DNA from: an uncultured Peptostreptococcaceae bacterium
GTDB lineage: Bacteria > Bacillota > Clostridia > Peptostreptococcales > Anaerovoracaceae
Reading direction: 5' to 3'
DNA length: 64,000 nucleotides
Assembly: GCA_949740445.1 (NCBI GenBank)
Contig: CATJIF010000041.1
Coordinates: 1 to 64,000, forward strand
Part shown: positions 1 to 64,000 of the stretch, one piece after another
Position numbering within the stretch: the stretch's first letter is position 1
Layout of the letters: the number at the start of each line of letters is the position of its first letter
Notes under the pieces: generated by a model
Database searches by the model: none
The model's input: only the letters and a program-made list of their open reading frames with translations
What the model was told of the DNA's origin: nothing
Translations under genes and position numbers: made by a program

Positions 1-75
1 GGACTAAAACGCTTTTTTCCCCGGTTTTGCCCCAAAAACACCTGAAAAACGCATTTGAAAAATAAGCGCTAAAAA

Positions 76-118
76 CCCGCGAAATCCCAATAATCCTGAG
101 CCTTCGCGGGTTTTTTTA
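76..118. terminator. Bidirectional intrinsic terminator downstream of queA
   Basis: A ten-base stem (AACCCGCGAA paired with TTCGCGGGTT) is flanked by T-runs in both orientations, so it can end transcription of queA on the minus strand and of anything entering from the left. Bases 1-75 hold no gene that I can see. Confidence 0.8.
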
Positions 119-132
119 CCTGAAATTTTTAC

Positions 133-1167
133 TTACACCAGAAGCATCGCATCCCCGTACGAAAAGAACTGATATCGTTCCTCCACCGCCGTGCGGTAGA
201 CTTCCAAAATCCGCTCTCTGTCGTAAAGCGCGGAAATCAGCATCAGCAGCGTGGATTTCGGCAGGTGGAAATTGGTAATCAGGCTGTCCACCACTTTAAA
301 GCGATAGCCGGGATAGATGAAAATCCCCGTGCTGCCGCTGCCTGCCGCAACCCTTCCCCCATCGTCGGAGGCGCTTTCCAGCGTCCGGGCCGAGGTGGTG
401 CCGACGGCGATAATCCTGCCGCCCCGTTCTTTCGTTTCGTTGATCGTCTGCGCTGCCTCCGGGCTGACGCTGTATTCCTCAAAGTGCATTGTGTGTTCTT
501 CGATCCGTTCGCATTTGACAGGGCGAAAGGTGCCGATGCCCACGTGCAGCGTAACGAAGGCCACCGCCACGCCCTTTTCCTTTGCCTTGTTTAGCAGCTC
601 CTCCGTAAAGTGCAGCCCTGCCGTAGGCGCTGCCACGGAGCCCTCTTCGCGGCAGTATACCGTCTGGTAGCGCTCCCTGTCTTCTGCCTCCGCCTCCCGC
701 TCGATATAGGGAGGAAGCGGCATGCGCCCGATCTGCTCCAAAATCTCCGAAAAGCTGCCCTCGTAATAAAACCGCACGATGCGCGTACCGTCGGGTCCGT
801 AGTCCAAAATCTCCGCCCGCAGCTGCCCCCGGTCGCCGAAGCGGACAAAGGCTCCGGGATGCAGCCTCTTGCCAGGCCGCACCACGGTCTCCCAGATGTC
901 GCCCTCCCGGCGCCGGCTCAGCAGAAACTCCACTTTGGCCCCGGTTTCCTCCTTTGTTCCGAACAGGCGGGCAGGCAGCACCTTCGAATCGTTCATTACC
1001 AGGCAGTCCCCAGGTGCAAGATACTCCAATATATCGTAGAAGTGCCGGTGCTCTATGCTGTGATCGTCCATGTGGGCCACCAGCAAGCGGCAATCCTGGC
1101 GCTTCTGCGACGGGTGCTGGGCGATCAGGGACAGCGGCAACTCATAATCGAACTCACTGATATTCAT
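133..1167 (-). CDS. queA: S-adenosylmethionine:tRNA ribosyltransferase-isomerase QueA
   Basis: QueA transfers and isomerises the ribosyl moiety of SAM onto 7-aminomethyl-7-deazaguanine in tRNA, giving epoxyqueuosine at the wobble position of GUN anticodons. The 344-residue length is typical. Family hallmarks visible are the N-terminal [14 protein letters not shown], then [15 protein letters not shown], the mid-protein [10 protein letters not shown] and the C-terminal [16 protein letters not shown]. It is the last gene of ruvC-ruvA-ruvB-spoIID-queA, starting 15 bases after spoIID. The ruvAB-queA association is a common bacterial arrangement; spoIID inserted between them is typical of some Clostridia. 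Confidence 0.97.
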
Positions 1168-1182
1168 GCAAACCTCTTTTCG

Positions 1183-2820
1183 TTAATATCCCACATAGTC
1201 AATGTCGACATCCGTGTAGAAAAAGTGCAGGATTTCTTCAAAATCCATGCCGTCGCGGGCCATGAGGATAGCGCTGTCCTGACACATGCCGATGCTGTGC
1301 CCATACCCTTTGCCGGAAAGCACGATGCCCTTTGGCGAAACCGACTGCGCGCGGACGACCGCCTGGCCCTCCTGTACGGGAACGCCGGCTGCAGATGAGG
1401 CAGCCACACCAAACTCGGAAGAAGGCAGTGCATTGGCGCCAAAGCCGCTTTCCGACAGCGCCTGTACGCCGTCATCACTCCTTACATAGATGTCCTCCAG
1501 CGACATCATCTCTCGCGTTTCCTCGCTTCCGCGCAGCCAGAAATCGCTGCGGCTGACGGATGTTTTTTCGCCACGGACTGTAACGGAAATATCCCCGCTG
1601 CTGAAACCATTACCATTTCCGCCACCGGAAGTATTGCCGGAAGTATCGCCAGAACCATTGTTGCCGGAACCGTTGCTTCCCGAAGAACTGCCGCTGCCCG
1701 AGCCGTTTGCGCCCGGCGAAAAGCTTCCCCCCGCGCCGGAGCCCCCCTCTACGACAAAGTTCAGGGATTTGACCGCAGAAGACCCCAGCGTCATGCGGAT
1801 GCTCTCCTTGGAGAGCGTTTTCGTTCCGCCGCTGCCCACGAAGGTCATTTCCAGCACATTACCGTTTTCGGTCCAGCGGGAAATGTAGGCATCGCTGATC
1901 CTTCCGATGCCGCTGACCTTGCTGCTCAGCTGATCCCAGCTGAACTCGGCGCGCCAGGTGTAGTCCGGGCACCAGGAGTCGCGAACCGACCGCAGATACC
2001 CTTCCGCAGCCGTCCACACATCTTCGCTGTTTTGCGTATAGCCGCCGCTGTTTTTATGGTAAAACCCGGCCACAGGCTTTCCACCGTAGTATAGAATCAG
2101 CTCCGACGTCTCGTCCACCGCCTGTACGGTCTCTGGGTATTCCACCGACACGCCGTAATACATCTGGCAGTGGCTGTTGGCGCATAGCTCAAATCCCTCG
2201 CTTCTGTGCGCGGAAATGTTGGCGACGGCATAGCTCCTTGCAGCCACCGCCTGCGCCTTCAGCGCTTCCAGGGGGCTCAGGTGTCCCATCTCCCCCTGCA
2301 GCACGCCGTAGAGGTAGTGGTCTAAGGAGAGATAGTTGATGACATTCATGCTGTTTCCCCGCAGGTGAAAGCGCAGCCCGCCGCGGTATTCTTTTCCGGC
2401 AAAGGTAAACACGCCCTCCCCCAGGTAGTCGCCGTTCATAATCACGCTGTTTTCGCCCAGGTCGGCAATCAGTGTGGCGCCGTTTTCGTCGCTGACGGTC
2501 AGAAGCCCCTGGCGCACCGTTACCACCAGGCGGTCGTAACCGGGAAGCGGCAGCGTTTCCCGCATGCCGTCTCTGATATCCACGACCTGAAACCCGTCGC
2601 TGCTTTGTAGCTCGCAGCTGCTTACCGCGGAGCTTGCGTATTTTAACCCCACCGACACGTAAGTGACGCCGGAGCTTCCGTCGGCGCCGTAGCTGTAAGC
2701 GCCCGCAGAAACCCCAGGGGCGGCAGCCGGCAGCAGGAGCGGAAGCAAAAGTAAAAGCGCAAGCGTTGAAAGCAGCGCTGCTCGTTTCTTGCGCCGCATT
2801 TTTTTTCTTCGAATCCTCAT
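1183..2820 (-). CDS. SpoIID/LytB-domain protein with internal Gly/Ser-rich insertion
   Basis: Predicted exported or membrane-anchored peptidoglycan lytic transglycosylase-like protein of the SpoIID/LytB family; in sporulation SpoIID trims denuded glycan during engulfment. A basic N-terminus and hydrophobic stretch (about residues 14-35) look like a signal anchor. The SpoIID core begins near residue 160 ([14 protein letters not shown], containing the conserved catalytic-type Glu) followed by [12 protein letters not shown]. The conserved C-terminal block [13 protein letters not shown] lies at the very end, separated from the core by about 130 residues that include a Gly/Ser/Asn-rich low-complexity tract (about 360-405). 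Length 545 is well above the usual 300-400. The start overlaps the ruvB stop by ATGA, implying translational coupling. Whether it acts in sporulation or vegetative wall turnover is not shown. Confidence 0.88.
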
Positions 2821-3842
2821 AGGCTGATTTGCTCTCCCTGCGTATGGGCGATGCCCAGATGGTGATAGGCTGCCTCCGAAACCATGCGGCCCTTCTGCGT
2901 CCGGTGCAGCAGGCCCGCCTGAATTAAATACGGCTCGTAGACATCCTCGATGGTAACCCTCTCTTCTCCGATGGCCGCGGCTATGGTGTCGATGCCCACA
3001 GGGCCGCCTTTAAACCGCTCTATAATCAGCCGCAGGATTTCCCGGTCCAGGTGCTCCAGCCCCAGCCGGTCGATCCCCAGAGAGTCTAAGGTCCGCTGCG
3101 TAATGTCGATGTCAATCGTACCGCTGCCCTTTACCTGGCTGAAATCCCTCACGCGCTTTAAAAGCCGGTTGGCTACCCGCGGCGTTCCCCTGGAGCGCCG
3201 GGCCATTTCCAGAAGCGAAGCCTCATCCACCTCCACGTTGAGGATGCCTGCTGAACGCCGGATAATTTCCGAAAGCTCGTCGGTTTCGTACATTTCAAAC
3301 TTGCAGATGACGCCAAAGCGGTCGCGCAGCGGTGCCGACAGGCTTCCTGCCCTGGTGGTCGCCCCGATGAGCGTGAATTTCGAAAGATCCAGCCGGATGG
3401 AACGGGCCGAAGGCCCCTTGCCGATGATGATATCCAGCGCATAATCCTCCATCGCCGAATAGAGCACCTCCTCCACGCTGCGGTTCAGCCGGTGAATTTC
3501 GTCGATAAACAGGACATCGCCCTCGTTCAGATTGGTTAAAATCGCAGCCAGGTCGCCCGCCCGCTCGATGGCCGGCCCCGAAGTAATGCGCAGCTCCACG
3601 TTAAGCTCTTCTGCGATGATGCCCGCCAGCGTAGTCTTTCCAAGCCCCGGCGGCCCGTAGAACAAAACGTGGTCCAGAGATTCTTTCCTGTATTTCGCCG
3701 CTTCGATAAATACCTTCAGGTTTTCCGTTACTTTTTTCTGGCCGATGTAGTCCGAAAGCCTCTTGGGGCGCAGCGATACCTCGGCAAGCTCCTCTTCGTG
3801 CCCGCTCAGGTCGGCAGCGGTAATCCTATCTTCATAATTCAT
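2817..3842 (-). CDS. ruvB: Holliday junction branch migration helicase RuvB
   Basis: AAA+ motor that with RuvA drives branch migration of Holliday junctions in recombinational repair. Walker A GPPGLGKT spans residues 63-70, Walker B is LFIDEIHR near 115, sensor 1 is the GATTRAG region, and the C-terminal winged helix carries [15 protein letters not shown]. The 341-residue length is standard. It lies 30 bases after ruvA with a Shine-Dalgarno AAGGAAA, and its stop overlaps the spoIID start. Confidence 0.98.
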
Positions 3843-3872
3843 ATTCGTTTCCTTTCAAGAAGAACATCCCGC

Positions 3873-4457
3873 TTAAAAGAGGTTCTTCAGCGCCAGCTTT
3901 ATGTATTGCTCGCTGCTTAAGCCGTCCTCCGTTTTTGCCAGGGCTGCCGCCGCCTCGCTGCGGGAATACCCCAAAGCGATCAGGGCATCCACGGCCAGCG
4001 CCTTTTCGTCGGCAGCTGCGATGCTAGAAAGGGCCGCTCCCGCCGCATCGGAAATGTCTCCCAGCTTGTCTTTTAAGTCCAGGCAAATGCGCTGCGCCGT
4101 CTTTTTCCCTATGCCGTTGGCCTTTGTCAGCGTCTGCGCGTCGTCGTAGGCGATGGCCCGCTTCAGGTCGTTTAACGGCATGGCAGAAAGCAGCGCCAGC
4201 GCCCCCTTTGCCCCCACGCCGTTCACTGTCAGAAGCCTGCGAAACAGCGCAAGCGATTCCTTCTCCGAAAAGCCGTAGAGCCGGATATCGTCTTCCTTTA
4301 CGAGCATGGCAGTCAGCACCTTTACCGGCTCGTCGCCGCGGCTCAGATACAGCGGCGAATTGTCGGGAACGTAGATTTCGTAACCGATGCCGCCGCTTTC
4401 TATCACGATGCCGCCGTCGATTCTACCGTCGATTCTCCCCCGGATATAATGTATCAT
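3873..4457 (-). CDS. ruvA: Holliday junction DNA-binding protein RuvA
   Basis: Tetrameric junction-binding subunit of RuvAB. The N-terminal OB fold ([11 protein letters not shown]...), the helix-hairpin-helix motifs ([17 protein letters not shown] and [15 protein letters not shown]) and the C-terminal RuvB-contacting three-helix domain ([16 protein letters not shown]) are all present in 194 residues. The start overlaps the ruvC stop (ATGA), so the two are probably translationally coupled. Confidence 0.97.
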
Positions 4458-5041
4458 TTCTTTTCTCCCTTTTTCTGCTGTGCGATCAATTCTTCCCAGC
4501 GGTTTTTCTTCGGCCGGGATGCTGGTCTCTCCTCCCGCAGCCGCTCTTCTATCTTCTGCATGCGCTGCCTGCCAAAGGCCGAATGCCCGTGGCAGATAGC
4601 GGCGGCCAGAGCATCCGCCGTATCGTCGGGCTTCGGGATTTCCTTCAGGTTCAGTATGGCTTTCACCATCAGCTGCACCTGCTTCTTTTCCGCCCTTCCG
4701 TAACCTACCAGCGCCTGTTTAATCTGCAGCGGCGTGTATTCGAAGATGGGAACGCCGGAGTTGACGCAGGCCAGGATCGCCACGCCCCTGGCCTGGCCCA
4801 CCAGAATCGCCGTCGTCGTATTGGTGTTAAAAAACAGCAGCTCGATGGAAGCCGCTTCCGGCCGGCAGCGGTCGATGATCTCCATCAGCTCCGTATATAA
4901 ATGCTTCAGCCGGTGCGGCATTTCCATATCCTTATCGGTGGTTACCGCTCCGTATTCTACCGGCGAAAAGCGGTTTCCGCTCTTGTCCACAATCCCGTAG
5001 CCCAGGATTGCATAGCCGGGGTCGATGCCCAATATGCGCAT
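4454..5041 (-). CDS. ruvC: Holliday junction resolvase RuvC
   Basis: Endonuclease that cleaves Holliday junctions after RuvAB migration. I place the start at 5041 rather than the longest frame at 5215, because GGGGAGGAGCTT precedes this ATG and [10 protein letters not shown] is the conserved N-terminus; this gives 195 residues. Catalytic acidic residues are D7, the Glu in SIELLFF and the Asp pair in [12 protein letters not shown], as in the RNase H fold family. First gene of the minus-strand ruv operon, 45 bases downstream of the predicted transcription start. Confidence 0.96.
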
Positions 5042-5092
5042 AAGCTCCTCCCCTGTTTTTGTGCCCTGCTGCACGTGTTTACACATAGAAAT

Positions 5093-5121
5093 ATTATACA
5101 AACGCTGCCCGAAAAAAGCAA
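5093..5121 (-). promoter_or_regulatory. Sigma-A type promoter of the ruvC operon
   Basis: On the minus strand, TTGCTT (5121-5116) and TATAAT (5098-5093) are separated by 17 bases, a near-consensus vegetative promoter. Transcription would start near 5086, leaving a 45-base leader before ruvC. The region also serves argR in the other direction. Confidence 0.75.
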
Positions 5122-5206
5122 TACAATACGGAAACAGCCTGTTTCTTTCCCCGAAAAAATATGATATACTATGTTCGATTATATGAAAGAAAGGGAGGCT
5201 ACCCCC

Positions 5207-5656
5207 ATGCGTCATTCCAGACAGGGTAAGATCATTGAACTGATAACCGCTTATGATATCGACACACAGGAAAAGCTGGTAGACCTGCTCAACGAAAACG
5301 GCTATAAAGTCACCCAGGCTACCGTTTCCAGAGACATCAAAAATCTAAAGCTCGTCAAAACCCCCTGCGGCCAGGGGAAGTATAAATATACCGTAGGCAA
5401 AACTCCGGAGCAGTCCCTTTCCGACCGCTTTGTCAAAATCTTTAAGGAAAGCGTCTTAAGCATCAACGCCTCCGGCAATATCATCGTTATCAAAACGCTG
5501 TCCGGCTGCGGAAACGCCGCGGGCGAAGCCATAGATACCTCCGATTTTCCCACGATCATCGGCAGCATCGCCGGCGACAACACCGTCTTTTTAGTCATCG
5601 ACGCTCCGGAGCACGTTTCTTCTCTCGTAGAGCAATTCAATCAGCTTCTGAAATAG
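5207..5656 (+). CDS. argR: Arginine repressor ArgR
   Basis: Hexameric arginine-sensing repressor/activator of arginine biosynthesis and catabolism. I use the ATG at 5207 (149 residues), preceded by GGGAGG, in place of an upstream in-frame ATG at 5171. The N-terminal winged helix holds [15 protein letters not shown], the recognition helix, and the C-terminal arginine-binding/oligomerisation domain holds [21 protein letters not shown] -10 element lies at 5165-5170; the -35 is poor. Linkage to recN directly downstream (13 bases) is a classic Firmicutes arrangement. I saw no obvious ARG box. Confidence 0.96.
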
Positions 5657-5669
5657 CAGGTGGATTTAC

Positions 5670-7355
5670 ATGATAACGCACATCAAAATTCAGGACTTTG
5701 CCATCATCAATTTACTGGATGTGGATTTTCATCCAGGGCTGAACGTAATTACCGGCGAAACCGGTGCCGGCAAATCCATCATTATCGAGGCGATCAGCAC
5801 TGCCCTGGGCAGCCGCGCCGACACCTCGTATGTCCGCACGGGAAAGGACAAGGCCGTCATCCAGCTGACGCTGGATACCGCCGACCCGCAGTCGCAGGCT
5901 TTTTTTGAGGAAAACGGAATTGCCGCAGACGATGAATCCGTTATCCGGCGCGAAATCACCAAAAGCGGCAAGAGCGTCTGCCGCATCAACGGCGACATCG
6001 TTCCCGTATCGCTTTTAAACCGCTTCTGCCGGGGGCTTGCGGATATTCACGGCCAGTACGATCACCAGTCCCTGCTGAATGCCGACAATCACATCCATCT
6101 GCTGGATTCTTTCGGAGGCCCGGAAATCCGCAAGGTGCTGCAGACGACATCCGATATCTTTCAGCAATATACGGACTGTTCCCGGACGCTGTCGCAGCTG
6201 CGCAGCAGCCTGGCCGATGCCCAGCGCCAGCGGGATTTTATGAGCTTTGAGCTGGACGAAATCCAAAGCGTAAAGCCCGTGATCGGCGAGGACGAGGAGC
6301 TTGCTCAGCGCATCGAGCTGCTGCGCAACAGCCAGCACATCTACGAGGAGCTGTCCGCTGCCTACGAAATCCTCTACGGCCAGGAATCCTCTGCCGTCAG
6401 CCAGCTTAGCGCCGTCATGCACCATCTCAGCGAGGTTTCGTCCTTTTCGCCCCAGATTTCCGCCTTCAGCGATCAGAGCGCCGACGCCTATTACCAGATG
6501 GAAGACATGGCCGAACAGCTGCGCCACTTCAAAGAAACGCTGACCTTTTCGCCCGAGGAGCTGGAAGAAGCCTACAAGCGCATGGACCTTCTGGACGGCC
6601 TAAAGCGCAAGCACGGCGGCAGCCTGCAATCGGTGCTTGCCTACGCAAAAGAAACGGAACAGGCCCTGAGCCGCATCGACAACGCCGATGCCGAAATCGA
6701 GCAGTTGTCCCGCAACTTGAGCGTCTACGCCGAGCAGATGACGCTGGCCTCCCGCCGTCTGACCGCCCTGCGCCAGGCTGCTGCCGAAACCATGAGCCAG
6801 CGCATCAACAGCGAGCTTTTGGAGCTGAATTTCCAGAACGCCTGCTTCCTGGTCGATTTTAAAAAGACGGAAAAGACCGTATTTACGGCCCACGGCGTGG
6901 ATGTGGTGGAATTTCTCATGTCCACCAACAAAGGAGAATCGCCCAAGCCGCTGGCAAAGGTTGCCTCCGGCGGCGAGCTTTCCCGCATTATGCTGGCCAT
7001 GAAGCGGATCTTGGGCGATCTCGACTACATCCCTACGCTGATTTTCGATGAAATCGACAGCGGCATCAGCGGCATCACCGCCAGCATCGTGGGAAAAAAG
7101 CTGCTGCAAATCGCGCAGAATCACCAGGTGCTCTGCATCACCCACCTGCCGCAGATCGCTTCCTGCGGCGGCCACCACTATAAAATTCAAAAGAGCGAGC
7201 AGGAGGAGTCCACTGTATCTACCGTCGTCCCCCTCGACGAAGACGAGCGGGTGGATGAAATCGCTCGTCTGCTGGGCGGCATCAACATCACCGAAACCAC
7301 GCTGAAAAGCGCCCGCGAGCTTTTGTCTCTGTCCGGCGCTCAGGCCGGCGTTTAA
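5670..7355 (+). CDS. recN: DNA repair protein RecN
   Basis: SMC-like ATPase that gathers DNA ends during double-strand break repair. Walker A GETGAGKS lies near residues 30-37, a central coiled-coil region spans roughly 150-370, and the ABC signature GGELSRIMLA plus Walker B TLIFDEIDSGISG lie at the C-terminus. 561 residues, standard length. Co-directional with argR; the stop overlaps the convergent aroK stop by 4 bases. Confidence 0.97.
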   Translation: MITHIKIQDFAIINLLDVDFHPGLNVITGETGAGKSIIIEAISTALGSRADTSYVRTGKDKAVIQLTLDTADPQSQAFFEENGIAADDESVIRREITKSGKSVCRINGDIVPVSLLNRFCRGLADIHGQYDHQSLLNADNHIHLLDSFGGPEIRKVLQTTSDIFQQYTDCSRTLSQLRSSLADAQRQRDFMSFELDEIQSVKPVIGEDEELAQRIELLRNSQHIYEELSAAYEILYGQESSAVSQLSAVMHHLSEVSSFSPQISAFSDQSADAYYQMEDMAEQLRHFKETLTFSPEELEEAYKRMDLLDGLKRKHGGSLQSVLAYAKETEQALSRIDNADAEIEQLSRNLSVYAEQMTLASRRLTALRQAAAETMSQRINSELLELNFQNACFLVDFKKTEKTVFTAHGVDVVEFLMSTNKGESPKPLAKVASGGELSRIMLAMKRILGDLDYIPTLIFDEIDSGISGITASIVGKKLLQIAQNHQVLCITHLPQIASCGGHHYKIQKSEQEESTVSTVVPLDEDERVDEIARLLGGINITETTLKSARELLSLSGAQAGV

Positions 7356-7879
7356 CGCTTCCTTTGCCTAAACTCGCCTTGCCTGCGAAGTTCTGCCAAT
7401 ATGCGTTCTACGGTCTGTTCTACATTTAGTCCCTCTGCGGAAATCGTAATATCCGCATACCGCTCGTACAGAGGTGCCCGGCTGCGATAAAGCTCTTCTA
7501 TGGTCTGTGCCGGCGCCATGGCAATACCACGGGTTCTGATGTTTTTCAGCCGGCGCCGGATGGATTCTGCCGACAGTTTCAGATACACCGCCGGCCCCAG
7601 GCAGCGCAGATGCTCCATCGCCGGCGGATAGTACACGGCGCTGCCGCCCGTGGAAATGACGGCGTTTTCCGCCTCCAGCGCACGCAGCACCCCCTCCTCC
7701 GCCTTTTTGAAGTATTCACTTCCCTTATTATCTATAATCTCCTGCAGCAGCATGCCTTCCTGCTCCTGAATCAGAAGGTCGGTATCAATAAACCGCCTGC
7801 CTGTAGTCTTTGCCAGGACAACGCCTGCCGTACTCTTTCCACAGGCGGGCATTCCAATCATAACGATGCAGCGTTTCAT
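7352..7879 (-). CDS. aroK: Shikimate kinase
   Basis: Phosphorylates shikimate at the 3-hydroxyl in the chorismate pathway. The P-loop is GMPACGKST (residues 9-17), followed by the shikimate-binding DTD motif (FIDTDLL), the GGSAVYY segment corresponding to the family GG(G) motif, and a lid region rich in Arg. 175 residues. It stands alone, convergent with recN. A related gluconate-kinase-type activity is unlikely given the FIDTD motif. Confidence 0.9.
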   Translation of the reverse strand: MKRCIVMIGMPACGKSTAGVVLAKTTGRRFIDTDLLIQEQEGMLLQEIIDNKGSEYFKKAEEGVLRALEAENAVISTGGSAVYYPPAMEHLRCLGPAVYLKLSAESIRRRLKNIRTRGIAMAPAQTIEELYRSRAPLYERYADITISAEGLNVEQTVERILAELRRQGEFRQRKR

Positions 7880-7925
7880 TGCCTTTCCTCACTTTTCTCC
7901 TGTCAATCTCCTGCCGAATCTCTGC

Positions 7926-7963
7926 ACAAAAAAGAGGTTGTCGCTTCGACAGCCTCTTTATTC
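7926..7963 (-). terminator. Intrinsic terminator of the ispH-rpsA operon
   Basis: On the minus strand an AAAGAGG...CCTCTTT stem with an inner GTCG/CGAC pairing is followed by a run of six T, 50 bases after the ispH-rpsA stop codon. Confidence 0.85.
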
Positions 7964-8011
7964 GCTGAATCTTTCCATCTGATAGACGGTGGCCCTGCGA
8001 TTCTGTGGAAC

Positions 8012-10066
8012 CTACTCCTCAGCCTCTGCAGCCTCGTCCGCTTCCTGCGCACTCTCCTCTGCCGGAGCCGCTTCTTCTGCCGCGGGACCATCCAGAGTTT
8101 CTTTGATGCTCAGGCTGATTCTCTTTCTCTCTTTGTCGATCTCCAGGATCTTTGCGCTGACTTCCTGACCGACAGAAATTTCGTCGGCGATGTTGGTTAC
8201 TCTCTTATAGGCAACCTCGGAAATGTGCACCAGGCCGTCGAGACCGGGCTCCAGTTCCACAAACGCACCATAATCCTTGATCTGCACTACCTTGCCGGTG
8301 ATCACCTGTCCGATTTCGTATTTCTCGTCGATGACAGACCACGGCTCGGGCATGTTCTGCTTTAAGCCCAAAGAGATCTTTCCCTTTTCCGCATTCATGG
8401 ACAGGATCTTTACGTTGATCTTGTCGCCGATGGAGAGGGCCTCCTGCGGATGCTTCAGCTTGCCCCAGGAAATCTCAGAAATGTGCAGCAGGCCATCGAG
8501 ACCTCCGATATCTACGAAAGCACCGTAGTCGGTAAATCTCATAACAACGCCTTCTACCACGTCGCCTACCGACAGCTTATCCCAGATTTCTGCGATCTTC
8601 TTTGCCTTTTCTTCTGCCAGGAACGCCTTGTGCGAGAAGACAGCCTTGTTTCTCTTCTGATCCACGCGGCTGACCTTTACCGGCAGAACCTTTCCGATAA
8701 ATTCATCTGCTTTTTCCACAAAGTGGTCGGACAGCTGGGACATGGGAATGAAGCCGGAAACTTCTTTATAGGTAGCGATAACGCCGCCCTTTACTTCCTT
8801 GACGATCTTAACATTGACTACTTCTTTATCATCCAAAGCTGCGTTAATTTCGTCCCAGTGCTCATTTACCTGCAGTTTTTTCTTGGACAGAAGGATATTT
8901 CCGTCGCCGTCATCGGTCTTGATGACCTTTGCCTGAATTTCATCTCCTTCTTTGAACAGCTCGGTCAGCTGACCTTCCTGCTCCAGAGCCATTTCCTCTT
9001 TGGGAATGATTCCGTCCTTTTTGCATCCCAGGTTGACTACTACGTAGTCATTGGTCACATGGACAATTTCTCCTGTAACAACTTCGCCCCTGCCCGGAAG
9101 TCTGAGGGATTTCTCAATCTCGTCCATCATGGCTTCCATTTCATTTGTTTCTTCCACCTGCGGCTGCAGATCGTTAGTGATAGCTTCACTCATAGCAGCA
9201 ATAACCTCCTTAATTATGCGTTCAGGTGTGGATGCACCTGCCGCAACACCTATTTTACAACATTTTTCGACTTCTTTCAATGGTAAATCCTCAATAATTT
9301 CAATAAAATAGGTGTTTTCGCAATACTTTTTTGAGATTTCATATAATTTTTTTGTATTGGAACTGTCCTTTCCTCCGATGACTACCATCAGATCCGAAGC
9401 TTTCGCCAGTTCCGCACAGCTGTTTTGCCGCTCCGATGTGGCGCTGCATATTGTATTGTGAATCTTCAAAATAGTATTGTTTTTCTTTAGTTCTTCCACC
9501 ACGCCGGCTAAAAGCTCTGCCCGGATGGTGGTCTGGCAGACGATGACCAGCTGCCTGCCGCAAACTTCCTGCGCCTGCGCCTGGGAATGCAGCACGATGG
9601 CCCTGTCGTCGGTCCATCCTTTAATGCCGATAACCTCCGGATGGGTTTCGTCCCCTACGATGACGACCGTATGCCCTTCGTCGGCAGCTTCCTTTGCCAG
9701 CTGCTGCACCCGCTTGACAAAGGGGCAGGTGGCATCTACGATCTCCAGCCCCCGTTCCTGTGCCATATCGTAAAATACCTTGGGCTCTCCGTGCGCCCTG
9801 ACGACCACGACAGCCCCCTGTTCGGCCTCCTGGGGCCTGTTGATGGCGGCAACGCCCTTTTCCAGAAGCTCGTCCGTAACGATTTTATTGTGGATCAGCG
9901 ACCCGCAGGTGTAGATGCGGCGACCGCTGTTCCGGTAGGCCTCCACCGCCTCCTCGGTGCGGTTGAGCGCTCTGGCCACGCCGAAGCAGAAGCCCGCATG
10001 CTCTGCCAGCGCAATCTGTATTTGCTTTCCATCCTTTTCGATAACTGTTACCGTTTCTTTTTCCAT
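8012..10066 (-). CDS. ispH: IspH (HMB-PP reductase) fused to ribosomal protein S1-like domains
   Basis: The N-terminal part (about 1-290) is 4-hydroxy-3-methylbut-2-enyl diphosphate reductase, the last MEP-pathway step to IPP and DMAPP, with the three [4Fe-4S] cysteines C27 (GFCFGV), C114 (DATCPFV) and C207 (NTICSAT) and the proton-relay Glu region. The C-terminal part (about 325-655) has four S1 RNA-binding repeats, two of them strongly canonical (TDYGAFVDIGGLDGLLHIS and KDYGAFVELEPGLDGLVHIS). This fusion is a recognised clostridial gene form. The acidic Glu/Ala tail is low complexity. It overlaps rarA by 19 bases. Confidence 0.96.
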   Translation of the reverse strand: MEKETVTVIEKDGKQIQIALAEHAGFCFGVARALNRTEEAVEAYRNSGRRIYTCGSLIHNKIVTDELLEKGVAAINRPQEAEQGAVVVVRAHGEPKVFYDMAQERGLEIVDATCPFVKRVQQLAKEAADEGHTVVIVGDETHPEVIGIKGWTDDRAIVLHSQAQAQEVCGRQLVIVCQTTIRAELLAGVVEELKKNNTILKIHNTICSATSERQNSCAELAKASDLMVVIGGKDSSNTKKLYEISKKYCENTYFIEIIEDLPLKEVEKCCKIGVAAGASTPERIIKEVIAAMSEAITNDLQPQVEETNEMEAMMDEIEKSLRLPGRGEVVTGEIVHVTNDYVVVNLGCKKDGIIPKEEMALEQEGQLTELFKEGDEIQAKVIKTDDGDGNILLSKKKLQVNEHWDEINAALDDKEVVNVKIVKEVKGGVIATYKEVSGFIPMSQLSDHFVEKADEFIGKVLPVKVSRVDQKRNKAVFSHKAFLAEEKAKKIAEIWDKLSVGDVVEGVVMRFTDYGAFVDIGGLDGLLHISEISWGKLKHPQEALSIGDKINVKILSMNAEKGKISLGLKQNMPEPWSVIDEKYEIGQVITGKVVQIKDYGAFVELEPGLDGLVHISEVAYKRVTNIADEISVGQEVSAKILEIDKERKRISLSIKETLDGPAAEEAAPAEESAQEADEAAEAEE

Positions 10067-11325
10067 AAGTGTTCCAAATAGCTTTTGAAAGCTCCTTCCC
10101 TTCCGTTTTCTCCCGGATGGTAATACTGCACATTCTGCTGGTACAGTTCATCCGGCAGGTATTGCTGCTCCACAAAGCCCCCGTAGCTGTGGGGGTATTT
10201 ATAAGAAAGCCCCAGCCCGCGCTTTGCCGCCCCGGCGTAGTGCGCATCTTTTAAATGCGCCGGCACATCCGACAGCCGCTTTGTCTTTACATCGTTCATC
10301 GCCTGGGAAATCGCCGTTACCGCGGAGTTGCTTTTCGGCGAAGAGGCCAGCAGGATTACCGCCTGGCTCAGGATGATCTGCGCCTCGGGAAGCCCCACCA
10401 TCTGCGCCGCCTGCACGCAGGATGTAACAATGGAAATCGCCATGGGATAGGCCATGCCGATATCCTCGCTTGCGGTTACAAGAAGCCTGCGCCCGATCAT
10501 CAGGATATCCGCATCCGCGGTCAAAAGTCTGGCCAGATAGTGCAGCGATGCATCGGGGTCGCTTCCCCGGATGGATTTTTGCAGCGCTGACAGCAGGTTG
10601 TACTTATCCTCGCTTTTATCGTAAAAGGTCGTCTGGCACTGCATGGCTTCGCCCACCATAGCCAGGTCGATCCGCCCCTGCTTTGGCAGGTTGTCGGCGA
10701 TAAAGCCCAGCGTATCCAAAGCCACCCTGGCATCGCCGCCGCTTCTCTGGGCGATCATAGCAAGCGCCTCGCGGTCAAAGGGCAGCTTCCGCTTTCCCAG
10801 TCCCCGCTCCTCATCTTCCATGGCCCGCAAAAGCACGGCGCTTACGTGTTCCGGCTCCAGGCGGTGAAACTCATACAGCGAACGAACGCGGCTCAGCACC
10901 GCGTTATTGACTGCAAAATAAGGGTTTTCTGTGGTGCTGCCGATAAAGCGGATCACTCCCTCTTCCAGACACTGCAGGAGAGAATCCTGCTGCAGCTTGT
11001 TCCAGCGGTGAAACTCGTCGATATACACATAGGAAGTTGCCTTCTGCAGCCCGAAGAATTTCATCTTGCACCGTTCTATGATGTCCTTCAGCTCTTTGGT
11101 TCCGCTGACAGAAGCGTTCAGCTCGTAAAAATCCGCATCCATTTCCCTGGCGATCAGGCGGGCCAGCGTGGTCTTGCCCGTTCCCGAAGGCCCGAAAAAA
11201 ATGGCAGAATCGAAGGTTTTATTTTTAATGGCGTTATACAGCAGCGATCCCTTGTACAAAAAATGCTCCTGCCCCTGAAATTCTTCCAAAGAAGAGGGCC
11301 GCATGCGCGTGGATAGTGGTATCAT
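10048..11325 (-). CDS. rarA: Replication-associated recombination ATPase RarA/MgsA
   Basis: Clamp-loader-like AAA+ ATPase acting at stalled replication forks. Walker A GPSGTGKT spans residues 45-52, Walker B is YIDEFHRW, and sensor 1 is FIGSTTENPYF. The C-terminal tetramerisation domain (SSPKSNSAVTAISQA and YKYPHSYGGFVEQQYLP) is complete; 425 residues. It follows the SPOR-domain gene by 32 bases and overlaps the ispH fusion, so the three are probably co-transcribed. Confidence 0.95.
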   Translation of the reverse strand: MIPLSTRMRPSSLEEFQGQEHFLYKGSLLYNAIKNKTFDSAIFFGPSGTGKTTLARLIAREMDADFYELNASVSGTKELKDIIERCKMKFFGLQKATSYVYIDEFHRWNKLQQDSLLQCLEEGVIRFIGSTTENPYFAVNNAVLSRVRSLYEFHRLEPEHVSAVLLRAMEDEERGLGKRKLPFDREALAMIAQRSGGDARVALDTLGFIADNLPKQGRIDLAMVGEAMQCQTTFYDKSEDKYNLLSALQKSIRGSDPDASLHYLARLLTADADILMIGRRLLVTASEDIGMAYPMAISIVTSCVQAAQMVGLPEAQIILSQAVILLASSPKSNSAVTAISQAMNDVKTKRLSDVPAHLKDAHYAGAAKRGLGLSYKYPHSYGGFVEQQYLPDELYQQNVQYYHPGENGREGAFKSYLEHLWKKKR

Positions 11326-11357
11326 TTGCCGGTTGTTCTCCCGTTTTTTTATATTTT

Positions 11358-12047
11358 CTATATGGCGACGACAAAGGCATCGCCCGTTACAGCCTTCCAG
11401 TTCTCTGCCGCGGCCCTTGCCTCGTCCTTTGTCGCATAGGACTGCGACACGACCTTATAGGCGCCATCCCGTTCTATGACTGCGGCCGAAAGGCCCTGTC
11501 CCTGCAGCTGTTGCACCTGCTGGCTGGCCGCCTCTTTTGTGGAAAAGCTGCCCACCTGCACAGCAAAGCCCGAAGTCCGCGTCGTTTCTGTGCGGTCCTC
11601 GACTACCTGCGTGCCAGCAGCCCCGGCCGTTTCCTGTGCAGCATCTGCCCCCTGCGAATTGGTGCTTTCTTGCGGATTGGTGGTTCCCTGCGGATTTGCC
11701 GTTTCCTGCGGGGTATCTGTCCCTTGCGGGAGATTCTCTTCCTTGGAACCCTCCGCTTCCTGCGCAGCATCTGCGCCGTCTTGCGGTTTCGCACCGGCGT
11801 TGCTGCCTGTCGCAGGCGCTTCGCCTCCGCCGTTCGTCTCGTCCTTTCCCTGCGCGCCGTCGGTCTGCTGTGCCGTTTCGCCAGTTCCCCCGCTAAAGGC
11901 ATCCACCTCCCCGCCGTTGAGCCAGGGCGCAACCCATTGCCGCACGCTGAGAAATCCGGCGCCCACGGCAACACAGACGACCATCATCAGCGCCGCAGCT
12001 GTCTGCGCCGCATCGCCGCCCCGCTTTGTCCTTCTTCCTCTCCTCAT
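11358..12047 (-). CDS. Membrane-anchored SPOR-domain protein
   Basis: Probably binds denuded septal or spore peptidoglycan. I choose the ATG at 12047 (229 residues), since AAAGGAGA sits directly in front of it and not in front of the ATG at 12071. A basic N-terminus (MRRGRRTKRGG) is followed by one transmembrane segment (about 18-40), a long Gln/Thr/Asn/Gly-rich linker with near-repeats of the form PQ(E/G)-T/S-x-N, and a C-terminal SPOR domain (FAVQVGSFSTKEAASQQVQQ through YKVVSQSYATKDEA). No enzymatic domain is visible. Exact role unknown. Confidence 0.85.
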   Translation of the reverse strand: MRRGRRTKRGGDAAQTAAALMMVVCVAVGAGFLSVRQWVAPWLNGGEVDAFSGGTGETAQQTDGAQGKDETNGGGEAPATGSNAGAKPQDGADAAQEAEGSKEENLPQGTDTPQETANPQGTTNPQESTNSQGADAAQETAGAAGTQVVEDRTETTRTSGFAVQVGSFSTKEAASQQVQQLQGQGLSAAVIERDGAYKVVSQSYATKDEARAAAENWKAVTGDAFVVAI

Positions 12048-12141
12048 TTTAAAATCTCCTTTCCCGGACATTTCAAAATATGAGGGCCGCGCGCAAAGTA
12101 TGACAAAAAAATTATATCCTGTTTGCCCGCGTTTGGCAAGT

Positions 12142-12171
12142 GCATGAAATTCGCGGTTTTATTCCATAATA
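12142..12171 (+). promoter_or_regulatory. Possible forespore sigma-G/F type promoter for the germination genes
   Basis: GCATG (12142-12146) and CATAATA (12165-12171) are 18 bases apart, resembling the -35/-10 pair recognised by forespore sigma-G. The position, about 40 bases before the gerA-type start, and the gene content support it. The match is short, so this is an inference. Confidence 0.45.
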
Positions 12172-12213
12172 TGAGATGAAAGCAAAGCGAATTCCATCAG
12201 CAAAGGAGTATTT

Positions 12214-14334
12214 ATGAATCAGACCCCATCGACGATCAAAGAGCGTCTGTCCGACTCTCTGGACGAAAATTTAAATCGCTTTCACTGCGTATTTCAAGAC
12301 GATACCACCATCAAATTCCGCCTGATGGTCTGCGGAGCCGGGCACCGGCAGATGGCAGTGATCTTTGCCGACGGCATGATCAACAACGTGTTAATCAATG
12401 AACATATCATCGAGCCTCTGCTGTGCTGGCACGAAGCGCTGCCCGAAAACCAGTGCGCCTCGTTTGTCCGCCGCCGGATTCTCTTTTCCAACGAAATCAG
12501 CGAAGCCTCGCAGACCGATGGCCTGATTACGGAAATCCTCTCCGGAAATACGGTACTTCTGATCGACGGCGAAGCCTCTGCGCTCGTGCTATCTACCCGC
12601 GGCTACATGACGCGCTCCATCTCCGAGCCTCCGGCGGAAAAGGTATTGCAGGGCCCGCGGGAGGGCTTTACCGAAGCGCTTCTCTTTAATCTCTCCATGC
12701 TGCGACGCAAGCTGTGCAGCCCCAATCTACGCTTTCGCTTCCGGCGCGTAGGAAAGCAGAGCAACACCATGGTCGCCCTTGCCTACATGGATGGAATTGC
12801 CGATCCCGGCGTGGTAGAGGAAGTCAGCCAGAGGCTTTCCCGCATCGACATCGACGGCATATTAGATGCCAACTACATTGAGGAGCTCATCAAGGATGCC
12901 CCCTGGTCTCCCTTCAAGACCATCGGCTCCACCGAGCGGCCGGACATTGTAGCCGCCAAGCTTTTGGAAGGCCGCGTGGCTATTTTGGTCGACGGCACGC
13001 CGGTGGTTCTGACCGCTCCTTTTTTTCTGCTGGAATACTTTCAGAGCAACGACGATTATTACAGCAACTTTTATATGGGAACCTTCGGCCGCTGGCTGCG
13101 CATTTTAGGCTTTTTCAGCACCATCAGCCTGCCCGCCATCTTTTTAGGGCTGTTTACGCTCCACCAAGAGCTTCTGCCCACGCGGTTTTTGTTAAACCTG
13201 ACCGCTGCCAGAGAGAACCTGCCCTTTCCCACGTTCCTGGAAATGCTGATTCTGATTTTAGGGTTTGAGCTGATCCGCGAGGGAGGCGCCAAGGCTCCTG
13301 CCAATTTCGGCCAGACGTTGGGCATCGTAGGCGGCCTAGTGCTGGGGCAGGCTGCCGTCGAAGCCCGGCTCGTCAGCATCCCGGTTGTAATCATCATCGC
13401 CTTTACGGGCATTACCGGCCTGATGATTCCGCAGCTGAAAAGCCCTGTTATCCTGTTTCGCCTGCTGTTTCTGGTGTTAGCCTCCATCTGGGGAATCCCT
13501 GGCTATCTCTGTGGCATATTCTTTCTTTTGCTGTACCTGTCATCATTGCAGAGTTTTTCCATCCCCTATACCTCTGCTCTCTCCTCCGACCGGCAGGCGC
13601 TGCTTCAAGATACGCTGTTCCGCTCGCCCTGGTTTTTCATGCGCCGGCGGCCCGATTACATTGCGCCGGTCAACCGCCGCCGCCAGAGCGGCCCCCAGCA
13701 AAAGAGCAGGCTCCTCTGTCTGCTGCCCCTGCTGCTTTTCCTGTGCAGCGCCTCGGGATGCTCTGCGGCAAAGGAGATCAACGATGTCCAGATTGTCAGC
13801 GGCCTCTGCGTGTATTCCTCGCCGCAGGAAAACAGCCGCTTTATCGTCTACGCGCAGGTTCCAGAAACCAGGGAAGGCGCTGAAGGGTCGCAGAACATCC
13901 GTGGCGCAGGCCCTACCTTCGCCGCTGCTGTCGAGGATTGCCGCAGCAATGCGGAAAAAGATATTTACTGGAATCACGCGAAAAGCATCGCCTTAGAAGA
14001 AGGGCTGCCGCTTTCGCAGCTCCAGGAAATCGTCCTCTACGTTATGGAACACCGGGAAATGCGCATCGCCTCCGACCTGCTTTTGTTCCGTCCCGCCTCG
14101 GAGGGCGAACCGCAGTTTCAGCATCTGAAATTGCAGGAAATGCTGCTGTCCGACGAAGCAGAACAGCTGATTCCCAGCAAAAAAGTCTATCAGCTGTTTC
14201 ACGAACTGTGTGCGGGCGATGTGCAGATCAAACTTCCCCTGCTGACGGAACAGCCGGATGGCAGCCTGCTTGCCACCGGCGTAGTCCTTCTCCCCGCCGG
14301 GGACGTGCCGCTTTTGCAGGAAGCGCTTCGCTGA
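12214..14334 (+). CDS. Spore germinant receptor GerA subunit fused to a truncated GerC domain
   Basis: Residues 1-490 are a GerA (A-subunit) germinant-receptor protein: soluble N-terminal domain, then membrane segments from about 295 to 450 with family motifs (PAIFLGLFTLHQELLPT, FELIREGGAKAP, GIVGGLVLGQAAVEARLVS). Residues 499-516 form a second hydrophobic leader ending in SASGC, and 517-706 match the first domain of GerC lipoproteins (KEINDVQIVSGLCVY, ATGVVLLP). A normal GerC is about 370-400 residues, so its domains 2 and 3 are missing. The start has AAAGGAG seven bases upstream. The gene ends 46 bases before gerB. The fused protein probably sits in the inner spore membrane. Confidence 0.9.
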   Translation: MNQTPSTIKERLSDSLDENLNRFHCVFQDDTTIKFRLMVCGAGHRQMAVIFADGMINNVLINEHIIEPLLCWHEALPENQCASFVRRRILFSNEISEASQTDGLITEILSGNTVLLIDGEASALVLSTRGYMTRSISEPPAEKVLQGPREGFTEALLFNLSMLRRKLCSPNLRFRFRRVGKQSNTMVALAYMDGIADPGVVEEVSQRLSRIDIDGILDANYIEELIKDAPWSPFKTIGSTERPDIVAAKLLEGRVAILVDGTPVVLTAPFFLLEYFQSNDDYYSNFYMGTFGRWLRILGFFSTISLPAIFLGLFTLHQELLPTRFLLNLTAARENLPFPTFLEMLILILGFELIREGGAKAPANFGQTLGIVGGLVLGQAAVEARLVSIPVVIIIAFTGITGLMIPQLKSPVILFRLLFLVLASIWGIPGYLCGIFFLLLYLSSLQSFSIPYTSALSSDRQALLQDTLFRSPWFFMRRRPDYIAPVNRRRQSGPQQKSRLLCLLPLLLFLCSASGCSAAKEINDVQIVSGLCVYSSPQENSRFIVYAQVPETREGAEGSQNIRGAGPTFAAAVEDCRSNAEKDIYWNHAKSIALEEGLPLSQLQEIVLYVMEHREMRIASDLLLFRPASEGEPQFQHLKLQEMLLSDEAEQLIPSKKVYQLFHELCAGDVQIKLPLLTEQPDGSLLATGVVLLPAGDVPLLQEALR

Positions 14335-14380
14335 GATCCACCCCATCCGCATGTTACACCGCATTGGAAAGGAGATTTTT

Positions 14381-15310
14381 ATGCCATCCACCCCATCGCA
14401 ACCCTCGCGGAAAAAGGAGTACGCATTTTTTCTTTCTTTTTCCGTGTTTACCGGCACATTTTTCTTTTTAGGAATCTACATTCCGCTGCAGCGAACGCTC
14501 TGGCTTTCGCTTCTGGCAGGAGGCATCGCTGCTGCCCTGTTTCTTACGCTCCTGCTTCGCCTCCGCGCTTCCCTTCAGGGCCATCCGCTGCTGGGCAGGC
14601 TGCTTGCGCTGATATCTCTCGCCTACGGCGGAATCAGCCTCTACGCCTTTTTTGTCTTTTGCAGTCACTGCATTTTTCCCGGCCATTCCTTTTTCTTTTT
14701 TCCCGTCTGCTTTCTCCTTCTAACCGCCTACGGCGCGGAAAAAGGGTTGTATGCGCTGGAGCGAACCTCTAAATTTACTTCGGTGGCTGTTGCTGTGCTT
14801 TTGGTTCTCACCATCGCCTCCACGCTGCAAAAGATGTGGGATCAGCGGGAATTTATCGGAAAAACCGCGGCCCTGCTGCTGGATATCGAGGCTTCTTCGT
14901 TCGCTGTCCAAACTATGCTGATTACCGTTGTGCTCCTGTGGCAGGCTCTTATCCTCTTTCACGCTGCTGACGACGGATGCCGGGCCCCGCAGCTTTTGAG
15001 CTCCATTCGCCGCGCCCTGCTGCCTTCCATTCTTTTTTCTTCCGCTTTGCACCTGTGTGCAGCGGCGGCCCTGGGTGCCTACAGCTTTGAATTTCTCACC
15101 TATCCGGTCTACGATATGCTGTCGCTTCCCGGATATGCCGAATATCTGGACCGGACGGAATTTCTCATGCTGATCGCTTTCTTGTTCTGCGAAAGCTGCA
15201 AAACTGTGGTTATGCTCCGGGCGGGAAGAAAGCTATTTTTCCGGCAGGAGGCAACAGACGAACTCGGTTGCCTTTTTGCCCAAAGAAGCGAGCATGAAGT
15301 GCAAAGCTGA
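14381..15310 (+). CDS. GerB-family germinant receptor permease subunit
   Basis: Multispanning member of the amino acid/polyamine/organocation superfamily that serves as B-subunit of germinant receptors, thought to bind or pass the germinant signal. I use the ATG at 14381 (309 residues), preceded by AAAGGAGA. Eight or more hydrophobic helices are visible, and AYSFEFLTYPVYDMLSLPGYAEYLDRTEFLML matches, in shorter segments, the conserved GerB region near helix 8. It is shorter than the usual 360 residues and lacks part of the C-terminal helices. Downstream of the GerA-GerC fusion, so the pair may form a complete minimal receptor. Confidence 0.85.
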   Translation: MPSTPSQPSRKKEYAFFLSFSVFTGTFFFLGIYIPLQRTLWLSLLAGGIAAALFLTLLLRLRASLQGHPLLGRLLALISLAYGGISLYAFFVFCSHCIFPGHSFFFFPVCFLLLTAYGAEKGLYALERTSKFTSVAVAVLLVLTIASTLQKMWDQREFIGKTAALLLDIEASSFAVQTMLITVVLLWQALILFHAADDGCRAPQLLSSIRRALLPSILFSSALHLCAAAALGAYSFEFLTYPVYDMLSLPGYAEYLDRTEFLMLIAFLFCESCKTVVMLRAGRKLFFRQEATDELGCLFAQRSEHEVQS

Positions 15311-15354
15311 TTTGCTGGCAAAACGGACAGCGCAGTGAGCCAGCGAACGGAGGT

Positions 15355-15503
15355 GGCAATCGCCGGGTACCAGAAACATGTCATCGGTTCCGCTAAGCTC
15401 TGCCTTCGTGCTTTGCACTCGCCAATCGCTAAGCTGCACGATGTCTGTTGTACCGCGGCTCTGCCTGCGTCTCACTTCGTTCGACTTGGCAATCGCCGGG
15501 TAC
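15355..15503. repeat. Non-coding repeat region bounded by 16-bp direct repeats
   Basis: GGCAATCGCCGGGTAC occurs at 15355-15370 and again, identical, at 15488-15503. Between them lie an imperfect inverted pair (GGTACCAGAAACATG against ATGTCTGTTGTACC), a second direct repeat CGCTAAGCT, repeated GCTCTGCC and a GTGC-TTT-GCAC hairpin. No convincing gene occupies 15311-15550. It may be an interspersed repeat of this genome; I cannot test copy number. Confidence 0.6.
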
Positions 15504-15510
15504 AACATGA

Positions 15511-15543
15511 AAAATCCGCACTGTGGTTGCACAATGCGGATTG
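15511..15543 (-). terminator. Intrinsic terminator of rny
   Basis: On the minus strand ATCCGCA...TGCGGAT with inner TGTG/CACA pairing is followed by five T, eight bases after the rny stop. Confidence 0.85.
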
Positions 15544-15550
15544 GTTCTTT

Positions 15551-17095
15551 CTATTTTGCATATTCTGTCGCCCGCGTTTCGCGAATGACATTGACTTTGA
15601 TCTGTCCCGGGTACTCCAGCTCGCTTTCGATTTTCTTGCTGATTTCCCTGGCAAGAAATACAATGGCATCGTCGGATACCTCATCCGGCTTTGCCAAAAT
15701 CCGGATTTCGCGCCCTGCCTGAATGGCGAAGGATTTGTCTACGCCTGGCGTGGTGTTTGCGATTTCCTCTAATTTTTGCAGGCGTTTGATGTAAGAATCC
15801 AGCGTTTCTCTTCTGGCTCCCGGTCTGGCGGCTGACAGCGCATCGGCAGCGGCAATCAGCACCGCCTCCATGCTCTTCGGCTCGTAATCGCCGTGGTGGG
15901 CAGCCATGCCGTTGATAACAACTTCGGATTCCTTGTACTTCCGCAGCAGGTCGATACCGATATCTACGTGGGTTCCTTCCACTTCGTGATCGACAGCTTT
16001 TCCTATGTCGTGAAGCAGTCCAGCCCTCTTGGCCAGCTTAACGTCGAGACCCAGCTCACCGGCCATCAGGCCGGCTAAGTGTGCAACTTCTACGGAATGT
16101 TTTAACACGTTTTGCCCGTAACTGGTACGGTAGCGCAGGCGCCCCAACAGTCGAATCAGTTCGGGATGCAGATTATGAATACCCACTTCGAAGGTGGCGG
16201 ATTCGCCCTCTTCTTTAATAATTGCATTAACCTCCCGCTGGGCCTTTTCCACCATTTCCTCAATGCGTGCGGGGTGGATGCGGCCGTCTACGATCAGTTT
16301 TTCCAAAGCCAGTCTTGCGACCTCTCTTCTGACCGGATCAAATCCGGAGAGGATGACGGCTTCTGGTGTATCGTCGATGATCAAATCAATTCCTGTCAGC
16401 GTTTCAATAGCCCGAATATTTCTTCCTTCTCTGCCGATAATTCTTCCCTTCATCTCGTCGTTGGGCAAGGGAACGACGGACACCGTCGTCTCGGCCACAT
16501 GGTCGGCAGCGCATCTCTGAATCGCTCCAGTAATGATTTCCTTCGCCTTCTTTTCTGCCTCCTCCTTGGCCTTTGCTTCGATATCCTTAATCATCAGGGA
16601 TGCTTCGTAGCGCACGTCCTTTTCTACGTTGGAAAGCAACAGCTGCTTGGCCTCTTCTTCGGTATAGCCGGAAATCCGCTCAAGCTCCTCCATCTGCTTT
16701 TCCAGAAAACCGTCCAGCTCGTGCTCCTTTTCGGAAATTCTCTGTTCTTTTTTTGTAATGCTTTCTTCTTTCTTCTCTAAATTTTCAATTTTTCGGTCAA
16801 CGGATTCTTCCTTTTGAATCAGACGCTTCTCCGATCTCTGGATTTCCGACCTCCGCTCGCGGATTTCGCGCTCCGCCTCGCTTCGCAGGCGATGCGCTTC
16901 TTCTTTAGCCTCTATCGTAATTTCCTTTTTGATCGTCTCAGATCGGTTTTCGGCATCGAGGATCATATTCTTTGCCATCTGCTCCGCGCTTCCAATGGTC
17001 TTTTCAGCGAAGTTTTTACGGCATATATATCCAATTAGCAGACCTACGGCCAAGGCTATCGCTCCTATTAAAAATTTAATAACAAACTCTAAAAT
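15551..17095 (-). CDS. rny: Ribonuclease Y
   Basis: Membrane-anchored endoribonuclease that initiates mRNA decay in Firmicutes. An N-terminal transmembrane helix ([18 protein letters not shown]), a long coiled coil rich in Glu/Lys/Arg, a KH domain ([15 protein letters not shown]) and an HD domain ([21 protein letters not shown]) are all present, ending in the conserved [10 protein letters not shown]. The start is odd: AGGAGG at 17110-17105 is followed in frame by no ATG, GTG or TTG, but by ATT at 17095, which would give 514 residues and place the membrane helix at the N-terminus as in homologues. The alternative is a GTG at 17149 without an obvious Shine-Dalgarno, adding 18 residues. Confidence 0.95.
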
Positions 17096-17214
17096 AACAA
17101 AACACCTCCTTCTTGCTGTTATTCTTTGTAACCAAAACCCGTCGCACACCGGATTTTGTTTTGCTGTCTATCGGGTACTAAATGTCGCATTACATAGTAA
17201 ATATTGATATAACC

Positions 17215-17232
17215 ATACAATAGATATTGTAT
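17215..17232. promoter_or_regulatory. Perfect 8+2+8 dyad between rny and rodA
   Basis: ATACAATA-GA-TATTGTAT is a perfect inverted repeat in the divergent rny/rodA region and overlaps a weak plus-strand promoter (TTGATA, 17 bases, TTGTAT at 17204-17232). It could be an operator for either gene. The surrounding 17096-17447 gap otherwise holds a short TGGCAAA/TTTGCCA hairpin near 17265-17286 and the rodA promoter. Confidence 0.4.
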
Positions 17233-17361
17233 CGCATTTGCCTGACTTTGTCCATAATTTATTTGTGGCAAAACGGGCTTTGCCATTTTGCACATGTCAG
17301 AACCGCTACCCGGCCCAGCGCTGCGCTTTCTTCTCTTTCGCGTCTGGCTTTCTTGTATCTC

Positions 17362-17390
17362 TTGCGGGATACGAAAAGATATACTATAAT
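17362..17390 (+). promoter_or_regulatory. Predicted promoter of rodA
   Basis: TTGCGG (17362-17367) and TATAAT (17385-17390) are 17 bases apart, giving a start near 17397 and a leader of about 50 bases before the rodA ATG. Confidence 0.65.
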
Positions 17391-17447
17391 AATCTATGCG
17401 CAAAGTGTCAATACTCCCATCAGCAAAGAGAAAAGCGAGACATATTT

Positions 17448-18554
17448 ATGAATTATTTTCTGAATTTAATAAAAAATATAGATAGATGGCTGATCGTTAT
17501 CGTCCTGTGCTTTCTCGGCATCAGCGTAGTTATGATCAGCAGTACCGCCTATGCTGGAAGCTTCGTCCTGACCCGCAAGATCATCGTCCAGTTAGTCGCT
17601 TACGCTTTAGGATTTCTGATTTTGGCCGTTATCGTTTTTTTGGACTATAAGATGTTCGAAACCATGGAGCGGGTTATTTATATCGGAAGCCTCCTGTTTC
17701 TCCTTACGGTGTACACCCCTCTGGGCGACAATCAGTTCGGCGCTCAGGGCTGGCTTCAGATCGGCCCGCTGAATCTCCAGCCGGCAGAGCTGGTAAAGGT
17801 CAGCTTTATTCTGGTGTTCGCCAACTACCTGTGCCGCCATATGGAAGAGCTTCATACGCTGGGCTCCCTGATTAAATGCGGGCTGTATCTGGCGCCCTTC
17901 GTCCTTCTGGTGCTGAAGCAGAACGACCTGGGCAACGCCCTCGTATTCTGCGTAATCGCCGCCGTTATGATTTTTATGGCAGGTGTCGACGGCAAGCTCT
18001 ACGCCACCTGCATCGGTGCGGTCATGGCCTGCGCCCCCATCGCTTATCAGTTTATGGAAACTCACCAGAAACAGAGGATCGATGCTTTCCTCAACCCCGA
18101 CAACCTGGATCTTCCCGGAAATTATCACGTATGGATGTCCAAAATCGCCATTGGTTCTGGCGGTCTCTTTGGCAAAGGGCTCTTCCACGGAACGCAGAAG
18201 GAGCTGAAATTCATTCCCGTAAAGGAATCGGACTTTATCTTTGCCGTCATCGTCGAAGAGCTGGGCTTTATCGGCGGCGCCTGCGTCATCGGCCTTTACG
18301 CTGCATTTCTGTACCGCATCCTGAAAATCGCCCGCAACGCCAAGGATTATTACGGCGGCCTGATCGCCATCGGCATCTTCGCCATGTTCCTGTTCCAGAT
18401 ATTCGAAAACATCGGCATGACCATCGGCGTCATGCCCGTTACAGGAATTACACTGCCCTTTATCAGCTACGGCGGAAGTTCCATCATCACTAACATGCTC
18501 GCCCTGGGGCTGGTCCTCAACATCAGTATGCGAAGCAAGCTGATCAACTTCTAA
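17448..18554 (+). CDS. rodA: SEDS-family peptidoglycan glycosyltransferase RodA
   Basis: Polytopic glycan polymerase of the cell-elongation machinery, working with a class B PBP such as the nearby MrdA. I use the ATG at 17448 (368 residues), because the longer frame starting at 17238 adds a sequence unlike the family and lies upstream of the promoter. SEDS signatures include GAQGWLQIGPLNLQPAELVK, KQNDLGNALVF, KESDFIFAVIVEELGFIGG and MPVTGITLPFISYGGSS. About ten transmembrane helices. Distinguishing RodA from FtsW rests on the position next to mre/mrdA and is likely but not certain. Confidence 0.93.
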   Translation: MNYFLNLIKNIDRWLIVIVLCFLGISVVMISSTAYAGSFVLTRKIIVQLVAYALGFLILAVIVFLDYKMFETMERVIYIGSLLFLLTVYTPLGDNQFGAQGWLQIGPLNLQPAELVKVSFILVFANYLCRHMEELHTLGSLIKCGLYLAPFVLLVLKQNDLGNALVFCVIAAVMIFMAGVDGKLYATCIGAVMACAPIAYQFMETHQKQRIDAFLNPDNLDLPGNYHVWMSKIAIGSGGLFGKGLFHGTQKELKFIPVKESDFIFAVIVEELGFIGGACVIGLYAAFLYRILKIARNAKDYYGGLIAIGIFAMFLFQIFENIGMTIGVMPVTGITLPFISYGGSSIITNMLALGLVLNISMRSKLINF

Positions 18555-18637
18555 AGAGCGGTAACAAACGTTTTAAAAACCCCTTTATGCGTCCCGTGCC
18601 TGGTTTTATTGGAACGCTGACAGGGATTGAAATAAAT

Positions 18638-18694
18638 AAAAAAACAGCCTGCGGCAGATACGGCCAACGCCTTTTGCCACAGGCTGTTTTTTTA
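18638..18694. terminator. Bidirectional terminator between rodA and minD
   Basis: AACAGCCTG-GGCA paired with TGCC-CAGGCTGTT, with A-tract and T-tract on the two sides, suits both the plus-strand rodA and the minus-strand mre operon, which converge here. Confidence 0.85.
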
Positions 18695-18753
18695 TCGCTT
18701 TTATATCAGCCGCATTGTTTTCGGGCTGCATCGCCTTGTCCGAACGGCTTTTG

Positions 18754-19476
18754 TTACAGGTTTTTCAGCCGCCGGACGATTTCTTCAAAATTTTTACGGA
18801 TGTAGGTTCCTTCCTTGCAGACGATAGGCAATCCTAAATTGGAAGCCACTTGAAAATTATCATCGTAGGGAATCATACCGATGAGATCCATGCGGAGCAT
18901 CTGCACGATCTGGCTGATCGTAGGCATAAATCCGGTTCCAAACAGCTTTGCCTTTACCTTATTGAGACAGCAGATCCTCTTTTCTATGCCCAGCTTTTCC
19001 AATACGCGGTCTGTCATATCCGCTTCGCGCAGGGCCGCATATTCCGGCACTGTAATCACCACCGCCTTATCGGCCCCAGCCGCTGCCAGACGCAGGTTTT
19101 TACCGATCCCTGCAGCAGCGTCGATGACAATATAATCGTAGCTTTCCGATAGCTTCTGGCACAAAACCTCCATGTGCGTTTCGGTCAGAAGCTCCGTATT
19201 TTTATATTGAGCAGCGCAGATCAGATACAGCCCGGGAAACCGGCGATCCCGAATCATCGCCTTGCGGATTCCACACATTCCAGCAAGAACGTCGGCCACA
19301 TCGTAGACCACGTTATTTTCCAGCCCCATATACAGGTCCAGATTGCGCAGCCCCATATTCATGTCGATCAGCACCACCTGGCTGCCCTGCTGCGCCAGCA
19401 TAGCCGCCGCGTTGAGAGCAAACGTGCTCTTTCCTACTCCGCCTTTTCCCGATGCGATAACGATTACTTCACCCAT
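18754..19476 (-). CDS. minD: MinD-like cell division site ATPase
   Basis: ParA/MinD-type ATPase; MinD recruits MinC to block FtsZ assembly away from midcell. The deviant Walker A KGGVGKST is at residues 10-17, followed by switch I (DMNMGLRNLDLYMG) and Walker B (YIVIDAAAGIG). It lacks the longer amphipathic C-terminal membrane-targeting helix seen in many MinD proteins; the end is only FEEIVRRLKNL. It follows mrdA by 10 bases as the last gene of the mre operon. Neither minC nor minE is present in the cluster. 240 residues. Confidence 0.88.
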   Translation of the reverse strand: MGEVIVIASGKGGVGKSTFALNAAAMLAQQGSQVVLIDMNMGLRNLDLYMGLENNVVYDVADVLAGMCGIRKAMIRDRRFPGLYLICAAQYKNTELLTETHMEVLCQKLSESYDYIVIDAAAGIGKNLRLAAAGADKAVVITVPEYAALREADMTDRVLEKLGIEKRICCLNKVKAKLFGTGFMPTISQIVQMLRMDLIGMIPYDDNFQVASNLGLPIVCKEGTYIRKNFEEIVRRLKNL

Positions 19477-19486
19477 CTTGGTCTCC

Positions 19487-22261
19487 TTACTGCGTCAGCG
19501 CAGAATTTACGCTGTAATTTTCATATGCTTTATCCAACTCCAGATACTGCGCTACGATCTCTCTAGCCACCGGCGCTCCCAGGCCGCCCTGGCCGCCCTG
19601 AAAGATCAGAACCGCCACCGCGATCTTCGGATTGTCTGCCGGAGCGGTACAGACGAACCACGAAAAGTTATCGTAAACCGGTTTGTACTGGTTGATCCGG
19701 TCCCTGGTGACTCTGCCTTCGGTTAGCCGGATGACTGCACTGACCACAGCCACATCGTCAGACTGGAAGGTATCCGGATCTTCCTGCTTCAAATCCAACA
19801 TCTTTTCTTCTACTTGCTCCCAGGTCAGCTGAGGAGCAATGCGGTTCAGATTATTCTTAATGTATTCCACTTCATCCGGCGGGTTGATATGACCGTCACG
19901 CTCAGCCGTACCAGTCTTTGCCGCCACCTGCACAGGAAATCCGGCAAAGTAGCGCCTGGCGCTTCCTCTGCTTCCGTGAGCTACGCGGCGCATCCCCTCT
20001 AAAATCTCATCGAAGACAGAAACATCCTCCACGCTCAGAGCAACGGGCGCTGGTTTCTTCGAAACCCCTTCGGTTTCAATTCCCTTAATCAGGCTGACCT
20101 GATTGCGTCTGCCTCCGTTCGCCAGAGTAGCGACGTAATTTGCCATCTGCAGCGGCGTATAGGCGTTTTCTCCCTGCCCGATGGCTACATTCAGCGCATC
20201 AGCCGTATTCAACTTCGCATAATTGAAATACGTATATTTGATATTGTCTGCGACGGTTTCCTCCATTCCCTCGCGAATTCCCGTCTGCTTCATCCTTTCG
20301 ATCAAATCGTTGCGCCCTGGATTTTCTTCGGTCCAGCTGACGATGGTATCAATGTATTCGTTGAGGATCTCGGTATCTGCCAGCACAGAATCCTGAAAGA
20401 ATTCATTTTTATTATTTCTCAGATACAAGCGCAGCATCGCCTTATACGAAGCGATTTTCCGCTCCTCTGTCAGCACCGTACCCACCGATTCGCTGATTTC
20501 GATGCCCGTAGAAATACCCAGGCCGTACTGGCTGGCGTAATTGGAAATCTTTTCAACGCCCATATCGGAAGACAATCCCAGCGAATGCTTGTTGTACCAA
20601 TCGTAATTGGTCGCCAGGTCGTAGAAGTAAAAGTTGCAGGAAACCTCCAGCGCCTGACGCATGTCAACCATGCCGTGCGTGGCGTGCGAGCTGGTCCAGA
20701 CCAGGCAGTTAAACGCCTGGTTTCCCAGCATCAGGTAACCGCCATCCCTCAGCTTGCGCGATGGCGACAATCCGGAAGCAAAGGCAGCTGTGGCCGTTAC
20801 CGGCTTAAAGGTAGAACCAGGCTGCACCGCCGTCCGCGCTGCTACATTGTACAGCGGTGCCGGCGACAGCGGGTCTCTGGGATTTTCCTTTTGCAGCAGC
20901 TGCCAGTCTTCGGAGGAAATCCCCGTGGCAAACAGATTGGGGTCGAACCCCGGGTTACTTGCCATGGCTAATACGTCGCCAGTCTCTACCTCGATGGCTA
21001 CGACTGCTCCCACGTTAGCGTTCCTGTGAGCATTGCCGGAATAGCTGACATTGCCCCACCGGCTGGTAAAGGTGCCTCCGGTCTGCAGCGCAGTCAACAC
21101 CTTGGCAAGGGCTTCTTCCGCTGTCTTCTGAAGCTCCAGATCAATGGTAAGATAGACATCCTTTCCCTTTACCGCTTCGGTCTTGCTGATGGTCGCCGTC
21201 TTTTTCCCCATGGCGTTCACCTGAACCATCTCCACGCCATCGGTCCCCTTCAGCTTATCCTCCATGGCGCTTTCTATGCCATCCTTTCCTACCATGTCGC
21301 TGGTGCTGTAACCCTTCTCCTGGTAAGTCTCTTTTTCACTTTCGGAAATTTTGCCCAGGTAACCGATGATGTGCGAGGCTGTCGTTCCATTGGGGTAGTA
21401 GCGCACCGACTCTGCCACCACATCGACGCCCTGAAAGCTGTCGTTGCGTTCTTCGATGGCCACAATCGTGGCCTCGCATACGCCGCCGGCAATCTTGGCC
21501 GGCACGTATCCCAGATATCCCAAAGCGCTGAGCTCGTTTCTGATTACCATGATGCGCCGCGCATCCTGGTCTGACAGGGCCTGCGGGATGTCAAAATACT
21601 CCCGCAGCGCACGGAAGGCTTCCTCTGCCGTATAAACCTGCTCTGTCGTTTTCTGGTCGATGTGATAGCGCCCCAGAAAGCTCTCCTTTTCCAGATCCTC
21701 GCTGAATACCATGTTCCGTACGGAAATGGGAGGATAAATCCCATAGGTATTTTGCAGCTGGGCCTGCGCTTCGAATTTATCCAGTCCTTCGGAAATCCCG
21801 TAGCGAAGGCGCAACTCATCAAACGCCTGCTGCGCTGTAAAGGAGGGCGGCATGTTTTCACTTTCCAGCCACTCCTCTATCGTCTGCTGATAGGTATAAT
21901 AAAACCCGCCCGCTCCATCCATTAGAATGGGAAAATTATCTATATACGCATCGCCGTTGCTTTCAAATAGCTGCATCAGCTCCAAAGACTGCTGGTTGAT
22001 CTGCTCTGTATCCAGCCCATCCGGCGAAAAGCGGACGCTGAAACTGGGCATATTGCCGGCCAGCAGTCTGCCGTTTCTATCGAAGATCTGACCGCGGGGC
22101 GCAATGGTATACACGCTCTTTGTGGTCAGGTTTTCGGCCCGGCTGCTCCATTGCTCTCCCTGAACCACAGTCAGGACAAACAGCCGCATAATCAGCACGC
22201 AGACGAGAGCGATAATAAACAGTATCATTTGATTGTTTCTGGAATTGATCCAACGATTCAT
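19487..22261 (-). CDS. mrdA: Penicillin-binding protein 2, elongation transpeptidase
   Basis: Class B PBP that crosslinks peptidoglycan during cell elongation with RodA and MreBCD. One N-terminal membrane helix (11-33) is followed by the pedestal motifs (RGQIFDRNGRLLAGN) and the transpeptidase domain with STFK (S483 nucleophile), SCN (541-543) and KTG (782-784). At 924 residues it is much longer than the 600-700 of model PBP2 proteins: extra sequence lies around 85-285, between SxN and KTG (about 595-680) and after KTG (about 795-870). Long forms are known in Clostridia. Downstream of mreD, upstream of minD. Confidence 0.93.
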   Translation of the reverse strand: MNRWINSRNNQMILFIIALVCVLIMRLFVLTVVQGEQWSSRAENLTTKSVYTIAPRGQIFDRNGRLLAGNMPSFSVRFSPDGLDTEQINQQSLELMQLFESNGDAYIDNFPILMDGAGGFYYTYQQTIEEWLESENMPPSFTAQQAFDELRLRYGISEGLDKFEAQAQLQNTYGIYPPISVRNMVFSEDLEKESFLGRYHIDQKTTEQVYTAEEAFRALREYFDIPQALSDQDARRIMVIRNELSALGYLGYVPAKIAGGVCEATIVAIEERNDSFQGVDVVAESVRYYPNGTTASHIIGYLGKISESEKETYQEKGYSTSDMVGKDGIESAMEDKLKGTDGVEMVQVNAMGKKTATISKTEAVKGKDVYLTIDLELQKTAEEALAKVLTALQTGGTFTSRWGNVSYSGNAHRNANVGAVVAIEVETGDVLAMASNPGFDPNLFATGISSEDWQLLQKENPRDPLSPAPLYNVAARTAVQPGSTFKPVTATAAFASGLSPSRKLRDGGYLMLGNQAFNCLVWTSSHATHGMVDMRQALEVSCNFYFYDLATNYDWYNKHSLGLSSDMGVEKISNYASQYGLGISTGIEISESVGTVLTEERKIASYKAMLRLYLRNNKNEFFQDSVLADTEILNEYIDTIVSWTEENPGRNDLIERMKQTGIREGMEETVADNIKYTYFNYAKLNTADALNVAIGQGENAYTPLQMANYVATLANGGRRNQVSLIKGIETEGVSKKPAPVALSVEDVSVFDEILEGMRRVAHGSRGSARRYFAGFPVQVAAKTGTAERDGHINPPDEVEYIKNNLNRIAPQLTWEQVEEKMLDLKQEDPDTFQSDDVAVVSAVIRLTEGRVTRDRINQYKPVYDNFSWFVCTAPADNPKIAVAVLIFQGGQGGLGAPVAREIVAQYLELDKAYENYSVNSALTQ

Positions 22262-22309
22262 ACATTAACCCCTGATATACATTCCCTAATGTACAAGACC
22301 CCGCAGGCG

Positions 22310-22810
22310 CTACAGATACCAGTCCTCCGGATACCGCCGCGCCCGGCTGCGAAATATAAAGTAGAGAACCATGGATACCGCACCGTTATACAGCAGCAAA
22401 AACGGCAATGTTTCTGCCATGTAAAACAGCCGGTAGCTGCTTCCCATAATCACGGAAATCCCCCAGTAAAGAAACGAATAGGCCGCTGTGGACAGCAGCA
22501 CTACAAGTAGCGAAGACAACAGACTGCTGCGGTAGAGAAAATGGCGCACCGCCATCACTCCCAGCGCAACCGCATAATAGCACAGCGCAGCGATCCCTAT
22601 CATATGGCCAAAGCACATATCCTGCACGATCCCAGAAGCGATGCCAAGCACTGCCCCCATGTAACCCTCTTCCCAAAAGGAGGTCATAATCAGCAGGCAC
22701 AGAAGCAGGTTCGGCGTACAGACGGGCAGGGCAAGCTGCGGCAGAACCGCCGTTTGCAGCAGAAAAGCCGCAATGTACAGCGGAATCATATATCGGTATT
22801 TCAGTTTCAC
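22310..22810 (-). CDS. mreD: Rod shape-determining protein MreD
   Basis: Small polytopic membrane protein (166 residues, about five helices) of the elongasome that links MreC with PBP2. Recognised mainly by membrane topology and its position between mreC and mrdA, 12 bases after mreC; the motif CTPNLLLCLLIMTSFW is typical of the family N-terminal half. Confidence 0.85.
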   Translation of the reverse strand: MKLKYRYMIPLYIAAFLLQTAVLPQLALPVCTPNLLLCLLIMTSFWEEGYMGAVLGIASGIVQDMCFGHMIGIAALCYYAVALGVMAVRHFLYRSSLLSSLLVVLLSTAAYSFLYWGISVIMGSSYRLFYMAETLPFLLLYNGAVSMVLYFIFRSRARRYPEDWYL

Positions 22811-22822
22811 ATCTGCCCTCCG

Positions 22823-23656
22823 CTATTCTGCCATGATAACCATGACCTTCTGGATGTTTTTAAAATCCACTGCCGGATCTACGATGACCTCTTTCAAAAG
22901 CGAATCGGTATTGACCACCACTTCGCTGATTCTGCCGACGGTAATGCCGAAGGGATAGATGCCGATTCCCGAGGTCACTACGGTGTCGCCCTCGATGACC
23001 GATGCCTCTGAATCCAGCATATAGCCTTCCAGGCGTCCCCGTCCATTGCCCGTTAAAATGCCCAGATAGCTCTCGTTGCTGCCGCGGAAAATGCGGAAGC
23101 TGACGCTGTTGGTTTCGTCGATGACGGAAATCACTTTGGCCCATCCTTCGCCTGCTTCGTAGACGCGGCCCACCAGACCGTCGCCGTTGATTACGACAGC
23201 ATCGATGCGCACCCCCTTCTCCGTTCCCACATTGATTGTAAAAATATTGAACCAATTGGATGTATCCATGGCGATAACATCGCCAGTAACGTAGCTCGTG
23301 CTGTTCTGTACGCTTTCGTAATTGAGAGCCGCAGACAGGCGGCGCAGTTCCTCAAGTTCCTGGTCGGAAAACTGCTGCCGCACCATCTCCTGCTTTAATT
23401 GTGCAAGCTCGTCTTTCAGCTGTTGATTCTCGCGGGCGATGCTGCGGAAGGTCAGCAGGTTTTTAAATCCGTCGGAAATACCGGCAGTCGCGTTGGAAAT
23501 CGGCTCCTGCACGGATGTGATCGCACTGATTAAAAACCGCCCCGCTGAAGAACTGTTTCCCATATGGAGAAACGAGGCGACCAACAAAATCGTCAGAATC
23601 AGTGCCACAGTGATTAAAACGGCAGTTCCCCCGTTCTCCCTCAACCATCTTCTCAA
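22823..23656 (-). CDS. mreC: Rod shape-determining protein MreC
   Basis: Bitopic membrane protein that forms extracytoplasmic filaments scaffolding PBP2. An N-terminal helix (about 11-30) precedes a coiled coil (about 70-115, NQQLKDELAQLKQEM) and a beta-barrel core with GLVGRVYEAGEGWAKVISVID and VVTSGIGIYPFGITVG. 277 residues, normal. Second structural gene after mreB. Confidence 0.93.
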   Translation of the reverse strand: MRRWLRENGGTAVLITVALILTILLVASFLHMGNSSSAGRFLISAITSVQEPISNATAGISDGFKNLLTFRSIARENQQLKDELAQLKQEMVRQQFSDQELEELRRLSAALNYESVQNSTSYVTGDVIAMDTSNWFNIFTINVGTEKGVRIDAVVINGDGLVGRVYEAGEGWAKVISVIDETNSVSFRIFRGSNESYLGILTGNGRGRLEGYMLDSEASVIEGDTVVTSGIGIYPFGITVGRISEVVVNTDSLLKEVIVDPAVDFKNIQKVMVIMAE

Positions 23657-23701
23657 TCCCGATTACCTCTCGTTTTCTTCTCCTCTTTTTTCAAAACGAT
23701 T

Positions 23702-24733
23702 TTAATATTTCTTTTCGTCATAGACATATCTCTTGATTTTTTCGATGCTCTGCAGGCTTCGCCCTGTTCCTTCTGCCACCGCCTCCAGGGCGTTTTCTGC
23801 AATGTTCACCCGCATACCGGTCTGGGATTCGATCAACCGGTCCATCCCCTTGAGAAGCGCGCCACCGCCAGCCAGCATCATCCCGCTGTTGACGATATCC
23901 GCAGACAGCTCCGGCGGCGTCTGCTCCAGCGTCGTCTTAATCGCATCCATAATCAGCGATACGGGCTCCTTCAGCGCTTCCATGATATCCTGCGCGCGGA
24001 TGATGACCGTCTTTGGCAAGCCGGTAATGATATCCCTTCCTCTGGCTTCCATCTCCAAAACGGCATCCGGCTCTGTCAAAACGGATGGTTCCACACATCC
24101 GATGGTCTTCTTGATATCCTCTGCCGTCTTGTCGCCGATCAGCAGATTGTAAGACTTTCTCACATAAGCGACGATTGCCTCATCCATTTTATCGCCGGCG
24201 CAGCGCAGCGATGTGCTGGTAACGATGCCTCCTAAAGCGATTACCGCAATGTCAGAGGTTCCGCCTCCGATATCCGCAATCATGCATCCTCTGGCGTCAT
24301 CTACGGCCAGGCTCGAACCGATCGCCGCCGCCATGGGCTCGGTCATAATGTAAACATCCTTTGCCCCCATCTGGCGCACGACCTCATCCACCGCACGTTT
24401 TTCCACTTCTGTAACGCCGGATGGCACGCCTACGACCACCCGCAGCTGCACCCAAGCGCTGCTTTTTACCATGGCCTTGCGGATAAATTCCTTCAGCATG
24501 GTCTGCGTCATGACAAAATCCGAAATTACGCCATCCTTGAGCGGGCGCACTACGTCGATGTTTCCGGGGGCTCGGCCCAGCATTTCCTTGGCTTCCTTGC
24601 CCACGCCTAAAATGGTGTTCGTATTGGTATCGACAGCGATAACGGAAGGCTCATTTAATATGATTCCCTTATCTTTTGTATAAATTAAAGTATTTGCTGT
24701 TCCTAAATCAATTCCTAAATCCTGTTTGAACAT
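23702..24733 (-). CDS. mreB: Actin-like rod shape protein MreB
   Basis: Bacterial actin that organises lateral wall synthesis. Phosphate-1 motif GIDLGTANTLIY, phosphate-2 MIADIGGGTSDIAVIALGG, the SLRCAGDKMDEAI segment and the adenosine motif MMLAGGGALLKG are present. 343 residues. A paralogue such as Mbl cannot be excluded from one copy, but the mreBCD order favours MreB. Confidence 0.96.
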   Translation of the reverse strand: MFKQDLGIDLGTANTLIYTKDKGIILNEPSVIAVDTNTNTILGVGKEAKEMLGRAPGNIDVVRPLKDGVISDFVMTQTMLKEFIRKAMVKSSAWVQLRVVVGVPSGVTEVEKRAVDEVVRQMGAKDVYIMTEPMAAAIGSSLAVDDARGCMIADIGGGTSDIAVIALGGIVTSTSLRCAGDKMDEAIVAYVRKSYNLLIGDKTAEDIKKTIGCVEPSVLTEPDAVLEMEARGRDIITGLPKTVIIRAQDIMEALKEPVSLIMDAIKTTLEQTPPELSADIVNSGMMLAGGGALLKGMDRLIESQTGMRVNIAENALEAVAEGTGRSLQSIEKIKRYVYDEKKY

Positions 24734-24796
24734 ATTGAGTCCTTCCTTTCCTAATCCTTACCCGCAAAAGGCGTCTGCCCTTGTGTATGTGATTCT

Positions 24797-25471
24797 TTAC
24801 ATGATATTTCTTTCCCGCATGCTGGCGTAAACGCCGTCGCCTATGATGATGTGGTCCAACAGCCGGATTCCCATCAGATCTCCGGCTTCCTGCAGGCGCT
24901 TTGTCAAAAGGATGTCCGCCTGCGACGGCTCCGGGTTTCCACTGGGGTGGTTATGGGCTACGATGACGGCCGAGGCGCTCCGTTTTACCGCACTGCGAAA
25001 GACTTCGCGCGGTGTAGCGATCGAAGAGTTTAAATTTCCGACAGAGATGTTTTCAACGACTAAAATCTCGTTTTTCGTATTCAGATACACTGCCCGGAAC
25101 GTTTCTTTTTTCAGCGGCCGCAGCTGTTCCATAAACAGCTGGGCTACCTGCTGCGAATTTTCTACGGCAATGCGCTTCTGCTTCGGAGTCGCGGCGATTC
25201 TGCGCCCCAGTTCCACGGCAGCAGCAAGCGAAGCCGCCGTCGCAACCCCTATGCCGTTGATCCGGCAAAAATCGTCTGGCTCCATGGCTTTTAGAGAACA
25301 GAGTCCATCCTCCAGCAACAGAATGCGTTCGGCCAGCGAAAGCGCCGATTCTCCTTTTACGCCCGTCCTTACGATCAGCGCTAAAAGCTCCGCGTTGGAC
25401 AGCGCCTGCACGCCGTAACGCATCAACTTTTCCCTAGGCTGTTCGCTCAGAGGCCATTCCTTCAGCTGCAT
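24797..25471 (-). CDS. radC: RadC-family JAB-domain protein
   Basis: Family of MPN+/JAB metalloproteins of uncertain function; the old link to DNA repair is not well supported. N-terminal helix-hairpin-helix (INGIGVATAASLAAAVELG) and the JAMM motif HNHPSGNPEPSQAD with its upstream Glu are present. 224 residues. Located between maf and mreB, a conserved Firmicutes arrangement. Confidence 0.93.
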   Translation of the reverse strand: MQLKEWPLSEQPREKLMRYGVQALSNAELLALIVRTGVKGESALSLAERILLLEDGLCSLKAMEPDDFCRINGIGVATAASLAAAVELGRRIAATPKQKRIAVENSQQVAQLFMEQLRPLKKETFRAVYLNTKNEILVVENISVGNLNSSIATPREVFRSAVKRSASAVIVAHNHPSGNPEPSQADILLTKRLQEAGDLMGIRLLDHIIIGDGVYASMRERNIM

Positions 25472-25509
25472 TTGTTTTGATTCCTTTCCGGAATCCCATC
25501 ATTTCTCTC

Positions 25510-26112
25510 TCAACCCGCAGGCGATCTATACGTTCCCTTTATCATCCGGGACAGCTCCTTCGAAATCCGCTTCCAGGGAAGGCCGACCACATTGTCAAAG
25601 TCTCCGGAAATCCGCTCTACCTGCCGACCAAAGCTGCCCTGGATGGCATAAGCTCCGGCCTTATCCCAGACCTCGCCGCTGTCGATATATTCCCGAATTG
25701 TCCGATCGTCGTAATTGCGAAAGCAGACAACCGTCGTCTCTGCAAATACCTGTCGCTGCGGCATTTTCGGACACAACAGAACTACTCCGGTAATCACGCG
25801 GTGCTCTTTTCCGCGCAGGCATCGCAGCATATCCCATGCTTCTTGTTCGTTTTGGGGCTTTCCCATGATTGTTTCCTGATATACTATGGTGTCGGCCGCG
25901 ATCAGCCATTGATCTCTTTGCGGTGAAAGCTGCTGCTCCACAGAAAGCGCTTTCTTCAGCGCCAGATACATAACTGCCTGTTCAGGCGTCAGCCCGGGCG
26001 GCACAGTCTCGTCCACCTCCGGCCTGATGATGTTCGGTTCGATTCCGTTTCTTCGCAAAATTTCGATTCTGCGAGGCGATCCCGAGGCCAATACGACCTG
26101 AATGCTATCCAT
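25510..26112 (-). CDS. maf: Maf-type nucleoside triphosphate pyrophosphatase
   Basis: Hydrolyses dTTP/UTP or modified nucleotides to monophosphates; linked to control of septation in Bacillus. Signature motifs are VLASGSPRRIEILRRNG near the N-terminus, EVDET, AADTIV and GKPQNEQEA. The catalytic Asp lies in AADT. 200 residues. First gene of the maf-radC-mreBCD-mrdA-minD unit. Confidence 0.94.
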   Translation of the reverse strand: MDSIQVVLASGSPRRIEILRRNGIEPNIIRPEVDETVPPGLTPEQAVMYLALKKALSVEQQLSPQRDQWLIAADTIVYQETIMGKPQNEQEAWDMLRCLRGKEHRVITGVVLLCPKMPQRQVFAETTVVCFRNYDDRTIREYIDSGEVWDKAGAYAIQGSFGRQVERISGDFDNVVGLPWKRISKELSRMIKGTYRSPAG

Positions 26113-26172
26113 TATTTTCTCCTTTTTACAGAAAATATTCCGTCAATACAGATGGAACCGATACGCTGTTTT

Positions 26173-26201
26173 ATTGTAGCATTTTTTGTGCGGCAATTCA
26201 A
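26173..26201 (-). promoter_or_regulatory. Promoter of the maf-radC-mre operon
   Basis: Minus-strand TTGAAT (26201-26196) and TACAAT (26178-26173) with a 17-base spacer lie about 60 bases upstream of maf. Confidence 0.65.
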
Positions 26202-26287
26202 GGCGTAAAACTTTGAAAACCATCAATAATCCGATGAATTTCTGCCATACTAATCACGTACAGGAGAGTACAAAAGGAGGTATTAAC

Positions 26288-26449
26288 ATGAATAAGATTA
26301 ACGAATCCATTGAATGCTCCGTTCACCAGTGCAAATTTCACGACGGAAAGCAAAATTACTGCACGCTGAACACGATTCACGTAGGCACTCACGAGCTGTG
26401 CCCCACGCAGGATCAATGCACGGACTGTCAATCCTTCCAGTGCAGATAA
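26288..26449 (+). CDS. Small Cys-rich DUF1540 protein
   Basis: A 53-residue protein with a single DUF1540 module; cysteines at ECSVHQC, NYCTL, ELCP and the C-terminal CTDCQSFQC suggest zinc binding. The start at 26288 is fixed by AAAGGAGG eight bases upstream; a longer frame from 26186 lacks support. In Clostridia such small proteins are often sporulation-linked, but nothing here shows a function. Divergent from maf. Confidence 0.85.
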   Translation: MNKINESIECSVHQCKFHDGKQNYCTLNTIHVGTHELCPTQDQCTDCQSFQCR

Positions 26450-26468
26450 ACAAGCGGCATTCTGCGGC

Positions 26469-26495
26469 AAAAGCAGCTCAGTTTGAGCTGCTTTT
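26469..26495. terminator. Bidirectional terminator after DUF1540 and the tad operon
   Basis: AAAAGCAGCTCA-GTT-TGAGCTGCTTTT is a perfect 12-base stem with flanking A and T tracts, usable by the DUF1540 gene from the left and by the Tad operon from the right. Confidence 0.85.
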
Positions 26496-26550
26496 ACTGT
26501 TTCGGAGAAATGTTGAAATTCCTTGCTTTCATTAAAAATATTTTTCTTTT

Positions 26551-27162
26551 TCAACCCTGCCAGTCTCTTTGCAGTACCTCTTTAGGAAATTCCCGTCGCC
26601 AGCGCTTCAAAAGCGCAGAGTATCGGTTTTTTCCCGCCCGGTGCCGCTCAAGCTCGCAGAGCTGTTCTTTCAGGAATGGCCAGCGCATGCAAAATCCGCA
26701 ATCGTTATCGCACAGCTGTTCTAAAAGAGACAGCAGCACCGGTCCCGGCGAACGGCAAATCCCCGCCTCGCTCTGCACTTGTTCATTCCCTTCTTTCCCG
26801 TGTTGCACCGGTACATAGGCGATCCTTATCGCATCCGATGCCGGATGAAACAGCACGGTATTCAGGTCGATGCGAAAGGAGGGCAGAAGAATTAAGAGCT
26901 CCTCCGCCTGTGAAAGCGCCGTCAGGAGCTTTTCCATCAGGCGCAGGTATTCCGGCAGGCAAAGCTGTCCTGCCCGGCCGCAGGAAAGCAGTCGGTCGAC
27001 CAGCGTGCAGCAGCCTTCTGCGCGATAAAACAGCCTCAGCTCTCCCTGCGGGCTTCGCATCTGCCGCATATCCAAAAACGGCCGTTCTCTTTGGCTGATA
27101 GCTGAGAAAGCGTATTCCTTCCCCCTTGCGCTATCAGCTGTTATGGTTCTGCTTACAATCAA
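26551..27162 (-). CDS. DUF6382-like protein closing the Tad operon
   Basis: About 203 residues. Resembles the N-terminal domain of DUF6382 proteins (ELRLFYRAEGCCTLVDRLL, then YLRLMEKLLTALSQAEELLI, then RIDLNTVLFHPASDAIRIAYVP), which in many Clostridia is followed by a C-terminal FHA domain; no FHA domain is seen here. The longest frame reaches 27480 but overlaps the preceding pilin-like gene in another frame, so the start is near 27162, where a TTG follows GGGGAG at very short spacing; an ATT at 27159 is spaced better. Start uncertain. No signal peptide, so probably cytoplasmic, perhaps regulating the Tad apparatus. Confidence 0.65.
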   Translation of the reverse strand: MIVSRTITADSARGKEYAFSAISQRERPFLDMRQMRSPQGELRLFYRAEGCCTLVDRLLSCGRAGQLCLPEYLRLMEKLLTALSQAEELLILLPSFRIDLNTVLFHPASDAIRIAYVPVQHGKEGNEQVQSEAGICRSPGPVLLSLLEQLCDNDCGFCMRWPFLKEQLCELERHRAGKNRYSALLKRWRREFPKEVLQRDWQG

Positions 27163-27185
27163 ATCTCCCCTTTCCCAGGGTTGTC

Positions 27186-27785
27186 TCAAAATTCGTCCCC
27201 TCCTCTCATGCAGATGCGGCAAGGAGTATACCCCTCTTCCTCCGCCGCCTTTGCGACCGTGCGCCGGCGCGGCCCGCCCGTTACCCGGCAATCTTTCTTG
27301 TGGTACCGCTCTCCCCACTTGGGAAAAATCCAAACGCAGGGCTGATCTTCGCCGGAAAAGCCGCGGCCGTAAAACCGCAGACGGTCGGAAAAAACTCCGG
27401 CCATCCTTCCTTCTCCTGAGCGCCATCCGCATTCCACCAGGCAGGTAAGCCGGTTCTCCTCCGCTTCTTCCTGCACGCAATCCCCGTCGAAAAGAACCTT
27501 CATATAGCAGCGTAAGCCCGCCCGATTCCAGCCTTGTGTTTCTTTCTGCGCCTGCTGCTCAATGCGCCCGGGAAGCAGCATCTGGACTTGTGCAACGGCA
27601 ATGCTTTCCGCGCTGCAGCGCTGCATTTGATTGAATCCGGAAAACAGCAGGCTTTCTTCCAGCTGCAAAAATCGGAAGGCTCCGGCCATGGCCAAAAGCA
27701 GAAACAGACAAATCGGCAACAAAACCCCTGCCTCTACCATCAGGCTTCCCTTGCGTCTCTCCTCAATAGTGGCTGATTCCATCAC
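27186..27785 (-). CDS. TadE-like pseudopilin with C-terminal Cys motif
   Basis: 199 residues. GSLMVEAGVLLPICLFLLLAM is the prepilin-like membrane segment with the conserved Glu after a Gly/Ser site, so the protein is probably processed and inserted like TadE minor pilins. The outer C-terminal region ends in YHKKDC and, 24 residues later, CRIC, resembling a small metal-binding or disulfide module found in some clostridial TadE-like proteins. The first codon is GTG at 27785, with ATG directly after at 27782. It overlaps the DUF5702 gene by 23 bases. Confidence 0.75.
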   Translation of the reverse strand: MMESATIEERRKGSLMVEAGVLLPICLFLLLAMAGAFRFLQLEESLLFSGFNQMQRCSAESIAVAQVQMLLPGRIEQQAQKETQGWNRAGLRCYMKVLFDGDCVQEEAEENRLTCLVECGWRSGEGRMAGVFSDRLRFYGRGFSGEDQPCVWIFPKWGERYHKKDCRVTGGPRRRTVAKAAEEEGYTPCRICMRGGDEF

Positions 27786-29250
27786 ACGACCACCCCTTTT
27801 CTCTCCCCACAGAATTTTTTAGAACCGCCGTAAGCTGCCAGTCAAAGCCCGTACAGCAGTCTTCCAGTATAAACTCTTCACCGAAATGGCGACTCATATT
27901 CAGCTGAATCAAATCCATCATCCTCACGATTTTAGTCTCCTGTCCCCGAAGCAGCAGTAAAAGCTGCAGATGTGTTTCGTAGGACAAAGTAAAAGCGGAT
28001 TCTCTCTCTTCATCCTGGCCTCCCAGCATTCGGAAATTTCCGGCGGTTTTCAAAACTGGCAGCCGACTGCCTTCCATCAGCTTCTTTACGTCGCCTCCGG
28101 CTTCCCCCGCACAAAGGGAAGAAGAAATCAGCCCAAAGGCCACCGGATAGGGAATCGGAGCCGCCGCAGTTGCCATAGCGCTGACAGTCCGCCGCAGCTC
28201 CCCCTCCTTGCAGATAGCGGCCAGGTTTAAAAGTGTGCGCAGAAAAAACAACTCGGTTTTGGTTTTTCTGATATTTTCTCGATCTGACAGCTTTCCATGA
28301 AGGATATATTCCAGCTCGCAGTCAAACCAGCTGTCTCTGCGGTCTCTGTAATTTCCAAAATGCTGCACGGCATATAGATCCGCGTATGCAAAGGATAATA
28401 CCTCTTGAAGGCTCTGCATGCCTCCGGTGCACAGCTGCCTCCAGGAGCGCTGCGGCAATCTCTGTTCCTGTTTTCGGGATGGCAGCGCAGCAATGCGCTG
28501 TGGATCTGTCAGCGCATTACCTCCCTCTTCGGGGATCTCATCCAGCAGTTTTTTCCCTTTTTCTTCTCTTTTATCTGCCTCGCGCCTCAGTCGGCGAAGC
28601 AGGCGGCGTTGTTCCTCCTCCGCACTTTCGGAATTTTGCGCTGTCGCACTGCGGACGGATGCAAACTGTACTGCATCACCGCGAGCGGGCATATCCTCCG
28701 CTTCCTGCTGCTCCTGCGCCCACACACCTTCTTGGACCAGGGCAAACAGTTCCCTCATGGAAGAGATAAATTCCGATTCCTGAAGCATGGAAAACGCAGC
28801 ACCGTATTCCATAACGCGGTATATCTGCTTCTGCATTTCCTCTGCGCTCATCAGCGAATGCTGCTCGGTCTTTATCGTTGCTTCCCCTTCCTCTGCCCGC
28901 AACAGCCCCGTTTGAGAGGCCGGCCGCCAAAAAGGGCTGTTTTCGCGAACGAATTCTTCCATGCGCGATTCGATCAACTCTGTTTCGTTCCACATGGCGC
29001 AGATGCCATATTCCTGAAAAAGCTCCGGAATGTAATACGTCAGTACTGCCCTGCCCGCGTTGGCCGCGTTCCACTCCACAGCGCTCTGCAGCGTCCGGAA
29101 AGACGCTGCATTGTACAGCAGGGAAAACACGGAAACAACCCCGGCCAAAAGGCAGGTTAAAAGCACCGATACCGAACCGCTGCGCCTGAAATCCGCCCTT
29201 TTATGCCCCGCCGATTTCCCTCCGCCCCATCTCTTTTCTCCGCTTGTCAA
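27763..29250 (-). CDS. DUF5702-type Tad locus protein
   Basis: 495 residues with one N-terminal membrane segment (about 24-46, SGSVSVLLTCLLAGVVSVFSLL) followed by a large extracytoplasmic domain containing a charged Glu/Arg/Lys helix-rich tract (about 215-275). Sequence and position match the TadG-like/DUF5702 proteins of clostridial Tad loci, which are thought to be large pseudopilins. The start is TTG at 29250, with AAAGGAG seven bases before, overlapping the tadE stop as TTGA. No catalytic motif recognised. Confidence 0.75.
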   Translation of the reverse strand: MTSGEKRWGGGKSAGHKRADFRRSGSVSVLLTCLLAGVVSVFSLLYNAASFRTLQSAVEWNAANAGRAVLTYYIPELFQEYGICAMWNETELIESRMEEFVRENSPFWRPASQTGLLRAEEGEATIKTEQHSLMSAEEMQKQIYRVMEYGAAFSMLQESEFISSMRELFALVQEGVWAQEQQEAEDMPARGDAVQFASVRSATAQNSESAEEEQRRLLRRLRREADKREEKGKKLLDEIPEEGGNALTDPQRIAALPSRKQEQRLPQRSWRQLCTGGMQSLQEVLSFAYADLYAVQHFGNYRDRRDSWFDCELEYILHGKLSDRENIRKTKTELFFLRTLLNLAAICKEGELRRTVSAMATAAAPIPYPVAFGLISSSLCAGEAGGDVKKLMEGSRLPVLKTAGNFRMLGGQDEERESAFTLSYETHLQLLLLLRGQETKIVRMMDLIQLNMSRHFGEEFILEDCCTGFDWQLTAVLKNSVGREKGWSCDGISHY

Positions 29251-29615
29251 CTGCCACTCCTTTCTCCGAAGTTCTGGCCTCGCTCATCCGAAGGTTCTTC
29301 CTGTTCCGAAAACAGCTCTCCTATTTGCTTCAGGTGAAGCGCCCAGGCGCATTCCGATACGTAAAAGCGGCTGCAAACTCCCTGCGCGGTCTGCTGCGTT
29401 ACCGAAGCGAAGGTCCCTGGTACAGCCGCTATATCGCCGATGCGTTCCCTCTGCTGCTGCGCCTGCTGTTCTACCTGCCTGTGCGCCTCCCAGTTTTGAT
29501 GCCACTGGTCGTACCATCGCAGCATGAGGGAGCTGCCGCTGATGATAAACAGTAGGATCATCGGAAAGAGCACTGCTGCCTCTATCGTAGCTGTCCCCCG
29601 CCGCTTTGTGCTCAA
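29247..29615 (-). CDS. tadE: TadE-family minor pilin
   Basis: 122 residues; RRGTATIEAAVLFPMILLFI is the TadE prepilin signature, with cleavage after Gly-Thr/Ala-Thr region and Glu at +5-like position. The remainder is a short periplasm-facing or surface-facing helix and tail. Start codon TTG at 29615 overlaps the Flp stop as TTGA. Probably co-assembled or required for pilus biogenesis. Confidence 0.82.
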   Translation of the reverse strand: MSTKRRGTATIEAAVLFPMILLFIISGSSLMLRWYDQWHQNWEAHRQVEQQAQQQRERIGDIAAVPGTFASVTQQTAQGVCSRFYVSECAWALHLKQIGELFSEQEEPSDERGQNFGERSGS

Positions 29616-29845
29616 AAGCCGCCGCCCAGCAGACCGTCAAAGGTCGAATCCACAAACAGGACGATTTTCTCTTTGAAAATCAGTCCCACGGCCACAGCGA
29701 TGCAGATGAGGATCGCTACCTGCACCAACTCCATGCCGCTTTTCTGTCGATCCACATAGTATGGCCGTTCCTCTTCGTGCACCTGCTCCGGATAAAAAAT
29801 ATGGTTGCTTCTCTTTTCTTCCTGTCCGTAACGCTTGTTTTTCAT
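29612..29845 (-). CDS. flp: Flp1-family type IVb pilin
   Basis: 77 residues; SGMELVQVAILICIAVAVG and following IFKEKIVLFVD match the hydrophobic core of clostridial Flp1-type pilins. The leader before the core is unusually long, about 37 charged residues. ATG start with AAAGGAA upstream, 43 bases after tadC. It would be the structural subunit processed by a TadV-type prepilin peptidase, which is not in this window. Confidence 0.75.
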   Translation of the reverse strand: MKNKRYGQEEKRSNHIFYPEQVHEEERPYYVDRQKSGMELVQVAILICIAVAVGLIFKEKIVLFVDSTFDGLLGGGF

Positions 29846-29888
29846 TGTTGATTTCCTTTCTGTTTTTTCTTTTTTATGTTTGTTTTGT

Positions 29889-31235
29889 TTACCATCCTGC
29901 CAGCACCGGGCCTGCGGAAAGCATTAGCAATACGCTTAGAAGCAGAAACAGCGGTCCCGCTAATTTTACTTCCAATTCCCGGCAACGCGCCTCTTTCTGT
30001 TTCCACTGGCTTTCTATCATATAGCTTCGCTCCATGTTCAGCTGCTGCAGAAGCGACGCCGAGCCACGGTCGATGTGATCTGAAAGCATGGCCGCAAACC
30101 GCAGAAGCTCGCCGATCCCTGTCTGCGCTGCATAGCTGCAGAAGAGGGCGGCCGGCGGCTGGCAGGTTTCTTCTGCCTTGGCGCACAGAAGGCGCACGTC
30201 GCGAAACAGGCGCCCCTCGTCCTGCGCATCGCTTTGGAAGGCAGCCGCTGCCATCGGCAGTGCTTCTGATAAGATCAATCCCGCATTCATCATCAAAATT
30301 ACCTGATCCATAAATACGGGAAGCTGCTGCAATATCTGCTTTCGCGCTTCTTTTTCTTCCCTGCTTACGGCGCGGAACCGTCCCGAAAATGCCGCGGCAA
30401 AAGCGGCGGCTGCTGCGAGCAGTGCCAGCGCAGTATCGGATGTTTTCGCCTCGTAAGCGCTGACCGAAACACCCTCTTCCATGGCTTTGTGTATTTCCTG
30501 CATGCCGTTTTCTTCTTGCTTTAAGGAGGCTTCCAGCGTCTGGGCCAAAAGCTTCAGCGCTTGCTGTGCTTCCTCTTCTGTCTGCGGCGGAACGACAATG
30601 CAGTTAAACGAAAGGCTGCTCTGCTGCTCCCCGAAGGAAAGGCGTGCCGTTACGGTTACGGGAATGCCTGCACCTGCACCGATACCATTGACGAGGCCCT
30701 CTTTCGAAATGCGCTTGCTGTCGCTGCTATGGTAGTCGATGTTTACACCCGAGGAAAGTCTTTGGGGTAGGGACAGGGGCCCTGAAATTTCCTGAAGGCT
30801 GCGATTATTTCCCAGCATTTCCCGGGAAATTTCCGCCTGTCCTTCTTCGAGCAGACGGCGTTTTTCCCCCGCAGAAAGCGGCGGGGTTTCCGGCGTTTTC
30901 TGCGAAAGCAAGATGCGCTGCTGCACCTTCCCGTAGCTGAGGCACAGCTGTTTTCCCGAAAGGTCGTTCTCAAGTGCCCCAACCTCTGCCAGGCCGGATA
31001 TCTTTGATGCCACACAACTGACCAGCACCGCCGCTGCCATCGCCGCACACAGGCTGTAGCGAATTGCCAGTCGGCGCCGTTCCTTTTGCACGCGTTTTAC
31101 CAGCTGCTCTCTGTGCAGGCTTCCGTACAGAGGAAGCAGACGGTGTTGCCACTGTGCCTGGCTTCCAAGCGCGGTATCCGCCACTCTGGCGTACAGATTG
31201 GCGACACGGCTTTTCCACACGGTTGTCGTCTTCAT
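29889..31235 (-). CDS. tadC: Tad pilus platform protein TadC
   Basis: Inner-membrane assembly platform subunit. The ATG at 31235 overlaps the tadB stop as ATGA, so the longer frame to 31322 is rejected; this gives 448 residues. The C-terminal 200 residues carry the GSPII-F-type domain (QLPVFMDQVILMMNAGLILSEAL, ARCRELEVKLAGPLFLLL). The N-terminal half is an unusual extra region with a membrane helix (about 63-82) and an outward domain of about 180 residues, making it longer than typical TadC of about 300. Confidence 0.83.
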   Translation of the reverse strand: MKTTTVWKSRVANLYARVADTALGSQAQWQHRLLPLYGSLHREQLVKRVQKERRRLAIRYSLCAAMAAAVLVSCVASKISGLAEVGALENDLSGKQLCLSYGKVQQRILLSQKTPETPPLSAGEKRRLLEEGQAEISREMLGNNRSLQEISGPLSLPQRLSSGVNIDYHSSDSKRISKEGLVNGIGAGAGIPVTVTARLSFGEQQSSLSFNCIVVPPQTEEEAQQALKLLAQTLEASLKQEENGMQEIHKAMEEGVSVSAYEAKTSDTALALLAAAAAFAAAFSGRFRAVSREEKEARKQILQQLPVFMDQVILMMNAGLILSEALPMAAAAFQSDAQDEGRLFRDVRLLCAKAEETCQPPAALFCSYAAQTGIGELLRFAAMLSDHIDRGSASLLQQLNMERSYMIESQWKQKEARCRELEVKLAGPLFLLLSVLLMLSAGPVLAGW

Positions 31236-31921
31236 TGCCGCCCTCCTTCCACGATAGCAAAGCTCCACAGGATGGAGGATATCCAGCCCGCAAGGGCTGC
31301 CGTCATCACTGCCCGCCCCCACAACGTGCCGTACATGGGATGCAAGTAGTCAGAAGTAATGTTGATTGCAAACAGCATCAGCGGAACCATGGCAGCCATC
31401 AGCAGAAATTCCAGTCGCTTTTGCGCTGTCGCTGTCTGCACCTCCTGCCATAGCTGCAATCTTCTGAGCAGCGCGTCGGAGGTTTCGATCATAGCCCTCT
31501 GCAGATCCCCGCCCGTTTTTAAACACAGGCCGTAGACGAGAGCCACCTGCCGCAGCTCCGGAAGGCCGCTACGGCAGGCAAGCTCCGAAAGCAGCAGCTG
31601 ACCGGAGGCGTTTCCTTCTTCCATGGCTGTCTTTATAAATTCTGCCTCTCTCCAGAGAAATCCCTGCTGTCCATACGACGTTTTAAGCATCTGCGCACAT
31701 TGGCCCAGGCTCTCCGCAAGACCGGCGCCCGAGGCAAAGCCCGAAGAAAGTACGTAGAGAAGATCCTTCAATTCTTCGTAGAGCCTGCTTTTCTGCTTTT
31801 GCAGGCGGATGTTTTCGTAAAACGGCCGCAGAAAGAGGAATATCAACGCCGCGGCCACAGCCCCAACCCAGTGCCGGTAAAACAGCCATCCCAGCAATCC
31901 TCCTGCAGCTGCCGCGCTCAG
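31232..31921 (-). CDS. tadB: Tad pilus platform protein TadB, CTG start
   Basis: GSPII-F-domain membrane protein that pairs with TadC. The frame is open far into tadA (to 32125), but that extension is a shadow of the tadA C-terminus. The best start is CTG at 31921, eight bases after AAAGGAG and overlapping the tadA stop as CTGA; this begins directly with the expected membrane segment (LSAAAAGGLLGWLFY) and gives 229 residues. Conserved region: LYVLSSGFASGAGLAESL and TGGDLQRAMIETSDAL. C-terminal helices are present. Confidence 0.82.
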   Translation of the reverse strand: MSAAAAGGLLGWLFYRHWVGAVAAALIFLFLRPFYENIRLQKQKSRLYEELKDLLYVLSSGFASGAGLAESLGQCAQMLKTSYGQQGFLWREAEFIKTAMEEGNASGQLLLSELACRSGLPELRQVALVYGLCLKTGGDLQRAMIETSDALLRRLQLWQEVQTATAQKRLEFLLMAAMVPLMLFAINITSDYLHPMYGTLWGRAVMTAALAGWISSILWSFAIVEGGRQ

Positions 31922-33228
31922 ACAATAGGCTCCTTTCTCTTTGCTGCGCCAACGATAGACGGTATAGAGCCGCTTTCCCTGCTCTGTTTGCTTTCCTCCT
32001 GTTTTTGGTACATCCGATACCGCTGCAGTCTCCCCTGATCCCGCAGCTGGTTTTCTGAAGGGCGAAGCCCCTCGCCTGCCGAAAAATAGAACAGGGGATT
32101 TATTCCGATCTGCCCCGTTTCGCACGATATCACCTCCACGATTTCCATCACCCGCCTGGAGCGGTCCTGCAATCGGTCCATATGCACGATAATATCTACG
32201 GCCTCTGCAATCTGCGCCCGGATCGAATCTACGGGATATTCCACAGCCGATAAGAACATGGCTTCCATGCGCCGCAGCATTCCCGCCGGGGAATTTCCGT
32301 GCCCGGTGGACAGCGAGCCGTCGTGCCCCGTCTGCATGGCACCGATCATATCCACGATTTCACCGCCCCTCACCTCACCTACAATAATGCGGTCCGGCCG
32401 CATCCGAAGCGAAGCGCGTATGAGGTCGCCGATGGATATTTTTCCCTTTCCCTGGGCGTTGGCGTTGCGCGTTTCCATGCGCACTACGTTTCTGCCGCTG
32501 TCCGGTACCTGCAGCTCTGCGGAATCCTCGATCACGATAATCCGCTCCTGCTTTGGAATAAAGCCAATCAGCGCATTCAGCATGGTTGTCTTTCCGGAAT
32601 TGGTTCGGCCGCTGAGAAAAATATTGTATCCGGCACGCACCAGCTCTTTTAAAAACCGAGCCGCTTCCGTTGTCAGCGTATTGTTGTTTACCAGGTCTTC
32701 CATGGATATGCTGTGCTTTGGAAAGCGCCGTATCGTAAGAATCGGACCGTTCAGTGCAATATTTTTGCTGATGGCGCTCACCCGCGATCCATCGGCCAGC
32801 CTGGCATCTAAAATGGGGTTGGCGTCGTTGATTTCCCTGTGCACGGCCGCACCGATGCGCCGGATCAGCTGTTCCAGCTGCTCGGCAGAATCGAAGCTCT
32901 CCGGTATGCAGCTCATCGTTGCACCCCGTTCTATAAAAATTTTCTCCGGACCGTTGACCATGATTTCCGTCACCTTCGCATCCTGTGCGTAAGGCGTCAG
33001 GATATCCAGATCCCTTCGCAGGCGAAAAAACAGACGGCGTATCAGCTCTCCTATCTCCCTGTGCGAGCATCCCCTGTTTTTCGGCCACGACAGTACCGCT
33101 TCTTCGATCAGCTTCGCCGCTTCTTCGTCAGTCAGGCTGCTTCCGCTGCTGATCAACTTTTCCTGGCAGAGCTTTAAAAGCGTTTCGTATTCCACTCTGC
33201 TCCGCAGCTCATCCCACGTCGGATACAA
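31918..33228 (-). CDS. tadA: Tad secretion ATPase TadA/CpaF
   Basis: Hexameric traffic ATPase that powers Tad pilus assembly. N-terminal domain ends with VTEIMVNGPEKIFIE; Walker A GRTNSGKTTMLNAL, Asp box (IVIEDSAEL), Walker B (RMRPDRIIVGEVRGGE) and His box (MQTGHDGSLSTGHGNSP) are all intact. 436 residues. Start TTG at 33228, 20 bases inside the tadZ-like gene. Last residues overlap tadB. Confidence 0.94.
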   Translation of the reverse strand: MYPTWDELRSRVEYETLLKLCQEKLISSGSSLTDEEAAKLIEEAVLSWPKNRGCSHREIGELIRRLFFRLRRDLDILTPYAQDAKVTEIMVNGPEKIFIERGATMSCIPESFDSAEQLEQLIRRIGAAVHREINDANPILDARLADGSRVSAISKNIALNGPILTIRRFPKHSISMEDLVNNNTLTTEAARFLKELVRAGYNIFLSGRTNSGKTTMLNALIGFIPKQERIIVIEDSAELQVPDSGRNVVRMETRNANAQGKGKISIGDLIRASLRMRPDRIIVGEVRGGEIVDMIGAMQTGHDGSLSTGHGNSPAGMLRRMEAMFLSAVEYPVDSIRAQIAEAVDIIVHMDRLQDRSRRVMEIVEVISCETGQIGINPLFYFSAGEGLRPSENQLRDQGRLQRYRMYQKQEESKQSRESGSIPSIVGAAKRKEPIV

Positions 33229-34192
33229 AGGAAATCACCTGCCTTTGCAGCTGTGCGCCGGAATCCGCAAAGCAGACGGCTGCCGCTTTTTTACGCGCCT
33301 GCAGGCCCCGCATAAAGCGCGAAAGCCGCTTCCATCGAACATCCTCTGCGTCTTTTTCCTCCGGTTTTAGGTAAACGCAAGCTGTAATCGGCTCGGGAAA
33401 TGCCTCTGTCGCCTGGCCGCCTCCATCGCAGGCCCACAGCACCACGGCGGCAAATTCCCGGCATCCGCACAGCGCTGTCAGCAGGATCTTCCATTCCTCC
33501 GGCTGCAACAGGCGCAACGCATTGAGGCTCCAGGAAGGCGGAAGACTGCATACGCCCTCTTCGAAGCGCAGCAGCTGTTCCACAGTCTGCTTCGCAGGCG
33601 GGCATCCCGCTTTTTTCTTCTGAACGACATAATATAAAAATTCTTCCAGCGTCGTCGCCGGCCCTGCTTCTCCTTCCCTCCTCCCTTTCGGCAATTCCTC
33701 GCTTGTAAAAAGCTCCGCAGTTAAAAACAGCACCGGATGTTCTTCTGCTGCGGCTATCTGCCGCGCCAGGCGCAAACCCTCGCTCTCATCTGCCTGCCAC
33801 GCCCCGGCCAGTATGACAGGCGGCAGCCCTTTTCGCATCGCCCAGTCCCGTTCGGCTTCTGCTTCTGCGGCGAAGAGAAGCTCCCAAAGACGCAGGAGAA
33901 TCTGCGAAAAGTCTGCGTATTTCCAAACCGCAGCCATCCCCGAAATCCGCTGCCCGCTCTCTGCCACCTCTTTATTTTCCGTCAAAAGCAGCGTGCGCCC
34001 CTTCTGATTTTCCGGGATTTCGCCCGAAAATTCTTCCGGTACGATAATTCCCAGAAAGGTGGCGCTTTCGGCTGCCCGCGCCCCGGGCCGGGCCAGCTGC
34101 ACGCGGTATTCTACCTCTTCTGCCATCCGGCAGGCAAATGCTTCGCCGTATTCGCCCTGCTCCAAAATCAATAAAATCTGTTCGTTTCTCAC
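33209..34192 (-). CDS. TadZ/CpaE-like protein without a P-loop
   Basis: 327 residues. Layout resembles TadZ/CpaE: receiver-like N-terminal half and a ParA/MinD-like C-terminal half (LPPVILAGAW..., HPVLFLTAELF). Where a Walker A would be, the sequence reads GAWQADESEGLRLA, with no GK[ST], so ATP binding is probably lost. Such proteins position the Tad machine at the cell pole or membrane. The start codon is GTG at 34192; the overlapping ATG at 34194 would run into TGA at once. First gene of the operon. Confidence 0.6.
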   Translation of the reverse strand: MRNEQILLILEQGEYGEAFACRMAEEVEYRVQLARPGARAAESATFLGIIVPEEFSGEIPENQKGRTLLLTENKEVAESGQRISGMAAVWKYADFSQILLRLWELLFAAEAEAERDWAMRKGLPPVILAGAWQADESEGLRLARQIAAAEEHPVLFLTAELFTSEELPKGRREGEAGPATTLEEFLYYVVQKKKAGCPPAKQTVEQLLRFEEGVCSLPPSWSLNALRLLQPEEWKILLTALCGCREFAAVVLWACDGGGQATEAFPEPITACVYLKPEEKDAEDVRWKRLSRFMRGLQARKKAAAVCFADSGAQLQRQVISFVSDVG

Positions 34193-34252
34193 ATAAATCC
34201 TCCCCCTTTTGTCTCTCTTTCTATTTGATATCCATTATTTATTTTCATTTCC

Positions 34253-34305
34253 ATTTTACTACATTTTCCTTTCTTTTCCAATCTCTTTCATTCGAAAATT
34301 TTCGA
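34253..34305 (-). promoter_or_regulatory. Tad operon promoter and upstream palindrome
   Basis: Minus-strand TTGGAA (34281-34276) and TAAAAT (34258-34253), 17 bases apart, form a plausible promoter about 60 bases before the tadZ-like start. Ten bases further upstream lies the perfect 14-base palindrome TCGAAAATTTTCGA (34292-34305), a possible regulator site. Confidence 0.5.
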
Positions 34306-34411
34306 CAAAAAATGACAAAAGCGCCCCACAGGACAGGCGCAAAGCATCGGTTTCTTCCAAGCTCTGTACTGTGAAACGCTCTTTTATTTTATGCGGCGTG
34401 CAATGACAAAG

Positions 34412-35860
34412 TTATTCTGCGGACGATCTCAAATACAATTCGGGATCGCAGGCCTCTGCCTCTCTAAAGAGGTAAAATCCCAGGCAGGGTCCGGTAGCCA
34501 TGCCGGTAGCGCCAACGGTGCCGATTCTCTGCCCGCAGGCGACTGCATCGCCCTGCGCCACCTGGATTTCTTTGCAGTGCGTGTATCTGGTCCGCCACCC
34601 GTTTGCGTGGTCGATCTGCAGGTAATTCCCCTGCTGGCTGTCCCATCCCACTTCGCAGACGAAGCCGTCTGCCGCTGCTGAGATTTCGCTTCCCTGCGCA
34701 CTTCCCTTTGTGCTGCCGATAGTAATGTGGTCGACGAATACACCGGAGTCTGTCGTTCCAAAGGGGCAGGTAACGCTAAGGGCTGTCGCTGCCGGCCACA
34801 GCAGCGTAAATTCCGTTTCCGATGGAAGTTCTCTGTAGGTTCCCGCTTCTGCGCCGACCTGCACCTGGGCAGCAAATACTGTTGTTACGCTTAGGATAAG
34901 CAGCAGTGTCGCTACTGCTGCCAACGCTGATTTCTTTTTTATGTTCATAATTTCTCCTATTCTCTTTTCCATACCGCTGCCGCTGAAATGGCTGTACAGC
35001 GGCAAGCCGCCATGTCTTGCTTCTTCCACGCGCAGCAGAGCACGCGCATATTCCGCCTTCCGATCTTCGCCTGCCGCGTGCAACACCGCCTCATCGCAGG
35101 AAATTTCCAGGTCCTGATTGGCAAGCCCATACATCAGCCACACGGGGGGACAATACCAGTAGAGGCACAGCACCGCAGCAAAAAATGCTTTTTTTATATT
35201 ATCTCTACGCCTGAGGTGCACGGATTCGTGCATAAAAATGTATTGGATTGTCTCCGTATCGCTTCGGTCCAGTCCCTTCGGAAGCAGGATTACCGGATGC
35301 CAAAGGCCAAAGCTCAGCGGCGATGTGATCTGATCCGACACGCGAAGCTCAGGCGGCGACGCAGTCCCCGCAGACAGAATCTCGATGAACGGCAAGGGGG
35401 CTGTAAAAGGCAGCGAGGCACAAAACCGCCGGCGCCAGCGGATATAGGTGCTGATAAACGCTGCTGCAAGGAGTACCGTTCCCGCAAGCCAGACCAGTTG
35501 CGCCAGCCAGGCGATTTCCCCGGGGAAATCGCTTGCCTCTGCAAGTGTTGTGGCGATGGAAGCCGCCGCGCGTTCCGTTGTTGTTTCGGCAGAGACTGCC
35601 GGCCCGGCAAGCCATCCGCCCGCAACCAGGGGCGCTGATGCCAAAGAGCTGCACCATGCGCCGGCATTTTTTGCGCCGACGGATACGGCAGCGGACAGCG
35701 GCATAATCAGCCGCAGCCCGCACAAAAGCCACAGCGCCGGAAAGAGCCTCTGCGGCAGCTTTCGGCGAAAGCAGGCCCGCAGCGCGAGCACTGCTGCAAT
35801 CATCAGGCTGCCCCGCAGGCCGACCTGCAAGGCGCTCAGCTGCACTATATGTATGCTCAT
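34412..35860 (-). CDS. BlaR1/MecR1-type M56 sensor protease fused to a degenerate M23 domain
   Basis: 482 residues. N-terminal half is an M56 antirepressor-type integral membrane metalloprotease with HESVH (211-215) and the third ligand E252 in ISCDEA; a C-terminal membrane helix lies near 311-332. Residues 350-480 resemble an M23/LytM peptidoglycan peptidase fold (SAAADGFVCEVGWDSQQGNYLQIDH as two segments, RTRYTHC, GQRIGTVGATGMATGP), but the HxGxD metal motif is not kept and the C-terminal HxH reads CLG (459-461). It may therefore bind wall fragments rather than cut them. Lies 3 bases after blaI, so the pair is a signal-responsive regulatory unit. Confidence 0.85.
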   Translation of the reverse strand: MSIHIVQLSALQVGLRGSLMIAAVLALRACFRRKLPQRLFPALWLLCGLRLIMPLSAAVSVGAKNAGAWCSSLASAPLVAGGWLAGPAVSAETTTERAAASIATTLAEASDFPGEIAWLAQLVWLAGTVLLAAAFISTYIRWRRRFCASLPFTAPLPFIEILSAGTASPPELRVSDQITSPLSFGLWHPVILLPKGLDRSDTETIQYIFMHESVHLRRRDNIKKAFFAAVLCLYWYCPPVWLMYGLANQDLEISCDEAVLHAAGEDRKAEYARALLRVEEARHGGLPLYSHFSGSGMEKRIGEIMNIKKKSALAAVATLLLILSVTTVFAAQVQVGAEAGTYRELPSETEFTLLWPAATALSVTCPFGTTDSGVFVDHITIGSTKGSAQGSEISAAADGFVCEVGWDSQQGNYLQIDHANGWRTRYTHCKEIQVAQGDAVACGQRIGTVGATGMATGPCLGFYLFREAEACDPELYLRSSAE

Positions 35861-35863
35861 AGG

Positions 35864-36220
35864 TTACTCGCTTTCGGAAATCATCTGCCGCAGTCTGTCA
35901 AGCTGCTTGCCGGACAGCTTTTTGCTGCCTAAAAGCGAGGCGAAGAGCAGCTCCGGCGAGCCGTCGAACAGCTTTCCGATCAGGGCCTCGGCTTCGGCCT
36001 GCTGCACTTCTTTTCTCGCAATCAGCGCATGGCAGAGGAAGTTTGGCTCGCTGCGCTGCACCGCACCTTTAGCGATGCATTTTTTAATCACGGTATAGGT
36101 GGTGTTTACATTCCAGCCGGTGTCGCGCTTCAGCTCTTCGGCGATCTGCTTTGCCGTGGCATCGCCCCGCCAGAGCACTTCCATTACTTTCAGCTCCGAA
36201 TCGAACAGTTTGATATTCAC
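35864..36220 (-). CDS. blaI: BlaI/MecI-family transcriptional repressor
   Basis: 118-residue winged-helix repressor (DSELKVMEVLWRGDATAKQI, then WNVNTTYTVIKKCIAKGAV as recognition region) with a C-terminal dimerisation helix set. It is inactivated by proteolysis when the partner M56 sensor is triggered. Start GTG at 36220, ten bases after AGGAGG; a longer ATG-less frame to 36274 is less likely. Three matching dyads lie in its promoter region, so it is probably autoregulated. The target is unknown: no beta-lactamase is nearby. Confidence 0.92.
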   Translation of the reverse strand: MNIKLFDSELKVMEVLWRGDATAKQIAEELKRDTGWNVNTTYTVIKKCIAKGAVQRSEPNFLCHALIARKEVQQAEAEALIGKLFDGSPELLFASLLGSKKLSGKQLDRLRQMISESE

Positions 36221-36303
36221 GAAACAGGTTCCTCCTGACTTCTGCAAGACCTGCGTCGGGAAGCTGCCCGGCACTTTGGCCGCGCAGCCATTTCCCGCGC
36301 TTC

Positions 36304-36380
36304 CATACTATTATAATCGTATGCAAATATTATACTATCGCGATAGTTTTATTTGCATTTTTATACTATCATAATAGTAT
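36304..36380 (-). promoter_or_regulatory. Three BlaI-type operators upstream of blaI
   Basis: Dyads of the form ACTATNNNNATAGT: 36304-36323 (CATACTATTATAATCGTATG, one mismatch), 36334-36347 (ACTATCGCGATAGT, perfect) and 36363-36380 (ATACTATCATAATAGTAT). Centres are 27 and 31 bases apart. Candidate -10 hexamers TATAAT on the minus strand lie in the first and next to the second, so a bound repressor would block transcription. Confidence 0.75.
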
Positions 36381-36387
36381 GTGCCTG

Positions 36388-37191
36388 TCAATCGGTTTTT
36401 TCGCGTTCGCCGATGAGCTGCCGCAGTTTGGCGAGGGCTTCGTTCAGGCCGCCCATCTGGTCGATTAGCCCGATGTCCACCGCTTCTTTGCCATAGAGGA
36501 TGGTTCCGACGTCGTTGGCCATATCGCTGGTGCTGCTCATCAGCCGCAGGATGGTCTGCCGGTCAGCCCTGGATGTGCGGACGATAAAATCCACGATCCG
36601 GTCCTGCATCCGCCGGAAATAGTCGTAGGTCTGCTCCGCGCCGATTACCAGCCCCGACATGCGGATGGGATGCAGCGTCATGGTGGCGCTTTCCGCAATA
36701 AAGGAATAGCTGCCCGCTGTTGCCAGAGGAACGCCGATGCTGTGGCCCCCGCCCAGCACAAGCGACACGGTAGGCTTCGACATGGTAGCGATCATCTCCG
36801 CCAGCGCGAGGCCTGCTTCCACATCGCCTCCCACCGTGTTTAAGATAACTAAAAGCCCCTTGACCCGTTCGTTTTCCTCTACCGCTACTAACTGCGGTAT
36901 GATATTTTCGTATTTGGTGGTTTTGTTTTGCGGCGGAAGCACCATGTGCCCTTCGATACTGCCGATAATCGTCAGATATTGTATTTCGCTGTCAAATTGA
37001 AATACGTTGCGGATGGCTCCAAAATCGTCGATGCTCTGCTTTGCCACATCTTCTTTCCCTTCCTCGTTTGGCGTCTCTTCGGCTTCGGGGTCCATCACTT
37101 CGCCCTCGCTTCGCATCCCCTTGTCTTTGAATTTCTCCTGCGGCTGCCTTCTGTGCTGGCCGTGCATTTGGCTCTGCGCCCCTGTCCACAT
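36388..37191 (-). CDS. tepA: ClpP-family serine protease TepA
   Basis: Cytosolic ClpP-like protease; in Bacillus TepA is needed for spore outgrowth protein processing and was first described as translocation-enhancing. ATG at 37191 follows AAAGGAGGAAG (267 residues), so the frame to 37362 is not used. Catalytic Ser S151 (GGGHSIG) and His H174 (MTLHPI) are present. A charged N-terminal 55 residues, rich in Glu/Lys/Gln, precedes the fold. Divergent from ylmC. Confidence 0.88.
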   Translation of the reverse strand: MWTGAQSQMHGQHRRQPQEKFKDKGMRSEGEVMDPEAEETPNEEGKEDVAKQSIDDFGAIRNVFQFDSEIQYLTIIGSIEGHMVLPPQNKTTKYENIIPQLVAVEENERVKGLLVILNTVGGDVEAGLALAEMIATMSKPTVSLVLGGGHSIGVPLATAGSYSFIAESATMTLHPIRMSGLVIGAEQTYDYFRRMQDRIVDFIVRTSRADRQTILRLMSSTSDMANDVGTILYGKEAVDIGLIDQMGGLNEALAKLRQLIGEREKTD

Positions 37192-37385
37192 AGCTGCTTC
37201 CTCCTTTTTTCTTTGCTTTTTTCTACTTTTCTTCTGCCTGCCCGCTTTGCAGGTTCTAAAGGCTGCGCGCCGTCCATAGGTTGATAACAGCGCTGTTTTC
37301 TGTATAGAGCATTCCCTGCTTTTGAAAAAGATATGCGCGCTGCGTTTTTTGAAGAAATACAAAAAGTCAACAGGAGGATAGTACC

Positions 37386-37640
37386 ATGCGACTGAGCGAC
37401 ATCGGTTATAAAGAAATCATCAATTTATCGGACGGCAACCGCTATGGCCAGCTGGCCGATTCGGAGCTTTTGTTCGACCCCTCCGGCGGGCGCATCCGCG
37501 CTCTGCTGATTCCGCAGTACCAGGGGCGCTTCAATTTCTTCGACCGCGGAGAGTATATGCAGATCCCGTGGGAAAGCATAAAAAAAATAGGCGAAGATAT
37601 CATTATCATTGATACCTCCGCCCATGCTTATCAGCCATAA
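37386..37640 (+). CDS. YlmC/YmxH-family sporulation PRC-barrel protein
   Basis: 84-residue single PRC-barrel protein (MRLSDIGYKEIINLSDGNRYG, then IPWESIKKIGEDIIIID), a family widespread in endospore formers and named for a sporulation role that is not well defined. AGGAGG lies eight bases before the ATG. Divergent from tepA, convergent with the HD-Pnk gene. Confidence 0.88.
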   Translation: MRLSDIGYKEIINLSDGNRYGQLADSELLFDPSGGRIRALLIPQYQGRFNFFDRGEYMQIPWESIKKIGEDIIIIDTSAHAYQP

Positions 37641-37680
37641 GTCTTGCAAACGCACGCTTTTAAGCCGCTAAGATGCGCAT

Positions 37681-38850
37681 CTACACCGACGTGCAGACGC
37701 GGTATTCCACGCAAGGAGCCTCCCACGGCAGGGGAAGCTCCATAGTATCTGCCATCCTCTGTAACGACGCCCGCGGCAGGCTGCGGCTGCGAATAGCATT
37801 GCGCCGTAAAAGTTCCTGCCAGGGCTCTTCCAGATAGAGCAGGCGAACGCTGGCGCCGTAATCCATGCACATCTGAAGCAGCCGCAGGCGCAGCTCCTGG
37901 CGCAGGTTGGTGGCATTCCAGACAAAAGGCTGCCCTTGCCGCAAAAATGCCTTTGCCCGCTCCCGGCCGATGGCAGCCGCCTGCGCGCTGCAGCTTCCTG
38001 CGGCAACGCCCATTTCTTCTCTGATATCGTCGAGGGATACCACAGGAAGCTTTGCCAGATGCGTCGCGATGTACGTGTCCTTTCCGGACAGGGGCAATCC
38101 GCAGAGCACAGTAACGCTGCTGCGGCTGCTATCGTAGATTTTTGCCCCCGGCCATCCGTCTTTTTTGTAAAAATACGCGGTCCGGCTGCAGGCATCGGCA
38201 AAGGGATACGGCCCGTAAAGGCAGCCGTATTCCTCTGCACATTCCGCAAAATAGCTGATTCTATCCTGAAAGTCCTCGTTTGTATGGCTGATTCTTCCCC
38301 GATGGTCAGCGAGGGCCAGCAGGAACAGCCAGTGCAGGCAAACCCGCTCCGCTGCGAAAAGCAATGCCTTCTGCGGGTTAGACTTCTCCGCAAACCACAC
38401 GGGAAGGCCGTGAAAGCGAATCAGGGCCGCTACCTGCTCTCGCTGCGCAAAGGAAAGCCCCCATCCCGGTTTAAAATCGCTTGCAAAGGGAAGGTCATTT
38501 ATACTCCCGGTATAGACGGCGCTGCGGAACAGCCGCTCGCCGTAAATCGTATGCTTGGGCGAGGAAATCCCGGTCGCATCCTCTCTCGTCGCCGTCAGCT
38601 TTCCGATATCGTGAAACATGGCCGCCAGATAGACGATGCCCTTCGCTTCTTTGGAAAGCCGCTGCCATTGCGCGGATTCGGTCAGCGCCTGGCATACCAG
38701 CTGCGTGTGGCGATATACATCGCCCTCTTCGTGGTAGCGCGCATCTTGCTTTACCTGCCGCAGCAGCGCAAGCGACGGAAACATCGCCGCCGCATCCTCC
38801 CAGCGATAGCCGGCTTCTTCCAGGCTTTGCAGCACATTGTTTCTTTTCAT
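37681..38850 (-). CDS. HD-Pnk: HD phosphoesterase fused to polynucleotide 5'-kinase
   Basis: 389 residues from the ATG at 38850, which overlaps the ligase stop as ATGA. The N-terminal HD phosphohydrolase domain has H48, H80-D81 (MFHDIGK) and D182 (ALADHRG). The C-terminal P-loop kinase has GLPLSGKDT (251-259, K257), the general-base region SLDDIREEM (D274/D275), the FVWNATN strand and an Arg lid (RRNAIRSR). The order HD then kinase matches the HD-Pnk family characterised from Runella, which heals RNA or DNA ends by removing 2',3'-cyclic or 3' phosphate and phosphorylating 5'-OH. Together with the ligase it would restore broken RNA. Confidence 0.85.
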   Translation of the reverse strand: MKRNNVLQSLEEAGYRWEDAAAMFPSLALLRQVKQDARYHEEGDVYRHTQLVCQALTESAQWQRLSKEAKGIVYLAAMFHDIGKLTATREDATGISSPKHTIYGERLFRSAVYTGSINDLPFASDFKPGWGLSFAQREQVAALIRFHGLPVWFAEKSNPQKALLFAAERVCLHWLFLLALADHRGRISHTNEDFQDRISYFAECAEEYGCLYGPYPFADACSRTAYFYKKDGWPGAKIYDSSRSSVTVLCGLPLSGKDTYIATHLAKLPVVSLDDIREEMGVAAGSCSAQAAAIGRERAKAFLRQGQPFVWNATNLRQELRLRLLQMCMDYGASVRLLYLEEPWQELLRRNAIRSRSLPRASLQRMADTMELPLPWEAPCVEYRVCTSV

Positions 38851-39659
38851 CGCTCTTTCCCCCTTTCGCCGAACAAGTCGGCCTGCCCGCACAGCTGATT
38901 GGGAACAATGGGCCGGTCCTTCCAGTGGCTTTCCGAGCTCAATATGCGGCTGAGAAAAGAACTGCGGACGTATTTCAGCCGGTCGGTTACATAGTCGCCC
39001 TCTTCTATTTTAATGTAGATTCCTTCCATTAAGCAACTGCCATCGGTCTGTTTTTTCGCAAGCTCCCAATCCATGCCGTGTGCCAGGCAATAGGTGCGAA
39101 GCGCCTCCTCCCAGCGGTCGGAGCGGAACAGCGAAGGGCCCAGGTGCGCCGTAACATCCTCCGGCTCTGCCAGGATTCCCTGCCACAGCACGGGAACAGA
39201 GCAGATAAAATCCGCCCCCGCTTCTTTTATAAGCGCCCGTCTCTTTTCTGTGCTGAAAAACCGCCCCTGCACTTTATCGTAAATATCAAATTCCATAAAA
39301 TAGTGAGGAAGTTGGTCGTAATATACGGTGTGTTTGGCATACAGCCACTCGCCGTACATGATGAGATCCGTTCCCAGCAGTTCGTACAGCTGGGCGGCAA
39401 AGCATCCGGCCCAAGCCTTAAAAAGATCGAACTGCCTCTCCTGCGGCCCCCCGCTTAAATAGTGCCCACGGCTCTGCAAACGCAGGGTTCCCTGTGCGTC
39501 GAAGCTGATGCCGCAGTTGGCCCCATCTACTTTTTCTTCCAAGGTTGCAAACGCTCCGCGGATGTCCTCAAAGGGGTAATCCGCCAGATCCTCGTCGCCC
39601 GCCTGCATCCGCGAGCCCTGCAGGTGGCGCGTCCGCGGATATTTCCAAAGTTCTGTCAT
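38847..39659 (-). CDS. ATP-dependent RNA ligase (Rnl2/PF09414-like)
   Basis: 270-residue nucleotidyltransferase. Motif I is EEKVDGAN with nucleotidyl-acceptor K43; motif III-like YGEWLYAKHT, motif IV EGIYIKIE and motif V RLKYVR follow in order. The N-terminal KYPRTRHLQGSR is typical of a bacterial ligase clade often found beside kinases. It joins 3'-OH and 5'-phosphate RNA ends via ligase-AMP and RNA-adenylate. Start at 39659 has GGAGGTG about ten bases upstream. It forms an operon with HD-Pnk. Substrate (tRNA or other) cannot be told from sequence. Confidence 0.87.
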   Translation of the reverse strand: MTELWKYPRTRHLQGSRMQAGDEDLADYPFEDIRGAFATLEEKVDGANCGISFDAQGTLRLQSRGHYLSGGPQERQFDLFKAWAGCFAAQLYELLGTDLIMYGEWLYAKHTVYYDQLPHYFMEFDIYDKVQGRFFSTEKRRALIKEAGADFICSVPVLWQGILAEPEDVTAHLGPSLFRSDRWEEALRTYCLAHGMDWELAKKQTDGSCLMEGIYIKIEEGDYVTDRLKYVRSSFLSRILSSESHWKDRPIVPNQLCGQADLFGERGKER

Positions 39660-39687
39660 GTGGTTTCACCTCCGTTTTTTCAAAACG

Positions 39688-39707
39688 CAGGCGCTTTTTT
39701 GCGCCTG
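39688..39707 (-). promoter_or_regulatory. Terminator-like hairpin in the RNA ligase leader
   Basis: CAGGCGC-AAAAAA-GCGCCTG on the minus strand, followed by CGTTTTG, sits 29 bases before the ligase ATG. It could end a short upstream RNA or act as an attenuator. Confidence 0.5.
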
Positions 39708-39737
39708 TTTCTGCCTTCGGCTGCGAAGGCATCCGTT

Positions 39738-39886
39738 GCAATAAAAAATGCTATGAAACTATCCACAGCACAAAACAGAGGCATAGCAGATACGCCGCCC
39801 GTGCAGCCGCTTGCGTTGTCCGCTGCGCTCTGCAGGCAGCCTGCTGTATCTGCCACTTCCCGATTGTGCCATGCAATAAAGAATGC
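39738..39886 (-). repeat. Structured element with nested dyads, bounded by direct repeats
   Basis: GCAATAAAAAATGC (39738-39751) and GCAATAAAGAATGC (39873-39886) flank nested inverted repeats: GCACAA/TTGTGC (39768-39773 with 39864-39869) outside GCAGATAC/GTATCTGC (39786-39793 with 39846-39853), with an inner GCAGG-CAG-CCTGC hairpin. An RNA from the minus strand would fold into a long hairpin in front of the ligase gene. It may be a small RNA, a regulatory leader or a palindromic repeat. The 39660-40092 gap holds no convincing protein gene. Confidence 0.5.
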
Positions 39887-40092
39887 ATCCGAAGACAGAA
39901 CGAAATTCCGCGCACCGCAAAATGTACAGCCTGCAAATAGCAGGCAACGGCGCTGGATTTCTTCGTTCTGTTTTCGCATCTTCCCATTACATGGCTCTAT
40001 TCTCCTGTCATTTATTTTTGTTTTTCACGTTATCTTCGATGATTAAAAACTTAGAAACGCGCTCCCGGCAATCAGAGCTTCCCCCTCCGCTC

Positions 40093-41763
40093 TTACATCT
40101 GGCGAAGGCGGAACGTTTTGACCAGCTGCTTTAATACACTGGCTTGGGCGCTGAGTTCCTGGCTGGTGGCCGCGCTCTCCTCCGCTGTCGAAGAATTGGT
40201 CTGCACAACGCCGGTAATCTGCCCAATCTGATCCTGGATTTGTTCCACCGCTTCTGCCTGCGTCTGCGCATCGGCGGCAATCCCGTTGATGGTTTCTACA
40301 ATCGCATGCGAACCAACTACTATGCTTTCCAGCTGTTTTGCAGTCGCATCCGCGATTTGCGTTCCCTGATTCACTGCAGCAATGGAACGCCCAATCAGCG
40401 CCGAAGTCGATTGCGATGCTTCTGCGCTCTTGGCTGCCAGATTGCGGACTTCATCGGCAACCACGGCAAATCCCTTGCCCGCCGTGCCAGCACGGGCGGC
40501 TTCTACGGCGGCATTCAGAGCGAGAATGTTGGTCTGGAAGGCAATATCCTCAATCGTTTTGATAATCTTCTCAATTTCATTGGAGCTATCGGTAATCTCT
40601 TCCATGGCAGTTATCATTTCCTGCATCTTTTGATTTCCCTCGGCGAGCTGACGGCCCATTCCGCCAACCTGCTCTCGCGCACGCTGAACGCTTTCTGCCG
40701 TCTGCTTAACGCTGACTGTAACGGAGCTCATAGTTTCTTCCAATTCCTCTACAGCACCGCTCTGCTCCATAGAACCCTGGCTGAGCGCCTGGGCAGCGTT
40801 GGACATCTGCTCTGCTCCTCCGGAAACATATTCCGCACTAGTAACAATCTGGCCCATTGTGGTATTGAGTTTCTGAAGAATATCATTTAAGGATGTGCGG
40901 ATAGAAGCAAAATCCCCGACATACTCCTGGGTAATCTGTGCCGTCAGATCACCACCGGCAATGCTCTCCAGCACATTGGATATTTCCCCGATATAATTTC
41001 TCAGGCGACTGATGGTATTATCAAAGCTTTGAGACAAAATTCCGATTTCATCGTTGGAATCAATTCCCGCCATCATAGTCTGGTGCTGATTCGACCCCAA
41101 ATCTCCCTTCTCTAACGTCTGTGCCAATACGGTCAGACGGAAGAGCGGATGGGAAACCTGCCTTTTTATATAGGCCCCTATTATCAAAATTCCGAGGATA
41201 ATCAACACAAGGCCGGTTAAGCAGGACAGTACAACCGTCAGACCGATTTGCTGCATGGCGGCAGACATGGAGATTCCTGCAAAAATCAGTCCGTCGATCT
41301 GGCCGTTGGCATCGTATGTAGGAACGTAGGAGCAAAGGTGCTTTTCGCCCAAAATAGTAGCTTGCCCCACATAGCTTTCGCCCCGTTTCAGCACTATATC
41401 GGCAATCTCGCTGGACAGGCGGGTGCCCACAACCCTCTGCCCGTTTTGCTGAATGGTAGTGTAGGCCCGTTCGTCCCCATGAAAAATGGTAAACTCACAC
41501 CCCATTTCCCGCTTGAGCTCATCCAAAAGCCCCGTTTTATCGTCATCACCCGAATCGGCAGCCAATTCATAGGCCAGCACATTCGTGCCGCTTACGCATT
41601 CGTTTTGCATCATGGACATGGTGAGCCGGTAGAACATCAGCACACACAGCACCACAACCAGAGTGATGCTCACGCCCAACATCGCCGCAACCAGATTTCC
41701 CACCTTGCGGCCAATGCGTTTGATCTTCTGTTTATCGTTTCCCTTATGTGTGATAGGTCCCAT
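40093..41763 (-). CDS. Methyl-accepting chemotaxis protein
   Basis: 556 residues. Transmembrane helix 1 (about 27-48), an extracytoplasmic sCache-like sensor domain (about 50-185) with [19 protein letters not shown], helix 2 (about 190-212), a HAMP domain and a cytoplasmic signalling region with the hairpin tip [29 protein letters not shown] given here in part as [20 protein letters not shown]. Signals to a CheA/CheW array; no other chemotaxis gene is in the window. Promoter at 41856-41883; transcribed alone. Confidence 0.95.
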
Positions 41764-41855
41764 AGATTTCTCTCCTGAATTTATGATTCTGTCTGTGAGT
41801 TGATCCTGTTGATGAAAATTACCCCGTTTATGTATTCGGCAGATACACTAAAAAA

Positions 41856-41883
41856 ATTATATCCTGGAAAGAATTTATTTCAA
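41856..41883 (-). promoter_or_regulatory. Promoter of the chemoreceptor gene
   Basis: Minus-strand TTGAAA (41883-41878) and TATAAT (41861-41856), spacer 16, about 90 bases before the ATG. The rest of 41764-42075 holds this promoter and the pot terminator only. Confidence 0.65.
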
Positions 41884-41963
41884 TTTTATCCAGGTGCAGG
41901 CGGAATGGGGTTTTATATCGGTTGCGCAATTCTCCTCGCTCAGCAAATCTCCGCCAAGTGAAA

Positions 41964-42006
41964 AACACAACAGCAACCGCCTTCTAAGGGCGGCCGCTGC
42001 TGTGTT
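41964..42006 (-). terminator. Intrinsic terminator of the potABCD operon
   Basis: AACACAGCAGC...GCTGTTGTGTT with an inner GCCGCCC/GGCGGT pairing, followed by TTTTT on the minus strand, 70 bases after potD. Confidence 0.82.
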
Positions 42007-42075
42007 CTATGCGGTTTTCAAATCCGTTTTCTTCTCTGGCCGTCGAAACCGCACAATGCTCCTTGCGCGCCGGCC

Positions 42076-43164
42076 CTATTGCCCGCAGGCAGCCTTGAAT
42101 TCGTTCCAGATCTTCGCGTGAGCGTCCTCCGCCTCCTGGGAGATGTTCTGCACGATTTCGCCCTCGGTTACGGTTTCCGGAACCACCAGCTGATCGTACA
42201 GCTCCGCAGAAATGTGTTCCTCCGCCGCCTTGTTGGTGCAGTAGTAGCCTAAAAATTCAAAGCACTTGGCCGCTACTTCCGGACGGTTCAGATAGTCTAA
42301 GAACTGATGCGCCGCATCGCTGTTGGGCGCTTTAGATGGGATAAAGGCCGCCATGATGCCAAAGCCCAGCCCTTCCTTCGGATAGCAGATTTTCAGATCG
42401 TCTCTGGCTGCCAGCGCCGCGTTAACCTGCGAGGTATAGAGAAATGCTGCGGCAACCTCTTCGCTGACGAGGAAGTCCTGGGTGTTGCTGTCGTTGATGA
42501 CGCGAACGTTTTCCGCAAGCAGCTTCATCTTTTCGCCGGCAGCGGCAATCTGATCCAGGTCCTCGGTATTGAAGGACTGCCCCATGGTTTTCAGCGTAAT
42601 GCCGTTGACCACGCGGTAGTTGGCAATCAGCGCTACGTTATCCTTCAGCGCAGGGTTCCAGAGATCCTCGTAGCCGGTCAGGTCAAAGCCGGTCAGCGCA
42701 GGGTTGTAGACGATGAGCGGAATTCCCGAGCCCCAGGGGATTGTGTATTCATCCGCAGGGTCGTAGAACTGCCCCTGGTACAGGGGATTGATATTGCCGA
42801 TGGTGGAAATTTTGGACGGATCCAGCTTTTGGGCCAGTCCTTCCGCAACCACCAGCTCGATGATATAATCGTCGGCGATTACCAGATCGTAGTCGCCGCC
42901 TTCGGTTTCTTCTAACTTCGCAAGCATGGCCTCGTCGGTATCGAAGTTGGAATAGTAGATGCGGATGCCCGTCTCCGCCTCAAAGTCGGAGAGGACCTCC
43001 TGGGGGAACATGCCGTCCCACGTATAGAGATTCAGCTCCTTTGCCGTTTCGCCGTCAGAGCCGCTCCCTCCCTGAGAATCGTCGTCTCCGCCGCCTCCAC
43101 CGCAGCCCGCGAGCAGGCCCATGGCCAACAGCAGGCTGAGCAGAATCGCAATCGTCTTTTTCAT
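42076..43164 (-). CDS. potD: Spermidine/putrescine-binding lipoprotein PotD
   Basis: Substrate-binding component of the polyamine ABC importer. Signal peptide with lipobox LLAGC (Cys about residue 21), a Gly/Asp/Ser spacer, then the PotD fold (LNLYTWDGMFPQEVLSDFEAE as two parts, YDLVIADDYIIELVVAEGL, IPWGSGIPLIVYN). 362 residues. It is the last gene, separated from potC by 217 bases that contain a TTTGCGC/GCGCAAA hairpin just before the ribosome-binding site (43184-43202). Confidence 0.92.
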   Translation of the reverse strand: MKKTIAILLSLLLAMGLLAGCGGGGGDDDSQGGSGSDGETAKELNLYTWDGMFPQEVLSDFEAETGIRIYYSNFDTDEAMLAKLEETEGGDYDLVIADDYIIELVVAEGLAQKLDPSKISTIGNINPLYQGQFYDPADEYTIPWGSGIPLIVYNPALTGFDLTGYEDLWNPALKDNVALIANYRVVNGITLKTMGQSFNTEDLDQIAAAGEKMKLLAENVRVINDSNTQDFLVSEEVAAAFLYTSQVNAALAARDDLKICYPKEGLGFGIMAAFIPSKAPNSDAAHQFLDYLNRPEVAAKCFEFLGYYCTNKAAEEHISAELYDQLVVPETVTEGEIVQNISQEAEDAHAKIWNEFKAACGQ

Positions 43165-43381
43165 GGTTTTTCCTCCTTGTTTTTGCGCGATAGGCGCAAA
43201 CTATCCTATTTACATGCGGAATGCTTCGTTTTGCAAAAGCGCCGCGCCGGTTCGTATGAAATGTTTTTTCCTGAGATGTTTTTTCAGGCAAATGCGAATG
43301 GACAACCAAAGCCGCTTTTGCTCCGCTGCCCATGCGGCAGGCGGCCGCATGCGCTGCTTGCCCCTGCCGCAGCCGCAAGCC

Positions 43382-44203
43382 CTATGCCGCCGCTTCCGCC
43401 TGCTGCGCTTCGGCAGCCCTTTTCTGCCGCCGTCTGCCCTGCGCGGAAATGAAGTTCGACAGCAGCAGCGCCGCGATGATAACCACCAGCAGCAGCGCCG
43501 CAAGGGCGTTGATCTCCGGCGTTACGCCGGTTTTCAGCTTCGTGTATATCTTGATGGGCAGCGTATTGACCTTCGGCCCTGTTACAAACAGGCTGATAAC
43601 CACGTCGTCGAAGGACATGGCAAAGGCCAGCAGCATGCCCGACAGCACCGCCGGCAGAATCATGGGCAGCGTAATATCCCAAAACAGCCGGAAAGGCCCT
43701 GCTCCCAGATCCCTTGCCGCCTCTTCTATGCTCTTATCCATGCCGGCAAGCCGCGCCTTTACCATCATAAAAATGTAGGGCACGCAGAAGGTCGTATGGG
43801 CGATAATCAGCGTCGTCATGCCAAAGGGCAGCCCCATCAGAGAAAAGGTTGCCATAAATACCATGCCCAAAATGATTTCGGGAATCATCATCGGCAGCGT
43901 GGAGATATATTCGATCCATCCGTTGGCTCTCAGCTTTACCTTCTCCATCCCCAAAGCGCCCATCGTCCCGATGACCGTGGCTGCCCCGCAGCTGCAAAGC
44001 GCTAACACCAGGCTGTTGACCAGCGCCTCGCGCAGATCCCGGTCCGAAAACAGCTCGCGGTACCATTTCAGCGACAGCCCGCCCCACACCGACGTGATTT
44101 TCGACTCGTTGAATGAATACACCACTGTCAGCAAAATGGGAACGTAGGTCAGCGCCAGAATCGCAGCCAGATAAGCGTGCGACCACTTCCACTGCTTCTT
44201 CAT
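43382..44203 (-). CDS. potC: Polyamine ABC transporter permease PotC
   Basis: Six-helix permease, 273 residues, with the EAA loop EEAARDLGAGPFRLFWDITLP for contact with PotA. Start overlaps potB stop by ATGA. The C-terminal tail is Arg/Ala/Gln-rich. Confidence 0.93.
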   Translation of the reverse strand: MKKQWKWSHAYLAAILALTYVPILLTVVYSFNESKITSVWGGLSLKWYRELFSDRDLREALVNSLVLALCSCGAATVIGTMGALGMEKVKLRANGWIEYISTLPMMIPEIILGMVFMATFSLMGLPFGMTTLIIAHTTFCVPYIFMMVKARLAGMDKSIEEAARDLGAGPFRLFWDITLPMILPAVLSGMLLAFAMSFDDVVISLFVTGPKVNTLPIKIYTKLKTGVTPEINALAALLLVVIIAALLLSNFISAQGRRRQKRAAEAQQAEAAA

Positions 44204-45078
44204 ATCAGCCCCTCCAGTTCTCTGGTCTTTGCGATCCTGCGGTACAGGCTTAAAAGCACTGTGGTTATCAGCATCAGCACCACCGACATGGCCGCGGCCA
44301 GCGGCAGGTTTCTGCCCTTGGTCAGAAATTCCTGAATCAGGCTTCCCACTAAAACGATTTTATTTCCGCCCAGGATATCCGCGATAAAAAACAGCCCCAT
44401 GGACGGGATAAAGGTCAGGATAACGCCGGAGAGAAGCCCCGGCATGGTCAGCGGCAGCGTAATGCTGAAAAACGCCTTGATGCGCCCTGCCCCCAGGTCC
44501 CTTGCCGCATCTAAAAGCGACCAGTCCATCTTCTCCGCGCTGGAATACACCGCTAAAATCATAAAGGGCAAAAGCGCGTAGATCATTCCCACCACCACTG
44601 CCGGGTAGGTGTACAGCAATTTCAGCGGCCGGTCCGTTATGCGCAGTCCCATGAGAAGCTGATCCAGCGTCCCATTGCTGCGGAATACGATAATCCATCC
44701 GTACAGGCGAATTAGGCTGCTGGTCCAGAAGGGCAGCATAATCAGAAGCATCATCCGGCGTTTCCAGTCCGCGGAAAGCCGGGCCATAAAGTAGCCAAAG
44801 GGATAGCCGATCAGAATAATCAGCACCGTAGAAGTCAGCGCCAGCTTCAGCGAAGCAGCAAACGTAGACAGGTACATGGGCTCAAGCATCTGCGCGTAAT
44901 TATCCAGCGTAAATTCGTTGACAAAGCCCCACACCTGGGCCCGGCTCATAAAGCTGAGATAGATCATATAGAGCAGTGGCCCGAGAACGAAGATCAGCGC
45001 CACCGCATAAATAGGAAGCAGCAGAAGCGCCTGTGCACCGGACTGCTGCCCCAGTCTGTTTTGGTGTTTTTTTCTCAT
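44200..45078 (-). CDS. potB: Polyamine ABC transporter permease PotB
   Basis: Six-helix permease, 292 residues, with the EAA-type loop DAARDLGAGRIKAFFSITLP. It starts four bases inside potA and ends inside potC, so the three genes are translationally coupled. Confidence 0.93.
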   Translation of the reverse strand: MRKKHQNRLGQQSGAQALLLLPIYAVALIFVLGPLLYMIYLSFMSRAQVWGFVNEFTLDNYAQMLEPMYLSTFAASLKLALTSTVLIILIGYPFGYFMARLSADWKRRMMLLIMLPFWTSSLIRLYGWIIVFRSNGTLDQLLMGLRITDRPLKLLYTYPAVVVGMIYALLPFMILAVYSSAEKMDWSLLDAARDLGAGRIKAFFSITLPLTMPGLLSGVILTFIPSMGLFFIADILGGNKIVLVGSLIQEFLTKGRNLPLAAAMSVVLMLITTVLLSLYRRIAKTRELEGLI

Positions 45079-46136
45079 CGCTGCTCTTCCTTTTCTACAA
45101 TCACTACGTTTTCTTTATCCCAGTCAAAGGTCAGCGCCTGCCCCGGCTCGGCGTCGAAGTTGATGCCGTGCCTGGTAGCGACCACGCTTACGCCGTTTTC
45201 CATCGCAAGCTCGATGCGCAGAAGCCCTCCGGCAAAAGATTTTTCGCGCACCACGGCAGAGGCCCCGCCGGGGCATCCCAAAAGGATGTTTTCCGTGCGG
45301 CAGGCCAGGCTGATGCGGCTGCCCGGCGGCAGCTGCGTGGCACAGATGGGAAGCTCCGCACCGCCCACCATGGCCGTGGCCTGCTCTCCGCTTTTGCGCA
45401 CCACGGCGTCGATGATGTTGGCGTTTCCGACAAACTGCGCCACAAAGGCCGTCCTCGGCTGATTGTACACCTGGTCGGGCGTGCCGATCTGCTGAAAACG
45501 CCCATCCTTCATCACCACGATGCGGTCCGACATGTTAATGGCTTCTTCCTGATCGTGGGTAATATAAATAAAGGTAATCCCCAGTTTTTTCTGCAGCCGC
45601 GAAAGCTCCAGCTGCATCTGGCGGCGCAACTGCAAATCCAAGGCGCCCAGCGGTTCGTCCAAAAGAAGCACCCGCGGGCGGTTGATCAGCGCCCGGGCGA
45701 TAGCCACCCGCTGCTGCTGGCCGCCGGACAGCTCGTCGGGCCGGCGGTTTGCGTAATTGGACAACTGTACCAGCGAAAGCATTTCCTCCACGCGCTGTGC
45801 GATTTCGTTCTTTGCTACCTTCTTTACCTTCAGGCCGTAGCCCACGTTGGCCGCCACCGTCATGTGCGGAAACAGCGCATAGGACTGAAATACCGTATTG
45901 ACGTTGCGCTTTTCCGGCGGCAGCGCCGTCACATCCTCGCCGTCTAAAATCACTCTGCCGCTGTCCGGCGTTAAAAGCCCGGCGATAATCCGCAGCGTCG
46001 TGGTTTTTCCGCATCCGGAAGGCCCCAGAAACGTAATGAATTCGCCTCTGGCCACCTCCATGCTGATTCCTTTTAAGACATTTGTATTTTCAAAGGTCTT
46101 CGAAACATTTTCCAGTTTTAATATGTAATTTTCCAT
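45075..46136 (-). CDS. potA: Polyamine ABC transporter ATPase PotA
   Basis: ATPase of the importer: Walker [10 protein letters not shown] (about 39-47), signature [15 protein letters not shown], Walker [14 protein letters not shown]-loop THDQEEA, then a C-terminal TOBE domain. 353 residues. First gene of the operon. Confidence 0.95.
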
Positions 46137-46172
46137 GCCACCCCCGCTGAAATATCTCTCCCCTTATACTGC

Positions 46173-46203
46173 AAGCCGGCAAGGCATAAGGCTCTGCCGG
46201 CTT
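46173..46203 (-). promoter_or_regulatory. 5' leader hairpin of the pot mRNA
   Basis: AAGCCGGCA paired with TGCCGGCTT (nine bases, 13-base loop) lies right at the predicted 5' end of the pot transcript. The T-run is on the plus side, so it is not a terminator for minus-strand genes; it may protect the mRNA 5' end. Confidence 0.55.
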
Positions 46204-46207
46204 TTTA

Positions 46208-46236
46208 ATCATACATGGAAATACTCTCCATGTCAA
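46208..46236 (-). promoter_or_regulatory. Consensus pot promoter with operator dyad in the spacer
   Basis: Minus-strand TTGACA (46236-46231) and TATGAT (46213-46208) at 17 bases. The spacer contains CATGGA-GAGTATT-TCCATG (46214-46232), an inverted repeat that a repressor could occupy between the two promoter elements. Confidence 0.75.
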
Positions 46237-46248
46237 CACGGCCGCAAA

Positions 46249-48780
46249 TCAGAACATATCCGAAAAGCGCCGCTTTTCCTGAATCGCAGCATCAATCTCT
46301 GCTGCCTTTCTAATATCGCCGATGAGAATCGCTCCCGACAGGCGGTTGTTGATAAAATAGCACTTCTGGTACTGCTTTCTCACCGGGTCGCTGATTTCCA
46401 CCGTCTTGTACTCTGTCTGCGGATCGCTTCCCACATCGCCTGCGGCAAACAGAGCCGAATGCATCCCCTGAAAAGATATGCCGGCGCTGATGGTTTTATA
46501 CGGCAGTTCATCGCCTGTTGCCGCCGCTCCGGCGATCTGCCCCTGCTGCTGCGCCTCCGGCCAGATGGCGTAATTGATCTCTTCAAACTGTGCGCAGTCA
46601 CCGCAGGCAAACACCTCCGGTGCACTGGTGCGCATGTGCTCGTCTACGATCACCGCCCGCTTTACAGCAATGCCCGAGGCCTCGGCCACTGCCGTATTGG
46701 CCCTTACGCCGGCAGACACGACGACCAGGTCGGCCGGCACGCTTTCTCCGCTGGCAAGTAGCACGCCGGTTAGCCTTTCTCTGCCCTGGATTTCCTGGAT
46801 CTGCACGCCGCAGCGGACGTCGATTCCCGCCTCCTGAATGATTTCGCACAGAAGCTTCGACCCTGCCTCGTCTATCTGGCGGCTCATCAGCCGCGGTGCC
46901 GCCTCTAAGATGACGACTTCACAGCGGGCCCGCTTCAGCTCCCAGGCAGCCTCCAGCCCCAAAACCCCGCCGCCGATTACCACCGCGCGCTTTGCCTGCG
47001 CAAGAAGCCTCTGCAGCTTTTTTACGTCGGAAATGTCCCGTATGGCGACCACCTGCTCCTGTTCGATTCCGGGGATGGGTGGGATAAAGCAGCGCGCTCC
47101 CAAAGCGTAAATGCACTTATCGTAATTCAGCTTCATCCCGTCGCTGAGCGTTACTGTCTTTTTCTCCGTATCGATGGCCTCTGCCCTGCGCGAGAGCATG
47201 GTAACAATGTTCTGCTCCTGATACCACGCTTTGTCGCGGATGGCGATGGACGCCGGATCGAGATCCGCCAGCATGGTTTTGGTCAGCATGGGACGGTTGT
47301 AGGGCAGCACCGGTTCTTCGCTCACCAAAAGGATCGTCGCAGTGCTATCCCGCTCGCGGATGGCCTGTGCCGCGCTGACTGCCGCGCATCCGCCGCCTAA
47401 AACTACGTAAGTCTGTTTGGTATTTCTTTGGTATCCGACTTCGGCTGGCTCCACAGGCACGAAGTGCTCGGGCCCCACGCCGCAGACGGGGCAGCGCTCC
47501 GTCCCTTCGGGAAAAACATCTCCACAGATCAGGCACTTGACCAAACGAGGCCTACTGCTCTTTGCCGCTTTAGGGATTTCATATCCCAGAAGCAGGCATC
47601 CGAACTGGAAACCGTATTCGTAGGCGTCGATCAGCTCGATCCCGTCGGGCTTGAATTTGACGCGGAAGCCCTCCTGTACCTTCATCTTCAGCTGTGACAG
47701 TCTCTGCGTGAGATTTGCCACCGCCTCGCCGCTCCATCCGTAGCTTCCGAAAACAGCAGCGTATTTGCCTCCGTGCACGATGCTGTTCATGGAGGTTGTC
47801 AGATCCCAGATGGGCTTCAGCGCATCGCCTAATATCGTCGGCGTTCCCAGAAGGAAGCCGTCGGCAAGAGCAATCTCCTGCAAAACGGCGGCAGCATCCG
47901 CCTTTGTCATATCGTAAAGCGTTACGTCGATTTCACCGCTTGCGCAGATTCCCTCGGCGATGTTCTCCGCCAGCTTCGTCGTGTAGCCGTAGGCACTGAC
48001 ATAGGGGATCACTACCTTTTTTCTTCCTTCTTTTGTCTCTTCTTCGCACCACTTCCGATACTGCGATACCAGCTGCGGAATGTTACAGTCCAGCACAGGG
48101 CCGTGGCCCGTGCACAAAAGCTCGATATCCAGGCCCTCTATGCGGTCAAGCGCCCTGCGCATAAAGGAACGGAAGGGGGCAATGATGTGGTCGAAGTAAT
48201 ATTTTACCGCGCTTTCATACGCCGCCTCGTCCGTTACCTCGCTTCGCAGCACGCCGTCAAAGGAGTAGTGTGCACCGAAGGAATCGCAGCACAGCAGCGC
48301 CTTTTCCTCTTCGATCCAGGTATACATGGTATCCGGCCAGTGCAGATTGGGAAGTGCAAAGAAATGCAGCGTCTTTTCTCCGACCCGCAGGCAGTCGTTG
48401 TCTTTTACCGGCAGGCCGTAAAAATCGCAGTTGACAATGTGTTTTAAAAAGCCGAGGGCGCAGGCGGTTCCCACGATTTTGATATTGGGGTTTTGCTCGA
48501 TCAGCCGTTCAATGCTCCCGGCGTGATCTGGCTCCGTATGCTCTACCACCAGATATTCCACGGCCTCCAGCGGCGTTATCTCCTGCACCTTTTCGATGTA
48601 CTCATCGAAAAACTCCGGCTTTACTGTTTCGAACAGCACGGCTGGACCCCCGGTTTTCAGCACGTAAGCGTTATACGTGGTGCCGTGCTCCGTTTCCATG
48701 ATGACATCGAATACCCGCAGCGCTTTATCCACAGCGCCAGCCCAATAAATATCCTTCTGTTTCAGCTGTAATGCTTTCAT
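46249..48780 (-). CDS. Class F flavodiiron protein (NADH:O2 oxidoreductase)
   Basis: 843 residues from the ATG at 48780 (GGGAGGAAGCT upstream). Module 1, metallo-beta-lactamase-like diiron domain with ligands H81, E83, D85, H86, H147, D166, H226. Module 2, flavodoxin domain (about 254-400). Module 3, short rubredoxin-like site C416/C419/C430/C433. Module 4, NAD(P)H:rubredoxin oxidoreductase (about 457-840) with VVLGGGCAAVSA and VVIGGGVLGLEAA dinucleotide-binding motifs. This order matches class F FDPs such as the one of Clostridioides difficile, which reduce O2 to water with NADH in one chain. Protects an anaerobe from oxygen. Apparently a single-gene transcript. Confidence 0.93.
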   Translation of the reverse strand: MKALQLKQKDIYWAGAVDKALRVFDVIMETEHGTTYNAYVLKTGGPAVLFETVKPEFFDEYIEKVQEITPLEAVEYLVVEHTEPDHAGSIERLIEQNPNIKIVGTACALGFLKHIVNCDFYGLPVKDNDCLRVGEKTLHFFALPNLHWPDTMYTWIEEEKALLCCDSFGAHYSFDGVLRSEVTDEAAYESAVKYYFDHIIAPFRSFMRRALDRIEGLDIELLCTGHGPVLDCNIPQLVSQYRKWCEEETKEGRKKVVIPYVSAYGYTTKLAENIAEGICASGEIDVTLYDMTKADAAAVLQEIALADGFLLGTPTILGDALKPIWDLTTSMNSIVHGGKYAAVFGSYGWSGEAVANLTQRLSQLKMKVQEGFRVKFKPDGIELIDAYEYGFQFGCLLLGYEIPKAAKSSRPRLVKCLICGDVFPEGTERCPVCGVGPEHFVPVEPAEVGYQRNTKQTYVVLGGGCAAVSAAQAIRERDSTATILLVSEEPVLPYNRPMLTKTMLADLDPASIAIRDKAWYQEQNIVTMLSRRAEAIDTEKKTVTLSDGMKLNYDKCIYALGARCFIPPIPGIEQEQVVAIRDISDVKKLQRLLAQAKRAVVIGGGVLGLEAAWELKRARCEVVILEAAPRLMSRQIDEAGSKLLCEIIQEAGIDVRCGVQIQEIQGRERLTGVLLASGESVPADLVVVSAGVRANTAVAEASGIAVKRAVIVDEHMRTSAPEVFACGDCAQFEEINYAIWPEAQQQGQIAGAAATGDELPYKTISAGISFQGMHSALFAAGDVGSDPQTEYKTVEISDPVRKQYQKCYFINNRLSGAILIGDIRKAAEIDAAIQEKRRFSDMF

Positions 48781-48879
48781 AGCTTCCTCCCATTCCGAAA
48801 ATAAAATCCCTTCGTAGTATGGTCGGATGCACATTCTTTTTATACCTCTTTTTTCCTGGATTCAAACAATCCGGCAAAT

Positions 48880-48906
48880 AAAATGAGGAAGCCTTTTAGG
48901 CTTCCT
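48880..48906 (-). terminator. Intrinsic terminator of trxB
   Basis: AGGAAGCC-TAAAA-GGCTTCCT, then CATTTTATTT on the minus strand, beginning 4 bases after the trxB stop. Confidence 0.8.
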
Positions 48907-48909
48907 GCA

Positions 48910-49851
48910 TCAGCTCTGGCATTCTTCGATATACTTTCCTGCCTCCACGGCGGCGATGGCTCCGTCTGCGACTGCCGTCACCACCTGGCGCAGGCTTTTT
49001 TTGCGGATATCCCCGGCGGCAAACACGCCAGGCAGGTTAGTGCGCATGGATTCGTCGGTAAGAAGATAGCCGTTTTCGTGGGACAGCTGCTCTAAAAAAG
49101 GCCCGCTCTGCGGCCGGTAGCCGACAAAGACAAACAGGCCGAATACCCCATCCTGCGGGTCGGGCGTCATCGAAGTGACTTCTCCGGTGATTACGTTCCG
49201 GATGCGGATTTCGTTGATCAGCCCTTCGCCCTGGATTTCGTCGATCACCGAATTCCAGACAAAGGTAATCTTTTCGTTGGCAAAGGCCCGCTCCGTTATG
49301 GATTTTGCCGCCCGCAGCTGATCCCTGCGGTGGACAACAGTAACCTTGCGGGCAAACCGCGTAAGGTAGACCGCCTCCTCCACAGCCGCGTCTCCGCCGC
49401 CGGCGACGATGACTTCAAGCCCTGTAAAAAACGGGCCGTCGCAGGTGGCGCAGTACGAAACGCCCCTTCCTGCAAACTCTTCCTCGCCAGGGCATCCGAT
49501 CTTCGCAGGGGAGGCTCCTGCCGCTACGATAACGGCTTTCGCCCGGTAGGTATTCTTCTGGCAGACGATTGTTTTTTCCGTGCCGGAAAGCTGCACGGAT
49601 ACGACGCCATCCGTTACCCGCTCCACGCTAAAGCGCTGCACCTGGTCGGCCATGCGGGAAACCAAAGAGCTGCCGGACTCCTCCGGAAGCGCTCCGGGGT
49701 AATTGTCGATTTCCGCCGTCTGTACGATCTGACCGCCATCCTTTTCCCGTTCGATGATCAGCGTTGACAGCCGCGCCCTGCCGGCATAGAGGCCGGCTGC
49801 AAGGCCCGCAGGCCCCGCTCCGATGATAATGACATCGTATTGCTTTTCCAT
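48910..49851 (-). CDS. trxB: Thioredoxin reductase
   Basis: NADPH (or ferredoxin-linked) FAD flavoenzyme that reduces thioredoxin. 313 residues; FAD motif [18 protein letters not shown], redox-active CATC in [10 protein letters not shown], second nucleotide motif [17 protein letters not shown] and C-terminal [11 protein letters not shown]. Start preceded by GGAGAGGAA. No thioredoxin gene beside it. Confidence 0.93.
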
Positions 49852-49884
49852 AAACTATTCCTCTCCGGCGCACAAGCGCCCTGG

Positions 49885-49961
49885 TATCGCATGCGTATTC
49901 CCCACCGGCAAAGGATTGACACCTCTCCCATCGGGGTCCTTCGTTTAGCATATCGCATGCG
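49885..49961. repeat. 11-bp direct repeats upstream of trxB
   Basis: TATCGCATGCG occurs at 49885-49895 and 49951-49961, 66 bases apart, each with a CGCATGCG palindrome core. Possible regulator sites in the trxB upstream region. Confidence 0.35.
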
Positions 49962-49988
49962 CCCTGTTTTTATGCGAATATGAAAGCC

Positions 49989-50014
49989 AAAAAGCGCGGC
50001 TCCTGCCGCGCTTA
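49989..50014 (-). terminator. Intrinsic terminator overlapping the cls stop codon
   Basis: The minus-strand stop TAA runs straight into AAGCGCGG-CAGGAG-CCGCGCTT followed by TTT, so the hairpin starts within the stop codon. Confidence 0.85.
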
Positions 50015-51550
50015 CAGCAGCGGAGCCACTACGCGAAGCGCCGCATCGCGCAGGCTTGCCGCAAGGCCCCGGCGGCAGTCCGCAAGACCCACCTGCCTGG
50101 AGCTGGCAAAGGTCGCCTGGGCATCCGCCTTCAGCTGCTTCACTACCTGCGAGCCGTAAAACAGCGTTCCGCATTCAAAGTGCAGATACAGGCTGCGATA
50201 ATCCATGTTGATGGTTCCCACCACCGCCATCACATCGTCGCAGACGTAGCTCTTGGCGTGAAGAAATCCCGGCGTATACTCATAAATCCTCACGCCTGCG
50301 GAAAGCAGCGGCAGATAGTAGGAACGCGTCAGCTGATACACTGTCTTTTTATCGGGAATCCCCGGCGTTACGATGCGCACATCGACGCCGCGCTTGGCCG
50401 CCATGCACAGCGCCGTCTGCATTTCGTTGTCGATTACCAGATACGGAGTAAAGATATAGACGTACTTTTGCGCCTGTGACAGCAATTCGATGTAGATATT
50501 TTCCGCTAGAGATTCCTCATCCAGAGGTGAATCGCTGAACGGCTGCACAAAGCCATCTTCAGGGAACGCATTTTCGTGATACCGGTGCGGATAAAATACC
50601 GCGTAGTCCGGATCTTCGGGTCGCAGGCCATTCCACATTTCCAGAAACATCAGTGTAAAGTTCCACACCGCCTCGCCCAAAAGCATAAAGCCGCTGTCCT
50701 TCCAGTGGCCAAACCGCACTTTTTTGTTGATGTATTCGTCGCCGATATTGATGCCGCCGCTGAAGGCTACGCAGCCGTCGATGACGAGAATCTTGCGGTG
50801 GTCGCGGTTATTCATCGCCATCGAAGCGATGGGAATAAAGGGATTGAATGCAATGCAGCGAATCCCCTTTTTCTCTAACTGGCTGCGATACCCCACGGGA
50901 AGCACGCCCAGGCAGCCCACATCGTCGTAGATCACCCGCACGTCCAGGCCCTGTCTCGCCTTCTCTTCGAGGATCGCCAAGATCTCTTCCCACATGTGCC
51001 CTTCGGCGATGATAAAATACTCTAAAAAAATGTAATGCTCCGCCTTTTTAAGCTCCTGCAGCATGGCGGAAAACATCTCCTCGCCCAGCGAAAAATATCT
51101 GGTCTGCGTATTGGTCCAGACCGGAAATTTCCCCTGGCGGTAAATGTAGCCAAAGGTAGCACAGGCCCGGGGATTCTGGGCATGAAGCCGCAAAAGCGTC
51201 TTTCCCTCCTGCCTGTGGAGCTTTCTCCTGCGGCGGGTTTCGCCCTCGAGGCGCCGCCGCAGCTTCCGCATGGGCCGCTTATTTCCCACAGCCGCATAGA
51301 GCGTTCCGCCGAATACCGGCACGATAGCGATCAGAAAAATCCAGGCGATTTTATAGGCGGGATTTTCATTTTTATTTATAATGTACAGGCTGATCAAACC
51401 GCTGAATATCGTAAGCGCCATGCTTACCCAATAGTCGTAAGCCGCCAGACGGAAAAACCACAGAACCAGCCATCCGGTCTGTATTACGATCAAAAGGCCG
51501 GTAATAAACAGCCTGCTGCTTAAGAATTTCAACAGTTTTCTCATTGCCAC
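50012..51550 (-). CDS. cls: Cardiolipin synthase
   Basis: Membrane phospholipase-D-family enzyme joining two phosphatidylglycerols into cardiolipin. Two N-terminal membrane helices (about 9-60) are followed by two HKD motifs, HRKILVID and HAKSYVCDD. 512 residues. First codon GTG at 51550 with ATG two codons on; either may be used. Five bases after the NSS transporter gene, so probably co-transcribed. Confidence 0.93.
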   Translation of the reverse strand: MAMRKLLKFLSSRLFITGLLIVIQTGWLVLWFFRLAAYDYWVSMALTIFSGLISLYIINKNENPAYKIAWIFLIAIVPVFGGTLYAAVGNKRPMRKLRRRLEGETRRRRKLHRQEGKTLLRLHAQNPRACATFGYIYRQGKFPVWTNTQTRYFSLGEEMFSAMLQELKKAEHYIFLEYFIIAEGHMWEEILAILEEKARQGLDVRVIYDDVGCLGVLPVGYRSQLEKKGIRCIAFNPFIPIASMAMNNRDHRKILVIDGCVAFSGGINIGDEYINKKVRFGHWKDSGFMLLGEAVWNFTLMFLEMWNGLRPEDPDYAVFYPHRYHENAFPEDGFVQPFSDSPLDEESLAENIYIELLSQAQKYVYIFTPYLVIDNEMQTALCMAAKRGVDVRIVTPGIPDKKTVYQLTRSYYLPLLSAGVRIYEYTPGFLHAKSYVCDDVMAVVGTINMDYRSLYLHFECGTLFYGSQVVKQLKADAQATFASSRQVGLADCRRGLAASLRDAALRVVAPLL

Positions 51551-51555
51551 ACCGC

Positions 51556-52950
51556 TTACATAAACTTATTCCAATAACCCACTGCAAAGATAAACAGGAC
51601 GATCAGCGGCAGAATCCTCGATACGTAAATCTTTACGCCCTGCGGGAACGCCAGCCCGCGGCCGGTGTTCGCCTCTTTGATAAAATTGTCCCATCCCCAG
51701 CCGCGCTTGGAAACGCAGAACATCAGGTACACCAGCGAACCCAATGGCAAAAGGTTGTTGCTGACCAGGAAATCCTCCAAGTCCAGCACGTTGCTCCCCT
51801 CGCCCAGCGGCTGAAAGCCTGCCCAGAGATTGAATCCGAACACGCAGGGAAGAGACAGAACCAGAAGTGCTGCCGTATTGACGGCAACCGCTTTCTTTCT
51901 CGTCCAGCCCCACTGGTCCATAGCAAAGGAAATGATATTTTCAAATACGGCGATTACCGTGGACATGGCGGCAAAGGACATGAACACGAAAAACAGCGCT
52001 CCCCACAGCCGTCCTGCCGGCATAGCGTTAAAAATGTTCGGCAGCGTAATGAAGATCAGCGCCGGTCCCTCTCCTGGCGAAACGCCAAAGGCAAAGCAGG
52101 CCGGAAAGATAATCAGCCCCGCTACAAAGGCTACAACGGTATCTAAAATTCCAACCCGCAGCGCTTCTCCGGTCATGCGGTGTTCCTTTCCGATGTAGCT
52201 TCCGAAAATGGCCAGCGCCCCGATGCCCAGGGACAGGGTAAAGAATGCCTGACCCATGGCAGCAAAAATCGTTTCGCCGAGGATGTTCTTTCCCTGCGCA
52301 TCGTAAACCAGCTTGCGGAAATCCGGCTTCAGATAAAACTGCAGTCCCTCCGAGGCTCCCTCCAGCGTTACCGACCTCAGCGCCAGCACGAACATCATGC
52401 AGATCAGGCAGAGCATCATGCCCTTTGTTATTTTTTCCACACCGTTTTGCAGCCCCTGAGAGCAGACGGCCATGCCCAAAAGCACCGCGAGGGCCATAAA
52501 CGCCGTCATGGAGATGGGGTCGCCCATCAGCAGGCCAAACTGTCCGGCCACGCCCTCGGCATCGAGCCCGACAAAATCCCCGCGCACCGTCTTTACGACG
52601 TACAGCATCAGCCAGCCGGCGATGGTGGTGTAAAACATCATCAAAAGGTAATTGCCGCTGATGCCGAACCAGCTGTAAATGTGCCACTTCGTTCCCCGGG
52701 GCTCCAGCACCTGAAAGGACTGCGCAATGCTCTTGCGGCTGCCCCGTCCCACGGAGAATTCCATGACCATAACGGGCAGTCCCAAAATCAGCAGAAACAA
52801 TAAATACACTAGGACAAAGGCGGCACCTCCGTACTTGCCTACAATGTATGGGAATCTCCAGACATTTCCCAGGCCGATAGCGCAACCTGCTGATATCAAT
52901 AAAAATCCCAAGCGGGATGAAAAGTTCTCCCGATGTTCGCTTTTGCTCAA
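51556..52950 (-). CDS. Neurotransmitter:sodium symporter (NSS) family transporter
   Basis: Na+-coupled uptake of an amino acid or similar solute. Helix 1 motif SRLGFLLISAGCAIGLGNVW and RFPYIVGKYGG carry the sodium-site region; ten to twelve helices; 464 residues. Start TTG at 52950 with GAGGAGGTC seven bases upstream. Substrate unknown. Confidence 0.9.
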   Translation of the reverse strand: MSKSEHRENFSSRLGFLLISAGCAIGLGNVWRFPYIVGKYGGAAFVLVYLLFLLILGLPVMVMEFSVGRGSRKSIAQSFQVLEPRGTKWHIYSWFGISGNYLLMMFYTTIAGWLMLYVVKTVRGDFVGLDAEGVAGQFGLLMGDPISMTAFMALAVLLGMAVCSQGLQNGVEKITKGMMLCLICMMFVLALRSVTLEGASEGLQFYLKPDFRKLVYDAQGKNILGETIFAAMGQAFFTLSLGIGALAIFGSYIGKEHRMTGEALRVGILDTVVAFVAGLIIFPACFAFGVSPGEGPALIFITLPNIFNAMPAGRLWGALFFVFMSFAAMSTVIAVFENIISFAMDQWGWTRKKAVAVNTAALLVLSLPCVFGFNLWAGFQPLGEGSNVLDLEDFLVSNNLLPLGSLVYLMFCVSKRGWGWDNFIKEANTGRGLAFPQGVKIYVSRILPLIVLFIFAVGYWNKFM

Positions 52951-52989
52951 AATATGACCTCCTCAATGTAAATTTTATGCGTATAGTTT

Positions 52990-53018
52990 ATCATATCAAA
53001 ATTTTCCCAAGCGGTCAA
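52990..53018 (-). promoter_or_regulatory. Promoter of the NSS transporter-cls operon
   Basis: Minus-strand TTGACC (53018-53013) and TATGAT (52995-52990), spacer 17, about 40 bases before the TTG start. Confidence 0.7.
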
Positions 53019-53106
53019 CGCCTCGCTTCTGTGTTTTCTCACGTCAGCAAAGAGGCTGCCGAAAAGCCGCTTTGAAAAAATTTTTATAATATTACAAAGA
53101 AAAGTG

Positions 53107-53135
53107 TTGAAATGCTTTTCAAAATCATGTAGAAT
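53107..53135 (+). promoter_or_regulatory. Promoter of tRNA-Leu
   Basis: TTGAAA (53107-53112) and TAGAAT (53130-53135) at 17 bases, about 38 bases before the tRNA. Confidence 0.7.
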
Positions 53136-53173
53136 ACTACTTGCAGTGCTTTTACTGCAAATGCGAATGATAT

Positions 53174-53258
53174 GCGATCATGGCGGAATCGGCAGACGCG
53201 TACGTTTGAGGGGCGTATGGATAACACCGTATGGGTTCAAGTCCCATTGATCGCACCA
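53174..53258 (+). tRNA. tRNA-Leu (anticodon GAG)
   Basis: Acceptor stem GCGATCA/TGATCGC, D-arm GGCGGAATCGGCAGACGC, anticodon stem TACGT/GCGTA with loop TTGAGGG (anticodon GAG), long class II variable arm and T-arm GGGTTCAAGTCCC. CCA is encoded. Reads CUU/CUC leucine codons. Confidence 0.95.
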
Positions 53259-53274
53259 ATTGTTTAAACAAACG

Positions 53275-53315
53275 AAAAAATCACTGAAATTCAGAAAATT
53301 TCAGTGATTTTTTTA
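53275..53315 (+). terminator. Intrinsic terminator of tRNA-Leu
   Basis: AATCACTGAAATT paired with AATTTCAGTGATT and followed by a run of seven T, 17 bases after the tRNA. Confidence 0.88.
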
Positions 53316-53359
53316 TATTTTGTACGCTGCCGGGAAGCTGCAGGAAGAAGCATCCAGCC

Positions 53360-54997
53360 TCACTCCTGCTCCGTCTCCTCCACCGGCTGCAGCAGCCGCC
53401 ATTCCTCCGCGCCGCGATAGAGGTCGCAGAACAGAGGCGCCTGCGAACCCTGCAACTGCCAGGCCGCTACCCTGCCATAGGTTTTATAAAACATGCAATA
53501 GTACGGAAGCTCCTCTTTTAAAATCTCCTTCAGCTGGAGATAGGCGGCCTGCTTTCCCGCTGCCATGCTTCCGCTTTCCATCTCGGAAAGCAGCTGGTCG
53601 GCCGTGCCGTTGGCATATCCTGCCGGGTTGGCGTAGCTGCTGTAGAGCAAAAATCGCAGGTCGTAGGCCTCATGAAAGCGGTAGCCTCCCAAAAACATCT
53701 GGAAATTCCTGTGGTTTAACGCCGCCTGATAGGCGCCCCACTCTAAAAATTGCAGCTGGCAGTCGATGCCGGCCTCTGCAAGTTGCGACTGTATCAGGCT
53801 TGCGGCCTCCCGCCGCAGAGCGGAGCCCTCGTTTACCATCAGCGTTACCGTCAGCAGCGTACCTTCGCTGTCCCGGAAATACCCGCCGTTTTCATCGCTG
53901 TAGCCCATCTCCCGCAAAAGCGTCCGTGCGCGCTCCGGATCGCATTCGTAGGGATCGCCGAGATTTTCTGTCTTTAGATAGCCGGGATAATACAGGCTGT
54001 CGCTGAGAACACCGCTGTTGTAATAGACGTAATCCAGCAGTTCCGTTACATCGACGGCCCAGGCAATGGCCTGGCGCATCTCCTTTTGCGACAGCAGCGG
54101 GCTCTGGGTGTTAAAGCCCAGAAGTTCCGCTTCGTTGGACGGGAAATTCAGCGTATCTACCGCTTTGTTCCCGTGCAGTGTTTCGCGGTCGATGTCCCGG
54201 GAAAACATCAGGTTTAAATCGCTGATGGAAAACAGGTTGACTGCGTTGGCCGTTTCGCTGATTACCTTAAACGTCAGCGTATTCGCCGCTTTCGTATCGC
54301 CGTAATACAGCGGATTTGCAACCAGCCGGATTTCCTTTCCGCTGTCGATCTGCTCCACCTGATACCGGCCTGTGCCCACAGGCTGAAAGCCATCGGACTG
54401 CTTCAGCGCTGCCGAAACGCTCGCGTATTGGTGCTGCGGCAGAATGGGAAAGACCAGCCCCTCCAGGCTGCTGTCCGATGCGCTGAAGAAAGTCAGCGTC
54501 AGGCTGTGCGCATCCCTCACCTGCACGCTGCGGATCTTTTTTACCGCCTCCGCATACAGCGATGTCGACGCGCTTTGGAATGCTTCTATGGAAAATTTAA
54601 CGTCGTCTGCGGTCAGCTCGATTCCATCGTGGAAAAAAACGCCGGTTTTTAAGTAGATTGTAACTTCTGTACCGCTGCTGTCAAATAAATAGCTGTCTGC
54701 CAGTACCGGCTCGGCCAAAAGCCCACTATCCAGGCGGAACAGCCCCTCGTAAATCAGCTTTTCGATGTAATACACATCCTCGTCTGCGGAAAGCAGTGGA
54801 TTCCAGGTGCGGACGCGCTGCATGGGCAGGCAGATTGCCGTATCGACGCGGACCTGGTTCGGGCTGTTCTCCGAAGTGTTCAAAAGCTCCATTCCCTGAT
54901 CGCAGCTGCAAAATCCGATTAGAATCAGCAGAGTTGTAAGGCCCGCCGCTATTTTTTTCCGTGCCGTCCTGCGGCATACCCTCTGTGTGCAGCTCAT
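53360..54997 (-). CDS. Family 5 (oligopeptide-type) extracellular solute-binding lipoprotein
   Basis: 545 residues; basic N-terminus, hydrophobic leader and likely lipid-modified Cys in FCSCDQG (about 30-32, an atypical lipobox). The fold markers are IYEGLFRLDSG, VTIYLKTGVFFHDGIELTA and YYLGD-like later segments, with family lobe region near AIAWAVDVTELLDYVYY. Substrate may be peptides or another ligand. No permease or ATPase gene is adjacent; it sits behind coaE with a four-base overlap, so it is an orphan receptor. Confidence 0.88.
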   Translation of the reverse strand: MSCTQRVCRRTARKKIAAGLTTLLILIGFCSCDQGMELLNTSENSPNQVRVDTAICLPMQRVRTWNPLLSADEDVYYIEKLIYEGLFRLDSGLLAEPVLADSYLFDSSGTEVTIYLKTGVFFHDGIELTADDVKFSIEAFQSASTSLYAEAVKKIRSVQVRDAHSLTLTFFSASDSSLEGLVFPILPQHQYASVSAALKQSDGFQPVGTGRYQVEQIDSGKEIRLVANPLYYGDTKAANTLTFKVISETANAVNLFSISDLNLMFSRDIDRETLHGNKAVDTLNFPSNEAELLGFNTQSPLLSQKEMRQAIAWAVDVTELLDYVYYNSGVLSDSLYYPGYLKTENLGDPYECDPERARTLLREMGYSDENGGYFRDSEGTLLTVTLMVNEGSALRREAASLIQSQLAEAGIDCQLQFLEWGAYQAALNHRNFQMFLGGYRFHEAYDLRFLLYSSYANPAGYANGTADQLLSEMESGSMAAGKQAAYLQLKEILKEELPYYCMFYKTYGRVAAWQLQGSQAPLFCDLYRGAEEWRLLQPVEETEQE

Positions 54998-55605
54998 CGT
55001 CCGTCTCCTTTTAAGCCAGAAAGTAGCTGATCCACCTGCGCGTAAAGCTGCTGCAGCGAACCGGAATTATCCAGGACATCATCGGCCCGCGCAAGTTTTT
55101 CTTCCCGGCTCATCTGGCAGCGGATGCGGGCCCTGATCTCCTCGTCCGAAAGTCCATCCCGCAGCCGGATTCTCTGCATGCGCAGCTCATCGGGCACATC
55201 CACGACCCAGATGCGGCTGACGCGGCCAGCAAGCCCGGTTTCTAAGAGAAGCGGCGCATCTATGAATAAGAGCGCCTCCCCTCTGCCCTCGCGGGCAGCA
55301 AAGTCCTCGCACAACCGGTCGATTTTTTGGATGACCGCCCCGTGCGTAATGCGGTCTAGCGCTTCCTTTCCCGCAGAAGAAGCGAACGCTTCTTCTGCCA
55401 GGCGGCGACGGCAGAGCGTTCCATCGGAAGACAGAATCCCTTCTCCAAAATATTCGACGAGCTGCAACAGCGCCGGTTCTCCCGGCTCTACGATACTGCG
55501 AGCCAGCTGGTCCGCATCTATAATCTCATATCCTTTATCCTTCAGATACCGGGAAACCGTGGACTTGCCAGTCCCGATTCCGCCAGTCAATCCGATTATT
55601 TTCAT
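54994..55605 (-). CDS. coaE: Dephospho-CoA kinase
   Basis: Last step of CoA synthesis: phosphorylates dephospho-CoA. P-loop GGIGTGKSTV (about 8-17), then IIDADQLAR and the lid region RIRLRDGLSDEEIRARIRCQ. 203 residues. Follows polA by 13 bases; polA-coaE is a common neighbour pair. Confidence 0.95.
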   Translation of the reverse strand: MKIIGLTGGIGTGKSTVSRYLKDKGYEIIDADQLARSIVEPGEPALLQLVEYFGEGILSSDGTLCRRRLAEEAFASSAGKEALDRITHGAVIQKIDRLCEDFAAREGRGEALLFIDAPLLLETGLAGRVSRIWVVDVPDELRMQRIRLRDGLSDEEIRARIRCQMSREEKLARADDVLDNSGSLQQLYAQVDQLLSGLKGDGR

Positions 55606-55618
55606 ATATCTCTTTATC

Positions 55619-58354
55619 CTATTTTAAATCAAACCAGTTGTCGCCGGTATGCAGATCTACCGACAGCGTTACCTTCATCTTTACCGCCGATTCCATGCAG
55701 CGGCGCAAAAGCTCCTTTACCTGTGCAAGCTCGCTTCTGTGCGCCTGAATAATCAATTCGTCGTGCACCTGCAAAATCAGCTGCGACTGCTGGCAGCACT
55801 CTCTCAGCGCCCGGTCCACATCAATCATGGCCAGCTTGATGATATCTGCCGCCGTGCCCTGAATCGGAGAATTCATCGCCAGCCGTTCCCCTGCCTGGCG
55901 CACCATGTAACTGCCGGCATTGATTTCGGGGATGGGCCGCCGGCGTCCCAGCATGGTGCTTACCCAGCCGTCGGCCTTTCCTTTTGCCACCAGCTCAGCC
56001 ATATAGTCTCTGACGCGGTCGTACTTGCGGAAATACTCCTCGATGTACGTTTCCGCTTCTTTTCTGGTAATGTTCAGATTGTTGGACAGCCCGAAGCCGC
56101 TCATGCCGTAAATGACGCCGAAGTTGACGGCTTTGGCATTGCTGCGCTGAAGCGCCGTCACCTGGTCCTGCGGAATATTGAACACGTGGGAAGCTGTGCT
56201 CGTGTGGATATCCTCGCCCTGATTAAACGCTTCGATCAGCGAAGGGTCTTCCGATAAATGCGCCAGCACCCGCAGCTCGATCTGCGAATAGTCGGCCCCC
56301 ACAAATACATAGTCTGCGCTTTCCGGAACAAATACCCGGCGCAGCTGCCTGCCCAGCTCCTGCCTTATGGGAATGTTCTGCAGGTTTGGCTCCGTACAGC
56401 TGATGCGCCCGGTAGCCGTAACGGTCTGCTGGAAGTGCGCGTGAATTTTCCCTTTGCTATCGATTAACGGCAGCAGCCCTTCCACGTAGGTGCTGTTCAA
56501 CTTGGAAAGCATCCGGTATTCCAGGATGTCCGCCACCACCGGATAGTGGTCTGCCAGCCGTTCCAGAATATCCGCCCCGGTGGCATAACCCGTCTTTGTC
56601 TTTTTCGCACCGGGAAGCTGCAGCTTCTCGAAGAGGACGACGCCCAGCTGCTTCGGTGAATTGATGTTAAAGGTTTCACCTGCCTGCTTATAGACCTTTT
56701 GCTCACACAGGGCGATGCTCTCCTTCAGCGCTTCTCCCATGCGCGTAAGCTCGCCCCTGTCCACGGCGATGCCGCAGATTTCCATCGAAGCGAGCACCGG
56801 GATCAGCGGCAGCTCTACCTGTTGAAATACCTGCGATAGCTCCTGCTTCTCAAGCGCCTGCTTCTGATGCTGTGCCAGTGCCTCGCAGGTGCTGCACCAC
56901 ATCTGCCCATATTCGCTGTTGCTTTGGCTGCCGTCGGAAAGCAGCGTCAGCTGGCCGTTTTCTGCAAAGAATTCCTTCTCCGAAATCAGGCCGGACAGCC
57001 CCAGCTCTGCAGCGATGACGGAGAGCTCGTAGCTGCTGCGGGAGGGCTGAAGCAGGTACTGGGCAATGGCTGTATCGAAGCCCACCGGATGGTGCTCCAG
57101 GCAAAACCCGGCCGCTGCCAGCGCGTAGTAATCCCGCTTCAGGTCGTGGCCGCACAGCTGGGCTTCTTCCTCGGCAAACAGCTCCGAAAGCGCTGCCACC
57201 GTCGCCGCATCGTCGCCGTTGAGATAATAGCAGTTTTCTTCGGTTTGCAGCGCGATGCCCTCAAGCGCAGGCGCTGCCCGGTGGTTGTTGTCGCCAAAGG
57301 TCTTAATCCACAGCCTCCGCTGCTCTCTCATCTCCTGACGCAGCCGTTCTAACGACTCCGCACCGCAAAGCGCGGTCACAGGCCGCAGCCGCGCTTCCTT
57401 TGGAAGCTCCTGCGCATCCCCAGTCCCTTTCTGTACCCCTGCACGCTCCCCGCTGCCTGTGCTATTTTTTGCTTGCGCTATCTGCGAAGAGGACAGCCTC
57501 TTCAGAAGGCTGTTAAATTCCAGCTTTTTATAGCAGGCAATCAGCTTTGCGTAATCCGGCTCACCCACGCGGCAGCGGGAAAACTCCACCTCGATGGGAA
57601 CATCCGTTACAATGGTAGCAAGCTCGCGGCTCATCGTCGCCAACGCCGCGTTTTCTTCTATCTTTTCCCGCAGCTTCGCGCTGGAAATTTCCTCCGTGCG
57701 CGCAAGCAGCTGCGCCACGCTTCCAAACTGTAAAATCAATTTTTGCGCCGTTTTTTCGCCCACGCCGGGAACCCCCGGAATGTTGTCCGAAGCATCGCCC
57801 ATCAGCCCTTTAAAATCAATAAACTGCTCCGGTGTAAATCCGTATTTATCGAGCATGGCTTTGCGGTCGTAAAGTTCAAACTCGGAAATCCCTTTTTTCG
57901 TCAGCAAAATCGTAGTGACATCGGTCGCCAGCTGCAGCGCATCGCGGTCCCCCGTAATAATCAGGGGCGCAAGCCCTTCCTCCTCGCCGCGCCGGGAAAG
58001 CGTTCCGATAATATCGTCTGCTTCAAAGCCGTCGATTTCCAGCATGGCGATGTTCCACGCCGAAAGCACCTCTTTCAGCAGCGGCAGCTGCATCGCAAGC
58101 TCTGGGGGCATTTTCTTGCGACCCGCCTTGTACGCCTCGTATTTCAGATGGCGGAAGGTGGGCGCTTTTCTGTCAAAGGTTACGGCCAGGTATTCCGGTT
58201 TATAATCGGTTTTGATTTTATTCAACATAGTAAGAAAACCGTACACCGCATGGGTGTACAGTCCTTCTTGTGTTATCATCGGACGCTGTATGGCGTAATA
58301 GGCCCGGTTGATCAGGCTGTTGCCGTCGATTATAACGATTCTGTCTCTTTCCAT
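55619..58354 (-). CDS. polA: DNA polymerase I
   Basis: 911 residues: 5'-nuclease domain (1-290, LIITGDRDALQLA, GVPGVGEKTAQKL), a 3'-5' exonuclease-fold domain (about 325-510) that appears inactive because the DxE motif region reads WIKTFGD, and the Klenow-type polymerase (DYSQIELRVLAHLS, KAVNFGVIYGMSGFGL, LQVHDELIIQ). Fills gaps in repair and Okazaki fragment processing. The start overlaps the anti-sigma gene by 25 bases. Confidence 0.96.
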   Translation of the reverse strand: MERDRIVIIDGNSLINRAYYAIQRPMITQEGLYTHAVYGFLTMLNKIKTDYKPEYLAVTFDRKAPTFRHLKYEAYKAGRKKMPPELAMQLPLLKEVLSAWNIAMLEIDGFEADDIIGTLSRRGEEEGLAPLIITGDRDALQLATDVTTILLTKKGISEFELYDRKAMLDKYGFTPEQFIDFKGLMGDASDNIPGVPGVGEKTAQKLILQFGSVAQLLARTEEISSAKLREKIEENAALATMSRELATIVTDVPIEVEFSRCRVGEPDYAKLIACYKKLEFNSLLKRLSSSQIAQAKNSTGSGERAGVQKGTGDAQELPKEARLRPVTALCGAESLERLRQEMREQRRLWIKTFGDNNHRAAPALEGIALQTEENCYYLNGDDAATVAALSELFAEEEAQLCGHDLKRDYYALAAAGFCLEHHPVGFDTAIAQYLLQPSRSSYELSVIAAELGLSGLISEKEFFAENGQLTLLSDGSQSNSEYGQMWCSTCEALAQHQKQALEKQELSQVFQQVELPLIPVLASMEICGIAVDRGELTRMGEALKESIALCEQKVYKQAGETFNINSPKQLGVVLFEKLQLPGAKKTKTGYATGADILERLADHYPVVADILEYRMLSKLNSTYVEGLLPLIDSKGKIHAHFQQTVTATGRISCTEPNLQNIPIRQELGRQLRRVFVPESADYVFVGADYSQIELRVLAHLSEDPSLIEAFNQGEDIHTSTASHVFNIPQDQVTALQRSNAKAVNFGVIYGMSGFGLSNNLNITRKEAETYIEEYFRKYDRVRDYMAELVAKGKADGWVSTMLGRRRPIPEINAGSYMVRQAGERLAMNSPIQGTAADIIKLAMIDVDRALRECCQQSQLILQVHDELIIQAHRSELAQVKELLRRCMESAVKMKVTLSVDLHTGDNWFDLK

Positions 58355-59481
58355 ATGAGCTTCCTCATTTCTCCCTCTCCGGCCGATCCGGTATTCGCTT
58401 CTTCCTCCACACGTTCCGTTTGGACGCAGAATTCCACCTGCTTCTCTCCGGCATCGCGCGTTACCTCCAAAAGCGTAAACTCCTCGCCTTCCATCTGCTG
58501 ATACAGCCAGTCGCAGGCCTCCATGACAGGCTCGGAAAGCTTTAGGCCCTCCGGCGTACTGCTGACGAGGACGAGAAGCTCCCGGCTGCCGTCGGACAGC
58601 CGGTAGATATTATTGCCGGACCAGGCCGTCAAGTTTACGCGCTTATAGGTCAGCCCGCCCGCAAACAGATCGCTGTACAGCTTCAGCACCTGTTGCGCCT
58701 GGCTGTCGCTGTAAACGCCGTTATTTTTATAGGTAACCGCCTGCACCAGCTTTTGCGCATCGTTTTCTTCGATTCCCTCTGCCATCCACTGCACCACTTG
58801 CTCGCAGTCCTGGTCGAAGGCATCCCTTCCCAGCGAGGACAGCTCGCCCCTGGATGGCGCTTCTCCCCGCTGGCTAAAACCGCCGCCTGCAGCGGCTTCC
58901 GTCAACATCGTCCCCCCGGCTTCGCTGTCGAAGACCGTGTCGCTGACGGAGCTGCCATCAGAAATAGTTTCGCTTTCCCCGCCGGTATCGGGCTTCCCTG
59001 CGCTGTCAGTTTCTATCTCTTTGTTCTCTAAATTCTTTTCTTGTGCGGAATATGCTGAAAGCCCCGGTTCTTCTATCTGCGCGCATCGCAGGTCCATTCC
59101 GTTTTCTAACGTTTCTTCTGCTCCTTGCACTTCGCCGGATGCGGCGCCTTCGGAAGGCATCCCGTCGGCTGAGACTGCATCCGAATATTCCGTCTTTGGC
59201 ACAGCTTCCATCCCCGAAAGATCGGAGGCTGTATCCAGCCCAATCCCGCCCATCATCCGCACGGATAAAAGGCCGATGGCAAGGCATGCTGCGACAGCCG
59301 TCAGGCGTTTGCGGCGGCGCAGGCGCTTTTCTCTTTCCACCTCCTGTTTTAAAGCGCGCCGCAGGCGCAGGTCGAACTCCTCCGGCACCGGAGCCTCCGG
59401 TATCTGCGAAAGCAGCGCAAGCAGCTGCAGAAGTTCCCGATCCGTGCTCTGATCTTGATTTTTCTTATCCTCTTCGTACAT
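58330..59481 (-). CDS. Putative anti-sigma factor, single-pass membrane protein
   Basis: 383 residues: cytoplasmic N-terminus with an amphipathic segment (LLQLLALLSQIPEAPVPEEF) and a basic stretch (about 46-60), a membrane helix near 61-80, a Glu/Ser/Gly-rich disordered outer linker (about 85-215) and a C-terminal outer domain of about 150 residues. It lies 19 bases behind an ECF sigma gene, the usual place for the cognate anti-sigma. No HxxxCxxC zinc motif is seen, so it is not a ZAS-type factor. Function by position. Confidence 0.7.
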   Translation of the reverse strand: MYEEDKKNQDQSTDRELLQLLALLSQIPEAPVPEEFDLRLRRALKQEVEREKRLRRRKRLTAVAACLAIGLLSVRMMGGIGLDTASDLSGMEAVPKTEYSDAVSADGMPSEGAASGEVQGAEETLENGMDLRCAQIEEPGLSAYSAQEKNLENKEIETDSAGKPDTGGESETISDGSSVSDTVFDSEAGGTMLTEAAAGGGFSQRGEAPSRGELSSLGRDAFDQDCEQVVQWMAEGIEENDAQKLVQAVTYKNNGVYSDSQAQQVLKLYSDLFAGGLTYKRVNLTAWSGNNIYRLSDGSRELLVLVSSTPEGLKLSEPVMEACDWLYQQMEGEEFTLLEVTRDAGEKQVEFCVQTERVEEEANTGSAGEGEMRKLIWKETESL

Positions 59482-59500
59482 ACCGGTCCCTCCTTTCTCG

Positions 59501-60097
59501 TTATGATCTGTCGATTAGACGAAAAAAATCCCCGTTTTGTTCCAGCAAAATTTCGCGCAACCGTCCCCTTGCCCGATTGATGCGCGATTTTACCGTTCCG
59601 ATGGAACACTGCAATACGCTTCCGACTTCTTCGTAGGAAAGTCCCTGAATATCCCGGAGGATGATCACTTCTCTCTGCTCGGGCTTCAACTGCTCCATTC
59701 CTTTTAAAATCTGTTCGATCTGTTCCCTGCGCAAAAGCGCCTCCTGCGGGCCCGGCGCGCTGTCCGGAATCTTTACCGCACAGTCCTCTTCTTCATCGCC
59801 GCACACCGTGCGCTCTGCCGCAAGCGCGCTGTTTTTGCGCAGCATATCGTTGCAGGTATTTACCACAATGCGGTAGACCCAGGTATCGAACTTGCTGTCC
59901 TCTTTAAAATTCTTCAGATAGCGGAATATTTTAATAAAACTCTCCTGCAGAGCATCCATAGCGTCTTCTTCGTTGCGCAGATAGCGCAAAGCAATATTAT
60001 AAGCTTTTGTTCTACACTGCAAAATCAGCAGTTCGAAGCTATGCTCATCGCCGGCCTTTGCCGCCGCAATCAACTCTTTCTCCGATTTTGTAGACAC
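59501..60097 (-). CDS. ECF-type RNA polymerase sigma factor
   Basis: 198 residues with sigma region 2 (NALR-type helix through DAMDALQESFIKIFRYL, WVYRIVVNTCNDMLRK) and region 4 (LKPEQREVIILRDIQGLSY, IGTVKSRINRARGRLREIL). Directs RNA polymerase to stress or envelope genes when freed from the membrane protein downstream. Encoded in the folate/polA gene row, 42 bases after folD. Confidence 0.93.
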   Translation of the reverse strand: MSTKSEKELIAAAKAGDEHSFELLILQCRTKAYNIALRYLRNEEDAMDALQESFIKIFRYLKNFKEDSKFDTWVYRIVVNTCNDMLRKNSALAAERTVCGDEEEDCAVKIPDSAPGPQEALLRREQIEQILKGMEQLKPEQREVIILRDIQGLSYEEVGSVLQCSIGTVKSRINRARGRLREILLEQNGDFFRLIDRS

Positions 60098-60139
60098 CGT
60101 TTGTCTCCTTGCACATCATCACACACTACACCTGATCGG

Positions 60140-60988
60140 TCATATCCGTTTCTGCTGCCGGAGAGCATAAGGCAGCACGTGAGACAAAAGCACCGCCGAA
60201 GTGACGGCCCCAACACCGCCGGGAACGGGCGTAATCGCCTGAACCTGCGGGCTGACTACCGCAAAGTCCACATCGCCGCACATCCCCTGTCCGTCGAAGT
60301 TAATCCCCACATCGACGACAATGCTGTGGCGGGAAAAATAGTCCGGTCCGAACATGCGCGGCTTTCCCGCGCCAGTTACCACAATATCCGCCTGCGCTGT
60401 CAATTCCGCAAGCCGCTGCGTTTTGGAATGGCACAGCGTTACGGTGGCATCTTCTGCAAGCAGCATCATGGAAAGAGGCTTTCCCAGCACCGTGCTGCGG
60501 TTGACGATAACGACGTGCTTTCCCGCAAGCGCACAGCCGTAATGCTTGAGGATGCGTATGACCGCCTCCGGCGTGCAGGGAGGAATCCCTCTCGGGTCGT
60601 TTACCATCAAGCGGCGCAGATTGTAGGGATTCATGCTGTCCGCATCCTTTTCTTTCAGAAGCGCTTTCGATACCGCAGCAGCATCAATGTGCGGCGGCAG
60701 GGGCTGAAACACCAAAATGCCGTGCACGCTGCGGTCGGCGTTCAGCCGCCCTACGATAGAGAGAACCTCACCAGTATCCGCCTCCACCGGCAGCTCTATT
60801 ACGCTGGCCTTCATTCCGATCTCACGGCAGTTGCGAAGCAGAGCTGCTTCGTAAGAGATGTCGTCGGAACGCTGGCCCATGCGCACGATGGCAAGGTGGG
60901 GCGATGGTTCTACCCCGCGGTATTTTTGAATGCGGGCCGCAAGCTCAAGCTTAATCGCCGCAGCCACATCTTTTCCATACATAATCAT
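60140..60988 (-). CDS. folD: FolD-type methylene-THF dehydrogenase lacking cyclohydrolase residues
   Basis: 282 residues; NAD(P)-dependent oxidation of 5,10-methylene-THF to methenyl-THF. The Rossmann part is intact (VIVNRSTVLGKPLSMMLL, VVVDVGINFDGQG). In bifunctional FolD the cyclohydrolase lysine lies in YvxxK; here it reads YEAAL, Leu at 50, and the conserved VQLPLP reads VFQPLP. KDVDG also reads KDADS. So cyclohydrolase activity is probably absent. The start overlaps the fchA stop by ATGA, and FchA would supply the missing step. Confidence 0.88.
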   Translation of the reverse strand: MIMYGKDVAAAIKLELAARIQKYRGVEPSPHLAIVRMGQRSDDISYEAALLRNCREIGMKASVIELPVEADTGEVLSIVGRLNADRSVHGILVFQPLPPHIDAAAVSKALLKEKDADSMNPYNLRRLMVNDPRGIPPCTPEAVIRILKHYGCALAGKHVVIVNRSTVLGKPLSMMLLAEDATVTLCHSKTQRLAELTAQADIVVTGAGKPRMFGPDYFSRHSIVVDVGINFDGQGMCGDVDFAVVSPQVQAITPVPGGVGAVTSAVLLSHVLPYALRQQKRI

Positions 60989-61611
60989 GGCATCAGCTCC
61001 CGCTCCACCGCCTCGCTGACGGCGTTTGTCAACTGCCTGCCCGTCTGCAGCGCTTTAGAAAGCCGCCGCAGATACCCCTGCTTTTTCTCTTCGTCTTTCA
61101 TCAGCCTGAGATTGATATATACGTTCAGTTTTGCCGATTCCAGCGCCGCCAGACAGCAGGCGGCACCGCAGCCCGCATCGCTCAGCGCCAGGCGCGACCC
61201 CTTGTCCGCAAACTGCTGCAAAAGCTTTGCCGCTTCCACGCACAGTTCCGCAATGGCAAGAGGTACCTCTGTTGCGCCAAGGAGAGCTGCCTGCAGCGCT
61301 TCTTCCTTTTGCGCCGCCCCCGCAGGGGTATCTGCTGCCATGCGATAGGCATCGGACAGCGGCAAAAACGCCTGCGCATCTGCTTCTATCATGGACTGCA
61401 GCTTTTCCGACAGCGCTTTCGCCTGCGCTGTCAACTGCAAAATCTCTTCTTCTACATCCGCATATTTTTTCTTTCCTGCGGTCAGGCTTCCTACCATGGC
61501 GCCCAGAGAAACGCCGATAGCGCCCATCAGCGCCGCAGCGCCGCCGCCGCCCGGCGTAGGAGACGGCGAAGCCAGGGCAGACAGCCACTGTGTATATGTC
61601 TGATCGATCAT
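60985..61611 (-). CDS. fchA: Methenyl-THF cyclohydrolase FchA (FTCD-C-like)
   Basis: 208-residue all-helical cyclodeaminase/cyclohydrolase; the folate-binding PSPTPGGGGAAALMGAIG motif is near the N-terminus. It hydrolyses methenyl-THF to 10-formyl-THF in one-carbon metabolism, or acts on formimino-THF in related enzymes. Preceded by a GGGGG ribosome-binding site and about 145 bases downstream of the 6S RNA terminator. First gene of the row. Confidence 0.9.
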   Translation of the reverse strand: MIDQTYTQWLSALASPSPTPGGGGAAALMGAIGVSLGAMVGSLTAGKKKYADVEEEILQLTAQAKALSEKLQSMIEADAQAFLPLSDAYRMAADTPAGAAQKEEALQAALLGATEVPLAIAELCVEAAKLLQQFADKGSRLALSDAGCGAACCLAALESAKLNVYINLRLMKDEEKKQGYLRRLSKALQTGRQLTNAVSEAVERELMP

Positions 61612-61755
61612 CGTTTTCCCCCAGTTGTATTATTTTTTCTGTAAGTGAGACAACTTCTTATCTATTTTAAAAAATCATCGAAATCGACGCTGCCAAAACA
61701 ATATTTATTATACGATACTATCATTGTATCCTATTTTGGAGTAAATGAAAACAAA

Positions 61756-61939
61756 AAAAGAAAAATCCCGAATGTGCCGTCAGACCACTAATTCACGCCC
61801 TATCCTCTCGATAGGTGGGTTTTCTATTTCCGCTTCTGCCATCCACTCGAAGGAGGCCCGACATCCGCAGGAAAACACGAAATCCCGTGAACAAACTGTA
61901 GGTTAAATTACATGGCCTTAACGTACACCTCAGGATTTT
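61756..61939 (-). ncRNA. ssrS: 6S RNA (SsrS)
   Basis: On the minus strand the 5' block ATCCTGAGGTGTACGTTAAG and the 3' block CTGACGGCACATTCGGGAT match the conserved terminal blocks of 6S RNA (E. coli CTGAGATGTTCG and GCGGCGGCATCTCGGAG). They pair as the closing stem, with shorter stems and a large loop between, and the end is followed by T5-C-T7. Length about 180, as expected. 6S RNA mimics an open promoter and binds sigma-A RNA polymerase. A possible -10 (TATACT, 62001-61996) and -35 (ATGACT, 62024-62019) lie upstream. Confidence 0.85.
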
Positions 61940-61948
61940 ATTCCATAG

Positions 61949-61976
61949 GAAAGCTCCAGATGCTCTCGGAGCTTTC
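61949..61976 (-). promoter_or_regulatory. Perfect hairpin just upstream of 6S RNA
   Basis: GAAAGCTCC-GAGAGCATCT-GGAGCTTTC, a nine-base perfect stem with no T-run, lies 10 bases before the conserved 6S 5' block. It may be part of a precursor leader or a processing signal. The remaining 61977-62121 shows only the candidate promoter; 61612-61755 is A/T-rich with no gene. Confidence 0.5.
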
Positions 61977-62121
61977 GACCTTGCTGAATGAATTCAGTAT
62001 AGCACGAACCCCGATAAAAGTCATCACATTTCATCAAAAATTTCCACGGAAATTTTACGAAAATCATCGCTGCATGTGCGTGCTTCTGCTGCGCATTTCC
62101 TTGTCGCTTTGCTGAAAAGCG

Positions 62122-62847
62122 CTATTCGTAGAGGCTGACCGCACAGTTGGTATACACCTTCTGCACATCGTCGTTATCCTCTAAAAGCTCGATCATCTTC
62201 TTCAGGTTTTTGATGTCGGCCTCTGCCTGCGGCGTGGATTCCATGGATGGCACGTATTCCACGTCGGCCTCTACCGGCTCGTAGCCCGCCGCCTTAATCG
62301 CGTCATTGACATCGTTGAAGGCCTCCGGTGAAGTCTGGATCTCGAAGCTGTCGTCGTAGGTCAGCATGTCGTCGGCGCCGGCCTCAAGGGCGGCCTCCAT
62401 CAGCTGATCCTCGTCGATTCCATCCTGTTTTTCAATTACGATGATGCCTTTGCGGTCGAACATGTAAGAAACGCAGCCGGGAACGCCGAGATTGCCTCCG
62501 AATTTATCGAAAGCGTGCTTCATGGCAGCTGTCGTCCGGTTTTTATTGTCGGTCAGGACATCGACGATGACGGCCACGCCGCCTGCACCGTAGCCCTCAA
62601 AGCTGCCTGGTTCGTAGCTTTCGCCGGCCAGCTCGCCCGTACCCTTCTTGATGGCGCGGTTGATATTGTCGTTGGGCATGCCGATCCCCTTTGCCTTGTC
62701 AATGGCTGTTCTCAAAGAAGCGTTGTAGTTGGGATCTCCCCCGGCCTTTGCCGCTACGATGATGGCTCTCGCATACTTTGTAAAAACTGCAGCTCTTTTG
62801 GAATCCTGCGCTGCTTTTCTTCCGGCTATTGTACCGTGTCTACCCAT
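62122..62847 (-). CDS. yebC: YebC/PmpR-family DNA-binding or translation factor
   Basis: 241-residue member of the YebC family (MGRHGTIAGRKAAQDSKRA, GGDPNYNASLRTAIDKAKG, NMPNDNINRAIKKG with one change to GMPND). Members act as transcriptional regulators or help ribosomes at proline stretches. Start preceded by GGGAGG. Single gene. Confidence 0.93.
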   Translation of the reverse strand: MGRHGTIAGRKAAQDSKRAAVFTKYARAIIVAAKAGGDPNYNASLRTAIDKAKGIGMPNDNINRAIKKGTGELAGESYEPGSFEGYGAGGVAVIVDVLTDNKNRTTAAMKHAFDKFGGNLGVPGCVSYMFDRKGIIVIEKQDGIDEDQLMEAALEAGADDMLTYDDSFEIQTSPEAFNDVNDAIKAAGYEPVEADVEYVPSMESTPQAEADIKNLKKMIELLEDNDDVQKVYTNCAVSLYE

Positions 62848-62954
62848 GTTAAGAATCCTCCCTTACTATCTTTACGCTGAAAACTCTAATAGTATACCAT
62901 AAATTTCTTTGCGCGTACAAGATATTTTAACCGCAAATCCCACAAATTTCACAA

Positions 62955-62981
62955 AACGCACCGACCCGGTGCGTTTTGTAA
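62955..62981 (-). terminator. Terminator after the activase-like gene
   Basis: ACAAAACGCACC-GGGTC-GGTGCGTTTTGT, a perfect 12-base stem, lies about 27 bases past the stop of the gene at 63008; the following sequence is only moderately T-rich. Confidence 0.7.
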
Positions 62982-63007
62982 AAGACTGCTTATTTTCTTT
63001 GCTGTGG

Positions 63008-64000
63008 TCAGCTGATGCGGCTGTGCGCGGAGGTCTCTTTTTTGCGCAGCACCGCTTCTTCGATTCCGTTCTTTCCCGTGGGTTCTATGGTCTTTCTGTC
63101 CTCTCGTCCCTTCTGCTCCATGTTTTTGAACGCCGTAGCCATCATCAGCTTGATGCGGTTGAGCTGATTGACGTTGCTTGCGCCGGGGTCGTAGTCGATG
63201 GCGGCGATATTTGCCAGAGGGTTATATTTGCGCAGCGCCTTGATCATGCCTTTTCCTGTTACGTGGTTTGGCAGGCAGGCAAAGGGCTGTAGGCAGACGA
63301 TATTCTCCACGCCGCTGTCCAAAAGCTCCACCATTTCGCCGGTAAGAAGCCATCCTTCGCCGCACTGGTTTCCCAGAGACGTGATCTTCTGCGCTTTCTG
63401 CGCCATCTCTTCGATGGGGATGGGCGGGGAAAAGCGCCGGCTTTCCGCCAGTGCCTTTCTGGCCCCTGCGCGGAACATCTCGATCAGCCGCACGGCCAGC
63501 AGGTTTTTTTGCATGGCGCTCTTGGTGCCCGACAGCTGCTCGTAGTTGAATTTCTTGCTGTACATGCCGTAGAGGAAAAAGTCGATCAGGTCCAGGACAA
63601 CGGCCTCCCCTCCCTCGGCTTCGATGATGCCCACGATGTCGTTATTTGCCGTAGGATGGTATTTTACGAGGATTTCCCCCACGACTCCTACCTTCGGCTT
63701 TTTCTGGTCCGTCAGAGGCAGCGCATCGAAATCCCGCACGATTTGCCGGATATTTTTCCCAAAGCGGCGCAGGCTTCCATCCTCGATGTTCTTTACAATG
63801 CGGCCCGCCCAGGTGCGGTACAGCGCCTGAGCAGCTCCGGCCTTCTGCTCGTAGGGCCGCGTCGCATAGAGCACCCGCATGATGACATCGCCGTAGACCA
63901 GGGCCATCCCGGCCGCCTTCAGCATGGAAAACGAAATCGCAAAGCCAGGGTTTTGTTCAAGCCCGCCATAATTTAACGAAATCACAGGCACCTGCTCCAT
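63008..64000 (-). CDS. 2-hydroxyacyl-CoA dehydratase activase-like protein, 3' part only
   Basis: The visible 330 residues are the C-terminal part of a large protein cut by the window edge. Hallmarks are PKVGVVGEILVKYHPTANND, CLQPFACLPNHVTGKGMI, and AAIDYDPGASNVNQLNRIKLM, typical of the DUF2229/activase-related proteins of about 1400 residues that carry BcrAD/HgdC-type ATPase domains in their N-terminal half. Members are linked with radical 2-hydroxyacyl-CoA dehydratases in amino acid fermenters, but many are of unknown role. The ATG at 64000 is probably internal. Confidence 0.82.
   Translation of the reverse strand: MEQVPVISLNYGGLEQNPGFAISFSMLKAAGMALVYGDVIMRVLYATRPYEQKAGAAQALYRTWAGRIVKNIEDGSLRRFGKNIRQIVRDFDALPLTDQKKPKVGVVGEILVKYHPTANNDIVGIIEAEGGEAVVLDLIDFFLYGMYSKKFNYEQLSGTKSAMQKNLLAVRLIEMFRAGARKALAESRRFSPPIPIEEMAQKAQKITSLGNQCGEGWLLTGEMVELLDSGVENIVCLQPFACLPNHVTGKGMIKALRKYNPLANIAAIDYDPGASNVNQLNRIKLMMATAFKNMEQKGREDRKTIEPTGKNGIEEAVLRKKETSAHSRIS

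Follow-up and report, generated by a model that had tools for sequence, protein, structure and literature searches.

Introduction

In published models of GerA-type germinant receptors, the N-terminal domain and C-terminal tail of the A subunit face the spore core while the C subunits form a ring on the outer face, with one copy of each per protomer (PMC13170314, PMC11841064). Even for the model organism, the literature gives the role of the C subunit as unknown, and the B subunit GerAB has been modelled on an L-alanine transporter whose ligand-contacting residues lie on helices 1, 3, 6 and 8 (PMC8617281). No description of a receptor in which A and C are fused was found in the open-access literature searched. 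Here we analyse a locus in which GerA and the first domain of GerC are encoded in a single open reading frame, in a 64,000-nucleotide stretch (hereafter the window) from contig CATJIF010000041.1 of the uncultured Peptostreptococcaceae bacterium assembly GCA_949740445.1.

Architecture of the fused gene

The features of the locus, all on the forward (+) strand, are as follows; G002, G003 and G004 are genomes of the same genus, and G049 belongs to another genus of the family.

12141..12171, +: candidate sigma-G-like promoter (TGCATG, 18-nt spacer, CATAATA), with the start codon 42 nt downstream
12202..12208, +: AAAGGAG, ribosome-binding site preceding the fused gene, read from the sequence
12214..14334, +: gerA-gerC(domain 1) fused gene, 706 aa; uninterrupted open reading frame with Pfam domains, kept in G002, G003 and G004
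12289..13656, +: GerA subunit, residues 26-481, predicted core-side N-terminal domain plus membrane domain; PF03323, E 6e-159; N-terminal domain similar to GerK3A (6o59) and GerIA (9prb)
13711..13761, +: internal lipoprotein-type leader (residues 500-515) plus Cys516; Ser-Gly-Cys-Ser invariant in four species, Gly-Cys also in G049
13768..14241, +: GerC domain 1, residues 519-676, the sole GerC domain in the gene; PF25198, E 4e-12; GerC family profile similar to solved GerBC (3n54)
14368..14374, +: ribosome-binding site AAAGGAG of gerB, read from the sequence
14381..15310, +: gerB, encoding a shortened B subunit of 309 aa with 8 predicted transmembrane helices, the predicted germinant-binding subunit; TIGR00912, E 7e-5; AlphaFold model pLDDT 84.6

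The Pfam match of the GerA part covers nearly the whole PF03323 profile (positions 6-465 of 466, 530 bits), and profile positions 2-173 of 176 of PF25198 (Spore_GerAC_N) are aligned to residues 519-676. An Arg/Lys-rich linker lies between the GerA domain and the hydrophobic leader. The solved structures of GerK3A and GerIA match the GerA N-terminal domain in sequence and were also its best matches in a fold search, with TM 0.73-0.76 over the domain. A Foldseek search with the fused model left the GerC part unmatched, and the link to GerBC is one of sequence profile, 3n54 being matched by an aligned GerC-family profile that includes the GerC part of the window. The Ger(x)C lipoprotein family TIGR02887 aligned to residues 503-624 with 38.5 bits against a cut-off of 163.25, which is thus not reached. 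The predicted model of the fused chain is weak overall (pTM 0.43), so that the placement of the domains across the membrane is not established by the model.

The layout described in the sequence-only reading of this stretch, namely GerA, a second leader ending at C516 and then the first GerC domain alone, is borne out by the reading frame and by the Pfam domains. That reading had also argued that the missing GerC domains were not simply displaced, and this holds: gerB, which has its own AAAGGAG, begins at position 14381 at a distance of 46 nt from the stop, leaving no room for them. The possibility that they are encoded elsewhere was rejected, as PF05504 (the C-terminal part of GerC) found no match in the fused gene or anywhere in the genome of the window. 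Rfam gave no match near the ger locus.

Conservation in the genus

The same fusion is present in three of the four other genomes of the genus (~69% identity), with proteins of 702, 678 and at least 671 aa as counted from likely start codons; the fourth, an incomplete assembly, gave no match. Both complete fused relatives have GerC cut off at the same domain boundary as in the window, and no second GerC_N match was found in the fusion-bearing genomes. The gerB frame of G002 overlaps the stop of the fused gene by four bases. GerC domain 1 is under purifying selection, with pN of 0.18-0.32 against pS of 0.59-0.79 in the four species and pN well below pS in every pair, although pS is near saturation and the pN/pS ratios are therefore rough. 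The genus is known here from draft assemblies of uncultured bacteria only. Its two public relatives are metagenome assemblies, one of an uncultured Clostridia bacterium and one from roe deer rectum, the latter suggesting a gut habitat.

Candidate promoter and sporulation context

The candidate promoter scores 12/13, a value reached by 1 of 300 shuffles and by 3 of 638 window chunks, and a perfect CATAMTA -10 element (in the form CATACTA) lies upstream of the orthologues in G002, G003 and G004 and in three genomes of other genera (G012, G091, G142). SpoVA channel genes are present in the genome of the window. Apart from the fused chain, that genome encodes a single GerA-family protein, an orphan of 570 aa on another contig (L056:7243-8955; contig C82 of G000), in which an insert splits the GerA profile match. 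There is no gerB or gerC beside it, and it is perhaps SpoVAF.

GerB and the downstream region

GerB is about 300 aa long with 8 predicted helices across the family, compared with about 362 aa order-wide, the absent part being the last ~60 aa and a short loop. The AlphaFold model of the window's GerB has eight long helices, and in a fold search APC transporters (e.g. ApcT) rank first, with TMq up to 0.65 and every match at E >0.001. The TIGR00912 match has 22 bits, below the curated cut-off of 139.6, and PF03845 gave no match over cut-off in this GerB or in the genome. By analogy with the transporter used to model GerAB, the shortened GerB should retain all of the ligand-contact helices.

A strongly folding stretch (15230-15560, z -3.05) separates gerB from the convergent rny and carries the 17-nt sequence TGGCAATCGCCGGGTAC in two exact copies at a distance of 133 nt; the end of gerB, just before this stretch, differs from that of the congener.

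Distribution and origin of the fusion

Of the 198 family genomes, just 14, scattered over 9 of 92 genera, carry a GerC_N domain, a pattern of repeated loss of nutrient receptors. The receptor adjoins ispH-rpsA, rarA and a SPOR-domain gene in most of the 14, and this locus is common to fused (window, G002, G049) and separate (G012, G091, G142, G006) forms. The ispH-rpsA gene of the window (8012-10066) is a 684-aa frame with the appearance of an IspH-ribosomal protein S1 fusion, found in the same place in relatives.

Four states of the receptor genes occur among these genomes: a separate, full-length GerC (G012, G091, G142, G065 and G051), a separate GerC cut to domain 1 (G006, G017, G055 and G122), a fused chain whose GerC part is close to full length (G049), and a fused chain with truncated GerC (the window's genus). 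Since the fused chain of G049 has a much longer GerC part, and four genomes have the truncation without the fusion, fusion and truncation were separate steps; truncation of GerC arose several times. The sequence-only reading had treated the locus as a fusion with a cut C subunit, and both features are indeed present, but they go back to separate events, and the reduction of GerB was missed. It had also held that homologues with separate genes would speak against the fusion. Such homologues exist at the same locus but only in other genera, which makes the fusion a derived state rather than a false one.

A tree was built on rarA and ispH-rpsA, the genes neighbouring the receptor locus. It placed the window's genus with G012, G091 and G142, and G049 with G006. 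Constraining the fused genomes to group together lowered the log-likelihood by 43, and this topology was rejected (AU p = 0.0003). A single origin of the fusion is therefore rejected, and fusion occurred at least twice, unless genes were re-split or moved between lineages.

Wider sampling covered about 1,180 genomes from the order, class and phylum, some of them shared between samples. Among the matches listed (up to about 150 per list), a stop-free A-C junction occurs only in the window's genus and G049, so that rare fusions may exist elsewhere, and A and C stand in one frame with a single intervening stop in dozens of order, class and phylum members. Five further genomes with long open frames (G671, G555, G1005, G1120 and G1138) were rejected as fusions: the frames were merely extended from stop to stop, and wherever one of these genomes has both A and C, the two are separate. 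GerA proteins of 710-745 aa in two genera (g17 and g30) were also rejected, as the extension is hydrophobic and has no similarity to GerC. These GerA-family genes (L051:2939-5101, L052:6741-8873, L053:5339-7483 and L054:6361-8544) encode a C-terminal extension of ~240 aa with no Pfam match and adjoin spo0A-like and spoIVB-like genes, and represent another kind of GerA extension.

We propose that the fusion took place in situ in an ancestral gerA-gerC-gerB operon, in which A and C would have been adjacent and, as in many Clostridia, in a common frame divided by a single stop. Once this stop was lost, the chains would have been joined, and the C-terminal GerC domains would have been lost in a separate event.

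The internal leader

In all four species the site reads Ser-Gly-Cys-Ser, whereas 20 of the 22 leader columns ahead of it are variable; that all four site columns fall among the six invariant columns of 26 has a probability of about 0.001 if random. This invariance amid a variable leader speaks for the lipidation of Cys516, a modification that in Firmicutes is as a rule followed by cleavage. At -3, on the other hand, the window's genus has Ala, Phe or Cys instead of the customary Leu, and we consider it a toss-up whether the chain is cut before Cys516.

If it is cut, Cys516 would receive a diacylglyceryl group and signal peptidase II would cleave before it, leaving GerA with the leader as an additional C-terminal helix and GerC domain 1 anchored by its lipid, in an exact A:C ratio of 1:1. 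This fate of the chain, which we rate just short of even, is suggested by the invariant site within a variable leader, by the retention of Gly-Cys in the independently fused G049, and by the shortness of the hydrophobic stretch, which is like that of signal peptides. The loss of Leu at -3 may weaken recognition, however, and the literature searched yielded no earlier example of cleavage behind a polytopic domain. The same loosened consensus favours the alternative in which the leader is a permanent helix tying GerC domain 1 to GerA; a tethered GerC needs no lipid anchor, and the long hydrophobic region of GerKC has been suggested to be able to replace cleavage (PMC11841064). An uncut chain would leave the retention of Gly-Cys unexplained unless lipid is still added, and its chances, too, lie a little under one half. 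The fuller scheme of a membrane polyprotein, in which a channel subunit is inserted, an internal Cys is lipidated and signal peptidase II yields two subunits at exactly 1:1 from one gene, is put forward tentatively, as a proposal that may well not hold.

A probable reduced germinant receptor

We interpret the locus as a working, reduced GerA-type germinant receptor, probably the only one of the organism, made from two genes instead of three (probability about 0.75). GerB, with eight predicted helices and a putative APC fold, would bind the nutrient, and the GerA part would form an oligomeric cation channel with its N-terminal domain and C-terminal tail on the core side. The leader after GerA would cross the membrane, so that the basic linker lies inside and one GerC domain 1 per GerA copy is displayed on the outer face. 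A GerC leader fused to the tail of A fits the published topology, in which that tail is inside and the C ring outside. The sequence-only reading had suggested a reduced receptor with a fixed 1:1 stoichiometry. The reduction is well supported, a single chain containing A together with the first C domain, but the ratio is not new: ordinary receptors are already modelled as 1:1:1 (PMC11841064, PMC13170314), and the fusion would fix an existing ratio rather than create one.

Other explanations of the locus were weighed against this one. An error of sequencing or assembly that deleted a stop between two normal genes would agree with the separate genes of related genera and with the single in-frame stop at the A-C junction in many Clostridia. 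The fusion, however, is common to four independent assemblies, with the same GerC truncation boundary in all complete ones, and the stop-free junction in three congeners rules out a sequencing error; a stop concealed from residue 485 to 500, which the earlier reading had named as a refutation, is thereby excluded, and the chance of an artefact is negligible. Decay is a live concern, given the few family genomes that retain GerC_N, and the truncated GerC and short GerB could be steps towards loss in a family where most genomes have lost GerC and both subunits have been shortened repeatedly. On the other hand, purifying selection maintains the frame and domain 1 in four species between which synonymous change is near saturation, the promoter -10 element is conserved, and the domain-1 form recurs in four other genomes, so that we regard decay as unlikely. 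Less likely still is a SpoVAF-like accessory protein in place of a nutrient receptor: the GerA family does include orphan forms, one of them in this very genome, but here neither GerC domain 1 nor GerB is missing, and both are conserved at the one locus.

The C-terminal GerC domains were lost repeatedly in nature, each time with retention of domain 1, which suggests that domain 1 is what the receptor requires. Together with the independent second fusion, this pattern indicates how little of the receptor evolution must retain. That A was fused to C on two independent occasions lends support to the 1:1 pairing of A and C in the models and to the modelled topology, and the natural fusion and truncation offer a ready-made tool for probing the B. 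subtilis receptor, by means of a matching fusion or a C subunit consisting of domain 1 only.

Comparison with known systems

In Clostridium perfringens, GerKA and GerKC are cotranscribed (PMC5083711), which recalls the present arrangement, but they are separate proteins and gerKB is divergently transcribed. The A-C-B operons of related Clostridia (e.g. G012, G091, G312 and G559) share the gene order and, in G012 and G091, also the chromosomal neighbours; their A and C are separate and their GerC is full length. In G049, a single frame at the same locus encodes A and C as a chain of 854 aa; it differs in its independent origin and in a GerC part of approximately whole GerC length, the C-terminal domain of which is below the Pfam cut-off. 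Compared with the GerA-type receptors of B. subtilis (GerA, GerB and GerK) and B. cereus (GerI), the locus shows the same A subunit with a substrate-binding-protein-like N-terminal domain and a membrane domain, a B subunit that is putatively of APC type, a GerC domain 1 behind a lipoprotein-type leader and a forespore-type promoter, here predicted. It departs from them in having A and C in one open frame, a GerC without the C-terminal domains, and a GerB of 8 predicted helices instead of about 10.
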